DNA of 64,000 bases, from contig NZ_CP041216.1 in assembly GCF_020511155.1 (NCBI RefSeq), forward strand, positions 1,550,001 to 1,614,000. Reading direction: 5' to 3'. Below, in pieces: positions 1-64,000 of this stretch. Under the pieces are notes generated by a model, which saw only the letters and a program-made list of their open reading frames with translations, was not told the DNA's origin and did no database searches. The DNA comes from Shewanella glacialimarina. GTDB taxonomy: Bacteria > Pseudomonadota > Gammaproteobacteria > Enterobacterales > Shewanellaceae. The translations under genes and the position numbers were made by a program. Numbering within the stretch: the stretch's first letter is position 1; every line of letters begins with the position of its first letter.

Positions 1-1323
1 TCTATTGCACTGGGTGCTTTGGTTTCAAGATCCATCGGAGCCAAAAACAGCGATCAAGCAAAACGCTTATTTTTAAACTGTGCCGTGGTGACATTCATTA
101 TCAGTGTTCTGGTGGCATTGATCGTGATGAGCTTTATTCCCGAGTTACTTGCCCTTGTTGGTGCCAAAGGTTACACCGCTGAACTTGCACAAAGTTATTT
201 ATATATATTAGTGCCATCGTTACCGGTAATTTGTCTTGCAATGGCACTGGGCGGCGCACTTCGAGCGGTAGGCGATGCCAAGTTATCGATGATGTCGACA
301 TTAGCGGGTGGCGGTGTTAATGCGGTACTTGATCCGATTTTTATTTTTGTATTCGCTATGGGGATTGAAGGCGCCGCTATTGCATCAGTATTTTCGCGCT
401 TTGCAGTGTTATTTATAGCAGGGCATGGGGTTTTGATTAAACATCAGCTGGTAGGCAAGTTTAACTTTGATGAGTTCAAACAGGATTTACCGATTATTTT
501 TGCGATTGCAGGACCTGCAATGCTAACCAATATAGCCACACCGATAGGCAATGCGGTAGTCACCCGCGCTATTGCTGATTTTGGTGACAGTTATGTCGCT
601 GGTTGGGCTATTTTAGGCCGGTTGATCCCGGTTAGTTTTGGGATGATTTTTGCGTTATCTGGCGCAGTAGGACCGATTGTAGGACAAAATTTTGGTGCTA
701 ATGAATTTGATCGAGTTAAGCAAAGTTTGAATAAAGCGATTCAGTTCTGTGTGATTTATGTTGTCAGCGTATCGCTCATTTTATTCTTACTTCGTCATCA
801 CATTGTGAGTGGTTTTGATATGAAAGGCGATGCTGCAGAGCTGATATTGTTCTTTTGTCAGTATATTGCGGTATTTTTCATTTTTTCGGGAATATTGTTT
901 GTCGCCAATGCCTCTTTCAATAATTTGGGCAAAGCTAAATATTCAACCTTTTTCAATGTGGGCAAAGCCACCATAGGTACAATTCCATTTGTTTACTTTG
1001 GTGCGCAGTGGGGCGAGGTTTACGGCGTATTAATTGGCCAGATTATCGGTTCAATTATTTTTGGTCTTGCGGGTGTGATAGTGGCCTACCGATTAGTCGA
1101 TAAATTATCACATACAGATGCTGCTGAATTGTCTGCGCAGGTCTTTACTAAGTCAGACGATTTACCTTTAAACACTACGACTGTTTCTTCACCATTGTCA
1201 TCAGCATCTGCCCAAATGGCTCAGTTAGATGACGAACCCTTGTGTAAGCAGTTAGGTGAAGCAGGTGGTAAACCTAAACCTACTTCAGCCTCAACAAGTG
1301 CTCATAAGCTTGATGTAAAGTAA
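1..1323 (+). CDS. MATE family multidrug efflux transporter, 5'-truncated
   Basis: An open frame runs in from the first base of the window, so the N-terminus is missing. The first residues (SIALGALVSRSIGAKN) resemble the conserved first-helix loop of MATE Na+/H+-coupled drug exporters. Many hydrophobic segments follow, with the pattern P-x-L-x(2)-G-G-A-L-R-A-V-G-D near residue 80, typical of the family. These inner-membrane proteins export cationic drugs and dyes. The last ~65 residues are a hydrophilic Ser/Thr/Pro-rich tail beyond the membrane domain, longer than usual. Family assignment is firm; the substrate is unknown. Confidence 0.85.
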   Translation, partial: SIALGALVSRSIGAKNSDQAKRLFLNCAVVTFIISVLVALIVMSFIPELLALVGAKGYTAELAQSYLYILVPSLPVICLAMALGGALRAVGDAKLSMMSTLAGGGVNAVLDPIFIFVFAMGIEGAAIASVFSRFAVLFIAGHGVLIKHQLVGKFNFDEFKQDLPIIFAIAGPAMLTNIATPIGNAVVTRAIADFGDSYVAGWAILGRLIPVSFGMIFALSGAVGPIVGQNFGANEFDRVKQSLNKAIQFCVIYVVSVSLILFLLRHHIVSGFDMKGDAAELILFFCQYIAVFFIFSGILFVANASFNNLGKAKYSTFFNVGKATIGTIPFVYFGAQWGEVYGVLIGQIIGSIIFGLAGVIVAYRLVDKLSHTDAAELSAQVFTKSDDLPLNTTTVSSPLSSASAQMAQLDDEPLCKQLGEAGGKPKPTSASTSAHKLDVK

Positions 1324-1415
1324 TTCAATACCCTGCGGTTAATCCACATGTTGGGTATTGAATTAAATGATTATCAGTGCTTTCAGTCGTAATAAGTCAC
1401 TGTAAGTAAATTATA

Positions 1416-2126
1416 TTAGGATAAGTACTGTGATAAATCCGTGCCAGGCTCAATAGGCACTTCTTGCTGTTCACCCTGGAATAAATAGCCTGGCTTGTTA
1501 CCCACTAATGTCAGCTTACTATCAGCGAGCTTAAGTGCAGTACCTTCTTGAATAGCAATAATGGGGGTGAGCGGATCCACTTGAGTAAACTCATACAAAC
1601 GCTGGGCACGAGTTTCACCATTATGGCCCGGTGCTTGATAATTACTGTAATGTGGATTTATTTGAAATGGCACTAGGCCGATAGCGGTAAATGAAGGCGG
1701 CTCAATAATTGGCATATCGTTGGTGGTACGAATTGACAAGCCAGCAATGTTAGAGCCAGCGCTCCAGCCCACATAAGGCTTACCTTCACTGACCTGCTGT
1801 TTAATCAGGTGAACTAAATCATAACGATATAATTCATTGAGTAATTGGAAAGTATTACCGCCACCAATAAAAATACCATCGGCATCATTTATGGCTTGTT
1901 TTGGATCGCCGTATTCATCAATGCTACTAATATTGATGGGTAAATCAGCTAAGCCTTGGCGGACTTTTTCCAAATATTCACTGTAGCTCATACCAATACC
2001 AGCGTAAGGAATAAACAGCCATTTTTGTCCTGCTACACACAATGGTTTTATAAGCTCAACAGCATGCTGTAAATACGGGGTGTCACCCACTCTAGAAGCG
2101 CTCAATAATAAAGCATTAACTGACAT
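1416..2126 (-). CDS. pepE: Dipeptidase E (alpha-aspartyl dipeptidase, peptidase S51)
   Basis: The product is 236 aa, close to PepE of enteric bacteria (229 aa). It has the S51 nucleophile elbow GWSAGSN (Ser122), a following Asp137 and His159 spaced as in the PepE catalytic set, and the GGGNTFQLL motif at residues 88-96. PepE is a cytoplasmic serine peptidase that hydrolyses Asp-X dipeptides. It is transcribed away from htpX, with about 270 bp between the two starts. Confidence 0.9.
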
Positions 2127-2395
2127 AAAATATCCTTTTTTTCTTCAATAACCACAGTCGATTGTAGCCATATTAACAAAGTTAATCGCAGCAAGATAAT
2201 AGAGATAACTTTCCGGTTTTTGTGTAGCGATATTTAAGTTTCAATTAAGTATCTGTACCTAAAATCTGCGCGTAATAATGTATCTTGGTTGATTAAATCA
2301 TATTTAATCTTCAATACCTTGAAAATCATTTTACCGGACATATTATGTCTGTAGAATGTATTGATATCGGCAATCTTGCCAACACAGGAGCTAAA

Positions 2396-3259
2396 ATGAA
2401 GCGTATCTTTTTGTTAATTGCGACCAACATGGCAATTTTGCTAGTGGCCTCAATTGTAATGTCTATTCTAGGAGTTAACACTTCTACGATGAGTGGATTA
2501 TTAGTGTTTGCTGCCATTTTTGGTTTTGGTGGCGCCTTTATCAGTTTAGCCATTTCAAAATGGATGGCAAAGAAAACCATGGGTTGTGAAGTGATCACCA
2601 ATCCACGTGATAATACTGAGCGCTGGTTAGTTGAAACCGTTGCTCGTCAAGCTGAGCAAGCAGGTATAAAAATGCCTGAAGTGGCAATTTACCAATCACC
2701 TGAAATGAATGCTTTTGCCACAGGTCCAAGTAAAAATAATTCATTAGTCGCGGTAAGCTCTGGTTTACTTTATGGCATGACACAGGATGAAATTGAAGGC
2801 GTACTTGCTCATGAAGTTAGTCACGTTGCTAACGGTGATATGGTAACCCTGACCTTAATCCAAGGTGTAGTAAATACCTTTGTTATTTTCGCGGCGCGTG
2901 TTGTTGCTGGCATTATTAATAATGTTGTCTCTAGCAATAGCGAAGAGGGTGAAGGCTTAGGTATGTTTGCCTATATGGCTGTGGTGTTTGTATTAGATAT
3001 GTTGTTTGGTATCTTAGCTTCAATCATAGTCGCTTACTTCTCTCGTATACGTGAGTTTAGAGCGGATGAAGGTGCTGCACGTTTAGCGGGTAAGAATAAG
3101 ATGATAGCTGCGCTTGAACGTTTAAAAATGGGTCCAGAAGCGGGTGCAATGCCAGCTCAAATGTCAGCGTTAGGTATTAGCGGTAAGCGTTCTATGGCTG
3201 AGTTTATGATGAGCCATCCGCCACTAGAAAAACGCATTGCGGCTTTAAAGAACAGCTAA
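2396..3259 (+). CDS. htpX: HtpX membrane zinc metalloprotease
   Basis: The product is 287 aa with two N-terminal membrane helices (residues 4-26 and 33-55), the zinc motif HEVSH at 139-143, and a downstream EFRADEGAA segment supplying the third zinc ligand. HtpX is an inner-membrane M48 protease that degrades misfolded membrane proteins alongside FtsH. The ATG at 2396 was chosen over an upstream in-frame ATG at 2345 because it gives the conserved MKRIFLL start and follows an AGGAG sequence. A terminator follows directly. Confidence 0.95.
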
Positions 3260-3284
3260 TATTGCCGGTAAAATAAACACCACT

Positions 3285-3316
3285 AAACTGGAGCCTTGTG
3301 CTCCAGTTTTTGTTTT
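3285..3316 (+). terminator. Intrinsic terminator after htpX
   Basis: A 10-bp perfect stem (AAACTGGAGC / GCTCCAGTTT) with a 5-nt loop is followed by TTGTTTT. Confidence 0.85.
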
Positions 3317-3523
3317 ATAGCTTGTATTATGGATGTATTGATATAACGCACGTTTCAAGTTCAGCCTCAATGCTAAAGTCTTGTTATAGCATGATAGTTG
3401 CTTAAGTACAGTAGTTCGACTAAATTGGATTTAAGCCAAAAAATCATCTACATAAAGTCTCAATCATGAATAATCATCTTTATTCAATACCATTGTGGCT
3501 AACGTGGATAAAAAGAGGTTGAT

Positions 3524-3859
3524 ATGAAAAATATTTTCTTATGTTCTCTATTCGCTGTTTGTTTTGCAGTGCTCACTTTTTCAATTGGCGCGTCTGCCGC
3601 AGAGGAAAACTTAGCTGATTTTCATGCCGGCATGAATGGATGTGAAAGCTGTCATGCTGATGAAGAGCCTTCTGCTGACGGTGGATATGAATTTGAACAA
3701 TGTCAAAGTTGCCATGGTTCATTAGCTGAAATGGATGATAACCATAAACCGCATGATGGTATGCTAATGTGTGCAGATTGCCATGCTGTACATGAGGTTA
3801 ATGTCGGCGAACAACCAGCTTGTGAAGCGTGCCACGATGATGGCCGTGTCGCTAAATAG
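3524..3859 (+). CDS. cctA: Small periplasmic tetraheme cytochrome c (STC/CctA)
   Basis: The 111-aa precursor has a signal peptide (likely cleavage after ASA, residue 25) and four CXXCH heme motifs at residues 40-44, 60-64, 83-87 and 100-104, in a mature protein of about 86 aa. Size and spacing match the small tetraheme cytochrome of Shewanella, an abundant periplasmic electron carrier. In that genus it shuttles electrons from the inner-membrane quinol dehydrogenase CymA toward outer-membrane metal reductases. It appears monocistronic: a terminator follows and nasA starts after a long regulatory gap. Confidence 0.92.
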
Positions 3860-3877
3860 AGTGTAGCGACGTCCAAT

Positions 3878-3911
3878 AAAGTGTTGATGGCTCATTTACA
3901 TCAACACTTTT
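3878..3911 (+). terminator. Intrinsic terminator after cctA
   Basis: A 12-bp stem (AAAGTGTTGATG / CATCAACACTTT) with a 9-nt loop ends in a short T run. It separates cctA from the nas control region. Confidence 0.8.
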
Positions 3912-4018
3912 AACAGCCATCAAATCAAATCATCCTCAGTGTTATCCACTTCAAATAACAAGCAAAAAAACCGGAATACCTCTAAAGAGGTATTTAAATC
4001 GCTTTGTTTTCAATTAGA

Positions 4019-4058
4019 TGCGCAAACTTGGTGCGTATTGTTGCACTTTTGTTGCGCA
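4019..4058 (+). promoter_or_regulatory. Two candidate NtrC (NR-I) binding sites upstream of nasA
   Basis: Site 1 (4019-4035) reads TGCGCAAACTTGGTGCG and site 2 (4042-4058) reads TGCACTTTTGTTGCGCA. Both are imperfect 17-bp dyads resembling the NtrC consensus TGCACC-N5-GGTGCA. Their centres are 23 bp apart and 65-95 bp upstream of the sigma-54 elements, a normal enhancer geometry. They suggest nitrogen-limitation control of nasA. Confidence 0.6.
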
Positions 4059-4119
4059 AATTCGCATTGGTTTTCTCACTAAATTAATAAAACACCTTTA
4101 ATTTCAATTCAATATAAAT

Positions 4120-4137
4120 CTGGCACGCTAGTTGCGA
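4120..4137 (+). promoter_or_regulatory. Sigma-54 (RpoN) -24/-12 promoter of nasA
   Basis: TGGCACG-N4-TTGCGA places the invariant GG (4122-4123) 12 bp before GC (4134-4135), matching the RpoN consensus TGGCACG-N4-TTGCW. Transcription would start near 4147, about 30 bp before the nasA ATG. Confidence 0.8.
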
Positions 4138-4177
4138 TGTGAAATGTAATTATTGTAGCGAGAAGATAGGTGTTGGA

Positions 4178-7015
4178 ATGACGGATATTCAATCAAGTTG
4201 TGCATATTGTGGTGTCGGCTGTGGATTAACCATAAGACAACATCCAACAAAAACACTTGGTGAAACCGGCTTAGCGTTGACGTTACAAGGCGACAGAGCT
4301 CATCCCGCTAACTTTGGCCACTTGTGTGCTAAAGGTGAGCGTTTATTAGCAAGCCTAACTCAGCCCAATACGCTGCGCTACCCTAAATTGCGCTCAGGTA
4401 AACCACTTGAGTGGGATGTTGCAACGCAATTAATTGCAGATACCTTTCAGCAAACCATTGATCAATTTGGCCCTGATTCAGTGGCCTTGTATTTATCTGG
4501 TCAGTTGCTTACCGAAGACTACTATGTTGCCAACAAGTTTGCTAAAGGCTTCTTGAAAACCGCAAATATCGATACTAACTCACGCCTGTGTATGTCGTCA
4601 GCTGTGAGTGCAATGCAGCGAGCATTTGGTGAAGATGTGGTGCCTGGGTGTTATCAAGATTTTGAGCATGCACAAGTTATTGTATTAATTGGCGCGAATA
4701 CTGCCTGGACCCATCCTGTTTTATTCCAACGTATTTTAGCGGCCAAAAAAGTCAATGGCTATAAATTGGTAGTTATCGACCCGTTATCAACCGCAACGGC
4801 TAAGCAAGCTGATTTACATTTAGCGATAAACCCAGGGGCAGATTTAGAGTTATTTGTTGGCTTGCTGGGCTTTATTGCAGATAACAGCACACTGAATCAA
4901 AGCTATATTAATGCTCACACAGAAGGTGTTGTTGAAGCCATTACCCACGCACAACAGTTCAGTGCAAATCTGCAAACACTTGCCGACTCTGTTGGGGTGA
5001 CGTATTCGGACTTAGTACAGTTTTACCAACTTTTTAGTCAGCATGAGCAAGTGGTTACGGCCACCTGCCAAGGTGTTAATCAGTCAGTGAATGGCACTGA
5101 TATCACTAATGCGATTATTAATTGTCATCTTGCGCTAGGTCAAATAGGCCAGGTTGGAGCAGGATTCTTTTCGCTGACCGGACAGCCTAATGCAATGGGT
5201 GGCCGAGAAGTAGGCGGTTTGGCTACTCAATTAGCCTGTCATATGGGATTTGCTGATAATGAGCGGGCGTTACTGGCAGACTTTTGGCAATGCGGAACAG
5301 TGGCTAAACAAAAAGGCTTAGCGGCTGTTGATATGTTTGATGCGTTAGCCGATGGTAAGATAAAAGCCATATGGATTATGGGCACTAATCCTGTGGTATC
5401 GCTACCTAATAGCGCCAAAATTGCCAAAGCACTAGCCGATTGTCCGTTTGTGGTGGTGTCTGAAGTGAGTCCTGATTCTGACACCGCTAAGCTAGCGGAT
5501 ATATTGTTACCCGCGCAAGGATGGTCCGAAAAGTGTGGCACAGTAACCAATAGTGAACGCACTATTACACGCCAGCGTGGTTTTATTACCGCCAAAGGTC
5601 AGGCAAAACCTGATTGGTGGGCGGTGAGCCAAGTGGCGATTAAAATGGGCTTTAACGGCTTTGATTTCGAACATAATGCCAGTGTATTTAGCGAATTTGC
5701 ATTACTCAGTGCCAAAGTGAAACAAGCTTTTCCAGATAAACACTTTAATCTTGGCGGACTCGCTGGATTAACGAAAACTCAATATGATGATTTAGTGCCA
5801 ACACAGTGGCCAGTTGCAACCATTGAGCAAATAGGCCAACAACATCAACGTGTTTTTTCCAATGGCCAGTTTGCAACTGTCAGCGGTAAAGCACAGTTTA
5901 TGACGCCTGCGAACGTATCAGCTCACTTAGCCAAAGGTCAATCAGTAACTGGTGTTGCAAATAGTCGCCCAAACTTACCCGCTTTGTTGCTCAATAGTGG
6001 CCGCAGTCGAGATCAGTGGCACACCATGACCCGTACAGGCCATATTGCTAGCCTACGCGCCAGCGTGCCAGAACCTGTGATCCATTTACATCCCAAACAA
6101 CTGGGTTTATTTAATCTAGTGGAAGGTGGGTTAGCCCGTATTCAAGCTGAACAAAAAACAAAATCAACCTCCCAATATTTTACAATGGCTCGTGTGGTCG
6201 CAGATAAAGACATGCCAGTCGATGTTGCGTCTATGTCTATGCACTGGTCAAAGCAGTTTTCACTGACCCAAGGGATTAATCAAGTCATTGATAGCCGAGT
6301 TGATCCCATTTCACTTCAGCCAGGATTTAAATGCCAAGCTGTCACTTTATCGCCGGTTATATTAGCTCTGCAAGGGGTGGTATTTGGAGATCATGATAAA
6401 GCGGCTATCGGTCTTTGCTGGCAAGTGGCTCAAACGTTAACCAATGGTATTTGTCATCATATTGGGTTTGAAAACCAACAAGATGGTTTTGCATATCAAG
6501 CCACACCCTATTCATTAAAGTGGACCTTAACGCGAGTTAGTCAATCTGGGCATCAGTTGTTGCACATTCAATGCAATGTGCATAAGGGGCAATTGATTGC
6601 GTTGAAAATATTATCGCGCAGCCCCGTTAATGTGGCATTAGAACCTATAGGCGCATTTATTGGTAAAACCTTAAATAGCCAGCTATTAGGCCAACTTCAT
6701 CAACAGATTAAAGCAGGTAATAGTCCATTAATTTGTGCCTGTACTGGGGTAAGCGCTGCCAGTATTGGTGATCAAATCAATCAACAATTTAGCCAACAAG
6801 TGTTTAAACAAGGTGTAAAAAATATCAGCTTTGAACAGGCTTTAGATGCGACGCAATCCACATTAGGCTGTGGCCGACAATGTGGCAGTTGCCATAGTGA
6901 AGTTAAACAGTGCGCCGCAGCGCATTGGGCTGAGGCGCTTACCTATACTGATTCTAGTGATGAGTCAGATACCGAGCATCAACAAACCAATCCAGCAAAA
7001 GAGGATGTTGCCTAA
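4178..7015 (+). CDS. nasA: Assimilatory nitrate reductase, catalytic subunit
   Basis: The product is 945 aa. It begins with a [4Fe-4S] Cys set (C8, C11, C15, C50), followed by the molybdopterin oxidoreductase body (for example the IMGTNPVVSLPN segment) and the C-terminal molybdopterin-dinucleotide-binding domain. The end carries a BFD-like [2Fe-2S] domain (ICACTG, then GCGRQCGSC), typical of NasA-type cytoplasmic enzymes that reduce nitrate to nitrite for assimilation. The ATG at 4178 was chosen because the in-frame upstream GTG lies at the sigma-54 -12 element. The stop overlaps cobA by one base (TAATG). Confidence 0.95.
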   Translation: MTDIQSSCAYCGVGCGLTIRQHPTKTLGETGLALTLQGDRAHPANFGHLCAKGERLLASLTQPNTLRYPKLRSGKPLEWDVATQLIADTFQQTIDQFGPDSVALYLSGQLLTEDYYVANKFAKGFLKTANIDTNSRLCMSSAVSAMQRAFGEDVVPGCYQDFEHAQVIVLIGANTAWTHPVLFQRILAAKKVNGYKLVVIDPLSTATAKQADLHLAINPGADLELFVGLLGFIADNSTLNQSYINAHTEGVVEAITHAQQFSANLQTLADSVGVTYSDLVQFYQLFSQHEQVVTATCQGVNQSVNGTDITNAIINCHLALGQIGQVGAGFFSLTGQPNAMGGREVGGLATQLACHMGFADNERALLADFWQCGTVAKQKGLAAVDMFDALADGKIKAIWIMGTNPVVSLPNSAKIAKALADCPFVVVSEVSPDSDTAKLADILLPAQGWSEKCGTVTNSERTITRQRGFITAKGQAKPDWWAVSQVAIKMGFNGFDFEHNASVFSEFALLSAKVKQAFPDKHFNLGGLAGLTKTQYDDLVPTQWPVATIEQIGQQHQRVFSNGQFATVSGKAQFMTPANVSAHLAKGQSVTGVANSRPNLPALLLNSGRSRDQWHTMTRTGHIASLRASVPEPVIHLHPKQLGLFNLVEGGLARIQAEQKTKSTSQYFTMARVVADKDMPVDVASMSMHWSKQFSLTQGINQVIDSRVDPISLQPGFKCQAVTLSPVILALQGVVFGDHDKAAIGLCWQVAQTLTNGICHHIGFENQQDGFAYQATPYSLKWTLTRVSQSGHQLLHIQCNVHKGQLIALKILSRSPVNVALEPIGAFIGKTLNSQLLGQLHQQIKAGNSPLICACTGVSAASIGDQINQQFSQQVFKQGVKNISFEQALDATQSTLGCGRQCGSCHSEVKQCAAAHWAEALTYTDSSDESDTEHQQTNPAKEDVA

Positions 7016-7893
7016 TGAATAATGTCGAAGCCATGATTAAAAATACCCATCAGACACTTAGTGCAGAACAAACTCTCAAAGGTGGAGACGTGGCTATTGT
7101 TGGCGCAGGATGTGGTCAATTAGACTTGATGACCATTAAAGCCGCACGCATTGTGGCACAAGCAGAGGCATTAGTGTTCGACAGTTTGGTCAGTAGCGAT
7201 ATTTTGACCTTAGTGAATGCCCAGTGCCAACGTCATTTTGTCGGTAAACGTTGCGGCCAGCCGAGTACTCAGCAGGATGATATTAATGCGTTATTGCTTA
7301 AATTAGCTCAGCAAGGGTTAAAAGTAGTCCGTTTAAAAGGTGGCGACCCACATATATTTGGCCGCGGCGCTGAGGAAGCACTTTATCTCGCTAATCATGG
7401 AGTGCGCTCGCAGTTTTTTGCCGGGGTTACCGCTGCTTTGGGCAGTGCTGCCAGCACAGGTATTCCACTGACATTTCGAGGTGTCGCCCGCAGTGTCACT
7501 TTAATTACTGGCACTAAAATGACTGATGCTGATAATGCCAATGCGCCAACACAATGGCAGGCGTTACTTGTGGCGCAATCTACCCTAGTGTTTTATATGG
7601 GAAAAGAGCAGGCAGCTAGTATTTCACATGGGTTAATAAACGCCATGTGCGCGGCAAATCTGCCTGTTGCTTTTGTCACTAATGGCGGTCGCCCCAATCA
7701 ATTAGTCACTTATTCAACCGTGGGTAATATGGGACACGATGCATTAAGCATTAAAGATTCAGGGCCAACGCTAATTATTATCGGTGAAGTGGTCAGTGTC
7801 GGGTTGCAGTTGTCGCAGTTACTTGCAGACATTGGCGATAACACCCAGCATTCATTCCCCCAAAGCGAATCATTTGAGGTGTTATATGCCTAA
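7015..7893 (+). CDS. cobA: Uroporphyrinogen-III C-methyltransferase (SUMT)
   Basis: The 292-aa product has the SAM-methyltransferase motifs of SUMT: VGAGCGQLDLMTIKA near residue 30, VVRLKGGDPHIFGRGAEE near 105, and GVTAALGSAASTGIPLT near 137. It converts uroporphyrinogen III to precorrin-2, the first step toward siroheme, the cofactor of the NirB nitrite reductase encoded downstream. This explains its place in the nas operon. It overlaps nasA by 1 nt and ybiB by 8 nt, implying translational coupling. Confidence 0.93.
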   Translation: MNNVEAMIKNTHQTLSAEQTLKGGDVAIVGAGCGQLDLMTIKAARIVAQAEALVFDSLVSSDILTLVNAQCQRHFVGKRCGQPSTQQDDINALLLKLAQQGLKVVRLKGGDPHIFGRGAEEALYLANHGVRSQFFAGVTAALGSAASTGIPLTFRGVARSVTLITGTKMTDADNANAPTQWQALLVAQSTLVFYMGKEQAASISHGLINAMCAANLPVAFVTNGGRPNQLVTYSTVGNMGHDALSIKDSGPTLIIIGEVVSVGLQLSQLLADIGDNTQHSFPQSESFEVLYA

Positions 7894-9103
7894 AATTGGA
7901 CAGCTTGAACTCACCTCTGTTGAAGACTTTGACTTTCGATTATTGATCAAAGCGCTTGGCAAGGGCGAAAAAGGCTCACGCAGTTTAACGTTTGCCGAAG
8001 CTAGTTTGTTAATTCAAGGTTTTGCCAAAGGCAAAGTGACTAAAGCCCAAATGGCCAGTGCAATGATGCTAATGCGGGTGCGAGGCGAAACCGTGGCAGA
8101 GGTAGCAGGTGTTGTTGCTGGGCTTAAACACACTATTAATCCTGCTTGGGGGGAATTAAACGTTGATATTGATTGGCCAGTTTATGCCGGAAAACGTGAG
8201 CAGTTACCTTGGCTACTGCTGGTGGCAAAGTTGTTAGCCCGCAAAGGTATGCGGATTATGTTACACGGTGATAGTCAGGCCTTGCCCCATCGTCGTCATG
8301 TTGAGTCTTGTATTCAAGCATTAGATATTGCGCTGTGTCAAACGGCAGAAAAAGCACAACAAGCATTGGATGATAGCGGCATAGTATATGTCCCTGCAGG
8401 TGATTTAGCCCCTGTGTTAGATGATTGCCGTTTGTTGCATCAAGAACTTGGCTTAAGAAGCATTATTCAAACCGCATCTCGCTGCATGAACCCTAGTAAT
8501 GCGCCATTGAGCCTACGCAGTTTTTTTCATCCTGGGCTTGATGAATTGCATCAAAAAGTGGCAGAGAAATTATTTACTGAAGATGTCTACCAACAAGGTG
8601 TTGTCGGTATTTTTAAAGGCTTACAAGGCGAGACGGAAATAAATCCCCGTGTCACAACTGATGTTCAAGTCGTGAAATACTCTGGTGAGAATGTCCAGTT
8701 TAGTGCATTTGAGCTACCAACATTGTTGGAGGGCTTTTCTGGTGCAAAAGTGGGCCAGGCAGAACTGGCTATTGAAATACTTGCGCAGCTTTGGCGCACA
8801 GAATGGCACAATCAAGCAAATAATACTCTGTCCGTTGAGTTAACTGAACTCACCGCCACTATGCCTTGCTCCATGATTAAGCAGGCATTAAGCAGTGTTG
8901 AAGCGACATTATGTTTTGTGCTGAGTTTACTGGACGTTTTACAGTCTAACAGTATTGTTATACCTGAAAAATTGGCCTTAGCTCAGCAATGGTGGGCAGG
9001 TCGATTGGATTCCAATACCTTCCCTGAGCCGAATTCCCTTACCTTGTTTGAATCATTGAATACGTCATCAACATGCGCGAAGGATAAATTATGCACAGTA
9101 TAA
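7886..9103 (+). CDS. ybiB: YbiB-like protein (TrpD2 / glycosyl transferase family 3 fold)
   Basis: The product is 405 aa and resembles anthranilate phosphoribosyltransferase-fold proteins of the YbiB/TrpD2 type: an N-terminal helical domain with GKGEKGSRSLTFAEA and a GT3-like body. YbiB is known as a nucleic-acid-binding TrpD2 protein, not a tryptophan enzyme. The start at 7886 (MPKIGQLEL) gives an 8-nt overlap with cobA; the frame opens further upstream inside cobA without an obvious ribosome site. Its role in nitrate assimilation is unknown. It overlaps nasT by 13 nt. Confidence 0.75.
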   Translation: MPKIGQLELTSVEDFDFRLLIKALGKGEKGSRSLTFAEASLLIQGFAKGKVTKAQMASAMMLMRVRGETVAEVAGVVAGLKHTINPAWGELNVDIDWPVYAGKREQLPWLLLVAKLLARKGMRIMLHGDSQALPHRRHVESCIQALDIALCQTAEKAQQALDDSGIVYVPAGDLAPVLDDCRLLHQELGLRSIIQTASRCMNPSNAPLSLRSFFHPGLDELHQKVAEKLFTEDVYQQGVVGIFKGLQGETEINPRVTTDVQVVKYSGENVQFSAFELPTLLEGFSGAKVGQAELAIEILAQLWRTEWHNQANNTLSVELTELTATMPCSMIKQALSSVEATLCFVLSLLDVLQSNSIVIPEKLALAQQWWAGRLDSNTFPEPNSLTLFESLNTSSTCAKDKLCTV

Positions 9104-9783
9104 TTTTATGTGATTCAACATTTTCACAATTAGACGATGCTGCAAAGCGTTTAGCTGACTATCAAGCCATTTTATTATTAATGGGTAAAGTCAGGGTTAT
9201 GAACTCTATCAGTGAGGTTGAGGCCATGTCTCACTCTTACCCTGTTGATGTGATGTTAGTGCTAACCGATAAACTCGGCCTGCACACAGAGGGGTTTATT
9301 CAGCGAAATCTGCTGACTCAATCAACAGCGATTATCGTTAATGCTAATCAATGGCAACAGCAACAGTTAGCGGCTCTATTAACCTGTGGTCGTCTTACTT
9401 TTGTCCCCGATGTGTTGGTTGCCAGTCGCCTAGTCAGCTTAGTCAATCTGGCTAGAATACGTTTTGATGCCGCTAATAAGAGTATTGCAGAATTTAAAAA
9501 ACTCGATGATGAAGTGAAAGGGCTAAAGCTACTGAGCCAAGCCAAACTTATTGTGATGCAACAAGGGTTTGATGAAGCAAAAGCACACAAGATTATTCAG
9601 CAACAAGCAATGCAAAAGGGCGTCAGCGTGGCTCAAATGTCAGCACAAATTATTGCGGTGATGACATCCGATCAGGCTGCAAAAAATGCAGGAATATCGG
9701 TTATGCCAGAAAACAGTGCGCCTCATTATGGTGCGGGTGCGCTTAATATGAAGGTGACAATAACAAACGTTAGCAATGTGTAG
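9091..9783 (+). CDS. nasT: NasT-like ANTAR-domain RNA-binding antiterminator
   Basis: The product is 230 aa. The N-terminal ~125 residues look like a degenerate receiver (VDVMLVLTDK where a phospho-accepting Asp would be expected, and no clear conserved Lys). A helical linker leads to an ANTAR domain at about 137-191 (EVKGLKLLSQAKLIVMQQGF). NasT proteins bind paired hexaloop hairpins in nas leaders and prevent termination when nitrate or nitrite is present. A matching leader lies just downstream, before nirB. AAGGA precedes the ATG. No NasS sensor gene is adjacent. Confidence 0.82.
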   Translation: MHSIILCDSTFSQLDDAAKRLADYQAILLLMGKVRVMNSISEVEAMSHSYPVDVMLVLTDKLGLHTEGFIQRNLLTQSTAIIVNANQWQQQQLAALLTCGRLTFVPDVLVASRLVSLVNLARIRFDAANKSIAEFKKLDDEVKGLKLLSQAKLIVMQQGFDEAKAHKIIQQQAMQKGVSVAQMSAQIIAVMTSDQAAKNAGISVMPENSAPHYGAGALNMKVTITNVSNV

Positions 9784-9836
9784 TAGATAAGTTATTGTTT
9801 TAATAGTTAAAATCGATATTGTAAATAACGTTGTTT

Positions 9837-9853
9837 TTGGCATGTAGTATGCA
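9837..9853 (+). promoter_or_regulatory. Sigma-54 -24/-12 promoter of nirB
   Basis: TTGGCATGTAGTATGCA has GG at 9839-9840 and GC at 9851-9852, the same 12-bp spacing as the nasA promoter. Transcription would start near 9865, just before the ANTAR-type hairpins. A weak NtrC-like dyad (GCGCC-N7-GGTGC) lies near 9718-9736, inside the end of nasT. Confidence 0.65.
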
Positions 9854-9873
9854 GTACCAGTAAAGATTTATAT

Positions 9874-9905
9874 TAAAAATCGGGTTTTATTAAGGCAAAG
9901 GCGCC
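9874..9905 (+). promoter_or_regulatory. ANTAR target: paired hexaloop hairpins P1 and P2 in the nirB leader
   Basis: P1 is a 5-bp stem TAAAA/TTTTA closing hexaloop ATCGGG (9874-9889). P2 is a 3-bp stem GGC/GCC closing hexaloop AAAGGC (9894-9905). Both loops have A at position 1 and G at position 4, as in described ANTAR substrates, and are only 4 nt apart. P2 uses the same bases as the 5' arm of the terminator beginning at 9899, so P2 and the terminator exclude each other. The P2 stem is short, which tempers confidence. Confidence 0.72.
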
Positions 9906-9938
9906 AACTTCTTAACTGAAGTTGGTGCCTTTTTTTTT
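9899..9938 (+). terminator. Attenuator (intrinsic terminator) in the nirB leader
   Basis: A 13-bp stem with one G-U pair (AGGCGCCAACTTC / GAAGTTGGTGCCT) closes a 6-nt loop and runs into nine T residues, 29 bases before the nirB start codon. By default it should stop transcription. It overlaps P2 of the ANTAR target, so a NasT-like protein holding P2 would allow read-through. Confidence 0.9.
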
Positions 9939-9966
9939 AATAAACCAAGGCATGAAGGAGCCACAT

Positions 9967-12585
9967 ATGGCAGTCACAAAATCTAAGTTAGTTGTCGTGG
10001 GTAATGGCATGGTTGGCCATCATTTTATTGAACAATTGTGCAGCCTGGGGCTGAACAAACAATTTGACGTGCATGTCTTTGGTGAAGAGCCTCGCCCGGC
10101 ATATGACCGGGTGCAATTATCCAAGTATTTTGAAACCGGCACAGCCGACTCTCTTATGCTAACCAGTGCGCAAGATTATGCTGATTGGGGGATTAATTTA
10201 CACCTTAATACCCAAATTACCGCTATTGATATTGCCACTAAAACACTCACCAGCGCGAAAGGTGTTCAATATCAATATGACCGTTTAGTGCTGTCGACTG
10301 GCTCGTTTCCATTCGTGCCACCGATTAAAGGTAACGACCGTGAACACTGTCTGGTGTATCGCACCATTGAAGATCTACAAGATATTCAAGCTGCGGCAAA
10401 TAATAGTAAAGTTGGCGTAGTTGTCGGTGGCGGTTTATTGGGGCTTGAAGCGGCTAATGCCATGATGCAGTTAGGAGTAAAAACCCATGTGGTTGAGTTT
10501 GCACCACAATTGATGCCGGTTCAGCTTAACGACAAAGCCGGCGATTTGTTATGCAGCAAAATTGAGCAACTCGGGGTGAGTGTTCATACCTCTAAAGCGA
10601 CTACGGCAATTATTGATGGTGAAACCGCGTTGCATCGGATGACATTCAGTGATGAGTCATATTTAGAAGCGGATATGATCGTGTTTTCTGCCGGTATTCG
10701 TCCACAGGATGCATTGGCTAGAGTGTCCAACATTAACATTGGTGAGCGTGGCGGCATTGAAATTGACGATTACTGCTTAACCTCGGCGCCTGATGTTTAT
10801 GCTATTGGTGAGTGCGCTTTATGGCAACAAAAAATATTTGGCTTAGTCGCGCCGGGGTATCAAATGGCCCGTGTTGCGGCATCTCATATCGCCGCATCGG
10901 TATCTATTTTAGAACCTAAAAATAAAGCTGCTAGCTTTACCGGCGCCGATATGAGCACCAAACTAAAATTGCTGGGTGTAGATGTTGCCGCAATTGGCGC
11001 TAGTCGTGGTTTTGATAATGCACAGTTTGTCGAGCTATCTGATAATCAAGCGGGTATTTACAAAAAACTCTGGTTAGATGAAACCGGCAAATTTTTAAAG
11101 GGCGCCGTGCTGGTGGGCGATAATAGCGACTACAGCCGTTTATTAGAGGCTTATTTATCGCAGGATGAAATTATCGGCTCAGCGGTTGAGTTGTTATTAG
11201 CGGGCGCAGAATCTGAAGCAGATTTAAAAGACACTTCAATAGTGTGTTCATGCCATCAGGTGACCAAAGGCGATATTGTCGATGCAGTGAAAGCCGGCAA
11301 TCATAAAATGGCTGAAATCAAATCATGTACTCGCGCCGCATCGGGTTGTGGTGGCTGTGCACCTATGGTGCAAAAAATTATTGACCAAACATTACAAGCG
11401 CAAGGGCTAGATTTTAATGCCGGAATTTGTGCTCATTTTGATCATGACCGTCAAGCCTTGTATCACCTTTGTCAGGTAGAAGGCATTAATGATTTTGAGA
11501 CATTAATGACCTTGCATGGCAAACCTTCACCCCAAGGTCACACCTATGGATGTGATATTTGTAAGCCGGCAGCAGCATCCATTTTTGCCAGTTTACAAAA
11601 TCAATATGTACTAAACCAAGACAATAGCCATGTGCAATTACAAGACACTAATGATGCTTTTCTTGGCAACCTGCAAAAAAATGGCACTTACTCTATTGTG
11701 CCGCGCATTGCCGGAGGAGAAATTACCCCTGCCAAACTTATCGCTATGGGGCAAATCGCTCAAGATTATGACTTATATACCAAGATAACCGGCGGCCAAC
11801 GTATCGATATGTTCGGTGCGCAGTTGTCACAATTACCCGAAATTTGGCAAAAACTGATTGATGCAGGTTTTGAAACCGGTCATGCGTACGGCAAATCTTT
11901 GCGCACGGTTAAATCTTGCGTTGGCAACACATGGTGTCGTTACGGCGTGCAAGACGCGATTGGCTTAGCGATTGATTTAGAAAATCGCTACAAAGGCTTA
12001 CGCAGTCCTCATAAATTAAAATTTGCGGTATCAGGTTGTACCCGTGAATGTGCTGAAGCACAAAGTAAAGACATTGGTGTAATAGCAACTGACAAGGGTT
12101 GGAATTTATATGTTGCCGGTAATGGCGGTATGCGCCCGCGACATGGTGATTTATTTGCAACCGATTTAAGCACTGCAGAGCTATACCAATATATCGATCG
12201 AGTGTTGATGTTCTACGTTAAAACCGCCGATAAATTACAACGTACTTCAACGTGGATGGACTCGTTAGAAGGTGGTTTAGGCTACTTAAAGTCGGTGGTT
12301 ATTGATGATGCACTCGGTCTTAATACTGAGCTTGAAAAACAAATGGACAGCATTGTCGCCTCTTACCAATGTGAGTGGAAAACCAGTCTTGAACAGCCAT
12401 CATTCCTGAGCCGCTTCAATGAGTTTGTTAACCCGGCAGATGCCCCTAAAGCGGACACTTCAGCCTATCAACGCATACGTGAACAGCGTTTTCCAGCCAT
12501 TAAAGATGCAGGGGCAGGCACTATCGCTATTCGCGACATTACTGACGAACAAATAAACAATACTGTTGAGGAGGTTGTAGCATGA
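9967..12585 (+). CDS. nirB: Assimilatory nitrite reductase [NAD(P)H], large subunit
   Basis: The 872-aa product has an N-terminal FAD/NAD-dependent reductase (VVVGNGMVGHHF, later VVVGGGLLGLEAANAM), a BFD-like [2Fe-2S] segment (VCSCHQVTKGDIV with CGGC), and a C-terminal sulfite/nitrite reductase domain with the siroheme/[4Fe-4S] cysteines (CVGNTWCRYG and SGCTRECAEA). It reduces nitrite to ammonium in the cytoplasm. The start at 9967 follows AAGGAG with 6-nt spacing; an in-frame upstream start would lie inside the terminator hairpin. It overlaps nirD by 4 nt (ATGA). Confidence 0.95.
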   Translation: MAVTKSKLVVVGNGMVGHHFIEQLCSLGLNKQFDVHVFGEEPRPAYDRVQLSKYFETGTADSLMLTSAQDYADWGINLHLNTQITAIDIATKTLTSAKGVQYQYDRLVLSTGSFPFVPPIKGNDREHCLVYRTIEDLQDIQAAANNSKVGVVVGGGLLGLEAANAMMQLGVKTHVVEFAPQLMPVQLNDKAGDLLCSKIEQLGVSVHTSKATTAIIDGETALHRMTFSDESYLEADMIVFSAGIRPQDALARVSNINIGERGGIEIDDYCLTSAPDVYAIGECALWQQKIFGLVAPGYQMARVAASHIAASVSILEPKNKAASFTGADMSTKLKLLGVDVAAIGASRGFDNAQFVELSDNQAGIYKKLWLDETGKFLKGAVLVGDNSDYSRLLEAYLSQDEIIGSAVELLLAGAESEADLKDTSIVCSCHQVTKGDIVDAVKAGNHKMAEIKSCTRAASGCGGCAPMVQKIIDQTLQAQGLDFNAGICAHFDHDRQALYHLCQVEGINDFETLMTLHGKPSPQGHTYGCDICKPAAASIFASLQNQYVLNQDNSHVQLQDTNDAFLGNLQKNGTYSIVPRIAGGEITPAKLIAMGQIAQDYDLYTKITGGQRIDMFGAQLSQLPEIWQKLIDAGFETGHAYGKSLRTVKSCVGNTWCRYGVQDAIGLAIDLENRYKGLRSPHKLKFAVSGCTRECAEAQSKDIGVIATDKGWNLYVAGNGGMRPRHGDLFATDLSTAELYQYIDRVLMFYVKTADKLQRTSTWMDSLEGGLGYLKSVVIDDALGLNTELEKQMDSIVASYQCEWKTSLEQPSFLSRFNEFVNPADAPKADTSAYQRIREQRFPAIKDAGAGTIAIRDITDEQINNTVEEVVA

Positions 12586-12917
12586 GTTGGATAAATATTT
12601 GTGATGAAACCAGTCTGCCCCAAGGTTCTGGGGTCGCTGCATGGGTAGCCGGTAATGCGGTTGCCATTTTTAACCTAGGTAAAGATGGCTTATTCGCATT
12701 AGACAATATTGACCCTGCATCAGGCGTGAGTCTGCTGGCTAGAGGATTGATTTGCGAAATGGAAGGTGAACTCTGCGTGGCCTCGCCGCTTTATAAGCAG
12801 CATTACAACCTGGTGACAGGGGTTTGCTTTGAAGATGCAAATTTGGTGGCCAGTCCATTTGAAGTCAAAACCGAGCAGGGCAAAGTATTTGTTCTCGCCA
12901 AAGTATCAGGAGTTTAA
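12582..12917 (+). CDS. nirD: Nitrite reductase small subunit (Rieske-fold NirD)
   Basis: The 111-aa product matches NirD in size, position and fold signals ([35 protein letters not shown]). As usual for NirD, the Cys-His pairs of true Rieske proteins are absent, so it should bind no [2Fe-2S] cluster and act as a partner subunit of NirB. It is translationally coupled to nirB and ends one base before the transporter ATG. Confidence 0.92.
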
Positions 12918-12918
12918 T

Positions 12919-14385
12919 ATGAGCGCAGAAAAATTTAACCTATTTTCATTTACGGGCAAAATGAAAGTATTGCACTTGAGCTGGATGGCCTTCTTTATCA
13001 CCTTTGTAGTGTGGTTTAACGCCGCGCCTTTAGTGAGCGTGATAGCGGATAGTTTGGGCTTAACGAAAGATCAAATCAAAACCCTATTAATTTTGAATGT
13101 GGCGTTAACTATTCCGGCGCGGATTATTATCGGCATGGTGACTGATAAATATGGTCCAAAGTTAACCTATTCAGCGTTATTAGCCATTTGTTCTATTCCG
13201 TGTTTTATGTTCGCGGTAGCAGATACTTTTGAGCAGCTAGCCTTAGCGCGCTTTTTAATCGGCTTTATCGGTGCAGGCTTTGTGATTGGTATTAGGGTAG
13301 TAAGTGAGTGGTTTCCCGCTAAAGAGCTGGGCACCGCTGAAGGCATATATGGCGGCTGGGGTAATTTTGGTTCAGCCGCGGCGGCCTTTACATTACCAGC
13401 TGTTGCGTTAGCTTTTGGTGGTGAAAATGGCTGGCGTTATGCTATCGCCTTTACCGGGTTAATGAGTTTGGCATTCTCTTTTGTGTATTATTTTAATATC
13501 ACCGATACACCTAAAGGGTCAACGTATTTTAAACCCAAAAAAGGCGGCGGCTTAGAAGTCACCAGCAAAGGGGATTTTGTGTTATTGATTATCATGAAAA
13601 TCCCTATGTATGCCACGCTTGCTTTACTGGGGTGGAAGTTATCTCCAGCAGGCGTCAGCATGTTTACCCAAGACATCACTAACCTCATTTATGGCGCATT
13701 AGTTGTAATATTTATTATTGACTATTACCAGACCTATCAAGTCAATAAGCATATTTTTAGCAGCGAAGTGCCAGAATTTGAACGTTATGAGTTCAAGCAA
13801 GTGGCGGTGCTGAATGTGTTGTACTTCACCACATTTGGCTCAGAGCTTGCGGTAGTGTCTATGTTGCCATTATTTTTTGCTGAAACCTTTGGTTTAGGTA
13901 TGGCGCAAGCGGGTATGGTAGCGTCAAGTTATGCCTTTATGAACTTAATGTCTCGCCCAGGTGGCGGTTGGTTAAGTGATAAGTTTGGCCGTAAAGTCAC
14001 CTTACTGATTTTAACTGCAGGACTAGCGATTGGATATTTCTCGGTGGCGCAAATTGATTCAAGCTGGAATTTGCCTGTGGCGGTAGTGGTGGTGATGGTT
14101 TGCTCGTTCTTTGTTCAGGGTGGTGAAGGTGCAGTGTTTGCCGCAGTGCCATTAATTAAGCGGCGTTTAACCGGACAAATTGCCGGGATGACAGGGGCTT
14201 ATGGTAATGTCGGTGCAGTGTTTTTCTTAACCGTTTACTCTATGGTATCGACACAAATATTCTTTTATGTGATAGGCGTGAGTGCCATATTTGGCTTTAT
14301 CACCTTACTATTTATGAGTGAGCCTAAGGGGCATATTGCCGAGGTGAATGAGCAAGGTGAAGTCACTTTAATCAGTGTTAGCTAA
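12919..14385 (+). CDS. NarK/NasA-type nitrate/nitrite transporter (MFS)
   Basis: The product is 488 aa with about twelve membrane helices. It carries the NarK-family features [26 protein letters not shown] (written here as two adjoining blocks, [13 protein letters not shown] and [13 protein letters not shown]) and [15 protein letters not shown]. It should import nitrate for the reductases encoded upstream. The start at 12919 follows AGGAG and lies one base after the nirD stop. It is probably the last gene of the nirBD transcript, since a terminator follows. Confidence 0.9.
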
Positions 14386-14407
14386 TTGCCAAAAGTGTAG
14401 CGTGATT

Positions 14408-14450
14408 AACTCGCCGTAAGTCTATTTAAGATTAACGGCGAGTTTTGTGT
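14408..14450 (+). terminator. Terminator after the nitrate transporter gene
   Basis: A 10-bp perfect stem (AACTCGCCGT / ACGGCGAGTT) with a 17-nt loop is followed by TTGTGTT. The U-tract is modest, so some read-through to the PP2C-kinase gene is possible. Confidence 0.65.
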
Positions 14451-14498
14451 TGAGATTTTATAATGCTTGGCTTTAAATAAGGTGCAGGGTAAGACGAT

Positions 14499-16388
14499 AT
14501 GATCAAACAAAGCGCTGAACAAACAAAGCAGCAGGCGTTAGTGTCGCCATTAGAAGTATTGGCAACATTAGAAACATCAGCAACATCAGCAACATCAGCA
14601 ACAGCAAGCAATCAAGTGGCAGATAACACTGTGTTGATGTGTTCCGATACCGAGCAACTTCATATCCATGTAGGTCAAGCGTCAGACAAAGGGATTAAAG
14701 CGGCTAATGAAGATGCAATTGGCATTCGTATTCCCTCGGGATTAATGCTGACCACTAAAGGTATTGTCACGGTTATTAGTGATGGCGTAAGCACCGCAGA
14801 AGGCGGCGCACAGGCATCAGCCATCAGTGTCAGTAATTTTATTAGCGATTATTATTCCACACCTGACACCTGGAGTGTGCAAACCTCAAGTAATAAAGTG
14901 CTAACAGCATTAAACCGTTGGTTATATGGGTTAGGGCAAGATTATCGAGATGCTCGCCGAGGTTTTGTTTGCACTTTTTCTGCACTGGTTTTTAAATCGT
15001 GTACCGCCCATATGCTGCATGTCGGAGATTCTCGAGTGTATCGATTGCGAGCCGGTGAGCTAGTTAAACTTAGTCGCGATCACAGCACCAGCGTCAGTGA
15101 TACACAGCATTATTTGACTCGAGCACTAGGGATGGACGTTAAGTTAGAGGTCGACTATAAAGCCATTTCGTTACAGGTTGGGGATGTGTTTTTACTGACC
15201 ACAGACGGCATTCATGATGTACTCACTGACTATGAAATTAGCCAATACCTAAATAAACATATTAGCCTGCACCCGCAATTATTAGATGAACAATGTGAGC
15301 AGTTTTGTCTCCAGTTAATGGCAAAAGCACTCAGTGCTGGAAGCAAAGATAATGTCAGTGCGCAGCTGTTGTACATCGACCGTTTGCCCAATCAAGAAAT
15401 CGATGACGTTTATCAACGGCTGGCCAGCAAACCTTTTCCACCGCCAATGGATATAGGGATGAAACTTGATGGATATCAAGTGACCCATATTATCCATCAG
15501 TCGCAACGCAGCCAGGTTTATCGGGTAATAAATAGCGAGGGTAAAGCTTTTTGCATGAAAACCCCTTCGGTTAATTACCTTGATGATGCCGCCTATATTG
15601 AGCGATTCATGTTAGAAAGCTGGGTGGGTAATCGCATCAATAATAACTATGTGGTTAAAATAGCCGAACAAAATAGACCCAAATCCGCACTGTACTATTT
15701 AACCGAATTTTTAGATGGTGTGAGTTTGTCACAGTGGTTAGTACAGCATAGAAAAGCCTCAGTAGAAGAGGTACTGCGGCTGGTTAAGCAGATGGAACTC
15801 GGCATCAGAGCTTTTCATCGACGTGAGACATTACACCAAGATTTAAAGCCAGATAATATCTTTATTACCCGCCAGAGTGGGGTAAAAATAATTGATTTTG
15901 GCTCATGCTTTATTAAAGGTATTGCTGAAATTAGCACGCCATTAGTGCGCGATAATATCTTGGGTACTGCAGATTACACAGCACCAGAAGTGATATTGGG
16001 TTATCAATCAGATGGCCGAGCAGACTTGTTTTCGTTAGCGGTAATCACCTTTGAAATGCTTGCCGGTGAATTGCCGTTTAAAGGTCAGCTATGCAAATGT
16101 CACAAGCGAAATGATTTTTTAAAACTAACTTATGTCAGTGTACATAAATTGAATCCTATGGTGCCAGAATGGATGGATTCGGTCCTCAAAAAAGCCATGA
16201 GTATTGAACCCAGCTTTAGACAAGCCGATACCTGTGAATTTATCCATCAACTACATACCCCTCAAATACATAAAATTACCAAAGCTAGGGTACCTTTTAT
16301 CGAAAAAGATCCACTTAAGTTCTGGCAAATAGTATCAATTATGCTGTTTCTGTCATTACTTGCGTCTTTGTTTAGCAAATTTTTATAG
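14499..16388 (+). CDS. PP2C phosphatase - Ser/Thr protein kinase fusion, tail-anchored
   Basis: The product is 629 aa. Residues ~50-290 form a PP2C-type phosphatase (NEDA, ISDGVSTAEGG, HVGDSRVYRLR, LLTTDGIHDVL and SKDNVSAQ all present). Residues ~310-585 form a Hanks-type kinase with a Lys near 352 (CMKTP), catalytic loop HQDLKPDN near 446, IIDFGS near 465 and TAPEV. The usual Gly-rich loop is replaced by HQSQRSQVY. A C-terminal hydrophobic helix (~606-626) suggests a membrane tail anchor. Related kinases sit in nas clusters of other gammaproteobacteria, for example next to nirBD in Pseudomonas. The N-terminus has a three-copy TSA-type repeat (14574-14600). Its target is unknown. Confidence 0.85.
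   Translation: MIKQSAEQTKQQALVSPLEVLATLETSATSATSATASNQVADNTVLMCSDTEQLHIHVGQASDKGIKAANEDAIGIRIPSGLMLTTKGIVTVISDGVSTAEGGAQASAISVSNFISDYYSTPDTWSVQTSSNKVLTALNRWLYGLGQDYRDARRGFVCTFSALVFKSCTAHMLHVGDSRVYRLRAGELVKLSRDHSTSVSDTQHYLTRALGMDVKLEVDYKAISLQVGDVFLLTTDGIHDVLTDYEISQYLNKHISLHPQLLDEQCEQFCLQLMAKALSAGSKDNVSAQLLYIDRLPNQEIDDVYQRLASKPFPPPMDIGMKLDGYQVTHIIHQSQRSQVYRVINSEGKAFCMKTPSVNYLDDAAYIERFMLESWVGNRINNNYVVKIAEQNRPKSALYYLTEFLDGVSLSQWLVQHRKASVEEVLRLVKQMELGIRAFHRRETLHQDLKPDNIFITRQSGVKIIDFGSCFIKGIAEISTPLVRDNILGTADYTAPEVILGYQSDGRADLFSLAVITFEMLAGELPFKGQLCKCHKRNDFLKLTYVSVHKLNPMVPEWMDSVLKKAMSIEPSFRQADTCEFIHQLHTPQIHKITKARVPFIEKDPLKFWQIVSIMLFLSLLASLFSKFL
14574..14600 (+). repeat. In-frame 9-bp tandem repeat, 3 copies
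   Basis: ACATCAGCA is repeated exactly three times in the N-terminal tail of the PP2C-kinase gene, giving a TSATSATSA-like stretch. Copy-number change would not shift the frame. Confidence 0.85.
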
Positions 16389-16648
16389 TAATAAAGAGGG
16401 GTGAACCTATTTAAGTTAATGATAGCTCTAGCTGTTATTTGTTATTTTTTTAATCTTATTAATAGTTTACGATTTAGTTTGTTGGTTTTTTGATAGCGTT
16501 AGATGTTTAAATATAAACAAAAGTGACAACTCTACTCTTTTGGCTAATATTTAATGTAATACTAATTTGTTACTTTAGTGCTTTAGCGTTTCATCTAGAC
16601 TGATGAAGCAGCACTGTATGTTAATCAGTTTACAAGGAGAGTTAAATA

Positions 16649-17281
16649 ATGTTTAAAGTAGCCAACTGGATGCTGGTGTCTCGCTCGCATTTATTAATGG
16701 ATTTATTGACAGTACGATGGCCACAAGAGTTTTTAGTTAAATTAACCTGTGCGCAGCCAGGTAACATGGCCGACTTTCTTGCGGTGCAGAAATGCAGTTT
16801 AGTTGTTTTTGATCTGTCGACAATAGATTTACAACAAACGTATCAATTACAGCGAGTGATTGAACGGGAGTTAGCTGAAACGAAAACCGTGTTTATCAAT
16901 TTTCCTAAGCAAGTTGATGCAAGATTTTTAATAAACCCTAAGACCACATTAGGCGTTTTTTATACTGATGCAATGTTAACCACTCTAGGCAAAGGGCTTG
17001 AAAGTATTTTAAAAGGCCAAAGTGTTATTCCTGCTGATTTACGTGTTGATTCCGACAATCTAGACAATGAAAATGATATTGATAACCTCACCATTAGAGA
17101 GCGTGAAGTATTACAGGCATTATTATCTGGCAATACTAACCTTGATATCGCCAATAAACTATTTGTTAGTGAATCGACTATTAAGACTCATTTGTACCGC
17201 GCATTTAGAAAAATTGGGGTATCAAGCCGCGGTCAAGCAATTGCATGGGCTCAAACTCATGTTCATGAGGTGATGGTTTAG
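16649..17281 (+). CDS. LuxR-family transcriptional regulator, CsgD-like
   Basis: The product is 210 aa. The N-terminal part resembles the receiver-like domain of CsgD without an obvious phosphorylation triad. The C-terminal ~60 residues are a LuxR helix-turn-helix (LTIREREVLQALLSGNTNLDIANKLFVS within about 146-175, then STIKTHLYRAFRKIGV). AAGGAG precedes the ATG. CsgD regulates curli and cellulose in enterics, but no curli genes are in this window, so its targets here are unknown. It stands alone with about 260 bp upstream. Confidence 0.8.
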   Translation: MFKVANWMLVSRSHLLMDLLTVRWPQEFLVKLTCAQPGNMADFLAVQKCSLVVFDLSTIDLQQTYQLQRVIERELAETKTVFINFPKQVDARFLINPKTTLGVFYTDAMLTTLGKGLESILKGQSVIPADLRVDSDNLDNENDIDNLTIREREVLQALLSGNTNLDIANKLFVSESTIKTHLYRAFRKIGVSSRGQAIAWAQTHVHEVMV

Positions 17282-17308
17282 GGACCACTTGACTAATGAC
17301 GGACTTAA

Positions 17309-17371
17309 TTAGCTTAGAAGATATCGCACACAATACGATACCTTCTAGGGCTAAGCTTAAGCACTTTTTTT
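17309..17371 (+). terminator. Possible terminator between csgD-like and M61 genes
   Basis: A long imperfect inverted repeat (TTAGCTTAGAAG-A-TATCG versus CGATA-C-CTTCTAG-GGCTAA) lies between the two convergent genes and is followed after about 10 nt by seven T residues. The spacing to the T-run is unusual, so the call is tentative. Confidence 0.4.
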
Positions 17372-17411
17372 AATCAGTTCGCGCTAATATTTAAGCGCTA
17401 AGTTATTTTGT

Positions 17412-19175
17412 CTATTGAGATAACCAAAGTTTGACTAAATTTTTATCTTTAATCTTTAGCATCACTGTATCATTTACAGCAGCTTGAATTATTAAGTCAC
17501 CTTGCATTAATTCATCGCGTCTAAACCAATGCAGTTTAATCGACTCATTAATAGGGTAGTGTTGCAGTTGTTGCTCAAATTGACCATTTACTTGTAAATT
17601 ATCAGCGGCTATCAATAAGTCGCCAGCACTTAAACCTGCCTGATGAGCTGGACTATCCTGGGTGACGGCAAGTATTTTTAAGCCTAAGCTTTCTGCCTTA
17701 ACGCGGGCACCAAATCCAATTTTGAAGCCCTTGGCTTTACTGCCGCCAGTATCACTGCTGCCTTCACTGCTTCGCAGGCTCATTTCAACGCCCACTTTAG
17801 CGAGTAAATCAGCTAACGGCAGATCATCTGTGTTATAGATAAAGCTGAAAAGGTCATCACAATTACGCTTTAATAATGATTCAACAATGCGTTGATGGCT
17901 TTTGTTATCGGTGCCTTTTTCGGTTAAACCGTACTCTTGCCATAAAATGCGCATCACATCGTCCAGGCTTATACTGCCCTGGGTTTCAAGTCTTAAGGTT
18001 AAGTCTAACAGTAACGCAAATAGCGCCCCTTTAGTGTAATAACTGACAATAGCATTGGCGGCATTTTCATCTTGTTTATAAAACTTTGTCCACGCATTAA
18101 AGCTTGATGAAGCTAAACTTTGTTTAAAGCGGCCTTGACCACGATAAACCCGAGTCATGGTTTCACTTAATAAGGTTAAATAGCTTTCTTGATCTATACA
18201 GCCACTGCGATAAGTGATTAAGTCATCAAAGTAAGAGGTAATACCTTCATAAGCCCATAATTGCTCAGTGTAGCTTTCTTGGGATAAATCAAACGGGGTA
18301 AACTTTGCCGGCTTGATGCGTTTTACATTCCAGCTATGGAAGTATTCATGACTGCAAAGGGATAAATAGGTGCGATAGCCTGTTTCGACTTCACCTTGTC
18401 CACTTTTAGGTAAATCATTGCGTGAACACATTAAGGCAGTAGAGGCTTTATGCTCCAAACCACCAAAGCCGTTATCTAATACTGTGGTCATAAACACATA
18501 GCGTTCAAACGGAGCAGGGGTGTCAAAAAAGTGAATTTGGTACTCGCAAATTGCTTTTAAGTCTTGCTTTAAGCGGGCCATATTCGCGCGATGCTTTCCA
18601 CTTAACACGATATCGTGTGGTACGCCTGCAGCGACAAAAGTATCAATGGTTAAGTCGCCCATTTCAACCGGATGATCAATTAAGTCCTGGTAATTTTCAG
18701 CGGTAAACTCGCCAAAACCAAATTGTTCACCCGCTGCGCGTGTCATGCTGGTGGCCACTTTCCATTGGATTAAGTCATTTAATGCTGGTGGCGCTATCGT
18801 AACCTGTTGAGGGTGATGCTCTAATCCATTGGCAGCGAGAAAAACTGAGCTACCATTAAAAAAGCCATGATTAGTATCAAGGTGAGCTGTGCGCACCGAT
18901 AAGTCCCAGGCATAAATTTGATAACGCAAGGTAATCGTGGTTGATTGATTATCCACTTGCCATGTTTGTTTATCGAGTTGCGTAAAGGCAATCGGCGCAT
19001 CATTTTCATCAAAAAATTGAATGTCGATGATGTTCTTAGCAAAGTCACGGATCATATAACTGCCCGGTAACCAGGCAGGTAAGCTGAATATTTGATGCGG
19101 CTGAGCATTATTCAATGTGGCGGTTACGGCAAATAAATGGGCTTTGGGATCGATGGCATGAATGTGATGATGCAT
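17412..19175 (-). CDS. M61 family glycyl aminopeptidase with PDZ domain
   Basis: From the start at 19175 the product is 587 aa. An N-terminal beta-rich domain is followed by the M61 catalytic domain with HEYFHSWNVKRIKP (zinc motif HEXXH near residue 275) and a downstream EGITSYFDDL supplying the third ligand. A C-terminal PDZ domain contains DSPAHQAGLSAGDLLI. The family removes N-terminal Gly/Ala from peptides. The frame is open another 29 codons upstream, to an ATG at 19262, but similarity to the family begins at HIHAIDPKAHLF, so the later start is preferred. No strong ribosome site decides this. Confidence 0.82.
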   Translation of the reverse strand: MHHHIHAIDPKAHLFAVTATLNNAQPHQIFSLPAWLPGSYMIRDFAKNIIDIQFFDENDAPIAFTQLDKQTWQVDNQSTTITLRYQIYAWDLSVRTAHLDTNHGFFNGSSVFLAANGLEHHPQQVTIAPPALNDLIQWKVATSMTRAAGEQFGFGEFTAENYQDLIDHPVEMGDLTIDTFVAAGVPHDIVLSGKHRANMARLKQDLKAICEYQIHFFDTPAPFERYVFMTTVLDNGFGGLEHKASTALMCSRNDLPKSGQGEVETGYRTYLSLCSHEYFHSWNVKRIKPAKFTPFDLSQESYTEQLWAYEGITSYFDDLITYRSGCIDQESYLTLLSETMTRVYRGQGRFKQSLASSSFNAWTKFYKQDENAANAIVSYYTKGALFALLLDLTLRLETQGSISLDDVMRILWQEYGLTEKGTDNKSHQRIVESLLKRNCDDLFSFIYNTDDLPLADLLAKVGVEMSLRSSEGSSDTGGSKAKGFKIGFGARVKAESLGLKILAVTQDSPAHQAGLSAGDLLIAADNLQVNGQFEQQLQHYPINESIKLHWFRRDELMQGDLIIQAAVNDTVMLKIKDKNLVKLWLSQ

Positions 19176-19350
19176 AAAAGGTCCAGTCGCTAGAAACGAT
19201 AATAAACCCATGCTGCCAAAATTGCCGGGTTTACGCAAACGACTACAATGAAAAAGCATCATTAGCGGTTATATTTATTGAAAAATACTATAAACTTAAG
19301 CCTATCCACATTTTGTCATTCAACATGGCTATCGCAAAAAGGACAATCAA

Positions 19351-19704
19351 ATGGCTGAAGAAACCATTTTTAGCAAAATTATTCGTCGTGAAATTCCTGC
19401 TGATATTCTTTATCAAGACGATTTGGTTACTGCATTTCGTGATATTTCACCGCAAGCACCGACGCATATTTTGATTATTCCTAACCATCTAATTGCGACT
19501 GCAAATGATGTTAAAGCATCGGACGAATTAGCCCTAGGTCGGATGATGACTGTCGCGGCCAAGCTTGCCGATGAAGCAGGCATTGCCGAAGATGGTTATC
19601 GGTTGATCATGAACTGCAATAAACATGGTGGCCAGGAAGTGTACCATATTCATCTGCATTTATTAGGTGGTAAGCCGCTTGGACCTATGTTGAGCCGCGG
19701 CTAA
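19351..19704 (+). CDS. hinT: HIT-family purine nucleoside phosphoramidase
   Basis: The 117-aa product has the histidine triad HIHLHLLGG at residues 99-107 and the usual N-terminal core ([19 protein letters not shown]). HinT hydrolyses AMP-lysine and similar phosphoramidates. As in E. coli, where hinT lies beside ycfL, it precedes ycfL here, with two thioesterase genes between. AAAAGGA precedes the ATG; the stop overlaps the next start (TAATG). Confidence 0.93.
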
Positions 19705-20216
19705 TGAAAATTAATTCTGATTTTTTCCCGTTAACGGAAGTGGCAACCCGATTTGTTAATCAATTAGCCCAGTGTCGTCGATTAGGCTTGTCGGTTAAAG
19801 AAGCCAGCGAACACCATGTACTTATTGAACTACCTTACAGTCAAGATATTATCGGTTATCCAGATACCGGTGTTATTCATGGCGGCGTGATCACCACATT
19901 GATTGATACAACCTGCGGCACTGCGGTAGTGTGTGCAATTTTAAAAAAATATCAAACCTTAGAAATATCACCCACATTAGATCTACGTGTCGATTATATG
20001 AAACCGGCTGAGCCGCACAAAGCTGTGTATGCGTTTGCTGAATGTTATCGATTATCCTCTAGCGTAGCCTTTACCCGTGCAATCGCTTATCAGGACAGCA
20101 TTGATGAGCCTATCGCCCATGCCGTTGGCACCTTTATGCGTATCAGTCCTGAAATGGTCGGCGAAGAGTTTCGCCAGGCATTAATGGGCAATTTACCGGA
20201 GGCCAAACATGACTGA
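19704..20216 (+). CDS. PaaI-type hotdog-fold thioesterase
   Basis: The 170-aa product has the hotdog thioesterase signature GVIHGGVITTLIDTTCGTAV near residues 56-75 and a strand pattern (LDLRVDYMKPA) typical of the PaaI/YbgC superfamily. It probably hydrolyses an acyl-CoA. It forms a tightly coupled set with hinT (1-nt overlap) and a second thioesterase gene (8-nt overlap). Confidence 0.82.
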   Translation: MKINSDFFPLTEVATRFVNQLAQCRRLGLSVKEASEHHVLIELPYSQDIIGYPDTGVIHGGVITTLIDTTCGTAVVCAILKKYQTLEISPTLDLRVDYMKPAEPHKAVYAFAECYRLSSSVAFTRAIAYQDSIDEPIAHAVGTFMRISPEMVGEEFRQALMGNLPEAKHD

Positions 20217-20697
20217 CTCTAAAACCTTAGCAACTCAAGGCGATACACCAGACACTTCAGCCTCACTGGATGTGAGAGATGTGGTAAAACGTGCGATTGA
20301 ACTGAATGACTACAGTTATTTACTGGCTAAAGTACCGTATTCACAATTTATTGGTATGTCGGTAGAACGTTTTGGCGACGAAATGGTGTTTAAATTACCT
20401 GCTAAGGATGACAATATAGGCAACCCTATATTGCCCGCTATACACGGTGGTGTAATAGCAGGTTTTATGGAAATGTCGGCAATTGTGCAATTAATGGTGT
20501 TTATGCAAGCCAAGAAGGTGCCTAAAATTGTCGATTTCTCCATTGACTATTTACGCGCAGGTTTACACCAGGATACCTTTGCAGAATGTAAAATTACTCG
20601 CCAGGGACGTAGAGTGGCTAATGTGAGTATTAATTGCTGGCAAACCAATAGAAAGCAGTTAATTGCCACTGCTAGAGCACATTTTTTGATTGAATAA
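20209..20697 (+). CDS. Second PaaI-type hotdog-fold thioesterase
   Basis: The 162-aa product has the hotdog motif PAIHGGVIAGFMEMSAIVQL near residues 77-96 and DFSIDYLRAG. It is probably a paralogue of the preceding protein, and the pair may work as a heteromer or on different acyl-CoAs. The start ATG overlaps the upstream gene's end by 8 nt. Confidence 0.8.
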   Translation: MTDSKTLATQGDTPDTSASLDVRDVVKRAIELNDYSYLLAKVPYSQFIGMSVERFGDEMVFKLPAKDDNIGNPILPAIHGGVIAGFMEMSAIVQLMVFMQAKKVPKIVDFSIDYLRAGLHQDTFAECKITRQGRRVANVSINCWQTNRKQLIATARAHFLIE

Positions 20698-20713
20698 ATG
20701 AAGAGGCTTTGCA

Positions 20714-21115
20714 ATGAATATCAAAAAGTTAACGGGTTACTTCGTATTATCTGCAAGTTTATTGTTGTCAGCCTGTGCAAATCATACAGCGGGTATTTCA
20801 GTTAATTCCCAAGGCGAAGTACGAGTCGATAACAGTACTTTTGGCCGACAAGTGTCAGTGACTAATGTGAATGAGCGCCAGAGCGCAGATTTAATTCAAG
20901 CAGCGGCACAAATCAATAGTTTAGTGGCAACAGATTTACGCCTACAGTATAAATTCACCTGGTTTGATGCCACTGGTTTTACCATTGAAGATGAAGCCAC
21001 TAGCTGGAAATCACTTAAGCTACACGGCAAACAACAAATGCAAGTTAATGCGGTTGCCCCTAATGCCACAGCCACTCGGTTTGAGGTGTATATTCGCCAG
21101 GCATTTTCAAATTAA
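20714..21115 (+). CDS. ycfL: YcfL family lipoprotein
   Basis: The 133-aa product has a signal peptide ending in the lipobox LSAC (Cys21), so it should be a lipoprotein. The mature part (VNERQSADLIQAAAQINSL, then LQYKFTWFDATGF) matches the YcfL/DUF1425 family. In enterics ycfL sits between hinT and lpoB/thiK; the same neighbourhood is partly kept here. Function is not established. A terminator follows. Confidence 0.8.
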   Translation: MNIKKLTGYFVLSASLLLSACANHTAGISVNSQGEVRVDNSTFGRQVSVTNVNERQSADLIQAAAQINSLVATDLRLQYKFTWFDATGFTIEDEATSWKSLKLHGKQQMQVNAVAPNATATRFEVYIRQAFSN

Positions 21116-21174
21116 CCGATAACTTAGCTAAACCGCAGTTTAGCCTTTAAGATGAGTAAAAATCCACGTTTATC

Positions 21175-21201
21175 AAGCCAGCATTTGCTGGCTTTATTTT
21201 T
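21175..21201 (+). terminator. Terminator after ycfL
   Basis: An 8-bp stem (AAGCCAGC / GCTGGCTT) with a 4-nt loop is followed by TATTTTTAG. Confidence 0.75.
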
Positions 21202-21261
21202 AGTCAGAAAAAAGTATTAGTTTTGCCTGCTAGCGAGCTAAATTTAAGATATAATCCCCTC

Positions 21262-21368
21262 CGCCAAGGGGTGTTTTGCTGGTTAAATTTTATATTTAAT
21301 TGGAAAACTGAGATATCAAATGATGAACCCTTAGAACCTGATCCGGCTAATACCGGCGTAGGAATGGG
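21262..21368 (+). promoter_or_regulatory. TPP (thi-box) riboswitch
   Basis: The conserved thi-box blocks occur in order: GGGGTG (21268), CTGAGA (21308-21313), ACCCTTAGAACCTGATC (from 21327) and CCGGCTAATACCGGCGTAGG (to about 21362). This is a thiamine-pyrophosphate aptamer. It precedes a TonB-dependent receptor gene and a thiamine transport cluster, so high TPP should switch the operon off. Confidence 0.95.
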
Positions 21369-21413
21369 CCACTTCGATCTCATGGATGTGCACTTCTTTA
21401 TCGCTACTTGCCG

Positions 21414-21438
21414 GATCTCAAACTTAATATTTGAGGTC
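21414..21438 (+). promoter_or_regulatory. Shine-Dalgarno-sequestering hairpin of the TPP riboswitch
   Basis: GATCTCAAA (21414-21422) pairs with TTTGAGGTC (21430-21438) through 8 Watson-Crick pairs and one G-U, with a 7-nt loop. The 3' arm holds the GAGG ribosome site 4 nt before the receptor ATG. A second GATCTCA copy at 21376-21382 and the aptamer's TGAGAT (21309-21314) are alternative partners, suggesting a translational switch. Confidence 0.7.
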
Positions 21439-21440
21439 CT

Positions 21441-23642
21441 ATGCTTCCTGTAAAAAATATCTTCCCAGTAAAATCATCACTCGCATTAGCTGTTTTTACG
21501 GCACTTTATGCAACCAATGGTCTTGCAGCAACTGAATCTATTGAGCGTATCGCACCTGAATCTGAAAAGATGGAAGTGATTGTCGTAAATGCAGATTTCA
21601 GCAATATCAGTCTTGATAAAATGCCTTCAAGTGTCACGGTTATCGATGCCCAGCAATTAGAAGATGAAGGCGCGCAGCATTTTGAAGATGTATTAAACTC
21701 TATTGCTAACTTTAACTGGTCGGGTGGTAGCTCACGCCCAAAATACTTCCAAATACGCGGAATTGGCGAACAAGAGCAATATCAAGGCGCGCCCAACTCA
21801 TCGGTTGGTTTTATTGTTGATGATATCGATTTGTCAGGTCTTGGCATGGTGTCAAGCATGTACGATATGCAACAGGTTGAAGTATTACGTGGTCCACAAG
21901 GCACACAATACGGCGCCAATGCATTAGCGGGTTTGATCTATCTTAAAAGTAATGACCCAACAGACACGTTTGAAAATGGCGCTAAAGTCAGTTTAGGTGA
22001 TGATAATCTGCAAACTTTTTCAGGTTTTAGCTCTGGTCCTATCACGGATTCAGGAAAGCTACTTTATCGAGTGTCGCTTGAAAAGCATGATCAGAATGGT
22101 TATAGAAACAACAGCTATTTAGGCCGTGATGATACTAATCAACGTGATGAATTGACCACCCGAGCAAAATTACGTTGGTATGCCACCGATGATGTACAGG
22201 CAGACTTAACCTTGTTACACGCCAACTATAACAACGGTTATGATGCATGGACATTGGATAATAATGGTTTTGATACCCTAACGGATCAACCCGGTATTGA
22301 TAATCAAAAAACCACTGGCGCAGGGCTAAAACTGTCGTTCACAGGGGCTAAATATTTTGAACTAACCTCATTAACCTCATTTGCACAAACTGATCATCAA
22401 CATGGATACGACGGTGACTGGGCTAATCCTGCTTATTGGAGCAGTAAAACCTGTAATGAATATGATGATAACTGGAATGTCACAGGCTCAGCACCTTGTG
22501 TTTACGATTATACCTGGAACAAAAAGGGCGACCGTAACACTGTATCGCAGGAATTTCGCTTCACATCAAACCAGGCAAGCCGTATTTTTAATGACTCAAC
22601 GGACTGGTTAGTTGGTTTGTACGCTATGAACCTTCAAGAAGACAATGACTTATATTCTGAATATAACACCTGGCCTGATGAAGTGTTGCAATCAAGCTAT
22701 GATGCGACTAATTTCGCTGTATTTGCGCAACTTGATAGTCATTTAGGCGATGATTACATACTGTCTAGCGGATTACGCCTTGAGCGTCGTGAGAGTGAAT
22801 ACTCTGATACTAATAATGACAACTTCAAACCTTCTGAAGACATGTGGGGCGGCCATATAGCCTTGTCTAAAGCGCTTAATGTTGCACATAACGCTTATGC
22901 GAAAGTGGCTCGCGGCTACAAGGCGGGTGGTTTTAACATGACTCTACCTGCAGAGTTGGCTGATAAAAAACAATTCGATACTGAAATTTTATATAACTAC
23001 GAATTAGGCGTTAAGTCTGTGTGGTTAGCGGGAGCAATTGATACTAACTTTGCGCTTTTCTTTATGGACAGAGAAGATCAACAAGTTGCAGCGTCATTAC
23101 AAGATCCTGAAAATCCACAACGCTTTGTGTTATTCACTGAAAATGCAGGCAGCTCAAGTAACTACGGCGCCGAACTTGACTTGAATTGGTACGCGACTGA
23201 AAATCTGCAAATGTACGGTAGTTTTGGCTGGTTAGAAACAGAATATGGCGATTATAGCTACCAAGATAAAAATGGGACTATTGTTGATTTATCTGGACGC
23301 GAATTAGCTCACTCACCCAACTTTACTTACAGCGCTGGTGTGACTTATCTTGCTGACTCCGGTTGGTTTGCCAATATTAATACTAGTGGTAAAAGTGACT
23401 TCTATTATTCAGACAGCAATGACTCTCAATCTGACGCTTATAACATAGTCAATACTCGCCTAGGTTATGAAACACCAACCTGGTCGGCCTATTTGTGGGG
23501 TCGTAATGTGTTTGATGAAAACTATGGCGTGCGTGGATTCTACTTTGGTAACGAGCCCGATACAGATTGGGCTGATAAGCAATACATTCGTTACGGTGAC
23601 CCACGTCAAATTGGCGTAACTTTCGACTATAAATTTATGTGA
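21441..23642 (+). CDS. TonB-dependent outer-membrane receptor, probable thiamine uptake
   Basis: The 733-aa product has a signal peptide (cleavage near residue 29), a plug domain (MPSSVTVIDAQQLEDEG, then VEVLRGPQGTQYGANALAGL) and a long beta-barrel. The TPP riboswitch in its leader and the following PnuT and thiamine-kinase-like genes indicate thiamine or a derivative as substrate; this arrangement is known in Shewanella. The protein ends YKFM, so the usual C-terminal aromatic residue is penultimate. Periplasmic energy would come from TonB-ExbBD, encoded elsewhere. Confidence 0.88.
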   Translation: MLPVKNIFPVKSSLALAVFTALYATNGLAATESIERIAPESEKMEVIVVNADFSNISLDKMPSSVTVIDAQQLEDEGAQHFEDVLNSIANFNWSGGSSRPKYFQIRGIGEQEQYQGAPNSSVGFIVDDIDLSGLGMVSSMYDMQQVEVLRGPQGTQYGANALAGLIYLKSNDPTDTFENGAKVSLGDDNLQTFSGFSSGPITDSGKLLYRVSLEKHDQNGYRNNSYLGRDDTNQRDELTTRAKLRWYATDDVQADLTLLHANYNNGYDAWTLDNNGFDTLTDQPGIDNQKTTGAGLKLSFTGAKYFELTSLTSFAQTDHQHGYDGDWANPAYWSSKTCNEYDDNWNVTGSAPCVYDYTWNKKGDRNTVSQEFRFTSNQASRIFNDSTDWLVGLYAMNLQEDNDLYSEYNTWPDEVLQSSYDATNFAVFAQLDSHLGDDYILSSGLRLERRESEYSDTNNDNFKPSEDMWGGHIALSKALNVAHNAYAKVARGYKAGGFNMTLPAELADKKQFDTEILYNYELGVKSVWLAGAIDTNFALFFMDREDQQVAASLQDPENPQRFVLFTENAGSSSNYGAELDLNWYATENLQMYGSFGWLETEYGDYSYQDKNGTIVDLSGRELAHSPNFTYSAGVTYLADSGWFANINTSGKSDFYYSDSNDSQSDAYNIVNTRLGYETPTWSAYLWGRNVFDENYGVRGFYFGNEPDTDWADKQYIRYGDPRQIGVTFDYKFM

Positions 23643-23756
23643 TTTTTCGTGAAGCTCATTTGCATCATATGTTGATATTGGACGTTGTTAAATGAGCTCA
23701 ACCATTGCGGCGGTTTGGTATTTCCAGGCGCCGCAAATACTATTTGAGGTGCAATA

Positions 23757-24017
23757 ATGAAATTAACTGCAGAAATTAGCATGTATCCATTTAATGAAAA
23801 TTACCTAGACCCTATTAAGTGGTTTATAGGCCGTGTTGACAGCTACAGCAATATTGAGCGAGTAACCAATGCTATGGCAACACAGATATGTGGAGAGTAT
23901 GGTGATGTTATGTCGATGCTGGCGATTGAAATGCAAGCGGCACATGTTAAGTGGGGCAAGGCGGTATTTGTATGTAAGTTTATTGGTGGTGAACTTAATT
24001 TAGCCCACAGTGAGTAA
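23757..24017 (+). CDS. YkoF/MTH1187-like thiamine-binding protein
   Basis: The 86-aa product resembles the small MTH1187/YkoF-family domain (AEISMYPFNENYLDPIKWFI, then NAMATQICGEYGDVM). YkoF of Bacillus binds thiamine or its pyrimidine part. With no signal peptide it should be cytoplasmic. It lies between the receptor and pnuT, overlapping pnuT by 1 nt (TAATG), which supports a role in thiamine handling. Confidence 0.75.
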   Translation: MKLTAEISMYPFNENYLDPIKWFIGRVDSYSNIERVTNAMATQICGEYGDVMSMLAIEMQAAHVKWGKAVFVCKFIGGELNLAHSE

Positions 24018-24691
24018 TGTTTATGTTTGAATTTAGCCAAACAATAAGCCAGGCCTTCAATGAAATGGGTGTCATGACCGCCTGGGAGGCCGTTGCAGTC
24101 ATTTTAGCCGTGGTGTACCTGGCATTAGCCATGCGCACCAATATTTGGTGCTGGGCAGCGGCGTTTATCAGCACGGCAATTTATACGGTACTTTTCTGGA
24201 AAGTGTCTTTGTTAATGGAGTCAGTGCTTAATATTTATTATATGGCGATGGCTGTATACGGTTATTGGATGTGGATGCAACAGCCGAGTAATAGTCCAGA
24301 GCATGCTATTAATGACAGTGGTTCAGCCATTGTCAGTTGGTCGCTTAATACGCATTTCATGTTGATCACTGTGACATCAATAATATCAATTATTGTGGGT
24401 TATCTTATGGCAACCTACACCCAGGCATCATTTCCTTATTTAGATTCTGCCACTACCTGCTTTGCAGTAATGACGACTTTTTTAGTGGCCAAAAAGGTGC
24501 TTGAAAATTGGTTTTATTGGATTATTATCAATACGCTATCAATTTACTTGTACTTTAGTAAAGGCTTAATGCTGACAACCGCACTGTTTGTACTTTATGT
24601 CTTTATGGCTGTGGTGGGATACTTTATGTGGCGCAAAACATGGCTCGCAGAAACAGATTCAAATTCAGAGCCACTATCTCAAAATGGTTGA
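24017..24691 (+). CDS. pnuT: PnuT thiamine transporter (PnuC family)
   Basis: The 224-aa product is an integral membrane protein with about seven helices and the PnuC-type WxxW element (YGYWMW near residue 87). PnuC proteins carry nicotinamide riboside; the PnuT branch is linked to thiamine by riboswitch control, as here. It overlaps the small upstream gene by 1 nt and the downstream kinase gene by 8 nt. Uptake by facilitated diffusion would depend on trapping by phosphorylation. A start two codons later (ATG at 24023) is possible. Confidence 0.88.
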   Translation: MFMFEFSQTISQAFNEMGVMTAWEAVAVILAVVYLALAMRTNIWCWAAAFISTAIYTVLFWKVSLLMESVLNIYYMAMAVYGYWMWMQQPSNSPEHAINDSGSAIVSWSLNTHFMLITVTSIISIIVGYLMATYTQASFPYLDSATTCFAVMTTFLVAKKVLENWFYWIIINTLSIYLYFSKGLMLTTALFVLYVFMAVVGYFMWRKTWLAETDSNSEPLSQNG

Positions 24692-25730
24692 ATTAGAAAT
24701 ATTGGTTGCTCAATCAGCGTTAAACTTACTTCCTAATGACGTGGTCAGCTTGCTGCTCAAGCTTGTACCTGCTAATCAACTGGAAAAACTGGCTAAGTAT
24801 TGCATCAGCGTTGAACACTTGTCAGGGGGATTGAGTAACCAAAATTATCTGCTTAAATGCCAAATTGAACAGATGCAAAAATCACAAGTGTTAAGAGTGA
24901 ATCAAGTTGATGCAGTATGGTGCTCTCGTCAAGATGAAGTCGCTAGCTGGCAACAAGCACAGCAGATAGCAATAGCACCTAAATTACACTTTTACAGTGA
25001 TAATTATGAAATTTATCTCAGTGACTTTATTGTTGAAACTACACCTTGGAATAAGGCATATCACGAGTATGGTGTTAATACTCCTCGCCAGGGTGAGATA
25101 CTCATAGGTAAATCAAACTCACAACCTGTAGTGCAACTTCTTGCTGTATTAAAAACGCTGTCAACCTTGCCTTTACCTAAAAAAAAGGTGAGTTTACTGC
25201 AACAATGGCACGAGTATCGGCAGCAGCTTATAGCCTCTTATCAGCAGGAAACCGCCGAATGGCAACACTATTTCAACCAACTCGACGACCAAAGCGACAT
25301 GGTTAAGCAGTGGTTTAATGCATTAGAGGAATGTTTAATTGCACCGACTTTTTGCCACAGAGATTTAACCCCCTTTAACCTGCTATTGAACACTCACGGC
25401 TATCAAAATAAAGACTTAGCAAGATTAATGTGTATTGATTTTGAATATGCAGCCACCAGTCATCCTCTTTTTGATTTTGCGTCAATTTTGGCAACCCATA
25501 GTTTGTCAAAGCAACAAACTGATACTTTGTTACAAGCCTACTTTCAATGGCAAGCAGAAACAGCATCTCCTTCACTAAATAATAATGCCCCCAAATGCGT
25601 AGCATATGCGATAAATTGTTATTGGCTATTTTGTGCTATGTGGGCTTTATTGATGGCAAGAGATACCCGCCAAAACTCCTTCCCCTTGTATCATAGATAC
25701 TTTTCATTAATTGATTTCAGCTATCCTTAA
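24684..25730 (+). CDS. Thiamine-kinase-like phosphotransferase (APH/choline kinase fold)
   Basis: The 348-aa product has the APH-fold nucleotide site HLSGGLSNQNYLL near residue 38, the Brenner motif FCHRDLTPFNLLL near 223, and CIDFEYAATSHPLFDFA near 252. In this riboswitch operon it probably phosphorylates thiamine taken up by PnuT. The start at 24684 gives an 8-nt overlap with pnuT. Choline or aminoglycoside substrates cannot be excluded from sequence alone. Confidence 0.8.
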   Translation: MVELEILVAQSALNLLPNDVVSLLLKLVPANQLEKLAKYCISVEHLSGGLSNQNYLLKCQIEQMQKSQVLRVNQVDAVWCSRQDEVASWQQAQQIAIAPKLHFYSDNYEIYLSDFIVETTPWNKAYHEYGVNTPRQGEILIGKSNSQPVVQLLAVLKTLSTLPLPKKKVSLLQQWHEYRQQLIASYQQETAEWQHYFNQLDDQSDMVKQWFNALEECLIAPTFCHRDLTPFNLLLNTHGYQNKDLARLMCIDFEYAATSHPLFDFASILATHSLSKQQTDTLLQAYFQWQAETASPSLNNNAPKCVAYAINCYWLFCAMWALLMARDTRQNSFPLYHRYFSLIDFSYP

Positions 25731-25919
25731 ACCAAAATTTAGATAGTAACTAAATCAATATTCGTGGTGTGCATTGCCCAGCCGAGCTGAATTTGGTTTT
25801 AAATATCTCTGTGTTGAAATATTTTTGGCTTATACAGGGTCTTATTTAGCCATACCCATTTACATAATATTTCTGACATAGTTAAAGTAATAACAATGTT
25901 GTTTAATAAAGGAAGTTGG

Positions 25920-26519
25920 ATGCAAACGTTATTTGTTTTATACCAAAAGATACTTCAAAAACTGTCTCATTTTGATGGTCTGGCCCCACTAGCATTAAGA
26001 ATTTATCTTGCACCAGTGTTGATGCAAGCTGGATACAATAAATTGGCCCATTTCAAAGATACCGCGGCCTGGTTTGGTAATCCTGATTGGGGCCTTGGTC
26101 TGCCTATGCCTGAAGTGATGACCGCTTTGGCGGCTGGAACTGAACTTTTTGGTGGTTTTTTGTTACTCATAGGATTGGCAACAAGACTTATTTCATTACC
26201 TTTAATAGTGACAATGGCTGTGGCAGCTTTTGCGGTTCATTGGCAAAATGGCTGGTTAGCTATTGCTGACACTAACTCATGGCTTGCTAATAACAGTGTG
26301 TTAGAAGCGGGTGAAAAACTCGCCGCGGCTAAAGCTATTTTACAGCAACATGGTAATTATGAATGGCTAACCAGTTCAGGTAACTTTGTTATTTTGAATA
26401 ACGGCATTGAGTTTGCTATTACCTATTTACTCATGCTTTTGGTGTTACTGTTTATGGGAGGAGGGCGTTACGTGAGCCTCGACTATTATATTCAGCGCTT
26501 TCTGGCTAAAACTGCATAA
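25920..26519 (+). CDS. DoxX family membrane protein
   Basis: The 199-aa product has four hydrophobic segments and the DoxX-family core (LRIYLAPVLMQAGYNKL, then AAGTELFGGFLLLIGLATR). The family is widespread and poorly characterised, sometimes tied to redox or thiol stress. The ATG at 25920 is preferred over 25896 because AAAGGAAG ends 4 nt before it. A strong terminator follows. Confidence 0.8.
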   Translation: MQTLFVLYQKILQKLSHFDGLAPLALRIYLAPVLMQAGYNKLAHFKDTAAWFGNPDWGLGLPMPEVMTALAAGTELFGGFLLLIGLATRLISLPLIVTMAVAAFAVHWQNGWLAIADTNSWLANNSVLEAGEKLAAAKAILQQHGNYEWLTSSGNFVILNNGIEFAITYLLMLLVLLFMGGGRYVSLDYYIQRFLAKTA

Positions 26520-26582
26520 GCAGTATTCATGGCATTAGTATTAATGACACTAGGCTAATTTTATCCCGATTAAACCCAATGC

Positions 26583-26617
26583 AAATATCCCACCAAACAG
26601 GTGGGATATTTGTTATT
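26583..26617 (+). terminator. Terminator between doxX-like gene and nitroreductase
   Basis: A 12-bp perfect stem (AAATATCCCACC / GGTGGGATATTT) with loop AAACA is followed by GTTATTA. It lies inside an open reading stretch that would extend the nitroreductase N-terminus, which argues that the stretch is not translated. Confidence 0.8.
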
Positions 26618-26653
26618 ATCAGCCTAAGTAAAGCCATCGCTAGGATAAAAACA

Positions 26654-27202
26654 TTGAAAGCATCAGAACTATTATTAACTCGACAGTCTAGCCCAAGATT
26701 GACCACTCCAGCGCCAACGACAGAGCAGCTGGACTTCATTCTTAATGCAGCCGCTCGTGTACCTGATCATGGTGGGTTAACGCCATGGGAGTTTATTATT
26801 GCCCAAGATGATGGTCTGACTCGCCTTGCTGAGATTTTTGTCAGTGCCGCAAAAAAATCGCAAGCCGATGAAGCTTTTATCGAAAAAGCTGAAAAAATGC
26901 CATTTAGAGCGCCATTGGTTATCACTGTGGTGGCAAAAACACAAACTCATTCTAAAGTACCAATTATAGAACAACACATAGCAGCAGGGTGTGCAACAAT
27001 GGCGATGCAACAGGCTGTCTTTTCTCTAGGTTTAGGGGCTGTGTGGCGTTCGGGAGACTTTGCTTTTGACAGAAACGTACATCAAGATTTAGGCTTGAAT
27101 GACAATGATCAGATAGTAGGCTTTTTATATATAGGTACGCCAACGGTAACGGCACCAATAAAGTCACTCAAAGAGGGGCGCCAGTTTGCGCGTTCTTTGT
27201 AG
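26654..27202 (+). CDS. YdjA-like NAD(P)H nitroreductase family protein (TTG start)
   Basis: The product is 182 aa from a TTG start, matching E. coli YdjA (183 aa). Conserved segments are RQSSPRLTTPAPTTEQLDFI, ARVPDHGGLTPWEF, FRAPLVITVVAK and GFLYIGTP. The family binds FMN. The TTG at 26654 has AGGA 8 nt upstream; the only upstream ATG (26579) would make the terminator hairpin coding. Start choice is inferred. Confidence 0.85.
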   Translation: MKASELLLTRQSSPRLTTPAPTTEQLDFILNAAARVPDHGGLTPWEFIIAQDDGLTRLAEIFVSAAKKSQADEAFIEKAEKMPFRAPLVITVVAKTQTHSKVPIIEQHIAAGCATMAMQQAVFSLGLGAVWRSGDFAFDRNVHQDLGLNDNDQIVGFLYIGTPTVTAPIKSLKEGRQFARSL

Positions 27203-27212
27203 TGGATACATT

Positions 27213-27240
27213 CTAGTGCCTGTTATCAAATAGGCACTAG
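27213..27240 (+). terminator. Inverted repeat after nitroreductase gene
   Basis: CTAGTGCCT and AGGCACTAG form a 9-bp perfect stem around a 10-nt loop, 10 bp after the stop codon. There is no proper T-run, so it may be a Rho-assisted or weak terminator. Confidence 0.45.
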
Positions 27241-27462
27241 GTATATAACAGTTTTATCTGTGTTGAATGTATGCGTTAAATACTAGCCTATGAGCACATA
27301 CATTTCGGCGATAAAATTAAATGATATTGTTAAGCCGTTATAACTTCTCAAGCATCAAACTTAATTTAAAAACTTAATGTAAAAACATAACCAAAAACAA
27401 GTGAAGCTTTAAAATTTAAGCTTTAGAACTTAAGCTATAAAGATAAGGGCTATAAATAACAG

Positions 27463-27663
27463 TTATTCAAGAGACTCTAGCGGTAATGAGTTTTGAAACA
27501 CATAATAACCTAATGGTCCCATCACTAAGCTAATTCCACTCCAAAACCAGCGTTTATTATTGCTTATATGCGCATGCGAGGTAATCGCACGGTAACAAAA
27601 TAAAACATGTAATAGCATCAGTGTAACAAGCAGTATTGCTAGCGTAATATCCATATTGTCCAT
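27463..27663 (-). CDS. Small membrane protein of unknown function
   Basis: The 66-aa product has two hydrophobic helices (about residues 4-25 and 39-54) joined by a basic loop (NNKRWFW). The layout WFWSGISLVMGPLGYYVF recalls small PLDc_N-like membrane proteins, but this is not secure. The start at 27663 follows AAAGGA with 7-nt spacing; an upstream ATG at 27687 lacks this. It is a lone gene with no functional clues from neighbours. Confidence 0.55.
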   Translation of the reverse strand: MDNMDITLAILLVTLMLLHVLFCYRAITSHAHISNNKRWFWSGISLVMGPLGYYVFQNSLPLESLE

Positions 27664-27876
27664 GTCATTTTCCTTTGCGTTATGCAATGACTTTTATTAA
27701 GCATAATTGTTAATTGTGAACTTGCTGCAAAATAGTTAAAAATCCATCTTAATACTTAGCTTTATTGTGCGGAGTAAGTTAATTTACCTGAAGTTTGCTC
27801 TAAATAAAAGAGGCTTAAGTTATTAAAATATAAATTATTTTTTATTATTACTTCGAATTAATACTTAATAACTATT

Positions 27877-28548
27877 TTATTGTGGTTTTAGTGGAATTGA
27901 TTTCTTTTTATCTAGCCAAAGTGGGTATTTAATCATCACTTTTTTAAAAAGACCACAGCTAACGAGCGCTGATAACCATTGCTGTACTTTAGTATATTCA
28001 CAAGACTCAAACCATTTATGATCAACCGCTGCAAACTGTCTAATAAAGGGAAAAATAGCGTAGTCAGCAAATGTTGGACTGTTAGCAAATAAAAATGTTT
28101 GTAGATTAAGTTTGTGTTCAAGCTCTTGTACAAATTTTTCAGCTTTATGTCGATAAGCCGATTGACTCATTTGTGGGTGTCTATCAGCATATTTATATTT
28201 ATCTAACCAGGGTTTGAAGTGGTTATCATTTTTATAAACCAGTGCTTGTTGTTCTTCAGAGCGAATACTTTGAATAACTAATTGATATTGAGTTTCATCT
28301 AAATATGGACACGTATCTAGAGTATAATGCGTAATCGCAAATTGGAAAATGTCTAAACTTTCTGCAATGGTGTGCTGTTGATAAGCTAAAACAGGCACAG
28401 TTGCTTTTGCTGAAATAGCTAACATTTCAGCAGGCTTATTTTTAAGCTCAATTTCACGCACATCGGGATTAAGTGTACTGAGGTGTAGCCCTATTCTTGC
28501 ACGCATAGCGTAAGGACAACGACGAAAAGTATACAAATAATTTATCAT
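27877..28548 (-). CDS. Glutathione S-transferase family protein
   Basis: The product is 223 aa. A thioredoxin-fold N-terminus (LYTFRRCPYAMRARIGL) carries CPYA at the GST active-site position, followed by VPVLAYQQHTIAESLDI, which includes the cis-Pro and the glutathione-binding ES pair. An all-helical C-terminal domain contains FANSPTFADYAIFPFIRQ. The start at 28548 (MINYLYTF) is preferred over 28581 because it begins at the conserved strand. The substrate is unknown. Confidence 0.85.
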   Translation of the reverse strand: MINYLYTFRRCPYAMRARIGLHLSTLNPDVREIELKNKPAEMLAISAKATVPVLAYQQHTIAESLDIFQFAITHYTLDTCPYLDETQYQLVIQSIRSEEQQALVYKNDNHFKPWLDKYKYADRHPQMSQSAYRHKAEKFVQELEHKLNLQTFLFANSPTFADYAIFPFIRQFAAVDHKWFESCEYTKVQQWLSALVSCGLFKKVMIKYPLWLDKKKSIPLKPQ

Positions 28549-28756
28549 GCTAACCTGAGTAGGAATCATTAAATAGAGCAATATTCTACCGTAAAAGCTC
28601 CAGACTGAGGGGCAAATGACGCAGAAAATACGATTGATGGATTAATAACTGTTTTTTTAGTGTGATTTAGTTATAATTCCGGCCGTTTTTTGGCCTCGAC
28701 ACACAACTTTTTAATCACAATGCACTGGAAATGAAGTTCCAGCTAGCGGAGATCTT

Positions 28757-29770
28757 ATGTCTACTACACCTACACCAGCAGCTACATCAGAATTTGTGGT
28801 GTGCGCTCTTTATAAGTTTGTTGCTTTACCTCACTTTGAAACCATCAGACAGCCATTGCTTAATGTCATGGAGCAACATGACGTAAGAGGAACATTGTTG
28901 TTAGCCAGTGAAGGCATTAACGGAACGGTAGCCAGCAATAAAGAGGGCATCAATGCTTTACTCACCTGGCTAGACTCACAGCCTGGCTTAGATAATATTG
29001 TCACTAAGGTCTCTTTCGATAATGAAATGCCTTTCTATCGCACCAAAGTTAAACTGAAGAAAGAAATTGTTACTATGGGAGTCGAAGGCATCGACCCACG
29101 TAAAGTTGTCGGAACCTATGTTAAGCCTAAAGATTGGAATGCACTTATTTCTGATCCTGATGTATTACTCGTTGATACTCGTAACGACTATGAAGTGCAA
29201 ATTGGTACTTTTGAACATGCGGTTAATCCAGTAACAGAAACATTCCGTGAATTTCCAGCATACGTGAAGCAAAATCTTGATCCTGCTAAGCACAAGAAAG
29301 TGGCTATGTTCTGTACCGGTGGCATCCGCTGTGAAAAATCAACCGCCTATTTGAAAGAACAGGGCTTTGAAGAGGTTTATCATCTGGAAGGGGGCATTCT
29401 TAAGTATCTTGAAGAAGTTCAGCCAGAAGACAGCTTATGGAAAGGTGAATGTTTTGTTTTTGATAATCGTGTTGCTGTGAATCATGCGTTAGAGAAAGGT
29501 CAATATGACCAGTGCAACGCTTGTCGCATGCCTATTACTGAACAAGAAAAACTGTCTGCTGCGTATGAGCAAGGTGTTAGCTGTCCTCATTGTATTGACA
29601 AGGTGACAGACGAGCAACGTCAACGTTTTATTGAACGTGAACGCCAGGTACAGCTCGCTACGCAGCGTGGTGAGGTCCATATCGGCAGTGACGTAAATCA
29701 AGTCATTGAAAAGCGCAGACAAGACAAAGAAGCATTAAAGAAAGCACAAGAGAAACAAAAGCAAAAGTAG
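28757..29770 (+). CDS. trhO: tRNA uridine(34) hydroxylase / rhodanese-related protein
   Basis: The 337-aa product matches TrhO (YceA): an N-terminal ferredoxin-like domain ([12 protein letters not shown]), a rhodanese domain with active-site Cys in [10 protein letters not shown] near residue 190, and a C-terminal cysteine-rich segment (CNACRMPI, then CPHCID). TrhO makes 5-hydroxyuridine at tRNA position 34, the first step toward cmo5U/mo5U. It is a single gene ending in a bidirectional terminator. Confidence 0.93.
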
Positions 29771-29792
29771 TGATTATCCAAAATCATAAAAC

Positions 29793-29825
29793 AAAAAAGC
29801 CTCAGTAAATGAGGCTTTTTTGTTT
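29793..29825 (+). terminator. Bidirectional terminator after trhO
   Basis: AAAAAAGCCTC / GAGGCTTTTTT form an 11-bp stem with a 7-nt loop, followed by TGTTTT. The A-run on the other side allows it also to serve the convergent gene ending at 29876. Confidence 0.88.
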
Positions 29826-29875
29826 TAATTAGATAGAAGCCGTTTTGGCGGTTATTCAGACAATAATACAGCCTG

Positions 29876-30661
29876 TTACCATTTTTTCTTCCGCTGGAAT
29901 AACATATCTAAATCGTCTTCGTCATCACTCTTCTTCGGTTGCGGAACCGCAGGACCTGAGTTTTTCTGCGCACCCATAATTTCATCTAACAGCTGTTTTG
30001 CTTCATCTAATTTTCGGGTTATAAAGGGGTCGTTAGGTGTTTGGGCTTTAATGAGGTGCAATGTAGAAAGGGCTTTAGTCACCATTTGCTTACTCGAACC
30101 ATATTGCTTCATGTAGCATGCCGCGCGTGCACGGGAAATCATAGACTCCACGTTAATACGTTGCTGTAAGCTGTCAATTCGCATTTCTTCTGCGTTGAAC
30201 ACAGATGGATCAACTTTTCCCTTATTATGCTCGGCACGTAATATAGCTTTAAGCTTTTTTAAGGTTTTTACTAGGTCTAATACTTGTCGATCATTATCAG
30301 GTAAGCGAAAGTTCTCAACCGGAGGTACTTGAGGGGTCGAACCAGAAATACTGCTGATTTGGCTGTTTATGTCGCTTAAACGACGCTGATAATCACTCAG
30401 TAATTGGCCTGACGCATGCGATATAGATTGTTCGAGTGCATCTTGTATCCGTTTATAAAGGACTAAGATGATATGGCTAGAACAAGATGCCGCTCCTGAG
30501 TTAGCTAAAACAGCTTCAGTTTCATCAATAATAGCGCGATGACGAGAGACTTCTAATCTTCGCTCTGCTTCAGCTCGCTCTTTTTGTTGTTGAATAATAC
30601 TGAAGCCAATAATGAGTAGCAGTAGAGCGCCAATCAGCATTAATATTAGAATTAAAGACAT
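29876..30661 (-). CDS. Conserved single-pass membrane protein, function unknown
   Basis: The 261-aa product has one N-terminal membrane helix (residues 3-23), then a charged region likely to form coiled coil (QQQKERAEAERRLEVSRHRA), a helical domain and a Lys-rich C-terminus (DMLFQRKKKW). The helical part (AYMKQYGSS-type segment near residue 185) suggests TPR-like repeats but no clear family is recognised. It stands alone, divergent from cysB across about 425 bp. Confidence 0.6.
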   Translation of the reverse strand: MSLILILMLIGALLLLIIGFSIIQQQKERAEAERRLEVSRHRAIIDETEAVLANSGAASCSSHIILVLYKRIQDALEQSISHASGQLLSDYQRRLSDINSQISSISGSTPQVPPVENFRLPDNDRQVLDLVKTLKKLKAILRAEHNKGKVDPSVFNAEEMRIDSLQQRINVESMISRARAACYMKQYGSSKQMVTKALSTLHLIKAQTPNDPFITRKLDEAKQLLDEIMGAQKNSGPAVPQPKKSDDEDDLDMLFQRKKKW

Positions 30662-32061
<1,400 letters not shown>

Positions 32062-32130
32062 AGTGTCGATTAGCTAAGTTGATAATAAAAGAGTTTTTGA
32101 AAACAGCCCGTTAAAACATTGCTAGAATAA

Positions 32131-32158
32131 AAAATCACGCCGCAGCGTGATTTTTTTA
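32131..32158 (+). terminator. Bidirectional terminator between cysB and purN
   Basis: AAAATCACGC / GCGTGATTTT form a 10-bp stem with loop CGCA, followed by further T residues. It can serve both convergent genes. Confidence 0.88.
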
Positions 32159-32179
32159 TGCAAACATAGTGGGCTAGGA

Positions 32180-32824
32180 TTAATCCGGTGCGTAACCATT
32201 AGGGCCGATTAGCGCACCGTCCAGGTAAGCTTGATTTTGTTTCATTTCAAGTCTGCCCAAACTAAACCATTTAACCACAAGAGGGTAAATAGCGTGTTCC
32301 TGCTCATGCACTCGCTCTGCTAATATCTCAGCATCATCTTCAGCATAAATCGGTACTTTAGCTTGTAAAACAACCGGTCCTGCATCAAGTTCTGGAATAA
32401 CAAAGTGCACACTAGTGCCATGCGCTTTGTCTTTGGCATCGATAGCGCGTTGATGAGTATTAAGGCCAGTATACTTAGGTAATAATGACGGATGAATATT
32501 GATCATCTTACCTAAATAACGACCGACAAAGTCATCGGATAAAATACGCATAAAACCGGCAAGTACAATCAAGTCAGGTTGATATTTTTCAATGCAAGCA
32601 GCAAGACGAATATCATACTCTTCACGTGCTTCACCTTTGCGAGCAATGACACAACTGGTATCAATTTCACTATGGTGAGCGCGTATCAAGCCATATGCGT
32701 CAGGTTTGTTACTGATAACACCCACTACTTCAGCGTTTAGGTTGTCATCACAACCGTCTAAAATAGCTTGTAAATTACTACCGTTACCTGAAATCAACAC
32801 CACAACGCGACAGCTAGCAGGCAT
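32180..32824 (-). CDS. purN: Phosphoribosylglycinamide formyltransferase 1
   Basis: The 214-aa product has the PurN features VVLISGNGSNLQAILDG, HPSLLPKYTGLNTHQRAID (catalytic Asn/His region) and GTSVHFVIPELDAGPVVLQ. It transfers a formyl group from 10-formyl-THF to GAR in purine synthesis. It overlaps the purM stop by one base (TAATG). Confidence 0.95.
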   Translation of the reverse strand: MPASCRVVVLISGNGSNLQAILDGCDDNLNAEVVGVISNKPDAYGLIRAHHSEIDTSCVIARKGEAREEYDIRLAACIEKYQPDLIVLAGFMRILSDDFVGRYLGKMINIHPSLLPKYTGLNTHQRAIDAKDKAHGTSVHFVIPELDAGPVVLQAKVPIYAEDDAEILAERVHEQEHAIYPLVVKWFSLGRLEMKQNQAYLDGALIGPNGYAPD

Positions 32825-33861
32825 TATACAATCTCCACTTGCTCTTCATCGGCATTACGATTGGCAATTTCACCAATTAGCCAAGCGTTTTCACCTTCAG
32901 CAGTTAACAATGCTAATGCAGCGTCAACTTTATCAGTTGGCAGCGCAATGACCATACCCACACCACAGTTGAAGGTTAAGTACATTTCACGCTTAGCGAT
33001 ATTTCCATTAGTCATTAACCAGTCGAACACAACAGGCCATTGCCAAGAATCACCCTTAACAACCGCTTTGCAATCTGCTGGTAATACGCGTGGGATATTT
33101 TCCCAGAATCCACCACCAGTGATATGCGCCATCGCGTGAACTTCAGTTTGCTCAAGCAATTTAAGTAATGATTTTACATAAATCTTGGTTGGTTCAAGTA
33201 AATGATCAATTAACGGCTTACCGGCTAAGTCTTGCTTAGGGTCTGCTTTGCTTACTTCTAAGACTTTACGAATTAACGAATAACCATTTGAGTGAGGGCC
33301 GCTAGAACCTAAAGCGATAAGTGAATCACCGGCTTTAACTTTTGTGCCGTCAATAATGTCAGCTTTTTCAACAACGCCAACACAGAAACCGGCTAAGTCG
33401 TAATCTTCACCTTCGTACATACCTGGCATTTCAGCAGTTTCACCGCCAATTAACGCACAACCAGATTGAACACAGCCTTCAGCAATACCATTAACAACAG
33501 AGGTTGCAGTTTCAACGTCTAGTTTGCCAGTCGCATAGTAATCTAAAAAGAATAACGGCTCGGCACCCGATACAATTAAATCATTCACACACATGGCAAC
33601 AAGATCGATTCCGACAGTGTCATGTTTCTTATGATCAATTGCCAGTCTCAGTTTAGTACCAACACCATCGGTGCCAGACACTAATACAGGGTGTTTATAT
33701 TTAGTCGGTAATTCACATAATGCGCCAAAACCACCTAAGTTGCCCATAACTTCAGGGCGACGGGTGCGTTTAACCGCAGTTTTAATGTTACTAACTAATG
33801 CGTTACCTGCATCTATATCAACGCCGGCATCTTTGTAACTTAATGGTGTAGGAGTGCTCAC
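32824..33861 (-). CDS. purM: Phosphoribosylformylglycinamidine cyclo-ligase (AIR synthetase)
   Basis: From a GTG start at 33861 the product is 345 aa, the same length as E. coli PurM. Hallmarks are [40 protein letters not shown], and [15 protein letters not shown]. An AGAGGA ribosome site lies upstream of the GTG; an ATG seven codons further up (33882) would put that site inside the gene. It is cotranscribed with purN. Confidence 0.93.
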
Positions 33862-34101
33862 GGAGGATCCTCTCGGGTACATCGTTTAAGGAATTTTATG
33901 CGGCCACATTCTACCAGCTTGTGCCGTTACTCGAAAGCCATCATTTAGCTTTATCCGCCAGATAAAACACCAAATTGTGTTATTTTTATTGGCTTAGCTC
34001 ACGATTTACTGCATTTATAAAACTTTATGTTTTATAGAAGGGATAAATACACTAAAATTCGTTAAATTTGGCTGTAATTAGACAAAGCTGGGAGATCGAA
34101 G

Positions 34102-34728
34102 ATGAAAGTTGTTGAAGTAAAACACCCTCTTATTCGCCACAAAGTAGGATTGATGCGTGAAGCAGATATCAGTACTAAGCGTTTTCGCGAATTGGCGACC
34201 GAAGTCGGCAGTTTGTTAACCTATGAAGCTACCGCAGACTTTGAAACTGAAAAAGTCACTATTAATGGTTGGAACGGCCCTGTTGAAGTCGATCAAATCA
34301 AAGGTAAAAAAGTTACTGTAGTGCCTATTTTACGCGCGGGCTTAGGTATGATGGATGGTGTACTTGAGCATATACCGAGTGCACGTATTTCTGTTGTCGG
34401 TATTTATCGTGATGAAAAAACGTTAGAACCGGTACCGTATTTTGAAAAAATAGTCAGTAATGTTGACGAGCGCATCGCGTTAGTCGTTGACCCTATGTTA
34501 GCGACTGGCGGCTCTATGATAGCCACTATTGACCTATTAAAGGCTCGCGGCTGTACGTCAATTAAAGCATTAGTGCTTGTTGCTGCACCTGAAGGCATTA
34601 AAGCACTTGGTTTAGCTCATCCTGATATTGAACTTTACACAGCAGCAATTGATGATTGTCTAAATGAGCAAGGGTATATTCTGCCTGGTTTAGGTGATGC
34701 TGGTGATAAGATATTCGGGACTAAATAA
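34102..34728 (+). CDS. upp: Uracil phosphoribosyltransferase
   Basis: The 208-aa product equals the E. coli enzyme in length. It has the PRPP loop [15 protein letters not shown] and the uracil-binding C-terminal region ([17 protein letters not shown]). It salvages uracil to UMP. GGGAG precedes the ATG. The uraA permease gene often found next to upp is not present here. Confidence 0.95.
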
Positions 34729-34758
34729 TAAATAAGCTGATTTTATAAATCGGTTAGA

Positions 34759-34790
34759 AAAAAATGGGAACCACAAGGTTCCCATTTTTT
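34759..34790 (+). terminator. Bidirectional terminator after upp
   Basis: A 14-bp stem (AAAAAATGGGAACC / GGTTCCCATTTTTT) with loop ACAA is flanked by A and T runs, serving upp and probably the convergent antiporter gene. Confidence 0.9.
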
Positions 34791-34852
34791 ATCCGTCATA
34801 TTGCTTAATCTACCCAGTCAACGCTTAAAGCAGTATGTCTAAAAACTAAATG

Positions 34853-34877
34853 CTACTCACTACTCACTACTCACTAC
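34853..34877. repeat. Heptamer tandem repeat at the end of the antiporter gene
   Basis: CTACTCA is repeated three times (34853-34873) and followed by a partial CTAC copy that supplies the antiporter stop codon on the minus strand. It is a small microsatellite. Confidence 0.8.
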
Positions 34878-36199
34878 AACACCATGGCCGCTATCCAGCC
34901 AAAAATAATCAACGGAATATTATAATGAATAAAAGTCGGGATCACGCTGTCACGAATATGGTCGTGTTGTCCATCGGCATTCAAACCCGCTGTAGGGCCT
35001 AAAGTTGAATCCGAAGCAGGTGAGCCAGCATCACCTAATGCGGCAGCTGTGCCCACAAGGGCAATTGTCGCGGCCACAGAAAATCCAAAACTAAGCGCCA
35101 GTGGCACATAAATGGTTGCAATAATGGGTATCGTTGAAAAAGAAGACCCAATCCCCATGGTAATAAGTAAACCGACTAAAAGCATGAGTATTGCCGCCAG
35201 TGCTTTATTGTCACCAATAAAATCCCCTAGTGACGTCACTAAAGAGCTCACTTCGCCGGTTGACTTTACAACAGCAGCAAAACCAGCAGCAGCAATCATA
35301 ATAAAACCAATGTTGGCCATCATATGCACCCCCTGGTTAAATAAGTCCTGGCCAACACTTTGTTTAATAATTCCCGAAAAGCGGAAAATGACAAATCCGG
35401 TTAAGGCACCAAATATCATCGAGTCTGTTTGAAGTTGCACTATTAGGGTGGCGACTATGGCGATTAAAGAAATGACAATACTTTTAGTGTTAATTGTCTG
35501 CTCTGCCTGTTCAGTAACCGTTTGCTGTGCGATAAATAGGTATTCACGCGGCTTGCGGTAACTAATAAACATCGCAAATAATAGCCCACATACCATGCCT
35601 AATGCGGGTAATAACATTGCCTGTGGTACTTGAGCATGAACCGCGTTTAAGCCATTACTGTTTAAATTTGCCAGTAGAATGTCATTTAAGAAAATACCGC
35701 CAAAACCGATAGGTAAAATCATATAGGTAGTCACTAAGCCAAATGTCAGTAAACAGGCAATAAGGCGGCGATCAATTTTTAATGCAGTTAATACATGTAA
35801 TAGTGGTGGTATTAAAATAGGAATAAAGGCGATATGAATGGGCAAAATATTTTGCGAAGAAATAGCCATTGCCAGAATCGTCACCAACAGCATCCATCGC
35901 ACAACCTGGGTATTACTACTATTAGGCTCTTTACCCAATTTTTTAATAATACTGTTAGAAATTAATGTAGTTAAACCAGAATGTGACAATGCCGCAGCAA
36001 ACGCACCCAATAGGGCATAACTTAAGGCGATTTGAGCACCGCCACCTAAACCATCGTTAAAAGCGGAAATTGTTTGTTGTATATCAAGCCCACCGACAAG
36101 GCCGGCAACTAAAGCGCTTATTGTTAGCGCAATAACCACATTTACTCGAAAAAAACTCAATGCAAGCATCAAGCAAACAGATATCACCACAGCATTCAT
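34874..36199 (-). CDS. Na+/H+ antiporter family (YuiF/NhaC-like) transporter
   Basis: The 441-aa polytopic protein has about eleven helices and the family signature [19 protein letters not shown] plus [15 protein letters not shown] near the C-terminus. Members of this group are annotated as Na+/H+ antiporters, and some act as amino-acid (for example histidine) permeases, so the substrate is open. It is a single gene transcribed toward upp. Confidence 0.8.
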
Positions 36200-36556
36200 A
36201 TTTTTTAATTCTATTTATTATAAGTATTAAGGCGTTTATTTATGCCGTTATTTACTTTGCTTGTCCAGTAAAGCCTTTATTTTATTAGTGTATAACGAGC
36301 ATGCTATGCCTACCTTGTTCATCAATGTTAAATAATGAGGCCAAAATGTAATCTGTTGTAAGCCATTTTTAGTTATTTGTTTTTAAAACCTTAAAAATAG
36401 TAAGGCTGTGATGAGGGGTTTTTCAGCAGGTAAAACAAAATTCATTCGAAACCTCTTATCGGGGGCGCAAATAAAAGGTATGGTATAGCACATTGTGGAA
36501 GGGTGAACATTGCACCTTCTTTTAGAATTTTAACAAGCCATTAATGGAGATATAAA
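36200..36556. other. Intergenic region upstream of peroxiredoxin gene
   Basis: This 357-bp stretch lies between the divergent antiporter and peroxiredoxin genes and must contain both promoters. I see no confident ORF, riboswitch or named operator in it. Confidence 0.45.
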
Positions 36557-37162
36557 ATGAGCGTATTAGTAGGCCGTCCAGCCCCAGACTTTACCGCAGC
36601 AGCAGTATTAGGTTCAGGCGAAATTGTTGACAACTTTAACCTTGCTTCGGCAACTAAAGGTAAGCCAACGGTTATCTTTTTCTATCCTTTAGATTTCACT
36701 TTCGTGTGTCCATCAGAGCTAATTGCTTTTGATCACCGCATGGAAGAGTTCACTAAGCGTGGTGTTGAAGTTATTGGTGTGTCTATTGACTCACAGTTCA
36801 CTCACAACGCATGGCGTAACACTCCAGTAGACAAAGGTGGTATCGGCCAAGTTAAATACACTTTAGTTGCTGACGTTAAGCATGAAATTTGTAAAGCATA
36901 CGATGTTGAACATCCAGAAGCAGGTGTTGCTTTCCGTGGTTCATTCCTTGTAGACAAAGAAGGTCAAGTACGTCACCAGGTGGTTAACGATTTACCATTA
37001 GGCCGTAACGTTGACGAAATGCTACGTATGATCGATGCACTTCAATTCCACGAAGAGCACGGTGAAGTATGTCCAGCAGGTTGGTCTAAAGGTGATAAAG
37101 GCATGACAGCGAGCACTGATGGTGTTGCTTCATACTTAAAAGATCACTCTGACAAGCTATAA
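36557..37162 (+). CDS. Typical 2-Cys peroxiredoxin (AhpC/Prx1 type)
   Basis: The 201-aa product has the peroxidatic Cys51 (FTFVCPSEL) and resolving Cys172 (GEVCPAGW), plus GGIG at 94-97. It reduces H2O2 and organic peroxides in the cytosol with thioredoxin or AhpF as partner. The C-terminus lacks a clear YF motif, suggesting resistance to over-oxidation. Codon use looks biased, as for highly expressed genes. A strong terminator follows. Confidence 0.93.
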   Translation: MSVLVGRPAPDFTAAAVLGSGEIVDNFNLASATKGKPTVIFFYPLDFTFVCPSELIAFDHRMEEFTKRGVEVIGVSIDSQFTHNAWRNTPVDKGGIGQVKYTLVADVKHEICKAYDVEHPEAGVAFRGSFLVDKEGQVRHQVVNDLPLGRNVDEMLRMIDALQFHEEHGEVCPAGWSKGDKGMTASTDGVASYLKDHSDKL

Positions 37163-37181
37163 TCTTCGCTTGTTGAATATC

Positions 37182-37208
37182 AAAAAAGCTGCCCAGGCAG
37201 CTTTTTTT
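37182..37208 (+). terminator. Bidirectional terminator after peroxiredoxin gene
   Basis: AAAAAAGCTGCC / GGCAGCTTTTTT form a 12-bp stem with a 2-nt nominal loop (CA; in practice the inner pairs open). The T-run is long. It lies between convergent prx and rnt. Confidence 0.88.
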
Positions 37209-37256
37209 GTTTCTGTAACTTAAATAAAGTTAAGCTAAACCGCACATCTGCTATGT

Positions 37257-37937
37257 TCAGTCGTCGGTATCACTATTGTCAGCCTCGTCATCCGAGTCAT
37301 CTAAAGTCGCTAACGGCCAACCGCCAAGGGTTTTCCAGCGATTAACGATATAACAAAAAAGTTCAGCGGTACGTTCAGTATCATACAGTGCTGAATGAGC
37401 TTCTTTATTATCAAAATCAATGCCAGCCATTTTACACGCTTTGGCTAATACCGTGTGGCCAATAGCTAATCCGGCAAGGGACGCTGTGTCAAAACTGGCA
37501 AAGGGATGAAACGGTGAGCGCTTTAAACTATTTCGCTCGATACATTGATTAATAAAACCAAGATCAAATGCGGCATTATGTGCCACAACAATACTGCGAT
37601 GACAGCCAACCGCTTTTTGAGCTTTTTTAACTTCTTTAAATATTTCTAAAAAGGCAGCCTTTTCATCAACAGCTCCCCTAAGCGGGTTGGTAGGATCTAT
37701 TCCATTGAAGGCTAATGCTGCGGGTTCAAGGTTTGCACCTTCAAATGGCTCAATGTGGTAATGAAGGGTTTTATCTAAGCTTATATAGCCGTCATCATCC
37801 ATTTTTAGCATGGTAACTGCGATTTCAAGCAATGCATCTGTATTAGCATTAAATCCTGCTGTTTCAACATCAATCACCACAGGAAAATAACCGCGAAATC
37901 GATATTTAAATTTATTGCTGTTGCAGATGTCACTCAT
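37257..37937 (-). CDS. rnt: Ribonuclease T
   Basis: The 226-aa product is a DEDDh 3'-5' exonuclease: [20 protein letters not shown] (Exo I), [13 protein letters not shown] (Exo II) and [14 protein letters not shown] (Exo III). RNase T trims the 3' ends of tRNAs, including the CCA turnover step, and of stable RNAs. The acidic C-terminal tail ([14 protein letters not shown]) is a lineage-typical extension. rnt and motY adjacent and divergent is a common Shewanella/Vibrio arrangement. Confidence 0.94.
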
Positions 37938-38127
37938 GTAATTTTATTACCCCATTAAACCTGAATATTATTGTCACCATTAAAGACCAGCCTGCGCTTA
38001 TTGTGACAGATAGGCCGTGCATTATACCCAAACTGTCTTAATATGCTCGTTTCAGTGCTAATTTAAACTTAAGAAAAGGATTTAGCCGCCGATATATTAA
38101 CAGGTAATAAAATCGACAGGTGACACC

Positions 38128-38997
38128 ATGTGGCAAAAAATCATATTAGTATCCAGTTTGTGTATCAGTGCTACTGCAAGTGCTGATTTACGTCACTATG
38201 TTGCCTCCCTTGAAAACTCTGCCTGGCGTGTAGGTGAAAATACCCCTATTGAATGTCGACTAGAGCATGATATTCCAGATTACGGCAAAGCTATTTTTTC
38301 CAGTAAATCTGGAAAAGATCTTAACTTACTCTTTACGCTTGATATGTGGGCTAAGCCCGACGCGGTTACCAATGCTAAATTAATCAGCCGAGCACCGACC
38401 TGGCGCCCAGGTGATGCATCAAAAGAAATTATCGCATTAAAGTATCAAAAACAATTTAACGGTGAAGTCCCTAAAAAAGCTGCCTGGGCTATGCTAAATG
38501 AATTAAGCCAGGGCCGTCAGCCTACGTTTTATTATGCCGATTGGTATGATGCATCAAGTAAAGTTGCAGTGGGGATTTCAGCGGTGAACTTTGCCAGCAA
38601 GTATCGTGAGTTTCGCTCATGCTTAGCTAATTTATTACCATACAGTTTTGATGACATTGCATTCACGGTTTTAAATTATCAAGAGGGTGGAACCGAGTTA
38701 ACTCGTTTTTCAAATTATCAGCTTAAAAAAGTACAAGAATACTTATCATACGATCCTAATATCGAGTTAGTGGTGGTTGATGCCTATACCGACAGCTACG
38801 GCGGCCGCTCAATTAACCAAAAAGTGTCAGAAAAACGTGCTGATTCAGTTAAAAGTTTATTAATTGCCAGTGGTATCTCACAAGACCGTATCACCACAGA
38901 AGGGCATGGTGAAAAACGTCACGTGGCTGGTAATGACTTAGCGTCAGAGCGACAAACAAACCGCAGAGTCGTGATTAGAATAACTAAACCTATATAG
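38128..38997 (+). CDS. motY: MotY, T-ring protein of the sodium-driven flagellar motor
   Basis: The 289-aa product has a signal peptide (cleavage near TASA, residue 19), an N-terminal MotY domain (RHYVASLENSAWRV) and a C-terminal OmpA-like peptidoglycan-binding domain (VVVDAYTDSYGGRSINQKVS, then RVTTEGHG-like block and ERQTNRRVVI). It forms the T-ring that anchors Na+-driven stators around the basal body. It is monocistronic with a terminator after it. Confidence 0.93.
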   Translation: MWQKIILVSSLCISATASADLRHYVASLENSAWRVGENTPIECRLEHDIPDYGKAIFSSKSGKDLNLLFTLDMWAKPDAVTNAKLISRAPTWRPGDASKEIIALKYQKQFNGEVPKKAAWAMLNELSQGRQPTFYYADWYDASSKVAVGISAVNFASKYREFRSCLANLLPYSFDDIAFTVLNYQEGGTELTRFSNYQLKKVQEYLSYDPNIELVVVDAYTDSYGGRSINQKVSEKRADSVKSLLIASGISQDRITTEGHGEKRHVAGNDLASERQTNRRVVIRITKPI

Positions 38998-39074
38998 TGC
39001 TGTTAATTATTACTTTGAAAATACACAGACCTTAATTTGTTTCAAAGTAACCTTAGCCATTAATCTGTAGCATT

Positions 39075-39101
39075 AGCCTGAATCATGTTCAGGCTTTTTT
39101 G
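39075..39101 (+). terminator. Terminator after motY
   Basis: AGCCTGAA and TTCAGGC form a 7-bp stem with loop TCATG, followed by TTTTTTG. Confidence 0.85.
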
Positions 39102-39127
39102 TTTGTGTTTGAAGGTAAATTTTAGAC

Positions 39128-39281
39128 AAAAAAAACCCACTCAAACCGAGTGGGCTAAATAATTTGCAATCAACAAATTTAAGGAAGGAAGTCAAGCATA
39201 AGAACTGGGAATAAGTTAATGTTTCACAAACACTAACTTGAAGTTCATTGTTTTCTCATCAAATCGATGTGTCCTGAAAAC
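39128..39281 (-). ncRNA. Candidate small RNA in the motY-ybgC gap
   Basis: On the minus strand a promoter-like TTGTGC (39316-39311), 17-bp spacer and TATTAT (39293-39288) would start RNA near 39281. An intrinsic terminator (CCCACTC/GAGTGGG, 39154-39136) followed by eight T residues ends it near 39128. No minus-strand gene explains this terminator. The ~154-nt RNA also contains a 12-bp hairpin (39213-39239) and a CATC/GATG hairpin (39257-39269). Only very short ORFs are present (about 10-15 codons). No known sRNA family is recognised. Confidence 0.5.
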
Positions 39282-39316
39282 AAGTTCATAATAGATTTAT
39301 TACTCTAAATGCACAA

Positions 39317-39794
39317 GATAGATTTATTCTTCTTTCGCATTAGATTTTGTAATGGCAGGATGTACTGATTTTGAATTTAAAATGGCCTCTGAGTACCATA
39401 ACAGTAGGTTTTGTTGAGATGATTCACATTTGAGTGAATAAATATTCGGATAAGTTGAATTGTTTTTTAAACGTAAATGTTAATAGCTTTAGTAAAGTGA
39501 GTGTTTACCTGAAAAAATAAGCTTTTATTGGGTTGTTTTTTTGTAATCTACAATCGTTTTTTATACTTTTGACCGGCAAAGCATAGCGATGTAGCGCTTT
39601 TTGAAATTAATATTTAACTAAGCTGCAATCTGTATCATCAAATGCACTTATTTTATCTAATTAAGATTCAATTTTTGGGTTGTTTGAAGGCCAGAAAACA
39701 TTAAAAAATCTTCATCTAAGTTGGTTAAACCCCAGATAATGCAATTTAACACTGTTATGCTCGAAATAAAGTCTGTTTTCAGCGGGTGAGATGA
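39317..39794. other. Remainder of the motY-ybgC intergenic region
   Basis: About 480 bp of AT-rich DNA lies between the candidate small-RNA promoter and the tol-pal promoter. I see no convincing ORF or named element in it. Confidence 0.45.
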
Positions 39795-39823
39795 TTCACA
39801 ACTGCCTTGCTACTCGGTATAGT
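39795..39823 (+). promoter_or_regulatory. Sigma-70 promoter of the ybgC-tol-pal operon
   Basis: TTCACA (39795-39800), a 17-bp spacer and TATAGT (39818-39823) each match the sigma-70 consensus at five of six positions. Transcription would start near 39830, about 30 nt before the ybgC ATG. Confidence 0.7.
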
Positions 39824-39858
39824 ATGCAAAATTTTGTAAGTAAAGAACGAGTCTTAAA

Positions 39859-40260
39859 ATGACGTTTAATTGGCCTGTAACAGTGTACTATGAAGACACC
39901 GATGCTGGTGGCGTTGTTTATCATTCAAATTACTTAAACTTCTTTGAAAGAGCACGCACCGAATGGCTTAAATCAATGGGCGTTAGTCAAACTAAATTAT
40001 TGGCTGATGACATTGCTTTTGTTGTTAAACGTGCAGAATTAGATTTTCGCCGCGCGGCAAAGTTTGAACAGGATTTTATAGTTGAATCCTCTATATCGTC
40101 ATTAAAAAAAGCGTCGTTGGTGTTCCAACAGCGTTTAATTGATGAGCTAGGTGAATGCTATTGTGAGGCAACGGTGATAGTCGCTTGTGTGTCCTTATCA
40201 AAAATGCGTCCCATAGCCATCCCAGAATTTATCGTTCAGGAGTTTAAGAGTGCACGCTGA
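39859..40260 (+). CDS. ybgC: Tol-Pal-associated acyl-CoA thioesterase YbgC
   Basis: The 133-aa hotdog-fold protein has the 4HBT active-site motif [25 protein letters not shown], given here as [15 protein letters not shown] (catalytic Asp near residue 13) and [14 protein letters not shown]. It hydrolyses acyl-CoA/ACP thioesters and is the conserved first gene of the tol-pal operon. It overlaps tolQ by 11 nt. Confidence 0.95.
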
Positions 40261-40939
40261 TATGTCTTTTATTGGTTTGTTTTTACAAGCCAGTGTGTTG
40301 GTAAAGCTAGTTATGTTTACTTTGTTAGGTTTATCTATTGCATCTTGGGCGGTGATCATTCAACGCCGATCAATGCTGAATTCAGCACGGGTAAAATCCG
40401 CGCGTTTTGAAGATACCTTTTGGTCCGGTGTCGACTTAAACCGCTTATACAAAGAACTAACCGCCAGAGGCGAAAGCATTGCTGGCCTAGAAGCAATGTT
40501 TGTTGCAGGCTTTAAAGAATATTCAAGAGTGATCAAAGTTAACAGTAAGTCACCAGATGCTGTAATGGAAGGCACATCTAGAGCCATGCGCGTGAGTTTG
40601 TCACGTGAAATGGAAAAACTGGAAAACAATTTACCTATGCTAGCCACCATAGGTTCAACCAGTCCTTATATTGGATTGTTTGGTACCGTATGGGGAATTA
40701 TGAACTCGTTTATCGCGTTAGGTACAGTAGAGAATGCCACATTGGCCATGGTTGCACCAGGTATTGCTGAAGCACTGATTGCAACCGCTATGGGTTTATT
40801 TGCCGCTATTCCTGCAGTTGTTGCCTACAACCGTTTTGCTACACAAGCTGAAAAGCTAGAGATGGCCTACGCAAACTTTATGGAAGAGTTTTCTAACATT
40901 TTACAGCGCCAAGCCTATAGTGAAAAGGAAGCGGTGTAA
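40250..40939 (+). CDS. tolQ: TolQ proton channel subunit
   Basis: The 229-aa product (E. coli 230) has three membrane helices and the MotA/ExbB/TolQ core ([20 protein letters not shown] and [17 protein letters not shown]). With TolR it uses the proton gradient to energise TolA. A GTG start at 40250 is chosen because AGGAG lies 7 nt upstream and the resulting N-terminus aligns in length with E. coli TolQ; an ATG at 40262 is the alternative. Its stop overlaps tolR. Confidence 0.95.
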
Positions 40940-41367
40940 TGTACCAACGTAAGCGTAAACGTCCTATTGCTGAAATTAACGTTGTACCGTATATCGACGT
41001 TATGTTGGTGCTATTGATCATTTTTATGGTCACGGCGCCAATTGTTTCTCAGGGTGTTAAAGTTGAATTGCCACAGGGCAAAGCTGAATCATTACCACCA
41101 GACAGTAAACCGCCTATCGTAGCCTCTATTGATGCAGCGGGTGAATACTTTTTAAATGTGGGTTCTGGTTCTAATAGTGACCCTTTAGACCTGGATGAAA
41201 TTGCAATTCAGGTTGGCGCCATGATCCAGCTTGAACCCTTACGGCCTGTGGTTGTAAAGGCAGACAGAAGTATTGCCTATGAAAATGTTATTCAACTCAT
41301 GGTGAGCTTGCAACAAGCGGGCGTGCCTGCGGTAGGGTTAATGACTGATTCACCGAAGGAGAAATAG
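40939..41367 (+). CDS. tolR: TolR
   Basis: The 142-aa product has a cytoplasmic N-terminus (RKRKRPIAEINVVPYIDVML), one membrane helix carrying the conserved Asp of the proton path (VPYIDVMLVLLIIFMV) and a periplasmic ExbD/TolR domain. It pairs with TolQ as the motor for TolA. It overlaps tolQ by one base and abuts tolA. Confidence 0.95.
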   Translation: MYQRKRKRPIAEINVVPYIDVMLVLLIIFMVTAPIVSQGVKVELPQGKAESLPPDSKPPIVASIDAAGEYFLNVGSGSNSDPLDLDEIAIQVGAMIQLEPLRPVVVKADRSIAYENVIQLMVSLQQAGVPAVGLMTDSPKEK

Positions 41368-42339
41368 GTGGCTAATCAATCTACTATTAAAATACCGGTA
41401 GCGATTTCTGCCGGTATCCACATTGGTGCGATTGTTATTTTAGTGATAGGCGTAAGTTTCGATGATAAGCCTAAAACAATGCCATCTGCACCTAGTGCAC
41501 CTGCTATTCAAGCTGTTATGGTTGATCAACAAAAAATCACTCAGCATGTAGAAAAGTTAAAGCAACAAAAGCAAGACACTGAAAACAAAGAAAAGGCACG
41601 TCAAGCAGAGTTAGAGCGTAAAGCCAACGAAGCACGCCAACAACGTGAGCAAGAACAGCAAAAGATCAAGAATTTAGAAATCGAACGCAAACAGAAAGAA
41701 GTTGAAACACAAATAGCCAATGATGCCGCTAAAGCTGCTCAAATAAAAGTGCAGCAAGAAAAAGAGCGTGCGAATAAGGCCGAAGCCGTTCGTAAGCAAA
41801 AAGAGCAAGAACAGAAAGCTTCGGAACAAGCCGCACAAAAAGCGGCAGAAAAACGTAAGCAAGAAGAAGCCGCAGCGAAACAAGCCGCAGATGAACGTAA
41901 GCGTAAAGCTGAAGAAGATGAACGCAAACGTAAATTAGAGGAAGATCGCCAACGCAAAGCGAAAGCCGATGCCGATGCAAAAGCACGTCAAGAGCAAGAA
42001 ATGACAGACGCACTCGCGGCAGAACAAGCAACGTTATCGCAAACGCGAAATAAGCAAGTTATGTCAGAAGTGGATCGATTTAAAGCGATGATCATTGCCA
42101 CTATTCAGCGTAACCTTGTGGTTGACGAGTCGATGCGCGGAAAAAGTTGTCGCGTGTTTATCCGATTAGCACAAGATGGTTTTGTGACGTCAAGTCAGAC
42201 ATTAGATGGCGATCAGGTTGTGTGTCGTGCAGCAAAAGCAGCAATTAATAAAGCAGGTCGTTTACCCGTATCTACAGAAGCGGGTGTATACGATAAATTA
42301 AAAGAAATTAACTTAACGGTTTCACCGGAATTTAATTAG
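41368..42339 (+). CDS. tolA: TolA envelope-spanning protein
   Basis: The 323-aa product has an N-terminal membrane helix (about 9-29), a long Lys/Glu/Ala/Gln-rich helical domain (about 55-225) and a C-terminal globular domain with two Cys residues (KSCRVFIRLAQDG, then DQVVCRAAKAAINKAG). It transmits TolQR energy to TolB-Pal at the outer membrane. The start is GTG immediately after the tolR stop, with AAGGAG upstream. Long antisense frames here are artefacts of the repetitive codons. Confidence 0.95.
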   Translation: MANQSTIKIPVAISAGIHIGAIVILVIGVSFDDKPKTMPSAPSAPAIQAVMVDQQKITQHVEKLKQQKQDTENKEKARQAELERKANEARQQREQEQQKIKNLEIERKQKEVETQIANDAAKAAQIKVQQEKERANKAEAVRKQKEQEQKASEQAAQKAAEKRKQEEAAAKQAADERKRKAEEDERKRKLEEDRQRKAKADADAKARQEQEMTDALAAEQATLSQTRNKQVMSEVDRFKAMIIATIQRNLVVDESMRGKSCRVFIRLAQDGFVTSSQTLDGDQVVCRAAKAAINKAGRLPVSTEAGVYDKLKEINLTVSPEFN

Positions 42340-42402
42340 TATATTAATGTATTACCTATACAAAATAATGCATTAAAAATGCGAAGGGTATGAAGGAGTC
42401 TC

Positions 42403-43731
42403 ATGAATAATTTGGTTAAATGGTTCGCATTGGCATGTGTTGTAATGATAACGCCAGCACGTGCAGCCTTGGATATTGTGATCACCGAAGGTGTTGATCA
42501 ATCGCGTCCAATCGCTATCGTGCCTTTTGTATGGCAAGGTGAAGGTGCAGCGCCTGCATCTATTTCAGATGTAGTGATGTCTGACTTATCTAGAAGTGGT
42601 ACTTTTTCACCACTTGATAAACGTGCATTACCACAGTCTAATATTAATACAGTAGCTCAGTTCAACGCTGCTAACTGGGGCAATGTGTCCGCAGATGCAC
42701 TTGTTGTTGGTTCGGTTAAGCCCTACGGTACAGGTCAATTTTTAGTCACTTTTGAACTTATCGACCTGGTAAAAGCACAGCTTCAAGCTGGTAAAGGCCC
42801 AGTTAATACTAGCGAACTGTTATTAGAAAGCCGCGAAACAGTGATTAACGCCAACCAATTTAGACAATACGCCCATCGCATCAGTGATGTTGTATATGAA
42901 AAATTAACTGGAATAAGAGGCGCATTCTTAACTCGAATCGCTTATGTTGTCGTTAAGCAAGGTCAAAAAGCGCCGTATCATTTAATGATCGCCGACTATG
43001 ATGGTTACAACGAGCAAATGTTATTACGCTCGCCAGAACCATTAATGTCACCAAGCTGGTCTCCAGATGGTCGTCGCTTAGCGTATGTGAGTTTTGAAAA
43101 TCGCAAAGCTGAAATATTTGTTCAAGACATATACACTCAAACTCGTACGCTAGTGAGTAGTTTTGACGGTATAAATGGCGCGCCTTCTTTTTCACCAGAC
43201 GGTAAAAAGTTAGCCGTGACCTTATCAAAAGATGGTCAGCCAGAAATTTACACAGTGGATATAGCCACTAAAGCAACCAAACGGGTTACAGATCACTACG
43301 CCATTGACACAGAGCCTTCATGGTTCCCCGATGGTAAGTCGCTTCTTTTCACGTCTGAGCGTGGTGGTAGACCGCAGCTTTACAAAGTGAATTTGGATAC
43401 AAACAAAGTCAGTCGAATGACTTTTGAAGGCGAATGGAATTTAGGTGGTTCAATTACACCTGATGGTCGCAGCATGATTTTTGTGAATCGTACTAATGGA
43501 CGTTTCAATATTGCCAGAATGGACTTAGCAACTCGCTTTATGCAGGTGTTATCATCTACTCGATTAGATGAATCTCCAAGTGTTGCACCTAATGGCACTA
43601 TGGTGATTTATGGTACGACTCACGAAGGTAAACAAGTACTGGCTGCGGTTTCTACCGATGGCCGATTTAAGGCAAGATTGCCTGCTGGACAAGGTGAGGT
43701 GAAATCACCAGCCTGGTCCCCATTTCTTTAA
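42403..43731 (+). CDS. tolB: TolB periplasmic beta-propeller protein
   Basis: The 442-aa product has a signal peptide (cleavage after ARA, about residue 21), an N-terminal alpha/beta domain and six WD40-like PD40 repeats such as [20 protein letters not shown] and [20 protein letters not shown]. TolB binds Pal and outer-membrane components and is released by TolA. The gap to pal is 25 bp. Confidence 0.95.
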
Positions 43732-43756
43732 TATTAAGTATCGATAAGGATTTAAC

Positions 43757-44293
43757 ATGGATCTGAATAAGTTGTTCAAAGCTATGATGGTTGCAGTTCC
43801 GCTAATGGCACTGGGTGCTTGTAGCTCAACTTCAGACTCTGACACAGATGCTAGCGGTTCTACTTCTGGTTCATCTAGCGAGTATGGCAATGGTGGTCTT
43901 GAAACAGGTGGTGCTGGTGCAGTCTTAAGCCCAGCAGAACAACAACGTTTAAATGAGCAAGAATTACGTCGTCAAAACGTTATTTACTTCGACTTTGATC
44001 GCAGTGAATTACAAACTGACAATGCTGAAATTCTTATGGCGCACGGCAATTACTTAGTTGAACATCCAAATGTTCGCGTATTAATTGAAGGCCATGCTGA
44101 CGAACGTGGTACACCAGAATACAACATCGCACTAGGCGAACGTCGCGCTAAAGCGATTGCTAAATACTTACAAGGCATGGGTGTACAACCTAGCCAAATG
44201 AGTATCGTAAGCTACGGTGAAGAAAAGCCTTTAGACTTTTCTCGCACTGACACCGGTTTTGCTCAAAACCGTCGCGGTGTGTTAGTTTACTAA
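43757..44293 (+). CDS. pal: Peptidoglycan-associated lipoprotein Pal
   Basis: The 178-aa product has a lipoprotein signal (lipobox LGAC, Cys22), a Ser/Gly-rich linker (SGSTSGSSSEYGNGG) and a C-terminal OmpA-like domain (YFDFDRSELQTDN, VLIEGHADERGTPEYNIALG). It tethers the outer membrane to peptidoglycan within the Tol-Pal system. Confidence 0.96.
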   Translation: MDLNKLFKAMMVAVPLMALGACSSTSDSDTDASGSTSGSSSEYGNGGLETGGAGAVLSPAEQQRLNEQELRRQNVIYFDFDRSELQTDNAEILMAHGNYLVEHPNVRVLIEGHADERGTPEYNIALGERRAKAIAKYLQGMGVQPSQMSIVSYGEEKPLDFSRTDTGFAQNRRGVLVY

Positions 44294-44308
44294 GCGTTAT
44301 TGAAAAAA

Positions 44309-44329
44309 GGTCAACCACCTTGGTTGACC
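44309..44329 (+). other. Hairpin between pal and cpoB
   Basis: GGTCAACC / GGTTGACC form an 8-bp perfect stem without a T-run, in the 51-bp gap between pal and cpoB. It may stabilise the upstream mRNA or tune expression between the two genes, not terminate it. Confidence 0.55.
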
Positions 44330-44344
44330 CGTTAGGAGATTTAC

Positions 44345-45085
44345 ATGAAACATGCCGTATTAGTTGCGGCAATGTTCTTTGGTGCAGGGGCAGCAGTAGC
44401 TGCTCCCGCCCCTGTAGAGGATGTTGCTAATGGTTCAAGCGATGATCGTTTAGCACGTGTAGAACGCATCATAAAAGCAAAGCAACAGGGTGAATTTGAC
44501 ATGCAACGTCGACTAGACGCTTTGCAAAGAGAAGTGTTGGATTTACGTGGCATTACTGAGCAACAGAATTACCAGATCAATCAAATGTTGCAACGTCAAC
44601 GCCAGCTTTACGAAGACATAGCAAACTTATCGACCAAAGCCGCACCAGTAGCAAATGCACCCGCTGCAACAGATGCAGTTAGCGTTGCCGCCTCAAGTTC
44701 GACATTAGGCGAAACAGGTAGCTATGAAGCTGCGGTTAACCTAGTGCTTAAAGATCGTAAGTATGATGATGCAATTCCTGCCTTTCGAAGTTTTATAAAA
44801 CAATATCCACAATCAAGCTATGCTGCTAACGCAAATTACTGGTTAGGTCAGCTATTGTTTAATAAAGGTGAGCATGCAGATGCTAAAGGCGCCTTTAGTG
44901 CGGTTGTGAGTCAATTTGCTGATTCAAACAAACGTGGCGATAGTTTAGTTAAGTTAGGTATGATAGCTGAAAAAGAGAGTGACCTTGCCGGAGCAAAAGC
45001 ACTCTATAATAAAGTATTAAAAGAATACCCTAACAGCGCTTCAGCACGCCTTGCACAGCAGCAGTTATCAGCACTTAATGGCTAA
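44345..45085 (+). CDS. cpoB: CpoB (YbgF), cell-division coordinator
   Basis: The 246-aa product has a signal peptide (cleavage near VAA, residue 20), a trimerising coiled coil (about 35-85: RRLDALQREVLDLRGITEQQ) and C-terminal TPR repeats (YEAAVNLVLKDRKYDDAIPA, QSSYAANANYWLGQLL). CpoB links Tol function to PBP1B activity during constriction. It is the last protein gene before the tRNA array, as in enteric bacteria. Confidence 0.93.
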   Translation: MKHAVLVAAMFFGAGAAVAAPAPVEDVANGSSDDRLARVERIIKAKQQGEFDMQRRLDALQREVLDLRGITEQQNYQINQMLQRQRQLYEDIANLSTKAAPVANAPAATDAVSVAASSSTLGETGSYEAAVNLVLKDRKYDDAIPAFRSFIKQYPQSSYAANANYWLGQLLFNKGEHADAKGAFSAVVSQFADSNKRGDSLVKLGMIAEKESDLAGAKALYNKVLKEYPNSASARLAQQQLSALNG

Positions 45086-45150
45086 TAAAGTCAAAAAGCA
45101 GCCTCTTAGTCTGTTTTTCATGCAAACAACCACAAATTAGAAATTTGCGC

Positions 45151-45178
45151 TTGCATGACAAAATGAAAACGGTATTAT
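45151..45178 (+). promoter_or_regulatory. Stable-RNA promoter of the tRNA-Lys array
   Basis: TTGCAT (45151-45156), a 16-bp spacer and TATTAT (45173-45178) are followed by the GC-rich discriminator AGGCGCCC. This layout is typical of rRNA/tRNA promoters under stringent (ppGpp) control. RNA would start near 45186. Confidence 0.75.
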
Positions 45179-45238
45179 AGGCGCCCTCAGAACGGCATAG
45201 CCTTTTGGGGGATGTTTTAGAGTTATTTAGAACATTCT

Positions 45239-45283
45239 GGGTCGTTAGCTCAGTCGGTCTTGAAATATAGGCAGTTGGCTTTT
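45239..45283 (+). pseudogene. tRNA-Lys 5'-half remnant, kind A, copy 1
   Basis: It starts like tRNA-Lys (GGGTCGTTAGCTCAGTCGGT), has a foreign D-arm segment (CTTGAAATATAGGC), then GTTGGCTTTT, and stops there. The anticodon 3' half, T-arm and acceptor 3' strand are missing and replaced by a spacer with CCAGTTAACC. Confidence 0.8.
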
Positions 45284-45319
45284 GTTCCAGTTAACCATAA
45301 CAGGTTAGCAAAACAAGAT

Positions 45320-45395
45320 GGGTCGTTAGCTCAGTCGGTAGAGCAGTTGGCTTTTAACCAATTGGTCGAAGGTTCGAATCCTTCACGACCCACCA
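45320..45395 (+). tRNA. tRNA-Lys (UUU), copy 1
   Basis: The 76-nt gene has a perfect acceptor (GGGTCGT/ACGACCC), D-stem GCTC/GAGC, anticodon loop CTTTTAA with anticodon TTT, T-arm GAAGG-TTCGAAT-CCTTC and encoded CCA. Confidence 0.97.
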
Positions 45396-45433
45396 CTTTA
45401 TTTGAGAGTGGCTAAATAATTCACTTACCAGAT

Positions 45434-45477
45434 GGGTCGTTAGCTCAGTCGTTTTGAAACATAGACAGTTGGCTTTT
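45434..45477 (+). pseudogene. tRNA-Lys 5'-half remnant, kind A, copy 2
   Basis: Same structure as copy 1: a normal 5' end, an altered D-arm (GTTTTGAAACATAGA) and a stop after GGCTTTT, continuing into the shared CCAGTTAACC spacer. Confidence 0.8.
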
Positions 45478-45513
45478 GTTCCAGTTAACCATAACAGGTT
45501 AGCAAAACAAGAT

Positions 45514-45589
45514 GGGTCGTTAGCTCAGTCGGTAGAGCAGTTGGCTTTTAACCAATTGGTCGAAGGTTCAAATCCTTCACGACCCACCA
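45514..45589 (+). tRNA. tRNA-Lys (UUU), copy 2
   Basis: Intact 76-nt tRNA-Lys(TTT) with encoded CCA. It differs from copy 1 by one T-loop base (TTCAAAT instead of TTCGAAT), which keeps a purine at that site. Confidence 0.96.
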
Positions 45590-45631
45590 CTTTTTAAATA
45601 GTGGTTAAAGAATTTAAAGTAAAACCAAGAT

Positions 45632-45735
45632 GGGTCGTTAGCTCAGTCACTCTTTCTCTAAGCGAAGAGCTACATCAAAAGCTGCAGTTAGCTTTTAACC
45701 AATTGGTCGAAGGTTTTAATCTTCACGTTATACCA
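45632..45735 (+). pseudogene. tRNA-Lys pseudogene with expanded D-arm, kind B, copy 1
   Basis: The 5' end and anticodon arm are tRNA-like, but the D-arm is enlarged by about 28 nt (ACTCTTTCTCTAAGCGAAGA region). The T-arm (GGTTTTAATCTTC) and the acceptor 3' strand are broken, and there is no proper acceptor/CCA end. Confidence 0.8.
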
Positions 45736-45773
45736 CTTTATTTGAGAGTGGCTAAATAATTCAGTTACCATAT

Positions 45774-45849
45774 GGGTCGTTAGCTCAGTCGGTAGAGCAG
45801 TTGGCTTTTAACCAATTGGTCGAAGGTTCGAATCCTTCACGACCCACCA
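45774..45849 (+). tRNA. tRNA-Lys (UUU), copy 3
   Basis: Intact 76-nt gene, identical to copy 1 in all stems and loops, with encoded CCA. Confidence 0.97.
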
Positions 45850-45887
45850 CTTTATTTGAGAGTGGTTAAATAATTCACTTACCAGAT

Positions 45888-45932
45888 GGGTCGTTAGCTC
45901 AGTCAGTCTTGAAACATAGACAGTTGGCTTTT
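45888..45932 (+). pseudogene. tRNA-Lys 5'-half remnant, kind A, copy 3
   Basis: Normal 5' end, altered D-arm (AGTCTTGAAACATAGA), ends after GGCTTTT, then the shared spacer. Confidence 0.8.
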
Positions 45933-45969
45933 GTTCCAGTTAACCATAACAGGTTAGCAAAACCAAGAT

Positions 45970-46045
45970 GGGTCGTTAGCTCAGTCGGTAGAGCAGTTGG
46001 CTTTTAACCAATTGGTCGAAGGTTCGAATCCTTCACGACCCACCA
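45970..46045 (+). tRNA. tRNA-Lys (UUU), copy 4
   Basis: Intact 76-nt gene, identical to copy 1, with encoded CCA. Confidence 0.97.
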
Positions 46046-46086
46046 CTTTTTAAATAGTGGTTAAAGAATTTAAAGCAATACTAGAT

Positions 46087-46162
46087 GGGTCGTTAGCTCA
46101 GTCGGTAGAGCAGTTGGCTTTTAACCAATTGGTCGAAGGTTCGAATCCTTCACGACCCACCA
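46087..46162 (+). tRNA. tRNA-Lys (UUU), copy 5
   Basis: Intact 76-nt gene, identical to copy 1, with encoded CCA, only 41 nt after copy 4 and with no remnant between. Confidence 0.97.
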
Positions 46163-46220
46163 CTTTTTAAATAGTGGTTAAAGAATTTAAAGTAGAATCA
46201 AGTTTAAAGTAATACCAGAT

Positions 46221-46265
46221 GGGTCGTTAGCTCAGTCGGTCTTGAAACATAGACAGTTGGCTTTT
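46221..46265 (+). pseudogene. tRNA-Lys 5'-half remnant, kind A, copy 4
   Basis: Normal 5' end with CGGTCTTGAAACATAGA in the D-arm region, truncated after GGCTTTT, then the shared spacer with small changes. Confidence 0.8.
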
Positions 46266-46301
46266 GTTCCAGTTAACCAATAAGGTTGGCAAAACCAAGA
46301 T

Positions 46302-46377
46302 GGGTCGTTAGCTCAGTCGGTAGAGCAGTTGGCTTTTAACCAATTGGTCGAAGGTTCGAATCCTTCACGACCCACCA
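46302..46377 (+). tRNA. tRNA-Lys (UUU), copy 6
   Basis: Intact 76-nt gene, identical to copy 1, with encoded CCA. It is the last undamaged copy in the array. Confidence 0.97.
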
Positions 46378-46437
46378 CTTCTTCAACTCTCCGTATTAAA
46401 TTCCAGTTAACTACTTAAAGATCAGCAAAACTAAGAT

Positions 46438-46530
46438 GGGTCGTTAGCTCAGTCACTCTTTATTTATATCAAAAGCTGCAGTTGGCTTTTAACCAATTGG
46501 TCGAAGGTTCGAATCCTTCACGACCCACCA
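46438..46530 (+). pseudogene. tRNA-Lys-like gene with expanded D-arm, kind B, copy 2
   Basis: At 93 nt, the acceptor, anticodon arm (TTT), T-arm and CCA are all perfect. Only the D-arm differs: GCTC...GAGC is replaced by an insert ending ATCAAAAGCTGC. AGCT could pair with AGCT to make a 4-bp stem around a ~24-nt loop. It is the copy most likely to retain some tRNA-like folding. Confidence 0.7.
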
Positions 46531-46601
46531 CTTTTCCTTCCCGATGTTGTAACTCCTAGTTGTAATCTCCAGTTAACCATATCGCTTAGTAAAACTAAGA
46601 T

Positions 46602-46694
46602 GGGTCGTTAGCTCAGTCACTCTTTATTTATATCAAAAGCTGCAGTTGGCTTTTAACCCATTGGTCGAAGGTTCGAATCCTTCACGACCCACCA
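46602..46694 (+). pseudogene. tRNA-Lys pseudogene with expanded D-arm, kind B, copy 3
   Basis: Same as the copy at 46438 except that the anticodon stem has CCCAT in place of CCAAT, giving a U-C mismatch. Confidence 0.75.
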
Positions 46695-46754
46695 CTTCTT
46701 CAACTCTTCGTACTAAATTCCAGTTAACTACTTAAAGATCAGCAAAACCAAGAT

Positions 46755-46859
46755 GGTTCGTTAGCTCAGTCATTTCTTCTCTAAGTTAAGAGCTAGATCA
46801 AAAGCTGCAGTTGGCTTTTAACCCATTGGTCGAAGGTTCGAATCCTTCACGACCCACCA
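46755..46859 (+). pseudogene. tRNA-Lys pseudogene with expanded D-arm, kind B, copy 4
   Basis: It has a 105-nt form with a longer D insert that can make an AGCTC/GAGCT stem. The acceptor has one mismatch (GGTTCGT) and the anticodon stem has one (CCCAT). Confidence 0.75.
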
Positions 46860-46930
46860 CTTTTACTTCCCGATGTTGTAACCCCTAGTTGTAATCTCCA
46901 GTTAACCATATCGCTTAGTAAAACCAAGAT

Positions 46931-47035
46931 GGGTCGTTAGATCAGTCACTTCTTCTCTAAGCTAAGAGCTAGATCAAAAGCTGCAGTTAGCTTTTAACCA
47001 ATAGGTTAAAGCTTCGAATCCTTCACGACCCACCA
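46931..47035 (+). pseudogene. tRNA-Lys pseudogene with expanded D-arm, kind B, copy 5
   Basis: A 105-nt form with changes in the D-stem (GATC), anticodon arm (GTTAG) and T-stem (AAAGC). The acceptor is still paired and CCA is present. Confidence 0.75.
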
Positions 47036-47106
47036 CTTTTCCTTCCTGATGTTGTAACTCCTAGTTGTAATCTCCAGTTAACCATATCGCTTAGCAAAAC
47101 CAGGAT

Positions 47107-47211
47107 GGGTCGTTACCTCAGTCACTGTTGCTCTTATGAAAGAATGAGATCAAAAGCTACAGTTGGCTTTTAACCCATTGGTCGAAGGTTCAAATTCTTC
47201 ACAACCCAACA
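47107..47211 (+). pseudogene. tRNA-Lys pseudogene with expanded D-arm, kind B, copy 6
   Basis: The most decayed copy: D-stem, T-arm (TTCAAATTCTTC) and acceptor 3' strand (ACAACCC) are altered, and it ends AACA instead of ACCA. Confidence 0.75.
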
Positions 47212-47619
47212 CTTCTTTACTTCTTCCAATACGGCTTATCTATTTGTTTAAACAAAACGCTTTGCGCTATGCTATGCAATGCTTCTACAAGCAAATATAA
47301 ACAGCTAGCAGCGTAGATCATTGAGTAGACTCACAAAGGGAGCTTAATTATAAATAAGCCATTTCAGGCTTGCTAACCCACTTTAAATCTATATGCAGAA
47401 TCCGCACCTTTGTAATAGGTATTTAAAACACAAACCGTATCAATTAGCTCGGCACTTTAAAGCCTACAGATTAAGTCTTGAGGTGAGCAGGGTGATCTAA
47501 GAAGCAAAGATTAGAATTTGAAAACTTGGGCAATGTACTGCTGTATATCTTGATTAAATAACCTGAACTCGGGATAAGAGATAGAAGTAAAACAGTTAAT
47601 TATTAAAATTCAGCCAATA
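47212..47619. other. Non-coding stretch downstream of the tRNA array
   Basis: About 400 bp with no credible ORF, no further tRNA-Lys copy and no clear terminator for the array until the hairpin at 47620. The DNA may include eroded remnants that I cannot identify. Confidence 0.4.
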
Positions 47620-47646
47620 AAAAAGCCCATATTAATGGGCTTTTTT
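47620..47646. terminator. Bidirectional terminator
   Basis: AAAAAGCCCAT / ATGGGCTTTTT form an 11-bp stem with loop ATTA, with A and T runs on both sides. It should end the minus-strand lap operon and may end read-through from the tRNA array. Confidence 0.88.
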
Positions 47647-47676
47647 AAAACAGCTATTAGCTAGTGAAATCGGTTT

Positions 47677-48141
47677 CTAGTTACCAGAAATACCGTTTCC
47701 GCCACCACCGCCGCCGCCACCGTTGCTTCCGCTAGAGCTTCCGCCAGATTGACCTGGGTTTAATCCAACTGAAGTGCCAGATGTTTGACCGCCAGTGGCA
47801 GTTGCTGTTTGAGTTGCTTGAGCAACAACGCTTGAAGAAACACCATTTGCAGCAGCAACTACAGCAATTACGTCTGATGATGCGCCAGCTTGTTGAGCAG
47901 CGGCAATAATTTGAGCTTGAGCAGCTTCATCGCCTGCAGCAGCTACAAGCGCAGCAGCTAAAATAGCTTCAGCTTCAGCAGCTGTTGAATTTGCTATCAT
48001 GTCTGCAGTGTACTGGCCAACAGTACCTGCTGTAACAGCAGCTTCTAAGCCTGCATTATATTCTTCTAGGCTGACAGCTGAAACACCGGCAGACAATAGA
48101 AGAGAAAGTACAACTGCAGCAGTTTGTAACTTGCGCATCAT
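47677..48141 (-). CDS. Secreted Ala/Gly-rich protein of unknown function
   Basis: The 154-aa product has a signal peptide (MMRKLQTAAVVLSLLLSAG, cleavage near SA at 21-22), a central Ala-rich helical region (about 45-115) and a low-complexity Gly/Ser tail with eight consecutive Gly. It follows lapD by 17 bp and so is the third gene of the lapG-lapD operon. Residues 67-70 read AAAG, similar to the LapG cleavage motif (T/P/A)AAG, but in an Ala-rich protein this may be chance. I do not recognise the family. Confidence 0.7.
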   Translation of the reverse strand: MMRKLQTAAVVLSLLLSAGVSAVSLEEYNAGLEAAVTAGTVGQYTADMIANSTAAEAEAILAAALVAAAGDEAAQAQIIAAAQQAGASSDVIAVVAAANGVSSSVVAQATQTATATGGQTSGTSVGLNPGQSGGSSSGSNGGGGGGGGNGISGN

Positions 48142-48158
48142 TGTGTTCCTTACAATAG

Positions 48159-50219
48159 TTAAAAATCATTAAGTTTAAGTTCTGTTTCAATTGTATCAGC
48201 ACTTACTCGTAAAAGTGTATTAAAATTACGTACAGAGTACAAGCCGTTTCCTTGCAGGCCATCAATGTTCAATTGCACACAATGCTGGCTTATTGCTAAG
48301 GTTTCTATCTGTGGTGCTATCATTTTAATGCCAATACCGTGACAAATCTGGGTAATGGTTTGAATAAAAAACTGTGTATCTGCTTGTTCTATATCACGTA
48401 TATAGCTGCCATCAATTTTAATGTAGTCAACATTTAAATTTTTAATATATTGAAACGAGCTTAAGCTTGAGCCAAAACGCTCAATGGCGATTTCAATATT
48501 TAATGCTTTCGACTGACTAATAAATTGCTTAGTCGACTCCAGTGACAACATAGCCCCAGACTCATTAAATTCACACAACAGCGGCGGCAGTTTCGACTGC
48601 AATTGTTTATATGTGTCAAATAGCCATTCAGTAAAGCGAGTATTATGCAGTGCATGGTTACTAATGTTGATCGCCACACGAGTATTTTTAACATGATGCA
48701 GCTTGTAAAAAATAAAACAAATCACCGTTTGCTCTAATTCTTGCAGTAACCCTAAACGTTCGGCCATAGCAAATACATCAATGGTCGACAGCGTTTCATT
48801 GTTGTGCTTAAACCGCACAAAACACTCAACATAAAGCAGCTGGTTAGTTGTATCCACTACCGGTTGCAGCATTAAATCAAACAGCTTATCTAAAGGGATA
48901 CACTTAATCGCAAAATCCTGCGGCTTAGTGTGAACAATCTCAGCGTTAAAATACTCAGTAAACTGCTTAAGTATTGCCACCCACTCTTCACGTGAATGGG
49001 TTGCTGTAGGTGTTGATGTGGTTAATCCCGTTACAGGGGAATCCAAATAACTGTTATGGGTTAACTGGCTATCTAAACGCTTCGCCGCATCAGAAAAGGT
49101 TTCACTATACTCAACACTGGTTAATGCATGTTTTGCAAAGCCCTGGGTAAAGCGGTTGGTATTGGCTACCGAAAACGCATCGCCCATTTTACCATCTAAA
49201 ATAGACACCAGGTCATGGGTGGTTTGCGACAAAATAGCAAACTCAGACCCCGATACCCTATAAAGGCTTACATCGTTATAAACCGATACTTGGTCCGCTA
49301 AAATAGTTGCCCCTTCAGTAATATACGCATCACCGTGGGCATAACCTTCGGTATCGTTAATCAATTGCAGTGAGGTTAACGACACCATGCCAAAATACAA
49401 ACGGTTACCGTTTTTTTCAGCCTCATGCTTTAACGAGTCAAACGCCTTCATTAAAGCGCGTCTATTAGGTAAGCCAGTATGGCTATCGATATACACTTCT
49501 TTTGATAACTTTTCCGCGTTCAGTGTTTGCTCTGAAAAAGAGCGCTGAATATTGGTCACCATTTTGTTAATGGCATTCACAACCGTATTTAACTCAGTAG
49601 TGAACGGCTTGATAGGGTTTAAATCAAAGCGCTTTTCAATGACCGCTTCAGCCTGTAACTCAATGCGTTTTAACGGCGCAAGTACCGACTTAATGATCAA
49701 ATAGGCAAACAATAACGCGATAAAAAATTGTATTAGGGTGGTGGTTAACGCATTAACGCTATGGTCCCATAATGTTTTATAAGATGTGCCCGCATGGGAC
49801 TGCACTTCAAGCGTACCGGCAATGTTCCAGCCGTTGCTCACTTCACTTACCATTAACGGTGGCGTAAGCGGCAATATCGCCATAAACCAGCCAGGTACAT
49901 TAAAGTTACCTTGCTTATTAAGTCGCTCAAATTTAACGTCACCGTTAATATCCGTAAACGAAATACGTTGATAATAACCAGAGTCAAAAATGGCATTAGT
50001 CATGGTTGCCGCAATAACCATGCCTTCTTCATCCATATAAGGCGATATAGACAAACCTAAACTAATAGCCGCCCCCTGAGCATGGGATGCTAATTGCTCA
50101 TTTAAATAACTGCGCATATTAGACACATTATTAAACAGCGACGCACCAAAGCTAAATAAAGACAAACACGCAATTAATAAATACAACTGCGCCCGTAAAG
50201 AGATTCCCTTTCTAAACAT
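48159..50219 (-). CDS. lapD: LapD-like c-di-GMP receptor with degenerate GGDEF and EAL domains
   Basis: The 686-aa product has an N-terminal membrane helix (about 8-28), a LapD/MoxY-type periplasmic domain, a second helix (about 155-178), HAMP, GGDEF (about 245-400) and EAL (about 420-680) domains. The GGDEF core reads SGSEF and the EAL start reads YVECFVRF, so neither enzyme activity is expected. This is the LapD pattern: cytoplasmic c-di-GMP binding to EAL makes the periplasmic domain hold LapG. It lies 20 bp after lapG. Confidence 0.88.
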   Translation of the reverse strand: MFRKGISLRAQLYLLIACLSLFSFGASLFNNVSNMRSYLNEQLASHAQGAAISLGLSISPYMDEEGMVIAATMTNAIFDSGYYQRISFTDINGDVKFERLNKQGNFNVPGWFMAILPLTPPLMVSEVSNGWNIAGTLEVQSHAGTSYKTLWDHSVNALTTTLIQFFIALLFAYLIIKSVLAPLKRIELQAEAVIEKRFDLNPIKPFTTELNTVVNAINKMVTNIQRSFSEQTLNAEKLSKEVYIDSHTGLPNRRALMKAFDSLKHEAEKNGNRLYFGMVSLTSLQLINDTEGYAHGDAYITEGATILADQVSVYNDVSLYRVSGSEFAILSQTTHDLVSILDGKMGDAFSVANTNRFTQGFAKHALTSVEYSETFSDAAKRLDSQLTHNSYLDSPVTGLTTSTPTATHSREEWVAILKQFTEYFNAEIVHTKPQDFAIKCIPLDKLFDLMLQPVVDTTNQLLYVECFVRFKHNNETLSTIDVFAMAERLGLLQELEQTVICFIFYKLHHVKNTRVAINISNHALHNTRFTEWLFDTYKQLQSKLPPLLCEFNESGAMLSLESTKQFISQSKALNIEIAIERFGSSLSSFQYIKNLNVDYIKIDGSYIRDIEQADTQFFIQTITQICHGIGIKMIAPQIETLAISQHCVQLNIDGLQGNGLYSVRNFNTLLRVSADTIETELKLNDF

Positions 50220-50239
50220 AATATTTGACCCTGTTAAAG

Positions 50240-50920
50240 TTATTCACCGTTTTCTATACGCTGCATTAAAACTGACCAATCAGTAGTGCCTTTACTGTCG
50301 GGTTTAGCTGAACTTAACCCATGTGCTTTAGCTAACCATAAACCTTGTCCATTAAAGGAATATATGGGTTTTAAATCTGGACGACGATTTGCCGATAACA
50401 CCTTACGATTAAGATTATCTAACACTAACGGCAACGATGACGGTGTTTCAAAGTAAATTAGCACCATATGAGGTTCATTAAAGGTTAACGACCGCACATA
50501 CATCAAACGCAGCTTATTCTCATCCATGCCCATACCAAGCAAAGTCATATACTTGAAAATGGCATAATCTTCACAGTCGCCAGCGCCAGTCCCTAAGGAC
50601 TCTGTTGGCGTTGCCCAGTAATCTAAAGTATTCCAATGTTTCAAGTCAGACTTAAAATCAATATGCCTATTGGCAAACTCATTGGCCAATAGCAACCTAT
50701 CGTAATCATCCTGGTCGCTACCTTCATCAATCACTTCACGCCAGTCATAAAAGTCGCTAAGTTTTTTATCACCGTAGCCTTGTTTTATGCCAGCAAAAAA
50801 GTCGTCGGTAAATAAACTGTCGCTTAAGGTGGCAAAACACACAGCCGAAAACACCACAGGTATGGCTAACCAATGGCGGTATTTATTCATATTAACAAGC
50901 ACACTCTTAATACACGTCAT
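50240..50920 (-). CDS. lapG: LapG-like periplasmic cysteine protease (BTLCP)
   Basis: The 226-aa product has an N-terminal hydrophobic signal (about 15-32) and the transglutaminase-like triad Cys116 (GAGDCEDYA), His151 (EPHMVL) and Asp168 (LVLDNL). LapG proteases clip large RTX biofilm adhesins near their N-terminus when c-di-GMP is low, and are inhibited by LapD, encoded next. No adhesin gene is present in the window. The first ATG is used; an ATG ten codons later is possible. Confidence 0.9.
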   Translation of the reverse strand: MTCIKSVLVNMNKYRHWLAIPVVFSAVCFATLSDSLFTDDFFAGIKQGYGDKKLSDFYDWREVIDEGSDQDDYDRLLLANEFANRHIDFKSDLKHWNTLDYWATPTESLGTGAGDCEDYAIFKYMTLLGMGMDENKLRLMYVRSLTFNEPHMVLIYFETPSSLPLVLDNLNRKVLSANRRPDLKPIYSFNGQGLWLAKAHGLSSAKPDSKGTTDWSVLMQRIENGE

Positions 50921-51588
50921 TCCTGCTGTTTATCATTGAATCAATAGGGCGATAATCACCGCAAAATTACCCAATAATCTGTCTATTGAGATAAAGTGAC
51001 ACAAACCTGATGCACATCATAATCTAGTTAAGTTACAAACAACAATAAAATGACAACGGCACAGGCAAACAAAGTCTTTTATTTGAATGCGTTGCGCTTA
51101 ACCTCGTCATTCAAAAGTGTTAGCCATTATGCAAGTTCAAAATCTGTTTAAGCTAGCTTAAGTCATTTAAATTTAGTCGCTGCATACCTGTAATGAGCCC
51201 AGTAGCATTAGCCAAGCACCTGAACCCAGCAGCCAAAAACAAAACATTGGCCAACATAGTATTGTCATAATACTCAAATAAGCTATATCCAACAGGCTAG
51301 CTAACATAATCGTTACCGTCGTTAGCGCAACGCAACATCGAAGTAAAAATGCAACTCAGAAACCAAAACGTAACTCAGAAACGAAAGCGCACTAGGGGTA
51401 AAGTGATAGTGAAGGTGAAAGGGAAAGTAATAAGGACGTTACAGTACAAGGTGTGGTTACTGACATGACAAAACGACAAACGACAAAACCAGCAAGCGCG
51501 GCTAGTTTCTGATTTTAAATAGAAAAAAATAACGTGAAAAATCAGACGAATAAAAAAACGTCAAAAAATAACAAAATGCGTCAAAAAA
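50921..51588. other. Non-coding DNA between lapG and the polysaccharide locus promoter
   Basis: About 670 bp without a convincing ORF. It should contain the lapG promoter near its left end. A short direct repeat (AACTCAGAAACCAAAACG, near 51354 and again near 51372 with changes) is visible. No JUMPstart/ops element was found. Confidence 0.45.
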
Positions 51589-51618
51589 CTGTCATTAACT
51601 TAGCATTTACTCTATAAT
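51589..51618 (+). promoter_or_regulatory. Sigma-70 promoter of the polysaccharide locus
   Basis: CTGTCA (51589-51594), an 18-bp spacer and a perfect TATAAT (51613-51618). RNA starting near 51625 would have a leader of about 440 nt before ugd. Confidence 0.6.
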
Positions 51619-52068
51619 CTCCGCGAAATAGAGTGCTGACATAGAAATTAGTAGTAGAAAAGGAAATTTTAAAACAAGGCATGACGCCACTGATTAGCTA
51701 TTTTTGAATCAAAATCACCTGATTTTGTTCGTTAGTTTATCTCTGTAATCTCATCCTGTTTTAACTCCTACAATACCCAAACTATCCATTCAGGTGCAAC
51801 AACTGTTGTTTCGTCACCTGTAAGCCAAAGTGAATTCTGGTCGGGTAAAATTGTGTCTACTATTTCTTAATAACATTATTGGCTCAAGCTTAGTCGTTCA
51901 AGCTTATTAGTATTAGTATTAGTTTATTAGCTTAAGTTGTTTAGTATTAGCGCTTAACACATAAAATATCAGCTGTAACAATCGGTTTGAATCGGTTAGC
52001 TTTTTTTAAGTCAGTTTTTAAATCAGTTACCAATGAGTTTTGTTTAGATCATCAGGAAGATCATCAAC
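51619..52068 (+). other. Long 5' leader of the polysaccharide operon
   Basis: The region contains a CAAAATC/GATTTTG hairpin near 51709-51726 and a larger hairpin at 51791-51820 (CAGGTG/CACCTG with an inner CAACAA/TTGTT). TATTAG repeats follow around 51910-51950 and a CGGTT duplication near 51981-51998. There is no ORF. Such long leaders in polysaccharide operons are often sites of anti-termination or c-di-GMP-related control, but no specific element is recognised. Confidence 0.5.
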
Positions 52069-53235
52069 ATGAAAATAGCCATCGCTGGTACAGGATATGT
52101 CGGTTTATCTAACGCTATGTTATTAGCGCAGCACAACGAAGTGGTTGCGGTAGACATAGTAGCAGAAAAAATAAGCCAACTTAATGATAAAGTCTCGCCT
52201 ATTACCGACACTGAAATTGAAGATTTTTTAACAAACAAAAAACTCAACTTCACCGCCACCTTAAACAAGCAGGCAGCCTATACGGGCGCCGACTTTGTTA
52301 TTATTGCCACACCAACAGACTACGACCCAACAACAAACTACTTTAATACCGCGTCAGTTGAATCTGTTATCAAAGATGTTATCAGCATTAACACTAATGC
52401 AGTAATGGTCATTAAATCAACCGTGCCAGTAGGCTATACCGAACGTATTAAACAAGAGTTTGCCTGTAACAATATTATATTTTCGCCAGAATTTCTGCGT
52501 GAAGGCAAAGCCCTGCACGACAACCTTTACCCGTCACGCATTATTGTTGGCGAGCAAAGCGAACGTGCTAACACCTTTGCCAACTTATTAGTGCAAGGCG
52601 CCATTAAGCAAGATATTGAAGTGCTATTTACCCACTCAACCGAAGCCGAAGCCGTTAAGCTGTTTTCAAATACCTATTTAGCTTTACGGGTAGCCTACTT
52701 TAACGAGCTAGACACCTATGCCGAGGCACATGGGTTAGACAGCAAACAAATTATCGACGGTGTGTGTTTAGACCCCCGCATAGGTAATCACTACAACAAC
52801 CCATCATTTGGCTATGGTGGCTACTGCCTACCCAAAGACACTAAACAGCTGCGCGCCAACTACGCCGACGTGCCTAATAATCTAATTGGTGCCATTGTTG
52901 ACTCTAATACCACTCGCAAAGACTTTATTGCCGACTCAATCATCAGGCGCAACCCTAAAACAGTCGGTATTTACCGCCTTATTATGAAGTCAGGCTCAGA
53001 CAATTTTAGGTCGTCAAGCATTCAAGGCATTATGAAGCGCATCAAAGCTAAAGGCATTGAAGTGATCATATATGAACCTGTACTAGAGCAAGCCGAGTTT
53101 TTTCACTCAAAGGTTTATAACGATTTAGCCAAGTTTAAAGCGGCAGCTGATGTGATTATTTCAAATCGAGCCGCTGAAGAGTTAAGTGATGTTGCAGATA
53201 AAGTGTATACCCGTGATTTATTTGGTAATGACTAG
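52069..53235 (+). CDS. ugd: UDP-glucose 6-dehydrogenase
   Basis: The 388-aa product, the same length as E. coli Ugd, has the NAD-binding [26 protein letters not shown], the [20 protein letters not shown] block and the catalytic Cys in [14 protein letters not shown]. It oxidises UDP-glucose to UDP-glucuronate, a precursor for acidic polysaccharide. AGGAAG lies upstream of the ATG. Confidence 0.95.
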
Positions 53236-53273
53236 CTGTAAACTGCCAGAAATTAAAGGACTAAAAGATTAAT

Positions 53274-54281
53274 ATGAAATACCTAGTAACCGGTGCTGCT
53301 GGCTTTATTGGTAACTTTGTCGCAGAACGTTTGTGTGAACAAGGTCATGACGTAGTAGGGCTTGATAACTTAAATGATTATTACGATCCCAATTTAAAGC
53401 TGGCCAGATTAAAACGCATCGAACATTTAAGTACCTTCAGATTCATTAAAATGGATATATCTGATCGCATCGCAATAGCTAGGCTATTTGAAGATGAAAA
53501 GTTCGATCGAGTCATTCATTTAGCTGCGCAAGCGGGTGTACGTTACTCCATTGAAAACCCAATGGCTTATATTGATTCAAATATGGTTGGCATGGCGACT
53601 ATTCTTGAAGGTTGCCGACACAATAAAGTACAGCATTTGGTTTATGCATCATCAAGCTCAGTGTATGGCGCCAATAAAAAAATACCCTTTGCCGAGTCTG
53701 ACAGAGTCGATCATCCAGTATCGCTTTATGCCGCAACTAAAAAATCTAACGAGTTAATGGCGCATACCTACAGCCACTTATATTCATTACCGACAACAGG
53801 TTTACGCTTTTTTACCGTTTATGGGCCCTGGGGCCGACCAGATATGGCGCCATTCTTATTTACTGACGCCATCGCCAACGATAGACCGATTAAAGTATTC
53901 AACAATGGCAAAATGCAGCGCGACTTTACTTATATCGACGACATTGTTGAAGGCATTATTCGCATTCAAGATGTTATTCCAATGCCTACTGATAAAGCTA
54001 CTCTAGACGAATCATCTGAAGCCTCAGCTTTTTATAAACTTTATAATATTGGTAATAATCAACCGGTAGAATTAGAGCAGTTTATAACCTGCATTGAAAA
54101 TGCTTTAGGTAAAAAAGCAAATAAGCAATACTTACCCATGCAAGATGGTGACGTTGTCAGAACATTTGCTGATGTAAGCGGTTTAGAAAACACAATTGAT
54201 TTTAAACCTAATACACAGTTGCAAGATGGTATTAATGAATTTGTTGAATGGTATTTATTATTTTTAGGTGACGAAAGATGA
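53274..54281 (+). CDS. NAD-dependent UDP-sugar epimerase (probable UDP-glucuronate 4-epimerase)
   Basis: The 335-aa extended SDR enzyme has GAAGFIG at 7-13, the catalytic Tyr/Lys pair in SLYAATKKSNELM and the AGVRYSIENPMAYIDSNMVG block (shown as AGVRYSIENP and YIDSNMVG) typical of UDP-glucuronate 4-epimerases. Adjacent ugd supplies UDP-GlcA, so UDP-GalA is the likely product. Its end overlaps the next gene by 4 nt (ATGA). Confidence 0.88.
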   Translation: MKYLVTGAAGFIGNFVAERLCEQGHDVVGLDNLNDYYDPNLKLARLKRIEHLSTFRFIKMDISDRIAIARLFEDEKFDRVIHLAAQAGVRYSIENPMAYIDSNMVGMATILEGCRHNKVQHLVYASSSSVYGANKKIPFAESDRVDHPVSLYAATKKSNELMAHTYSHLYSLPTTGLRFFTVYGPWGRPDMAPFLFTDAIANDRPIKVFNNGKMQRDFTYIDDIVEGIIRIQDVIPMPTDKATLDESSEASAFYKLYNIGNNQPVELEQFITCIENALGKKANKQYLPMQDGDVVRTFADVSGLENTIDFKPNTQLQDGINEFVEWYLLFLGDER

Positions 54282-55423
54282 AAGTTGGTTTAGTTGGACG
54301 AGCGGATCATGATAATTTTGGTGATTCCTTAATGTTTGCATTTTATGTAAAAGAATTTAAAAAAATGGGACATGAAGTATTTATAGTAGGCGCGACCTCA
54401 ATTTTTATGCAAAGGCTATTGGAGCAAAATTTGGAGTGCCAATTAATATACCTTGGTTCACTAAATTGCTTAGATAAAGTTTTTTTTATAGGTGGCGGGT
54501 ACTTTGGTCAACCAGATCTGAAGGTTAGTCAATGGAGCAAAAGATTTATCGACGATTCATTTTTTTATAAAATATCAACTGAATTATTTTTAAATAAAAC
54601 TCCTTATGTTATTTATGGAGCAGAAGTTGGTCCGTTAGATAATCGTAAAGTTAAAGAGAATGTAAAAATAATCCTTGAAAGAGCTGAAAGTATTATCGTC
54701 AGAAATAATAGTTCTGCAAGTTTTATTGAAAACGAGTTTGATTTGAAGTGCGCTGTATATCGTGATGTTGTATTAGGTGAAACTTCACGATATGTTGAAA
54801 ATGTTGAAAATGTTGAAAATGTTGAAAATGTTGAAAATGTTGAAAATGTTGAAAATGTTGAAAATGTTGAAAATGTTGAAAATGTTGAAAATGTTGAAAA
54901 TGGGGGCGTATTAACGATACATGCAACTGGAAAAGTCTTAAAAAACAATTTACTATCTGCAATAATTAGAAAGAAAATATTAGCCTTTGTTAAATCAAAT
55001 GAAATAATTAAAGTTAATATACTTTTTGACCAATCTAGTTTTCCTGAGTTAATACCAAATGCAAACTCTTTTAGTGAAAAGATAAATGAATTTTGTAGTT
55101 CAGAGGTCATTTTATATAATGGCTTGAGCACAGTTTTAGATACACTTAAAACTAGTACTCACGTAATCACTACAAAATTACATGTTGGAGTAGTTGCTTT
55201 AAGCTTCGAAAAATATGTATTTTGTATTTCAAGTATGCCAAAAAACATAAGATTTTATAAGGAAGTTTTTAATGGTGCAGGTACAATTAGATTGTTTAAC
55301 ATATTTAGTCCTTTTTACAAAATAAAATTTAGTTCATTTGTTAAAGGTACTCATAATAATGAAAATTACTTATCATCAAAGCAATATATAGATAAACTTA
55401 ATGTTTTGGTAGGTGGTAATTGA
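54278..55423 (+). CDS. Polysaccharide pyruvyl transferase family protein with VEN repeats
   Basis: The 381-aa product has the family's N-terminal GRADHDNFGDSLMFAFYVKE and FIGGGYFGQPDLK, and later THVITTKLHVGVVALSFEK. Family members add ketal-linked pyruvate to sugars in exopolysaccharides. A linker near residues 173-208 consists of twelve exact Val-Glu-Asn repeats. The gene is AT-rich compared with ugd. Start overlaps the epimerase stop, and a TTG-start polymerase gene overlaps its own stop. Confidence 0.78.
   Translation: MKVGLVGRADHDNFGDSLMFAFYVKEFKKMGHEVFIVGATSIFMQRLLEQNLECQLIYLGSLNCLDKVFFIGGGYFGQPDLKVSQWSKRFIDDSFFYKISTELFLNKTPYVIYGAEVGPLDNRKVKENVKIILERAESIIVRNNSSASFIENEFDLKCAVYRDVVLGETSRYVENVENVENVENVENVENVENVENVENVENVENVENGGVLTIHATGKVLKNNLLSAIIRKKILAFVKSNEIIKVNILFDQSSFPELIPNANSFSEKINEFCSSEVILYNGLSTVLDTLKTSTHVITTKLHVGVVALSFEKYVFCISSMPKNIRFYKEVFNGAGTIRLFNIFSPFYKIKFSSFVKGTHNNENYLSSKQYIDKLNVLVGGN
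54794..54901 (+). repeat. Twelve tandem copies of GTTGAAAAT (VEN repeat)
   Basis: Exactly 12 perfect 9-bp units (108 bp) encode (Val-Glu-Asn)12 within the pyruvyl-transferase-like gene. Perfect identity at DNA level points to recent slippage expansion; unit changes keep the frame. Confidence 0.97.
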
Positions 55424-56700
55424 ATCTATTCTTTATAGCAGTAAGTGCTTATTTGTTTTATAGGATATATAAAAAAAATGGAACGCTTAGTGTTGCAACA
55501 ATGCATTCATTTTATTGCTTAGGCTGCATGGTTGTTATTTACACAGTTTTTTTACTAGATCTTAACAAAAACGATCTTGGTTTTACCGCTATGCCAATGC
55601 CTTATTTTGGTGACGTTATAAAAGAAGTGTTATTTATTTATATGTTACTAATAATTTCAGCTTACTATGTTAGTTTTCCTGTAATAAAAAAACCTCTACT
55701 AAATCATAATGACTTTTCTTTAAAGTTAAATATAATGAGTAAAGTAATTGGGAGCGTAGAATTTTTTTATATAAGTTTATTAGTATCAATCTTGTTTGGG
55801 TTGAGTAACTTAATTCATTTCCTGTCAATTAATGAATCTTTTTTCTACAGTAATACTTATTATCTTCTTCTTAAGGAAAGTGATTTATTAGGTTTAACAT
55901 CTTCTGTAGGTAAAATTTATCATATTTTTTTTAGATATATCGGTTTATGCTTTGCTCTAATGTTTTTTATATCTTTTTTTATGAAAAAATATATATTAGC
56001 AATTGTTTTTTTTATATCTTCAATATATCCATTTATATTTTTATTATCTGGTGATTCAAGGTGGGCTCCTATGTACCTAGCCTGGGGCTTTATATTTATT
56101 AAGTTAGCGAAAAACCCATTTCTATTCATTTTAAATGCAATTTGCTTTTTTATGGTTTTAGTTAAAGTTTTGATTGGTCGTGAACTTGATTATCATGGTT
56201 TTAATCATATTTTTGATTTTTATGATTATTTTTTTGTAAAAGATATACCAATCTATATATTTGGTATATTTGTTAATATATTTGAAGGTGCTATGAATTT
56301 AGCGAACACTTTATTACATGAACCTAGATTTGATATTAAATATAAACTCTTGTCTTATTCGCCATTTTTTTCATTCATGGATGGTTTCTCTTTAATTCGA
56401 GATGATCTGAAATACAAATGGGCACCGAATGTACCAATGTCGTCATTGAGTGAGTCAATAAGCTTTGGTTATCAATATGTAATTTTTTTATTGCTGCCTT
56501 ATTTTTACATAATGAAAAACATTGATTTAAGACTTAAACATGAAATAAATATAGTTAATGTTTTAGTGTTAGTGGTTTTTACCTATGTAGCATTTGGTTT
56601 ACATACATATTCCATTAGAACATTTTGGAAAATCATAGTGTTTTTTTTCTTGTATTACTTAATTGATAATATACGTGCTAGGAAGAATATTTATGATTAA
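55420..56700 (+). CDS. wzy: Wzy-like O-antigen/EPS repeat-unit polymerase
   Basis: The 426-aa hydrophobic protein has about ten to twelve predicted helices and a central large loop, as in Wzy polymerases; no sharp motif exists for this family. It starts at TTG 55420, which overlaps the previous stop and has AGGTGG 4 nt upstream. It is very AT-rich with many rare-type codons. It lies directly before a Wzx-like flippase gene, supporting a Wzy-dependent pathway. Confidence 0.72.
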   Translation: MNLFFIAVSAYLFYRIYKKNGTLSVATMHSFYCLGCMVVIYTVFLLDLNKNDLGFTAMPMPYFGDVIKEVLFIYMLLIISAYYVSFPVIKKPLLNHNDFSLKLNIMSKVIGSVEFFYISLLVSILFGLSNLIHFLSINESFFYSNTYYLLLKESDLLGLTSSVGKIYHIFFRYIGLCFALMFFISFFMKKYILAIVFFISSIYPFIFLLSGDSRWAPMYLAWGFIFIKLAKNPFLFILNAICFFMVLVKVLIGRELDYHGFNHIFDFYDYFFVKDIPIYIFGIFVNIFEGAMNLANTLLHEPRFDIKYKLLSYSPFFSFMDGFSLIRDDLKYKWAPNVPMSSLSESISFGYQYVIFLLLPYFYIMKNIDLRLKHEINIVNVLVLVVFTYVAFGLHTYSIRTFWKIIVFFFLYYLIDNIRARKNIYD

Positions 56701-57865
56701 AAAGTTTTTTAGTACCAGTATTATTTCAGGTTTGGGATTAGGGCTGCAAGTTGTATTTATGTTGTATGCCGCTGATCGAATTACTATTAGTGAGTTTACA
56801 AGTTTAGCTTCTATATTGGGTTACTCTGTATTGTTATCCCAATTAATACTCGTAGGTTACCCACAGATATTAACCAGAATAACTGCAATCAAGAGCGACG
56901 ATGCAGCAGAACTTGAATCATCACTAAATGCAATATTGTGTTTGTTGTTTTTTGTTTTCTTGTTGATTTCATTGAGTGGATTTATTAGTTTATTCTCGAT
57001 ATTGTGTATCTATCTTTTTATATTAAAGTTCTACTTAAAAAGAGTTTCTATGGGCTTAAACTGCTCTGAAAAAATAATTTTCTATGATGATCTGTTATGG
57101 ATTCTACCTCCTTTATTGTATCTTTTTTATGATAACAACTACTTTTATCTACAAGTGTTTTTATTGTCTGGATTAGTGATATCGACATTACTTATGTTTG
57201 TCGTGAATATTTCTAGAGGTTATAGGATTAAGGTTGGATTTTCTAAAAATGTTTTTTATAAATATTTTTCACCAGCTTTTTTTGTAATATTTTTTCTGTT
57301 AGGTCGTCTAGTTATGAACAGACTAGATGTATTATTTGTTCAGGATAATTTTAATGAGCAAGTTTTTTCAGCGTATACTTTGGCCCATCGTGTTAGTTAT
57401 TTGATTACTTTTCCGACTTTAATATTTGGCGTTATTTTTTCAGCTAAGGTATCGATTCTTTATAGAGCTAATAATAAAATTGAGTTATATGATTTTATTA
57501 AGAAATCAACATTGTTAATATTTTTTGTAAGCTTTGTTATTAGTGCTTTTAGTATTCTTTTACTTAATAGTTTTCTTACTGTTTATTCTTCAGGTCTGTA
57601 TTTACAATACGAAAATTTATTTCAGGTTTTACTATTTTCACAGTTTTTAATATCTCTTTCTGGAATAAATCAAATGGTCTTAATGATGACTGGTAATGAG
57701 AAGTATATATCGTTAGTTTCTTTTTTTGCGTGTTTCTTATCATTATTTTATTTAACGATTTCAGAAAAAAATATATATATCGTTGCATGTTTATTAGTTT
57801 TCTATTCTACAATTATAACAGTTGCAACTTGGTATAAGACATTTAGGATTTTAAAGGAAAAATAA
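56693..57865 (+). CDS. wzx: Wzx-like polysaccharide flippase
   Basis: The 390-aa product has about twelve membrane helices in the MOP/polysaccharide-transport layout (start KKFFSTSIISGLGLGLQ, mid-protein FLLGRLVMNRLDVLFVQDNF). It should flip lipid-linked repeat units to the periplasm. The ATG at 56693, preceded by AGGAAG, is preferred over one at 56663, and overlaps wzy by 8 nt. Strongly AT-rich. Confidence 0.78.
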   Translation: MIKKFFSTSIISGLGLGLQVVFMLYAADRITISEFTSLASILGYSVLLSQLILVGYPQILTRITAIKSDDAAELESSLNAILCLLFFVFLLISLSGFISLFSILCIYLFILKFYLKRVSMGLNCSEKIIFYDDLLWILPPLLYLFYDNNYFYLQVFLLSGLVISTLLMFVVNISRGYRIKVGFSKNVFYKYFSPAFFVIFFLLGRLVMNRLDVLFVQDNFNEQVFSAYTLAHRVSYLITFPTLIFGVIFSAKVSILYRANNKIELYDFIKKSTLLIFFVSFVISAFSILLLNSFLTVYSSGLYLQYENLFQVLLFSQFLISLSGINQMVLMMTGNEKYISLVSFFACFLSLFYLTISEKNIYIVACLLVFYSTIITVATWYKTFRILKEK

Positions 57866-58938
57866 TGTATTGTTTTGTAATTGGTCCATTTCCTCCACCA
57901 GTGCATGGTATGGCAAAAAACTTGAAAATATTCGCTGCAGATCTGAGTAAAGCAGCTAAAGTTAAGGTTGTAGATATAAGTCCAGGCACAATTGTTCGTG
58001 GTAGTAGATATCATTTAGTGAAGCTAAAAAAAGTTTTTTTTGGTTTATGTTATTTATTAAAAAACTGTGTTTTTTGTCAGGTTAAATCTATTTATTTACC
58101 TCCGGATGCAGGTTTTGGGGCGTTTTATACTTTGCTATTTGTTGTTTTAGCTAAAGTGTTTTCTATTCCGATATTTATGCATCATAGAAGCTTTTTGTAT
58201 ATTAATAGAAAAACAATATCTATGAGTTTGATCACGAAAATTCAGCCTGTAAATTCAACACATATCTTTTTGTGTTCACTAATGAAATTGAAATTTGAAA
58301 AGTTATATGGAAACATGTCCGGGATTATCGTATCTAATGCGCAATATGTTCAACCAATATCACAACCTAAAAAGTTCCAAAAAAAAATTGTCTTAGGTCA
58401 CTTAAGTAACTTAGGTTATGAAAAGGGATTAAAGGAAGTGTTTGAATTATGCCATTCATTAAATCGCGTGGATGTCGACTTCCAACTTGAATTGGCTGGT
58501 CCTGCAGAAAATGATGAGGTACAAAAGTATATTAGCCGCCAACTGCAGATTTTAGGTAGTAAAGTTAATTACTATGGTTCCGTCAATCAGCAGGAAAAGA
58601 ATAAGTTTTATTCAAAAATAGATGTTTTCCTTTTCCCTACAGAATACCGAAATGAAGCCCAACCTAATGTTTTATTTGAGGCGATGGCTTATGGTTGCCC
58701 TGCATTGACAATTAATACAGGCTGTATAAGTACCGATATAGATTGTAATTCTGGTTTTGTATTTATCGATCAAAATGATTTTAATTTACAAACACCAAAC
58801 ATAGTAAGTCAATTAGTTCAAAAGCCAGAACAATTGGAAAAATTGAAGCATTCAACATTAGATGCAATTACGAAAGCTTCATCTTCTGCAAAAAATAATT
58901 ACGAACAGTTGATTAACAGAGTATCAAGGGGCTACTGA
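57865..58938 (+). CDS. Glycosyltransferase (GT4-type)
   Basis: The 357-aa product has an N-terminal GPFPPPVHGMAKN and a C-terminal GT-B donor-binding motif (FLFPTEYRNEAQPNVLFEAM with the E-x7-E pattern, then AYGCPALTI). It likely adds one sugar to the repeat unit; which sugar is unknown. It overlaps wzx and the next gene by one base each. Confidence 0.82.
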   Translation: MYCFVIGPFPPPVHGMAKNLKIFAADLSKAAKVKVVDISPGTIVRGSRYHLVKLKKVFFGLCYLLKNCVFCQVKSIYLPPDAGFGAFYTLLFVVLAKVFSIPIFMHHRSFLYINRKTISMSLITKIQPVNSTHIFLCSLMKLKFEKLYGNMSGIIVSNAQYVQPISQPKKFQKKIVLGHLSNLGYEKGLKEVFELCHSLNRVDVDFQLELAGPAENDEVQKYISRQLQILGSKVNYYGSVNQQEKNKFYSKIDVFLFPTEYRNEAQPNVLFEAMAYGCPALTINTGCISTDIDCNSGFVFIDQNDFNLQTPNIVSQLVQKPEQLEKLKHSTLDAITKASSSAKNNYEQLINRVSRGY

Positions 58939-60176
58939 TGAAGCTATTTCTTAAGAGCCTTAATTACTCACCAGAACTAACGGGTATAGGTAAGTACAAT
59001 GGTGAGATGTGCCCTGAGCTCGTTAAGCGTGGTTTGGATATTACCGCAATAGTTGCACCACCTTATTACCCAGAATGGCAAGTTCATAAGGGTTTTGAAG
59101 CTTTTAGCTATAAAAAACAAAATATACAGGGCGTTAGTGTTTTACGTTGCCCTTTATACGTCCCTAAAAATGTAACCACCTTAAAACGAATTATTCATTT
59201 GGCATCGTTTGCAGTTACGTCAGCACTTGCTTTAACAAGCCGAATTTTTAATAAACCAGATGTGATAATGCTGGTGCAACCAACACTTTTTTGTGCGCCC
59301 TTTACATTGTTATATGCAAAGTTAACTGGTGCTAAAGCGGTAATGCATATTCAAGATTATGAAATTGATGCATTATTTGGACTGGGTATGATGGGTGATG
59401 GTGTGGCTGCAAAGTCTGTTAAGGCTGTAGAGCGTTGGTTAATGCGTCGCTTTGATGCGATTTCGACCATCTCGTACTCGATGATTGAAAATGCTAAAGC
59501 GAAAGGCGTCGATGCTGCAAATATCATTCATTTCCCTAATTGGTCTGACACTGAATTTGTTACCCCTGATACAGATGGCTCAAGTTTAAAAGCCGAATGG
59601 GGCTTTAGCGCTGACGATAAAGTTATTTTGTATGCAGGCAATATTGGTAACAAGCAAGGGCTTGAAATTGTACTTGAGGCAGCAAAGCATTTTTCATTGC
59701 AGCCACATATTAAGTTTGTGTTGGTTGGTGCTGGCGCGTATGTCGATACACTTAAAGCTAATGCATCCAAACTGCAATTAAGTAATGTATTTTTTAAACC
59801 ACTGCAAGCCTGGGCAAAAGTGCCACAAATGTTGGCGCTTGCTGATGTTCATTTGGTTGTGCAAAGAAAGGGCGCGGCTGATGCCGTGTTGCCGTCAAAG
59901 TTAACCAATATTTTATCTGCAGGCGGGCATGCCATTGTTACCGCTGAAGCTCATACAGAACTTGGACAAATCGCGGCGAAATACCCAAATATTTATGATT
60001 GTGTTGAGCCCGAAAATACCGATGCTTTTATTACCGGTTTAAATACTCTGTTAAGTAGAGACTTAACCCAACCCAATAGCGTTGCACGTGGTTTTGCTGT
60101 GCAATTTTTAAATAAAAACCAAATTATTGATCAATTTGTGTCTGATTTAACGGCACTTGTTAGATCTAAACCTTAA
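58938..60176 (+). CDS. wcaI: WcaI-like colanic-acid-type glycosyltransferase
   Basis: The 412-aa product matches WcaI: FLKSLNYSPELTGIGKYNGE, VIMLVQPTLFCAP, AVMHIQDYEIDALFGLGMMG, and VVQRKGAADAVLPSKLTNIL. In E. coli colanic acid synthesis WcaI is a fucosyltransferase, which fits gmd and fcl just downstream. GC content returns to normal here. Confidence 0.85.
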   Translation: MKLFLKSLNYSPELTGIGKYNGEMCPELVKRGLDITAIVAPPYYPEWQVHKGFEAFSYKKQNIQGVSVLRCPLYVPKNVTTLKRIIHLASFAVTSALALTSRIFNKPDVIMLVQPTLFCAPFTLLYAKLTGAKAVMHIQDYEIDALFGLGMMGDGVAAKSVKAVERWLMRRFDAISTISYSMIENAKAKGVDAANIIHFPNWSDTEFVTPDTDGSSLKAEWGFSADDKVILYAGNIGNKQGLEIVLEAAKHFSLQPHIKFVLVGAGAYVDTLKANASKLQLSNVFFKPLQAWAKVPQMLALADVHLVVQRKGAADAVLPSKLTNILSAGGHAIVTAEAHTELGQIAAKYPNIYDCVEPENTDAFITGLNTLLSRDLTQPNSVARGFAVQFLNKNQIIDQFVSDLTALVRSKP

Positions 60177-60224
60177 GCAAGATACAAATATTAATTTTAT
60201 TATTCGTTTTACAAAGGACATGTT

Positions 60225-61346
60225 ATGACAAGTAAAGTCGCATTAATTACCGGTGTAACCGGCCAGGACGGCTCATATTTAGCCGAGTTTTTATTAGAAA
60301 AAGGCTATGAGGTACACGGTATTAAACGTCGTGCATCAAGTTTTAACACTGAACGCATTGATCATATTTATCAAGACCGCCATGAAACTAGCCCTAAGTT
60401 CTTTTTACACTATGGCGACTTAACTGATACCTCAAACCTGACCCGTATTTTAAAAGAAGTACAGCCAGATGAAGTGTATAACCTGGGTGCACAAAGCCAT
60501 GTAGCCGTGTCGTTTGAAGCGCCAGAATACACAGCCGATGTTGACGCTATTGGGACTTTACGTTTGCTTGAGGCTATTCGCTTTTTAGGGCTAGAGAAAA
60601 AGACTAAGTTTTACCAGGCGTCTACCTCTGAGCTATACGGTGAAGTACAGGAAATACCACAAAAAGAAACCACGCCGTTTCACCCGCGCTCACCTTATGC
60701 TGTTGCCAAAATGTATGCTTACTGGATTGTAGTTAACTACCGTGAATCATATGGCATGTATGCCTGTAATGGCATTTTGTTTAATCATGAGTCACCGCGC
60801 CGTGGTGAAACCTTTGTTACCCGTAAAATTACCCGTGCATTAGCCAATATTTCACAGGGTTTAGAGAAGTGTTTGTACCTGGGTAATATGGATGCGCTAC
60901 GTGACTGGGGTCATGCTAAAGATTACGTCCGTATGCAGTGGATGATGTTACAACAAGATGTGGCTGATGACTTTGTTATTGCTACCGGCAAGCAAATATC
61001 TGTACGTGACTTTGTGCGCTTGTCAGCGAAAGAGTTAGGTATTGAGCTTGAGTTTACTGGCTCTGGTCTTGATGAAGTGGCCACAGTGGCATCGATTACC
61101 GGTGACAATGCGCACGCGCTAAAAATCGGTGATGTGGTAGTGCGCGTTGACCCTCGTTACTTTAGACCTGCTGAAGTTGAAACCTTATTAGGTGACCCAT
61201 CAAAAGCCAAAGCTATTTTAGGCTGGGTGCCTGAAATTACCGTTGAGCAAATGTGCGCTGAAATGGTACTAAATGATTTAGGTAAGGCTAAGCAGCACGC
61301 TATTTTAAAAGCGCACGGTTATAACAATAGTGTGTCGGTAGAATAA
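60225..61346 (+). CDS. gmd: GDP-mannose 4,6-dehydratase
   Basis: The 373-aa product has [19 protein letters not shown] at 10-28, [15 protein letters not shown], the catalytic STSELYGEV and the [17 protein letters not shown] segment. It converts GDP-mannose to GDP-4-keto-6-deoxymannose, first step to GDP-L-fucose. AAAGGA precedes the ATG; fcl begins 2 bp after the stop. Confidence 0.96.
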
Positions 61347-61348
61347 GT

Positions 61349-62314
61349 ATGACGACTAAAACCGTTTTTGTTGCAGGCCATCGCGGCATGGTGGGCTCTG
61401 CTATTGTACGTCAGTTAAGTGCTGATAATAGCGTTAAGTTAATCACTCGTAGCCGTGATGAGCTAAATTTGCTTGATCAACAAGCCGTGTTTAATTTTTT
61501 TACTGAACACAAGATTGATCAAGTGTATTTAGCCGCCGCAAAAGTGGGCGGCATTGTGGCTAATAACACTTACCCGGCTGAGTTTATTTATCAAAACTTA
61601 ACCATACAAAACAATATCATTCATGGGGCGCATTTGGCGGGCGTGCAAGATTTATTGTTTTTAGGGTCATCTTGTATTTACCCCAAGCTTGCCGCGCAAC
61701 CTATGGCCGAAACGGCTTTGCTGACAGACACATTAGAGCCAACTAACGAGCCTTATGCCATTGCTAAAATTGCTGGTATTAAGATGTGTGAATCTTATAA
61801 CCGTCAATATGGCCGTAATTATCGCTCGGTGATGCCAACTAATTTATACGGTGAAAATGATAATTTTCACCCTGAAAATTCGCACGTTATTCCTGCGTTA
61901 ATTCGCCGTTTTCACGAAGCTAAGTTAGCGCAAGCTGAAAACGTCGTCGCCTGGGGCTCTGGCAAACCTATGCGTGAGTTTTTACATGTGGATGATATGG
62001 CTGCGGCCTCTATTTATGTGATGAATCTCGAGCAACCTACCTATGACGCTAACACTCAACCTATGCTAAGCCACATTAATGTTGGCACAGGTATTGACTG
62101 TACTATTCGTGAGTTGGTTGAAACGGTTGCGCAGGTAGTAGGGTATAGCGGCAATATTGAGTTTGATGCGACTAAACCGGACGGCGCACCGCGTAAGTTG
62201 ATGGATGTGTCGCGCCTAGCATCACTTGGTTGGACCGCCAGTATTGAGTTAGAGCAAGGCTTACAAACAACCTATGCCTGGTTTTTAGCTAATCAACACA
62301 GCTTTAGAAAGTAG
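61349..62314 (+). CDS. fcl: GDP-L-fucose synthase
   Basis: The 321-aa SDR epimerase-reductase has [14 protein letters not shown], the catalytic [13 protein letters not shown] and the [20 protein letters not shown] block. It completes GDP-L-fucose synthesis after gmd. It is followed closely by gmm. Confidence 0.95.
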
Positions 62315-62322
62315 GCCTGACT

Positions 62323-62817
62323 ATGTTGCTTGATCAAGACACGTTTTCAACGGTTATCAAAAGCGCACCTTTGGTGTCTATTGATTTAGTGGTGATAAAT
62401 GGTGCAGGGCAAGCATTATTGGGGCAACGTTTAAATCGCCCTGCTAAAGGTAGTTGGTTTGTACCCGGTGGCAGAGTATTAAAGGATGAGTCTTTAAGTG
62501 CAGCCTTTAAGCGGTTAACACTGGATGAGTTAGGGTGTGAGTTTGATATTTCGCAAGCATCACTTATAGGGCCTTTTGATCATTTTTATAACGACAATGT
62601 GTTTGGTAAAGAGTTTACAACACACTACGTTGCCCTAGGTTATGTGCTGCAACTTGATAGTGAATTAACGTTATTACCTTTAAATATTCAACATGGACAA
62701 TATCAATGGTTTGATATTTCAACGCTATTGATTGATACCGCTGTGCACCTTCATACCCAATGGTATTTTGAGTCACAGCAGGTTGAGAATTTAATAAAGG
62801 CTTTAGTAAAGGATTAA
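62323..62817 (+). CDS. gmm: GDP-mannose mannosyl hydrolase (Nudix)
   Basis: The 164-aa product has a Gmm-type Nudix region: [20 protein letters not shown] then [10 protein letters not shown], in which the canonical Nudix signature is altered as in Gmm enzymes. It hydrolyses GDP-mannose or GDP-fucose and commonly sits between fcl and manC in colanic acid and O-antigen loci. Confidence 0.88.
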
Positions 62818-62819
62818 GC

Positions 62820-64000
62820 ATGATTTTACCTGTAATTATGGCGGGCGGTTCTGGGTCACGTTTGTGGCCTTTATCGCGTCAACAATTCCCTAAGCAGTTT
62901 CTTACCTTATTTGGTCATGATTCTATGCTGCAAAATACGGCAAACCGTTTGCAGGGTGTTGAGCATGCACCTGCAATGGTGATTTGTAATGAAGCCCATC
63001 GTTTTGCAGTAGCTGAACAGTTTAGAGTGAATAATATTGCTAATAGCGGGATTATTTTAGAGCCAGTTGGGCGTAATACCGCGCCCGCCATTGCGCTAGC
63101 CGCATTAACTGCCCTTAGCCGTGGTGATGACCCATTATTATTGGTGTTGGCAGCAGATCATGTGATAAAAGATGAAGCGGCGTTTTGTCGCTCAGTGGCA
63201 CAGGCGACAGATTTAGCCTTGCAAAATAAGTTAGTCACCTTTGGCATAGTGCCAACGGCACCAGAAACAGGCTATGGCTACATAAAGCGCGGTCAGGCGC
63301 TAGCCGTCTCTAGCGCTGATGCTGATTCACAAAGTGCTGATATTGGCTTTGAGGTTGCTGAATTTGTTGAAAAGCCACAATTAGCTACGGCTAAGCAGTA
63401 TGTTGAGTCGGGTCAGTATTATTGGAATAGTGGCATGTTTTTGTTTAAAGCCAGTCGCTATATTGAAGAATTAGCCCGTTTTAGCCCTGATATTTTAGCG
63501 GCATGCGAAAACGCCCTTAAACAAACCCATTATGACGCTGATTTTATTCGTATTGATCAGACTATTTTTGAAACCTGTCCAGATGATTCTATCGATTATG
63601 CTGTGATGGAAAAAACCGATCAGGCCGTGGTAGTGCCTATGGATTGTGGTTGGAGTGATGTGGGCAGTTGGTCTGCGTTATGGGAAGTGTCTGACAAAGA
63701 TGAATACGGTAACGCCTGCCGTGGTGATGTGATTAACATTAATACCCGTAATAGTCTGGTGCATGCAACAGACAAACTGGTGACCACCATTGGTTTAGAT
63801 GATGTGGTAATTGTTGAAACCAAAGACGCCATTTTGGTGGCAAAGCAATCTGAAGTGCAGCAAGTTAAACAGATAGTTGAGCAATTAAAAGACGAAAACC
63901 GCAGTGAATGGCAACATCATCGTGAAGTGTATCGCCCATGGGGTAAATACGACTCGATTGATAACGGCGGTCGTTTTCAGGTTAAGCGTATTACGGTTAA
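62820..64000 (+). CDS. manC: Mannose-1-phosphate guanylyltransferase, 3'-truncated by window end
   Basis: The open frame starts at ATG 62820, two bases after gmm, and runs off the window (393 codons seen of about 470). It has the nucleotidyltransferase signature [20 protein letters not shown], then [14 protein letters not shown] and [10 protein letters not shown]. The last residues ([16 protein letters not shown]) begin the C-terminal cupin domain of the type II mannose-6-phosphate isomerase fusion. It makes GDP-mannose for gmd. Confidence 0.95.

What the first reader, a model, noticed from the sequence alone, without database searches (positions are those of the whole stretch)
9837..9966. 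ANTAR-type attenuation leader before nirB, driven by a sigma-54 promoter
Between a -24/-12 element and the nirB ribosome site lie two small hexaloop hairpins, both with A1 and G4 in the loop, followed by a 13-bp terminator with nine T. The second hairpin shares bases with the terminator. A nasT-like ANTAR gene is immediately upstream. This would place nitrogen limitation (RpoN/NtrC) at initiation and nitrate sensing (ANTAR) at elongation in one 130-bp control region.
Basis: partly seen in the sequence, partly recalled or inferred. Interest (0 to 1): 0.8.

Follow-up and report, generated by a model that had tools for sequence, protein, structure and literature searches.

The report
Single-hairpin ANTAR switch before nirB
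Just before its nitrite-reductase genes this Shewanella-group bacterium carries an RNA stop signal whose first half doubles as one small hairpin; both occur in all 63 genomes of the genus checked that have the neighbouring ANTAR gene and are missing in the one that lost that gene, so the ANTAR protein likely holds the hairpin open to let the nitrite-use genes be read.

Summary
The observation mostly holds. A -24/-12 promoter (9838-9853) is followed by hexaloop hairpin P2 (9894-9905), which shares bases with a strong terminator (9897-9932 plus T-run), between an ANTAR gene (9091-9783) and nirB. P2 with terminator stands before nirB in 63 of 63 Shewanella genomes with this ANTAR gene; ten P2 positions are invariant in 61 of 61 aligned leaders, while the terminator covaries mainly beyond P2. 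G057 has the same operon and promoter but has lost both ANTAR gene and P2/terminator.

Not supported: the first hairpin. A P1 of this kind arises in 4.8% of shuffles, is not kept in the genus, and its G4 is G in 9 of 61. So this is a one-hexaloop ANTAR attenuator, not the canonical tandem pair. The Shewanella ANTARs also lack arginines R340 and R366 (NasR numbers), needed for RNA binding in NasR and kept in the 30 best-scoring ANTARs of other families.

NtrC plus ANTAR dual control is known from Klebsiella. New are the one-hairpin target with a diverged ANTAR, and TrpD2-ANTAR fusions in six genomes. Binding, signal and sensor are untested.

The parts
4121..4136 (+). -24/-12 (sigma-54-type) promoter of the nasA-cobA-trpD2-ANTAR operon, without attenuator
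   Evidence: TGGCACGCTAGTTGCG; such a site in 43 of 46 genus loci whose nasA upstream could be read, no P2-like match behind it in those 43
7886..9103 (+). TrpD2/YbiB-like gene, candidate partner of the ANTAR protein
   Evidence: PDB best match YbiB 1.8e-17; Pfam PF02885; NCBIfam NF006564 254.9 bits, cut-off 257
9091..9783 (+). ANTAR gene, 230 aa: receiver-like domain, long helix, ANTAR domain (residues 138-188)
   Evidence: PF03861 36.9 bits; model pLDDT 88.8; AmiR and EutV the best full-length structure matches
9719..9735 (+). NtrC-like palindrome inside the ANTAR 3' coding end (weak)
   Evidence: CGCCTCATTATGGTGCG, 8 of 12 half-site letters against shuffle mean 7.3, 119 bases before the -24 element
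9838..9853 (+). -24/-12 (sigma-54-type) promoter of nirB
   Evidence: TGGCATGTAGTATGCA; in 57 of 63 genus leaders
9874..9889 (+).
   Evidence: 33.2% of cells paired, shuffles 34.7%; 4.8% of shuffles
9876..9884 (+). conserved linear element A[AC]AATYNGR, function unknown
   Evidence: column counts in 61 leaders; kept in G057 without ANTAR or terminator
9894..9905 (+). P2 hexaloop hairpin GGC-AAAGGC-GCC, likely ANTAR target
   Evidence: ten invariant positions in 61 of 61; all three pairs kept in all rows, no variation
9897..9939 (+). intrinsic terminator: 15-pair stem 9897-9932 and T-run
   Evidence: covariation; P2 with terminator in 63 of 63 leaders
9967..12585 (+). nirB, first gene behind the attenuator
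   Evidence: TIGR02374 985 bits
12582..16388 (+). nirD, narK-type transporter, PP2C/protein-kinase gene, likely read with nirB
   Evidence: Pfam; order kept in most genus loci

Best explanation
The nirB leader is likely a transcription attenuator in which the neighbouring ANTAR protein would bind the single P2 hexaloop and so keep the overlapping terminator from forming. Transcription would start at the sigma-54-type promoter (9838-9853), probably activated by NtrC under nitrogen limitation (inferred from promoter type and NtrC-like sites of relatives). Without signal the P2 bases pair into the terminator and RNA polymerase stops before nirB (terminator shown by sequence and covariation; termination itself untested). 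With signal, the receiver-like ANTAR protein, probably as a dimer, holds P2 (inferred), and nirBD, narK and the kinase gene are read. The ANTAR gene lies upstream of the terminator in the nasA operon, which has its own promoter and no attenuator, so it can be made before the switch opens. The signal is presumably nitrate or nitrite (inferred from gene content). The sensor is unknown; the adjacent TrpD2-like protein, fused to ANTAR in six relatives, is the leading candidate partner.
For: P2 with terminator before nirB in 63 of 63 genomes with this ANTAR gene and, with loop AACGAA, in G076 with a NasR-type ANTAR. P2 positions invariant in 61 of 61, including GGC and A upstream of the terminator's G-C stem. 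Terminator covaries (6 pairs with changes on both sides; 90.4% of cells paired against 41-57% slid); in the part shared with P2's G4 and 3' stem the 5' side never changes. G057: same operon and promoter, ANTAR gene gone, P2/terminator gone. Eleven other genomes with nirB but no ANTAR hit have no leader, only 18-55 bases before nirB. P2 fits the SELEX consensus for NasR: C:G closing pair, A1, G4 (PMC7496416, passages). Predicted fold as AmiR/EutV.
Against: No binding or termination data. Antitermination in EutV needs both hexaloops (PMC3369931, PMC8934654, passages), and here P1 fails. The Shewanella ANTAR lacks R340 and R366 (0 and 1 of 57), whose alanine mutants lose RNA binding in NasR, and has His for W362 (PMC7496416, passages). 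The clean joint loss is a single event (G057); the eleven others have a different, 56-59% identical nirB. P2 is invariant, so its stem has no covariation of its own. The -24/-12 match alone is at chance level in the window, and six of 63 leaders lack it.
Confidence: 0.78

Rival explanations
1. It is an ANTAR attenuator, but the TrpD2-like protein is an ordinary nitrate-assimilation gene with no part in sensing; the fusions came from neighbouring genes by chance, and the ANTAR is signalled otherwise or acts constitutively.
For: trpD2 follows nasA(-cobA) also where a NasT-NasS-type pair (L144, L145, L146) or NasR (L150) is present (NasS named by position and similarity to NrtA only).
Against: TrpD2 and ANTAR co-occur in 63 genomes of 129, each in 64, lie side by side, and are one open frame in six; five database clusters carry both Pfam domains.
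Confidence: 0.5
2. The terminator simply ends the upstream nasA-ANTAR operon, and P2 is a by-product of its GC-rich stem.
For: A terminator between two operons is ordinary; in six leaders no -24/-12 site stands between the ANTAR stop and the terminator.
Against: In 57 of 63 the nirB promoter lies before the terminator, so nirB's own transcript must pass it. GGC and A outside the terminator's G-C stem are invariant in 61 of 61. Terminator lost together with ANTAR in G057.
Confidence: 0.08
3. The leader is an attenuator worked by something else, such as a leader peptide, a small molecule or another RNA-binding protein.
For: The linear element A[AC]AATYNGR is conserved and survives in G057 without ANTAR; key ANTAR residues are lost.
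Against: No ATG between promoter and terminator in the window; no Rfam family fits; P2 has the known ANTAR signature and tracks the ANTAR gene.
Confidence: 0.1

Closest known systems
Klebsiella oxytoca NasR / nasF leader
   Same: Nitrate-assimilation operon, NtrC control plus ANTAR antitermination; P2 with C:G-closed A1/G4 hexaloop overlapping the terminator (PMC7496416, PMC5424462, PMC3369931, passages).
   Different: Tandem hexaloops there, one detectable here; NIT nitrate-sensor domain there, receiver-like domain here; R340, W362 and R366 replaced here.
NasS-NasT (Paracoccus, Azotobacter, Pseudomonas)
   Same: ANTAR protein with predicted receiver-like domain beside nitrate-assimilation genes.
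   Different: No NasS-like gene beside it; the only NMT1_2 hit in the own genome looks, by eye, like a lipoprotein next to a GGDEF gene; trpD2 is the neighbour instead.
EutV and its eut leaders (Enterococcus)
   Different: EutV is phosphorylated at Asp54 and needs both hexaloops (PMC8934654, passages); here no Asp is invariant and only one hexaloop is found.
AmiR-AmiC (1qo0)
   Same: Best PDB match by sequence (E 1.3e-4) and by Foldseek; a receiver-like domain controlled by a partner protein.
   Different: AmiC binds amides (PMC3369931, passage); the candidate partner here is TrpD2/YbiB-like.

Membership tests
Dual-hexaloop ANTAR target RNA | P2: hexaloop with A1 and G4, C:G closing pair, >=3 bp | tested here: met
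   63 of 63 leaders; invariant in 61 of 61
Dual-hexaloop ANTAR target RNA | P1: second A1/G4 hexaloop hairpin shortly upstream | tested here: not met
   C:G-closed with >=4 bp in 60 bases before P2: 0 of 63; >=3 bp: 1 of 63, shuffle mean 0.6; window P1 not kept. A distal one (63-133 bases) in 8 of 57, not in the window
Dual-hexaloop ANTAR target RNA | intrinsic terminator that excludes P2 | tested here: met
Dual-hexaloop ANTAR target RNA | ANTAR protein binds and prevents termination | not testable with these tools
   needs in vitro transcription and RNA binding
ANTAR protein family (PF03861) | ANTAR domain over the curated cut-off | tested here: met
   36.9 bits, cut-off 27.3; over the cut-off in 63 of 129 genus genomes
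ANTAR protein family (PF03861) | residues needed for RNA binding in NasR (R340, W362, R366) | tested here: not met
   window L, H, Q; R340 in 0 of 57, R366 in 1 of 57 unfused Shewanella ANTARs; both in 30 of 30 best-scoring other-family ANTARs
NasS-NasT system | NasS partner encoded beside NasT | tested here: not met
   trpD2, ANTAR, leader, nirB follow each other; own genome has one NMT1_2 hit, elsewhere
NasS-NasT system | nitrate or nitrite releases the ANTAR protein | not testable with these tools
   needs biochemistry
sigma-54 / NtrC-activated promoter | GG-N10-GC -24/-12 element | tested here: met
   9838-9853; 57 of 63 leaders
sigma-54 / NtrC-activated promoter | upstream NtrC enhancer site | tested here: inconclusive
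   window 8 of 12, shuffle mean 7.3; over 59 leaders mean best 8.98 against 7.24, best site 108-125 bases before -24 in 42 of 59 (consensus recalled)

The most novel reading that the evidence does not exclude
Shewanella uses a one-hexaloop class of ANTAR antitermination: the leader has shed the P1 hairpin, the ANTAR domain has traded two RNA-binding arginines and the G4-stacking aromatic for other residues and His while keeping the Met plug and one Lys, and a TrpD2/YbiB-like protein, fused to ANTAR in six species, has replaced NasS as the nitrate-responsive partner.
Probability: 0.3. Interest if true: 0.75.

Novelty: new variant of a known kind. Interest (0 to 1): 0.57.

Why it matters
The EutV-RNA structure paper (PMC8934654, abstract and passages) redefines the minimal ANTAR target as one hexaloop, holds that antitermination needs contact with both, and leaves open how far single-hexaloop motifs are used. 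Here is a genus-wide natural leader with one detectable hexaloop in front of a terminator, paired with a diverged ANTAR domain, so that question becomes directly testable; G057 supplies a natural loss experiment. The TrpD2-ANTAR fusions give a lead on what the TrpD2 genes of nitrate-assimilation operons may do.

Tried and rejected
Rfam at E <= 1 gave three low-scoring unrelated matches. The four other GGCAWWGGCGCC sites of the own genome show no terminator behind them on reading, so no further target was found with that exact pattern. A leader-peptide attenuator was set aside: no ATG lies between promoter and terminator here (read).

TrpD2 as a dedicated ANTAR sensor was weakened when trpD2 turned up behind nasA also in operons with a NasT-NasS-type pair or NasR. 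That P1 loss is peculiar to Shewanella was dropped: among 24 non-Shewanella leaders that I hand-picked from the scan, 12 have no C:G-closed A1/G4 hexaloop (>=3 bp) within 150 bases of P2, one (L124) is doubtful and 11 have one; the f25 ones among the 12 keep R340 and R366, so P1 loss does not track the residue change everywhere. In G057 the AATTTGAAC element survives without ANTAR and terminator, so it may not be an ANTAR site.

The paper search ANTAR + Shewanella was swamped by 'Antarctic' and says nothing. No paper held both ANTAR and TrpD2 or ANTAR and YbiB; 'single hexaloop' + ANTAR gave one, PMC8934654; Shewanella + nitrate assimilation + RpoN + NtrC gave one, on Bosea by its title. The VIA list for the ANTAR model covers mostly residues 1-129. 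The fusion model is less sure (pLDDT 75.2), matches TrpD and YbiB structures, and was not used for the mechanism.

Dropped rows and unused results: L044 (G076, NasR type) left out of the 63 leaders; L099 and L100 left out of alignment A1 (61 of 63), since a longer hairpin put the T-run out of the range; A2 held 41 of 57 unfused ANTARs. The promoter columns used a faulty spacing pattern, and the loose P2 pattern a faulty loop length; one search repeated that check properly. One search chose other-family ANTARs by a motif that demanded R366; one search replaced it without that bias, but its 30 are the best-scoring of the order search. Promoter hits of L045 and L102 were discarded by hand as lying in coding sequence; they are still among the 59. 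Shuffles keep single-base content only.

Full report
WHERE IT IS. The window is C1:1550001-1614000 of a 4.46-Mb single-contig genome. Thirteen relatives with this ANTAR gene are Shewanella by record title; several share contig lengths with the genus genomes searched. On the + strand lie nasA (ORF 4139-7015, likely start 4178), a cobA-like gene (7015-7893), a TrpD2/YbiB-like gene (7886-9103), an ANTAR gene (9091-9783), the leader, nirB (9967-12585), nirD, a narK-type transporter and a PP2C/protein-kinase gene. The ANTAR gene is the only PF03861 match in the genome.

WHAT THE SEQUENCE SHOWS. The -24/-12 element at 9838-9853 has GG-N10-GC spacing. P2, GGC-AAAGGC-GCC at 9894-9905, has A1 and G4 in a hexaloop and a C:G closing pair, the features that SELEX found for NasR (PMC7496416, passages). 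Its loop end and 3' stem are the start of a 15-pair terminator followed by a T-run; 0.1 such terminators are expected in shuffles, and the 130-base stretch folds 5.4 sd below shuffles.

THE GENUS TEST. PF03861 is found in 64 of 129 Shewanella-genus genomes. One of these, G076, has a NasR-type NIT-ANTAR protein. I fetched 63 loci besides the own one; with the own locus and without G076 there are 63 leaders. All 63 carry GGCA[AT][AT]GGCG before nirB, each followed by a terminator hairpin with a T-rich tail (63 of 63). In 61 aligned leaders ten P2 positions are invariant. The terminator pairs in 90.4% of cells (41-57% when slid; 84.4% when shuffled) and has 6 pairs with changes on both sides. Five lie beyond P2; the sixth is P2's variable third loop position, unpaired in 30 of 60. 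From loop G4 to the end of P2 the 5' side never changes. That is the pattern expected if the 5' arm has a second duty, P2. The first GGC and the A after it lie outside the terminator's G-C stem, yet never vary.

P1 FAILS. Its pairs hold in 33.2% of cells (shuffled 34.7%); sliding the partner by one to three columns towards the 3' end does better. A C:G-closed A1/G4 hexaloop with >=4 bp in the 60 bases before P2 occurs in 0 of 63 leaders; with >=3 bp in 1 (shuffle mean 0.6). A hairpin like the window's, any closing pair and >=5 bp, arises in 4.8% of shuffles of its own 60 bases. What is conserved there is a linear element A[AC]AATYNGR. From promoter to P2, 8 of 57 leaders have a second canonical hexaloop AATGGC 63-133 bases before P2 (shuffle mean 1.2, maximum 6); the window does not. 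So 49 of 57 have a single detectable hexaloop.

A NATURAL LOSS. nirB (E <= 1e-100) is found in 76 of 129 genomes; 12 of them have no ANTAR hit. G057 has the same operon order, but no ANTAR gene remains between trpD2 and nirB. Its leader keeps TTGGCATGGTCGCTGCA and AATTTGAAC, but has no P2 and no terminator between promoter and nirB. The other eleven have a more distant nirB (56-59% identity) that starts 18-55 bases behind another open frame, with no P2/terminator in the 400 bases before it. G076, with the NasR-type ANTAR, has GGC-AACGAA-GCC and a terminator. So P2 plus terminator stands before nirB in 64 of 64 genomes with an ANTAR hit and in 0 of 12 without; only G057 is a clean comparison, as the eleven are a different nirB lineage. 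The second nirB of G123 (55% identity) also has none.

INITIATION. A -24/-12 element lies between the ANTAR stop and P2 in 57 of 63; the exceptions are L045 and five of the six fusion genomes. An NtrC-like palindrome (consensus recalled) scores on average 8.98 of 12 against 7.24 in shuffles over 59 leaders, and its best place is 108-125 bases before the -24 element in 42 of 59; in the window it scores only 8. nasA has its own -24/-12 element (4121-4136), found in 43 of 46 loci whose upstream could be read, with no P2-like match behind it in those 43. So the ANTAR gene is probably made without attenuation, and the switch divides the nitrate-reductase half from the nitrite-reductase half.

THE PROTEIN. 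The 230-aa protein is predicted (pLDDT 88.8) as receiver-like domain, long helix and ANTAR; AmiR and EutV are its best full-length matches. No Asp is among the invariant or nearly invariant columns of 41 relatives, so control by phosphorylation is unlikely and a partner, as in AmiR-AmiC, is expected (inference). Mapped on NasR (numbers from PMC7496416; chain offset 27 worked out), R340 is R in 30 of 30 other-family ANTARs, the best-scoring ones of the order search, but in 0 of 57 unfused and 0 of 6 fused Shewanella ones; R366 is R in 30 of 30 against 1 of 57 unfused (6 of 6 fused); position 362 is His in 57 of 57; K347 and M370 are kept in 57 of 57, but K347 is Cys in the 6 fused. G076's NasR-type protein has Gln at 340 and 366 too. 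The paper reports loss of RNA binding for R340A, W362A, R366A and N373A (passages). By equal spacing these match EutV Arg142, Tyr164 and Arg168, which contact RNA, and M370 matches Met172, the plug (PMC8934654, passages). Either binding is weak or lost, or it is done differently; the invariance of P2 and the joint loss in G057 speak for a different but working mode.

THE PARTNER. TrpD2 (E <= 1e-20) is in 64 of 129 genomes, 63 of them shared with ANTAR. In six (L078, L098-L102) one open frame holds both; Pfam finds both domains in the three I submitted, one ANTAR match 0.3 bits below the cut-off. Five protein clusters in the large database carry PF02885 and PF03861 together. Outside Shewanella, by the coordinates, trpD2 lies next to an ANTAR gene in 7 of the 10 ANTAR-bearing g23 genomes and in two or three f6 genomes (neighbourhoods of some). 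But trpD2 also follows nasA where a NasT-NasS-type pair (L144-L146) or NasR (L150) is present, so it is first of all a nitrate-assimilation gene. YbiB, its closest solved relative, is a DNA-binding protein that binds ObgE (PMC10123104, listing). A sensor role is a lead, not a result.

WHAT IS KNOWN. The two-hexaloop rule comes from PMC3369931 (section 10 part 1 and passages). PMC8934654 (abstract and passages) says that a dimer must contact each hexaloop in turn and leaves single-hexaloop use open. The leader here fits that gap.

VERDICT. A real, conserved ANTAR-type attenuator behind a sigma-54-type promoter: a new variant of a known kind, because it has one detectable hexaloop, a diverged ANTAR domain, and a TrpD2 neighbour or fusion where other systems have NasS. 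Binding, signal and partner are untested.

Noticed in passing
window 9719-9735: The NtrC-like site lies inside the ANTAR coding end, where several relatives encode a conserved GAPHxGA tail; the DNA site may shape the peptide.
   Followed up: partly
L078:5951-7129, L101:5948-7120, L102:5948-7126 and L098-L100: Natural TrpD2-ANTAR fusion proteins of about 390-420 aa with a shortened ANTAR domain; five of these six genomes also lack the -24/-12 site before nirB.
   Followed up: partly
L128, L133 and L135, upstream of an NrtA-like gene: Three ANTAR-type hexaloop hairpins in a row before one terminator.
   Followed up: no
L047, L053, L067, L069, L070, L072, L077, L082: A second AATGGC hexaloop hairpin 63-133 bases before P2 in eight Shewanella leaders, possibly a distant P1.
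   Followed up: partly
P0007 (494 aa): A protein with PF00126 (HTH_1), PF02885 and PF00591: a TrpD2-like protein joined to a DNA-binding domain.
   Followed up: no
window 14499-16388: A fused PP2C phosphatase and protein kinase closes the nirBD-narK operon and is kept in most genus loci; role unknown.
   Followed up: no
L107 (own genome, C1:3929192-3929845): A lipoprotein-like NMT1_2 protein next to a GGDEF-type gene (by eye), possibly a nutrient sensor for cyclic-di-GMP signalling.
   Followed up: no
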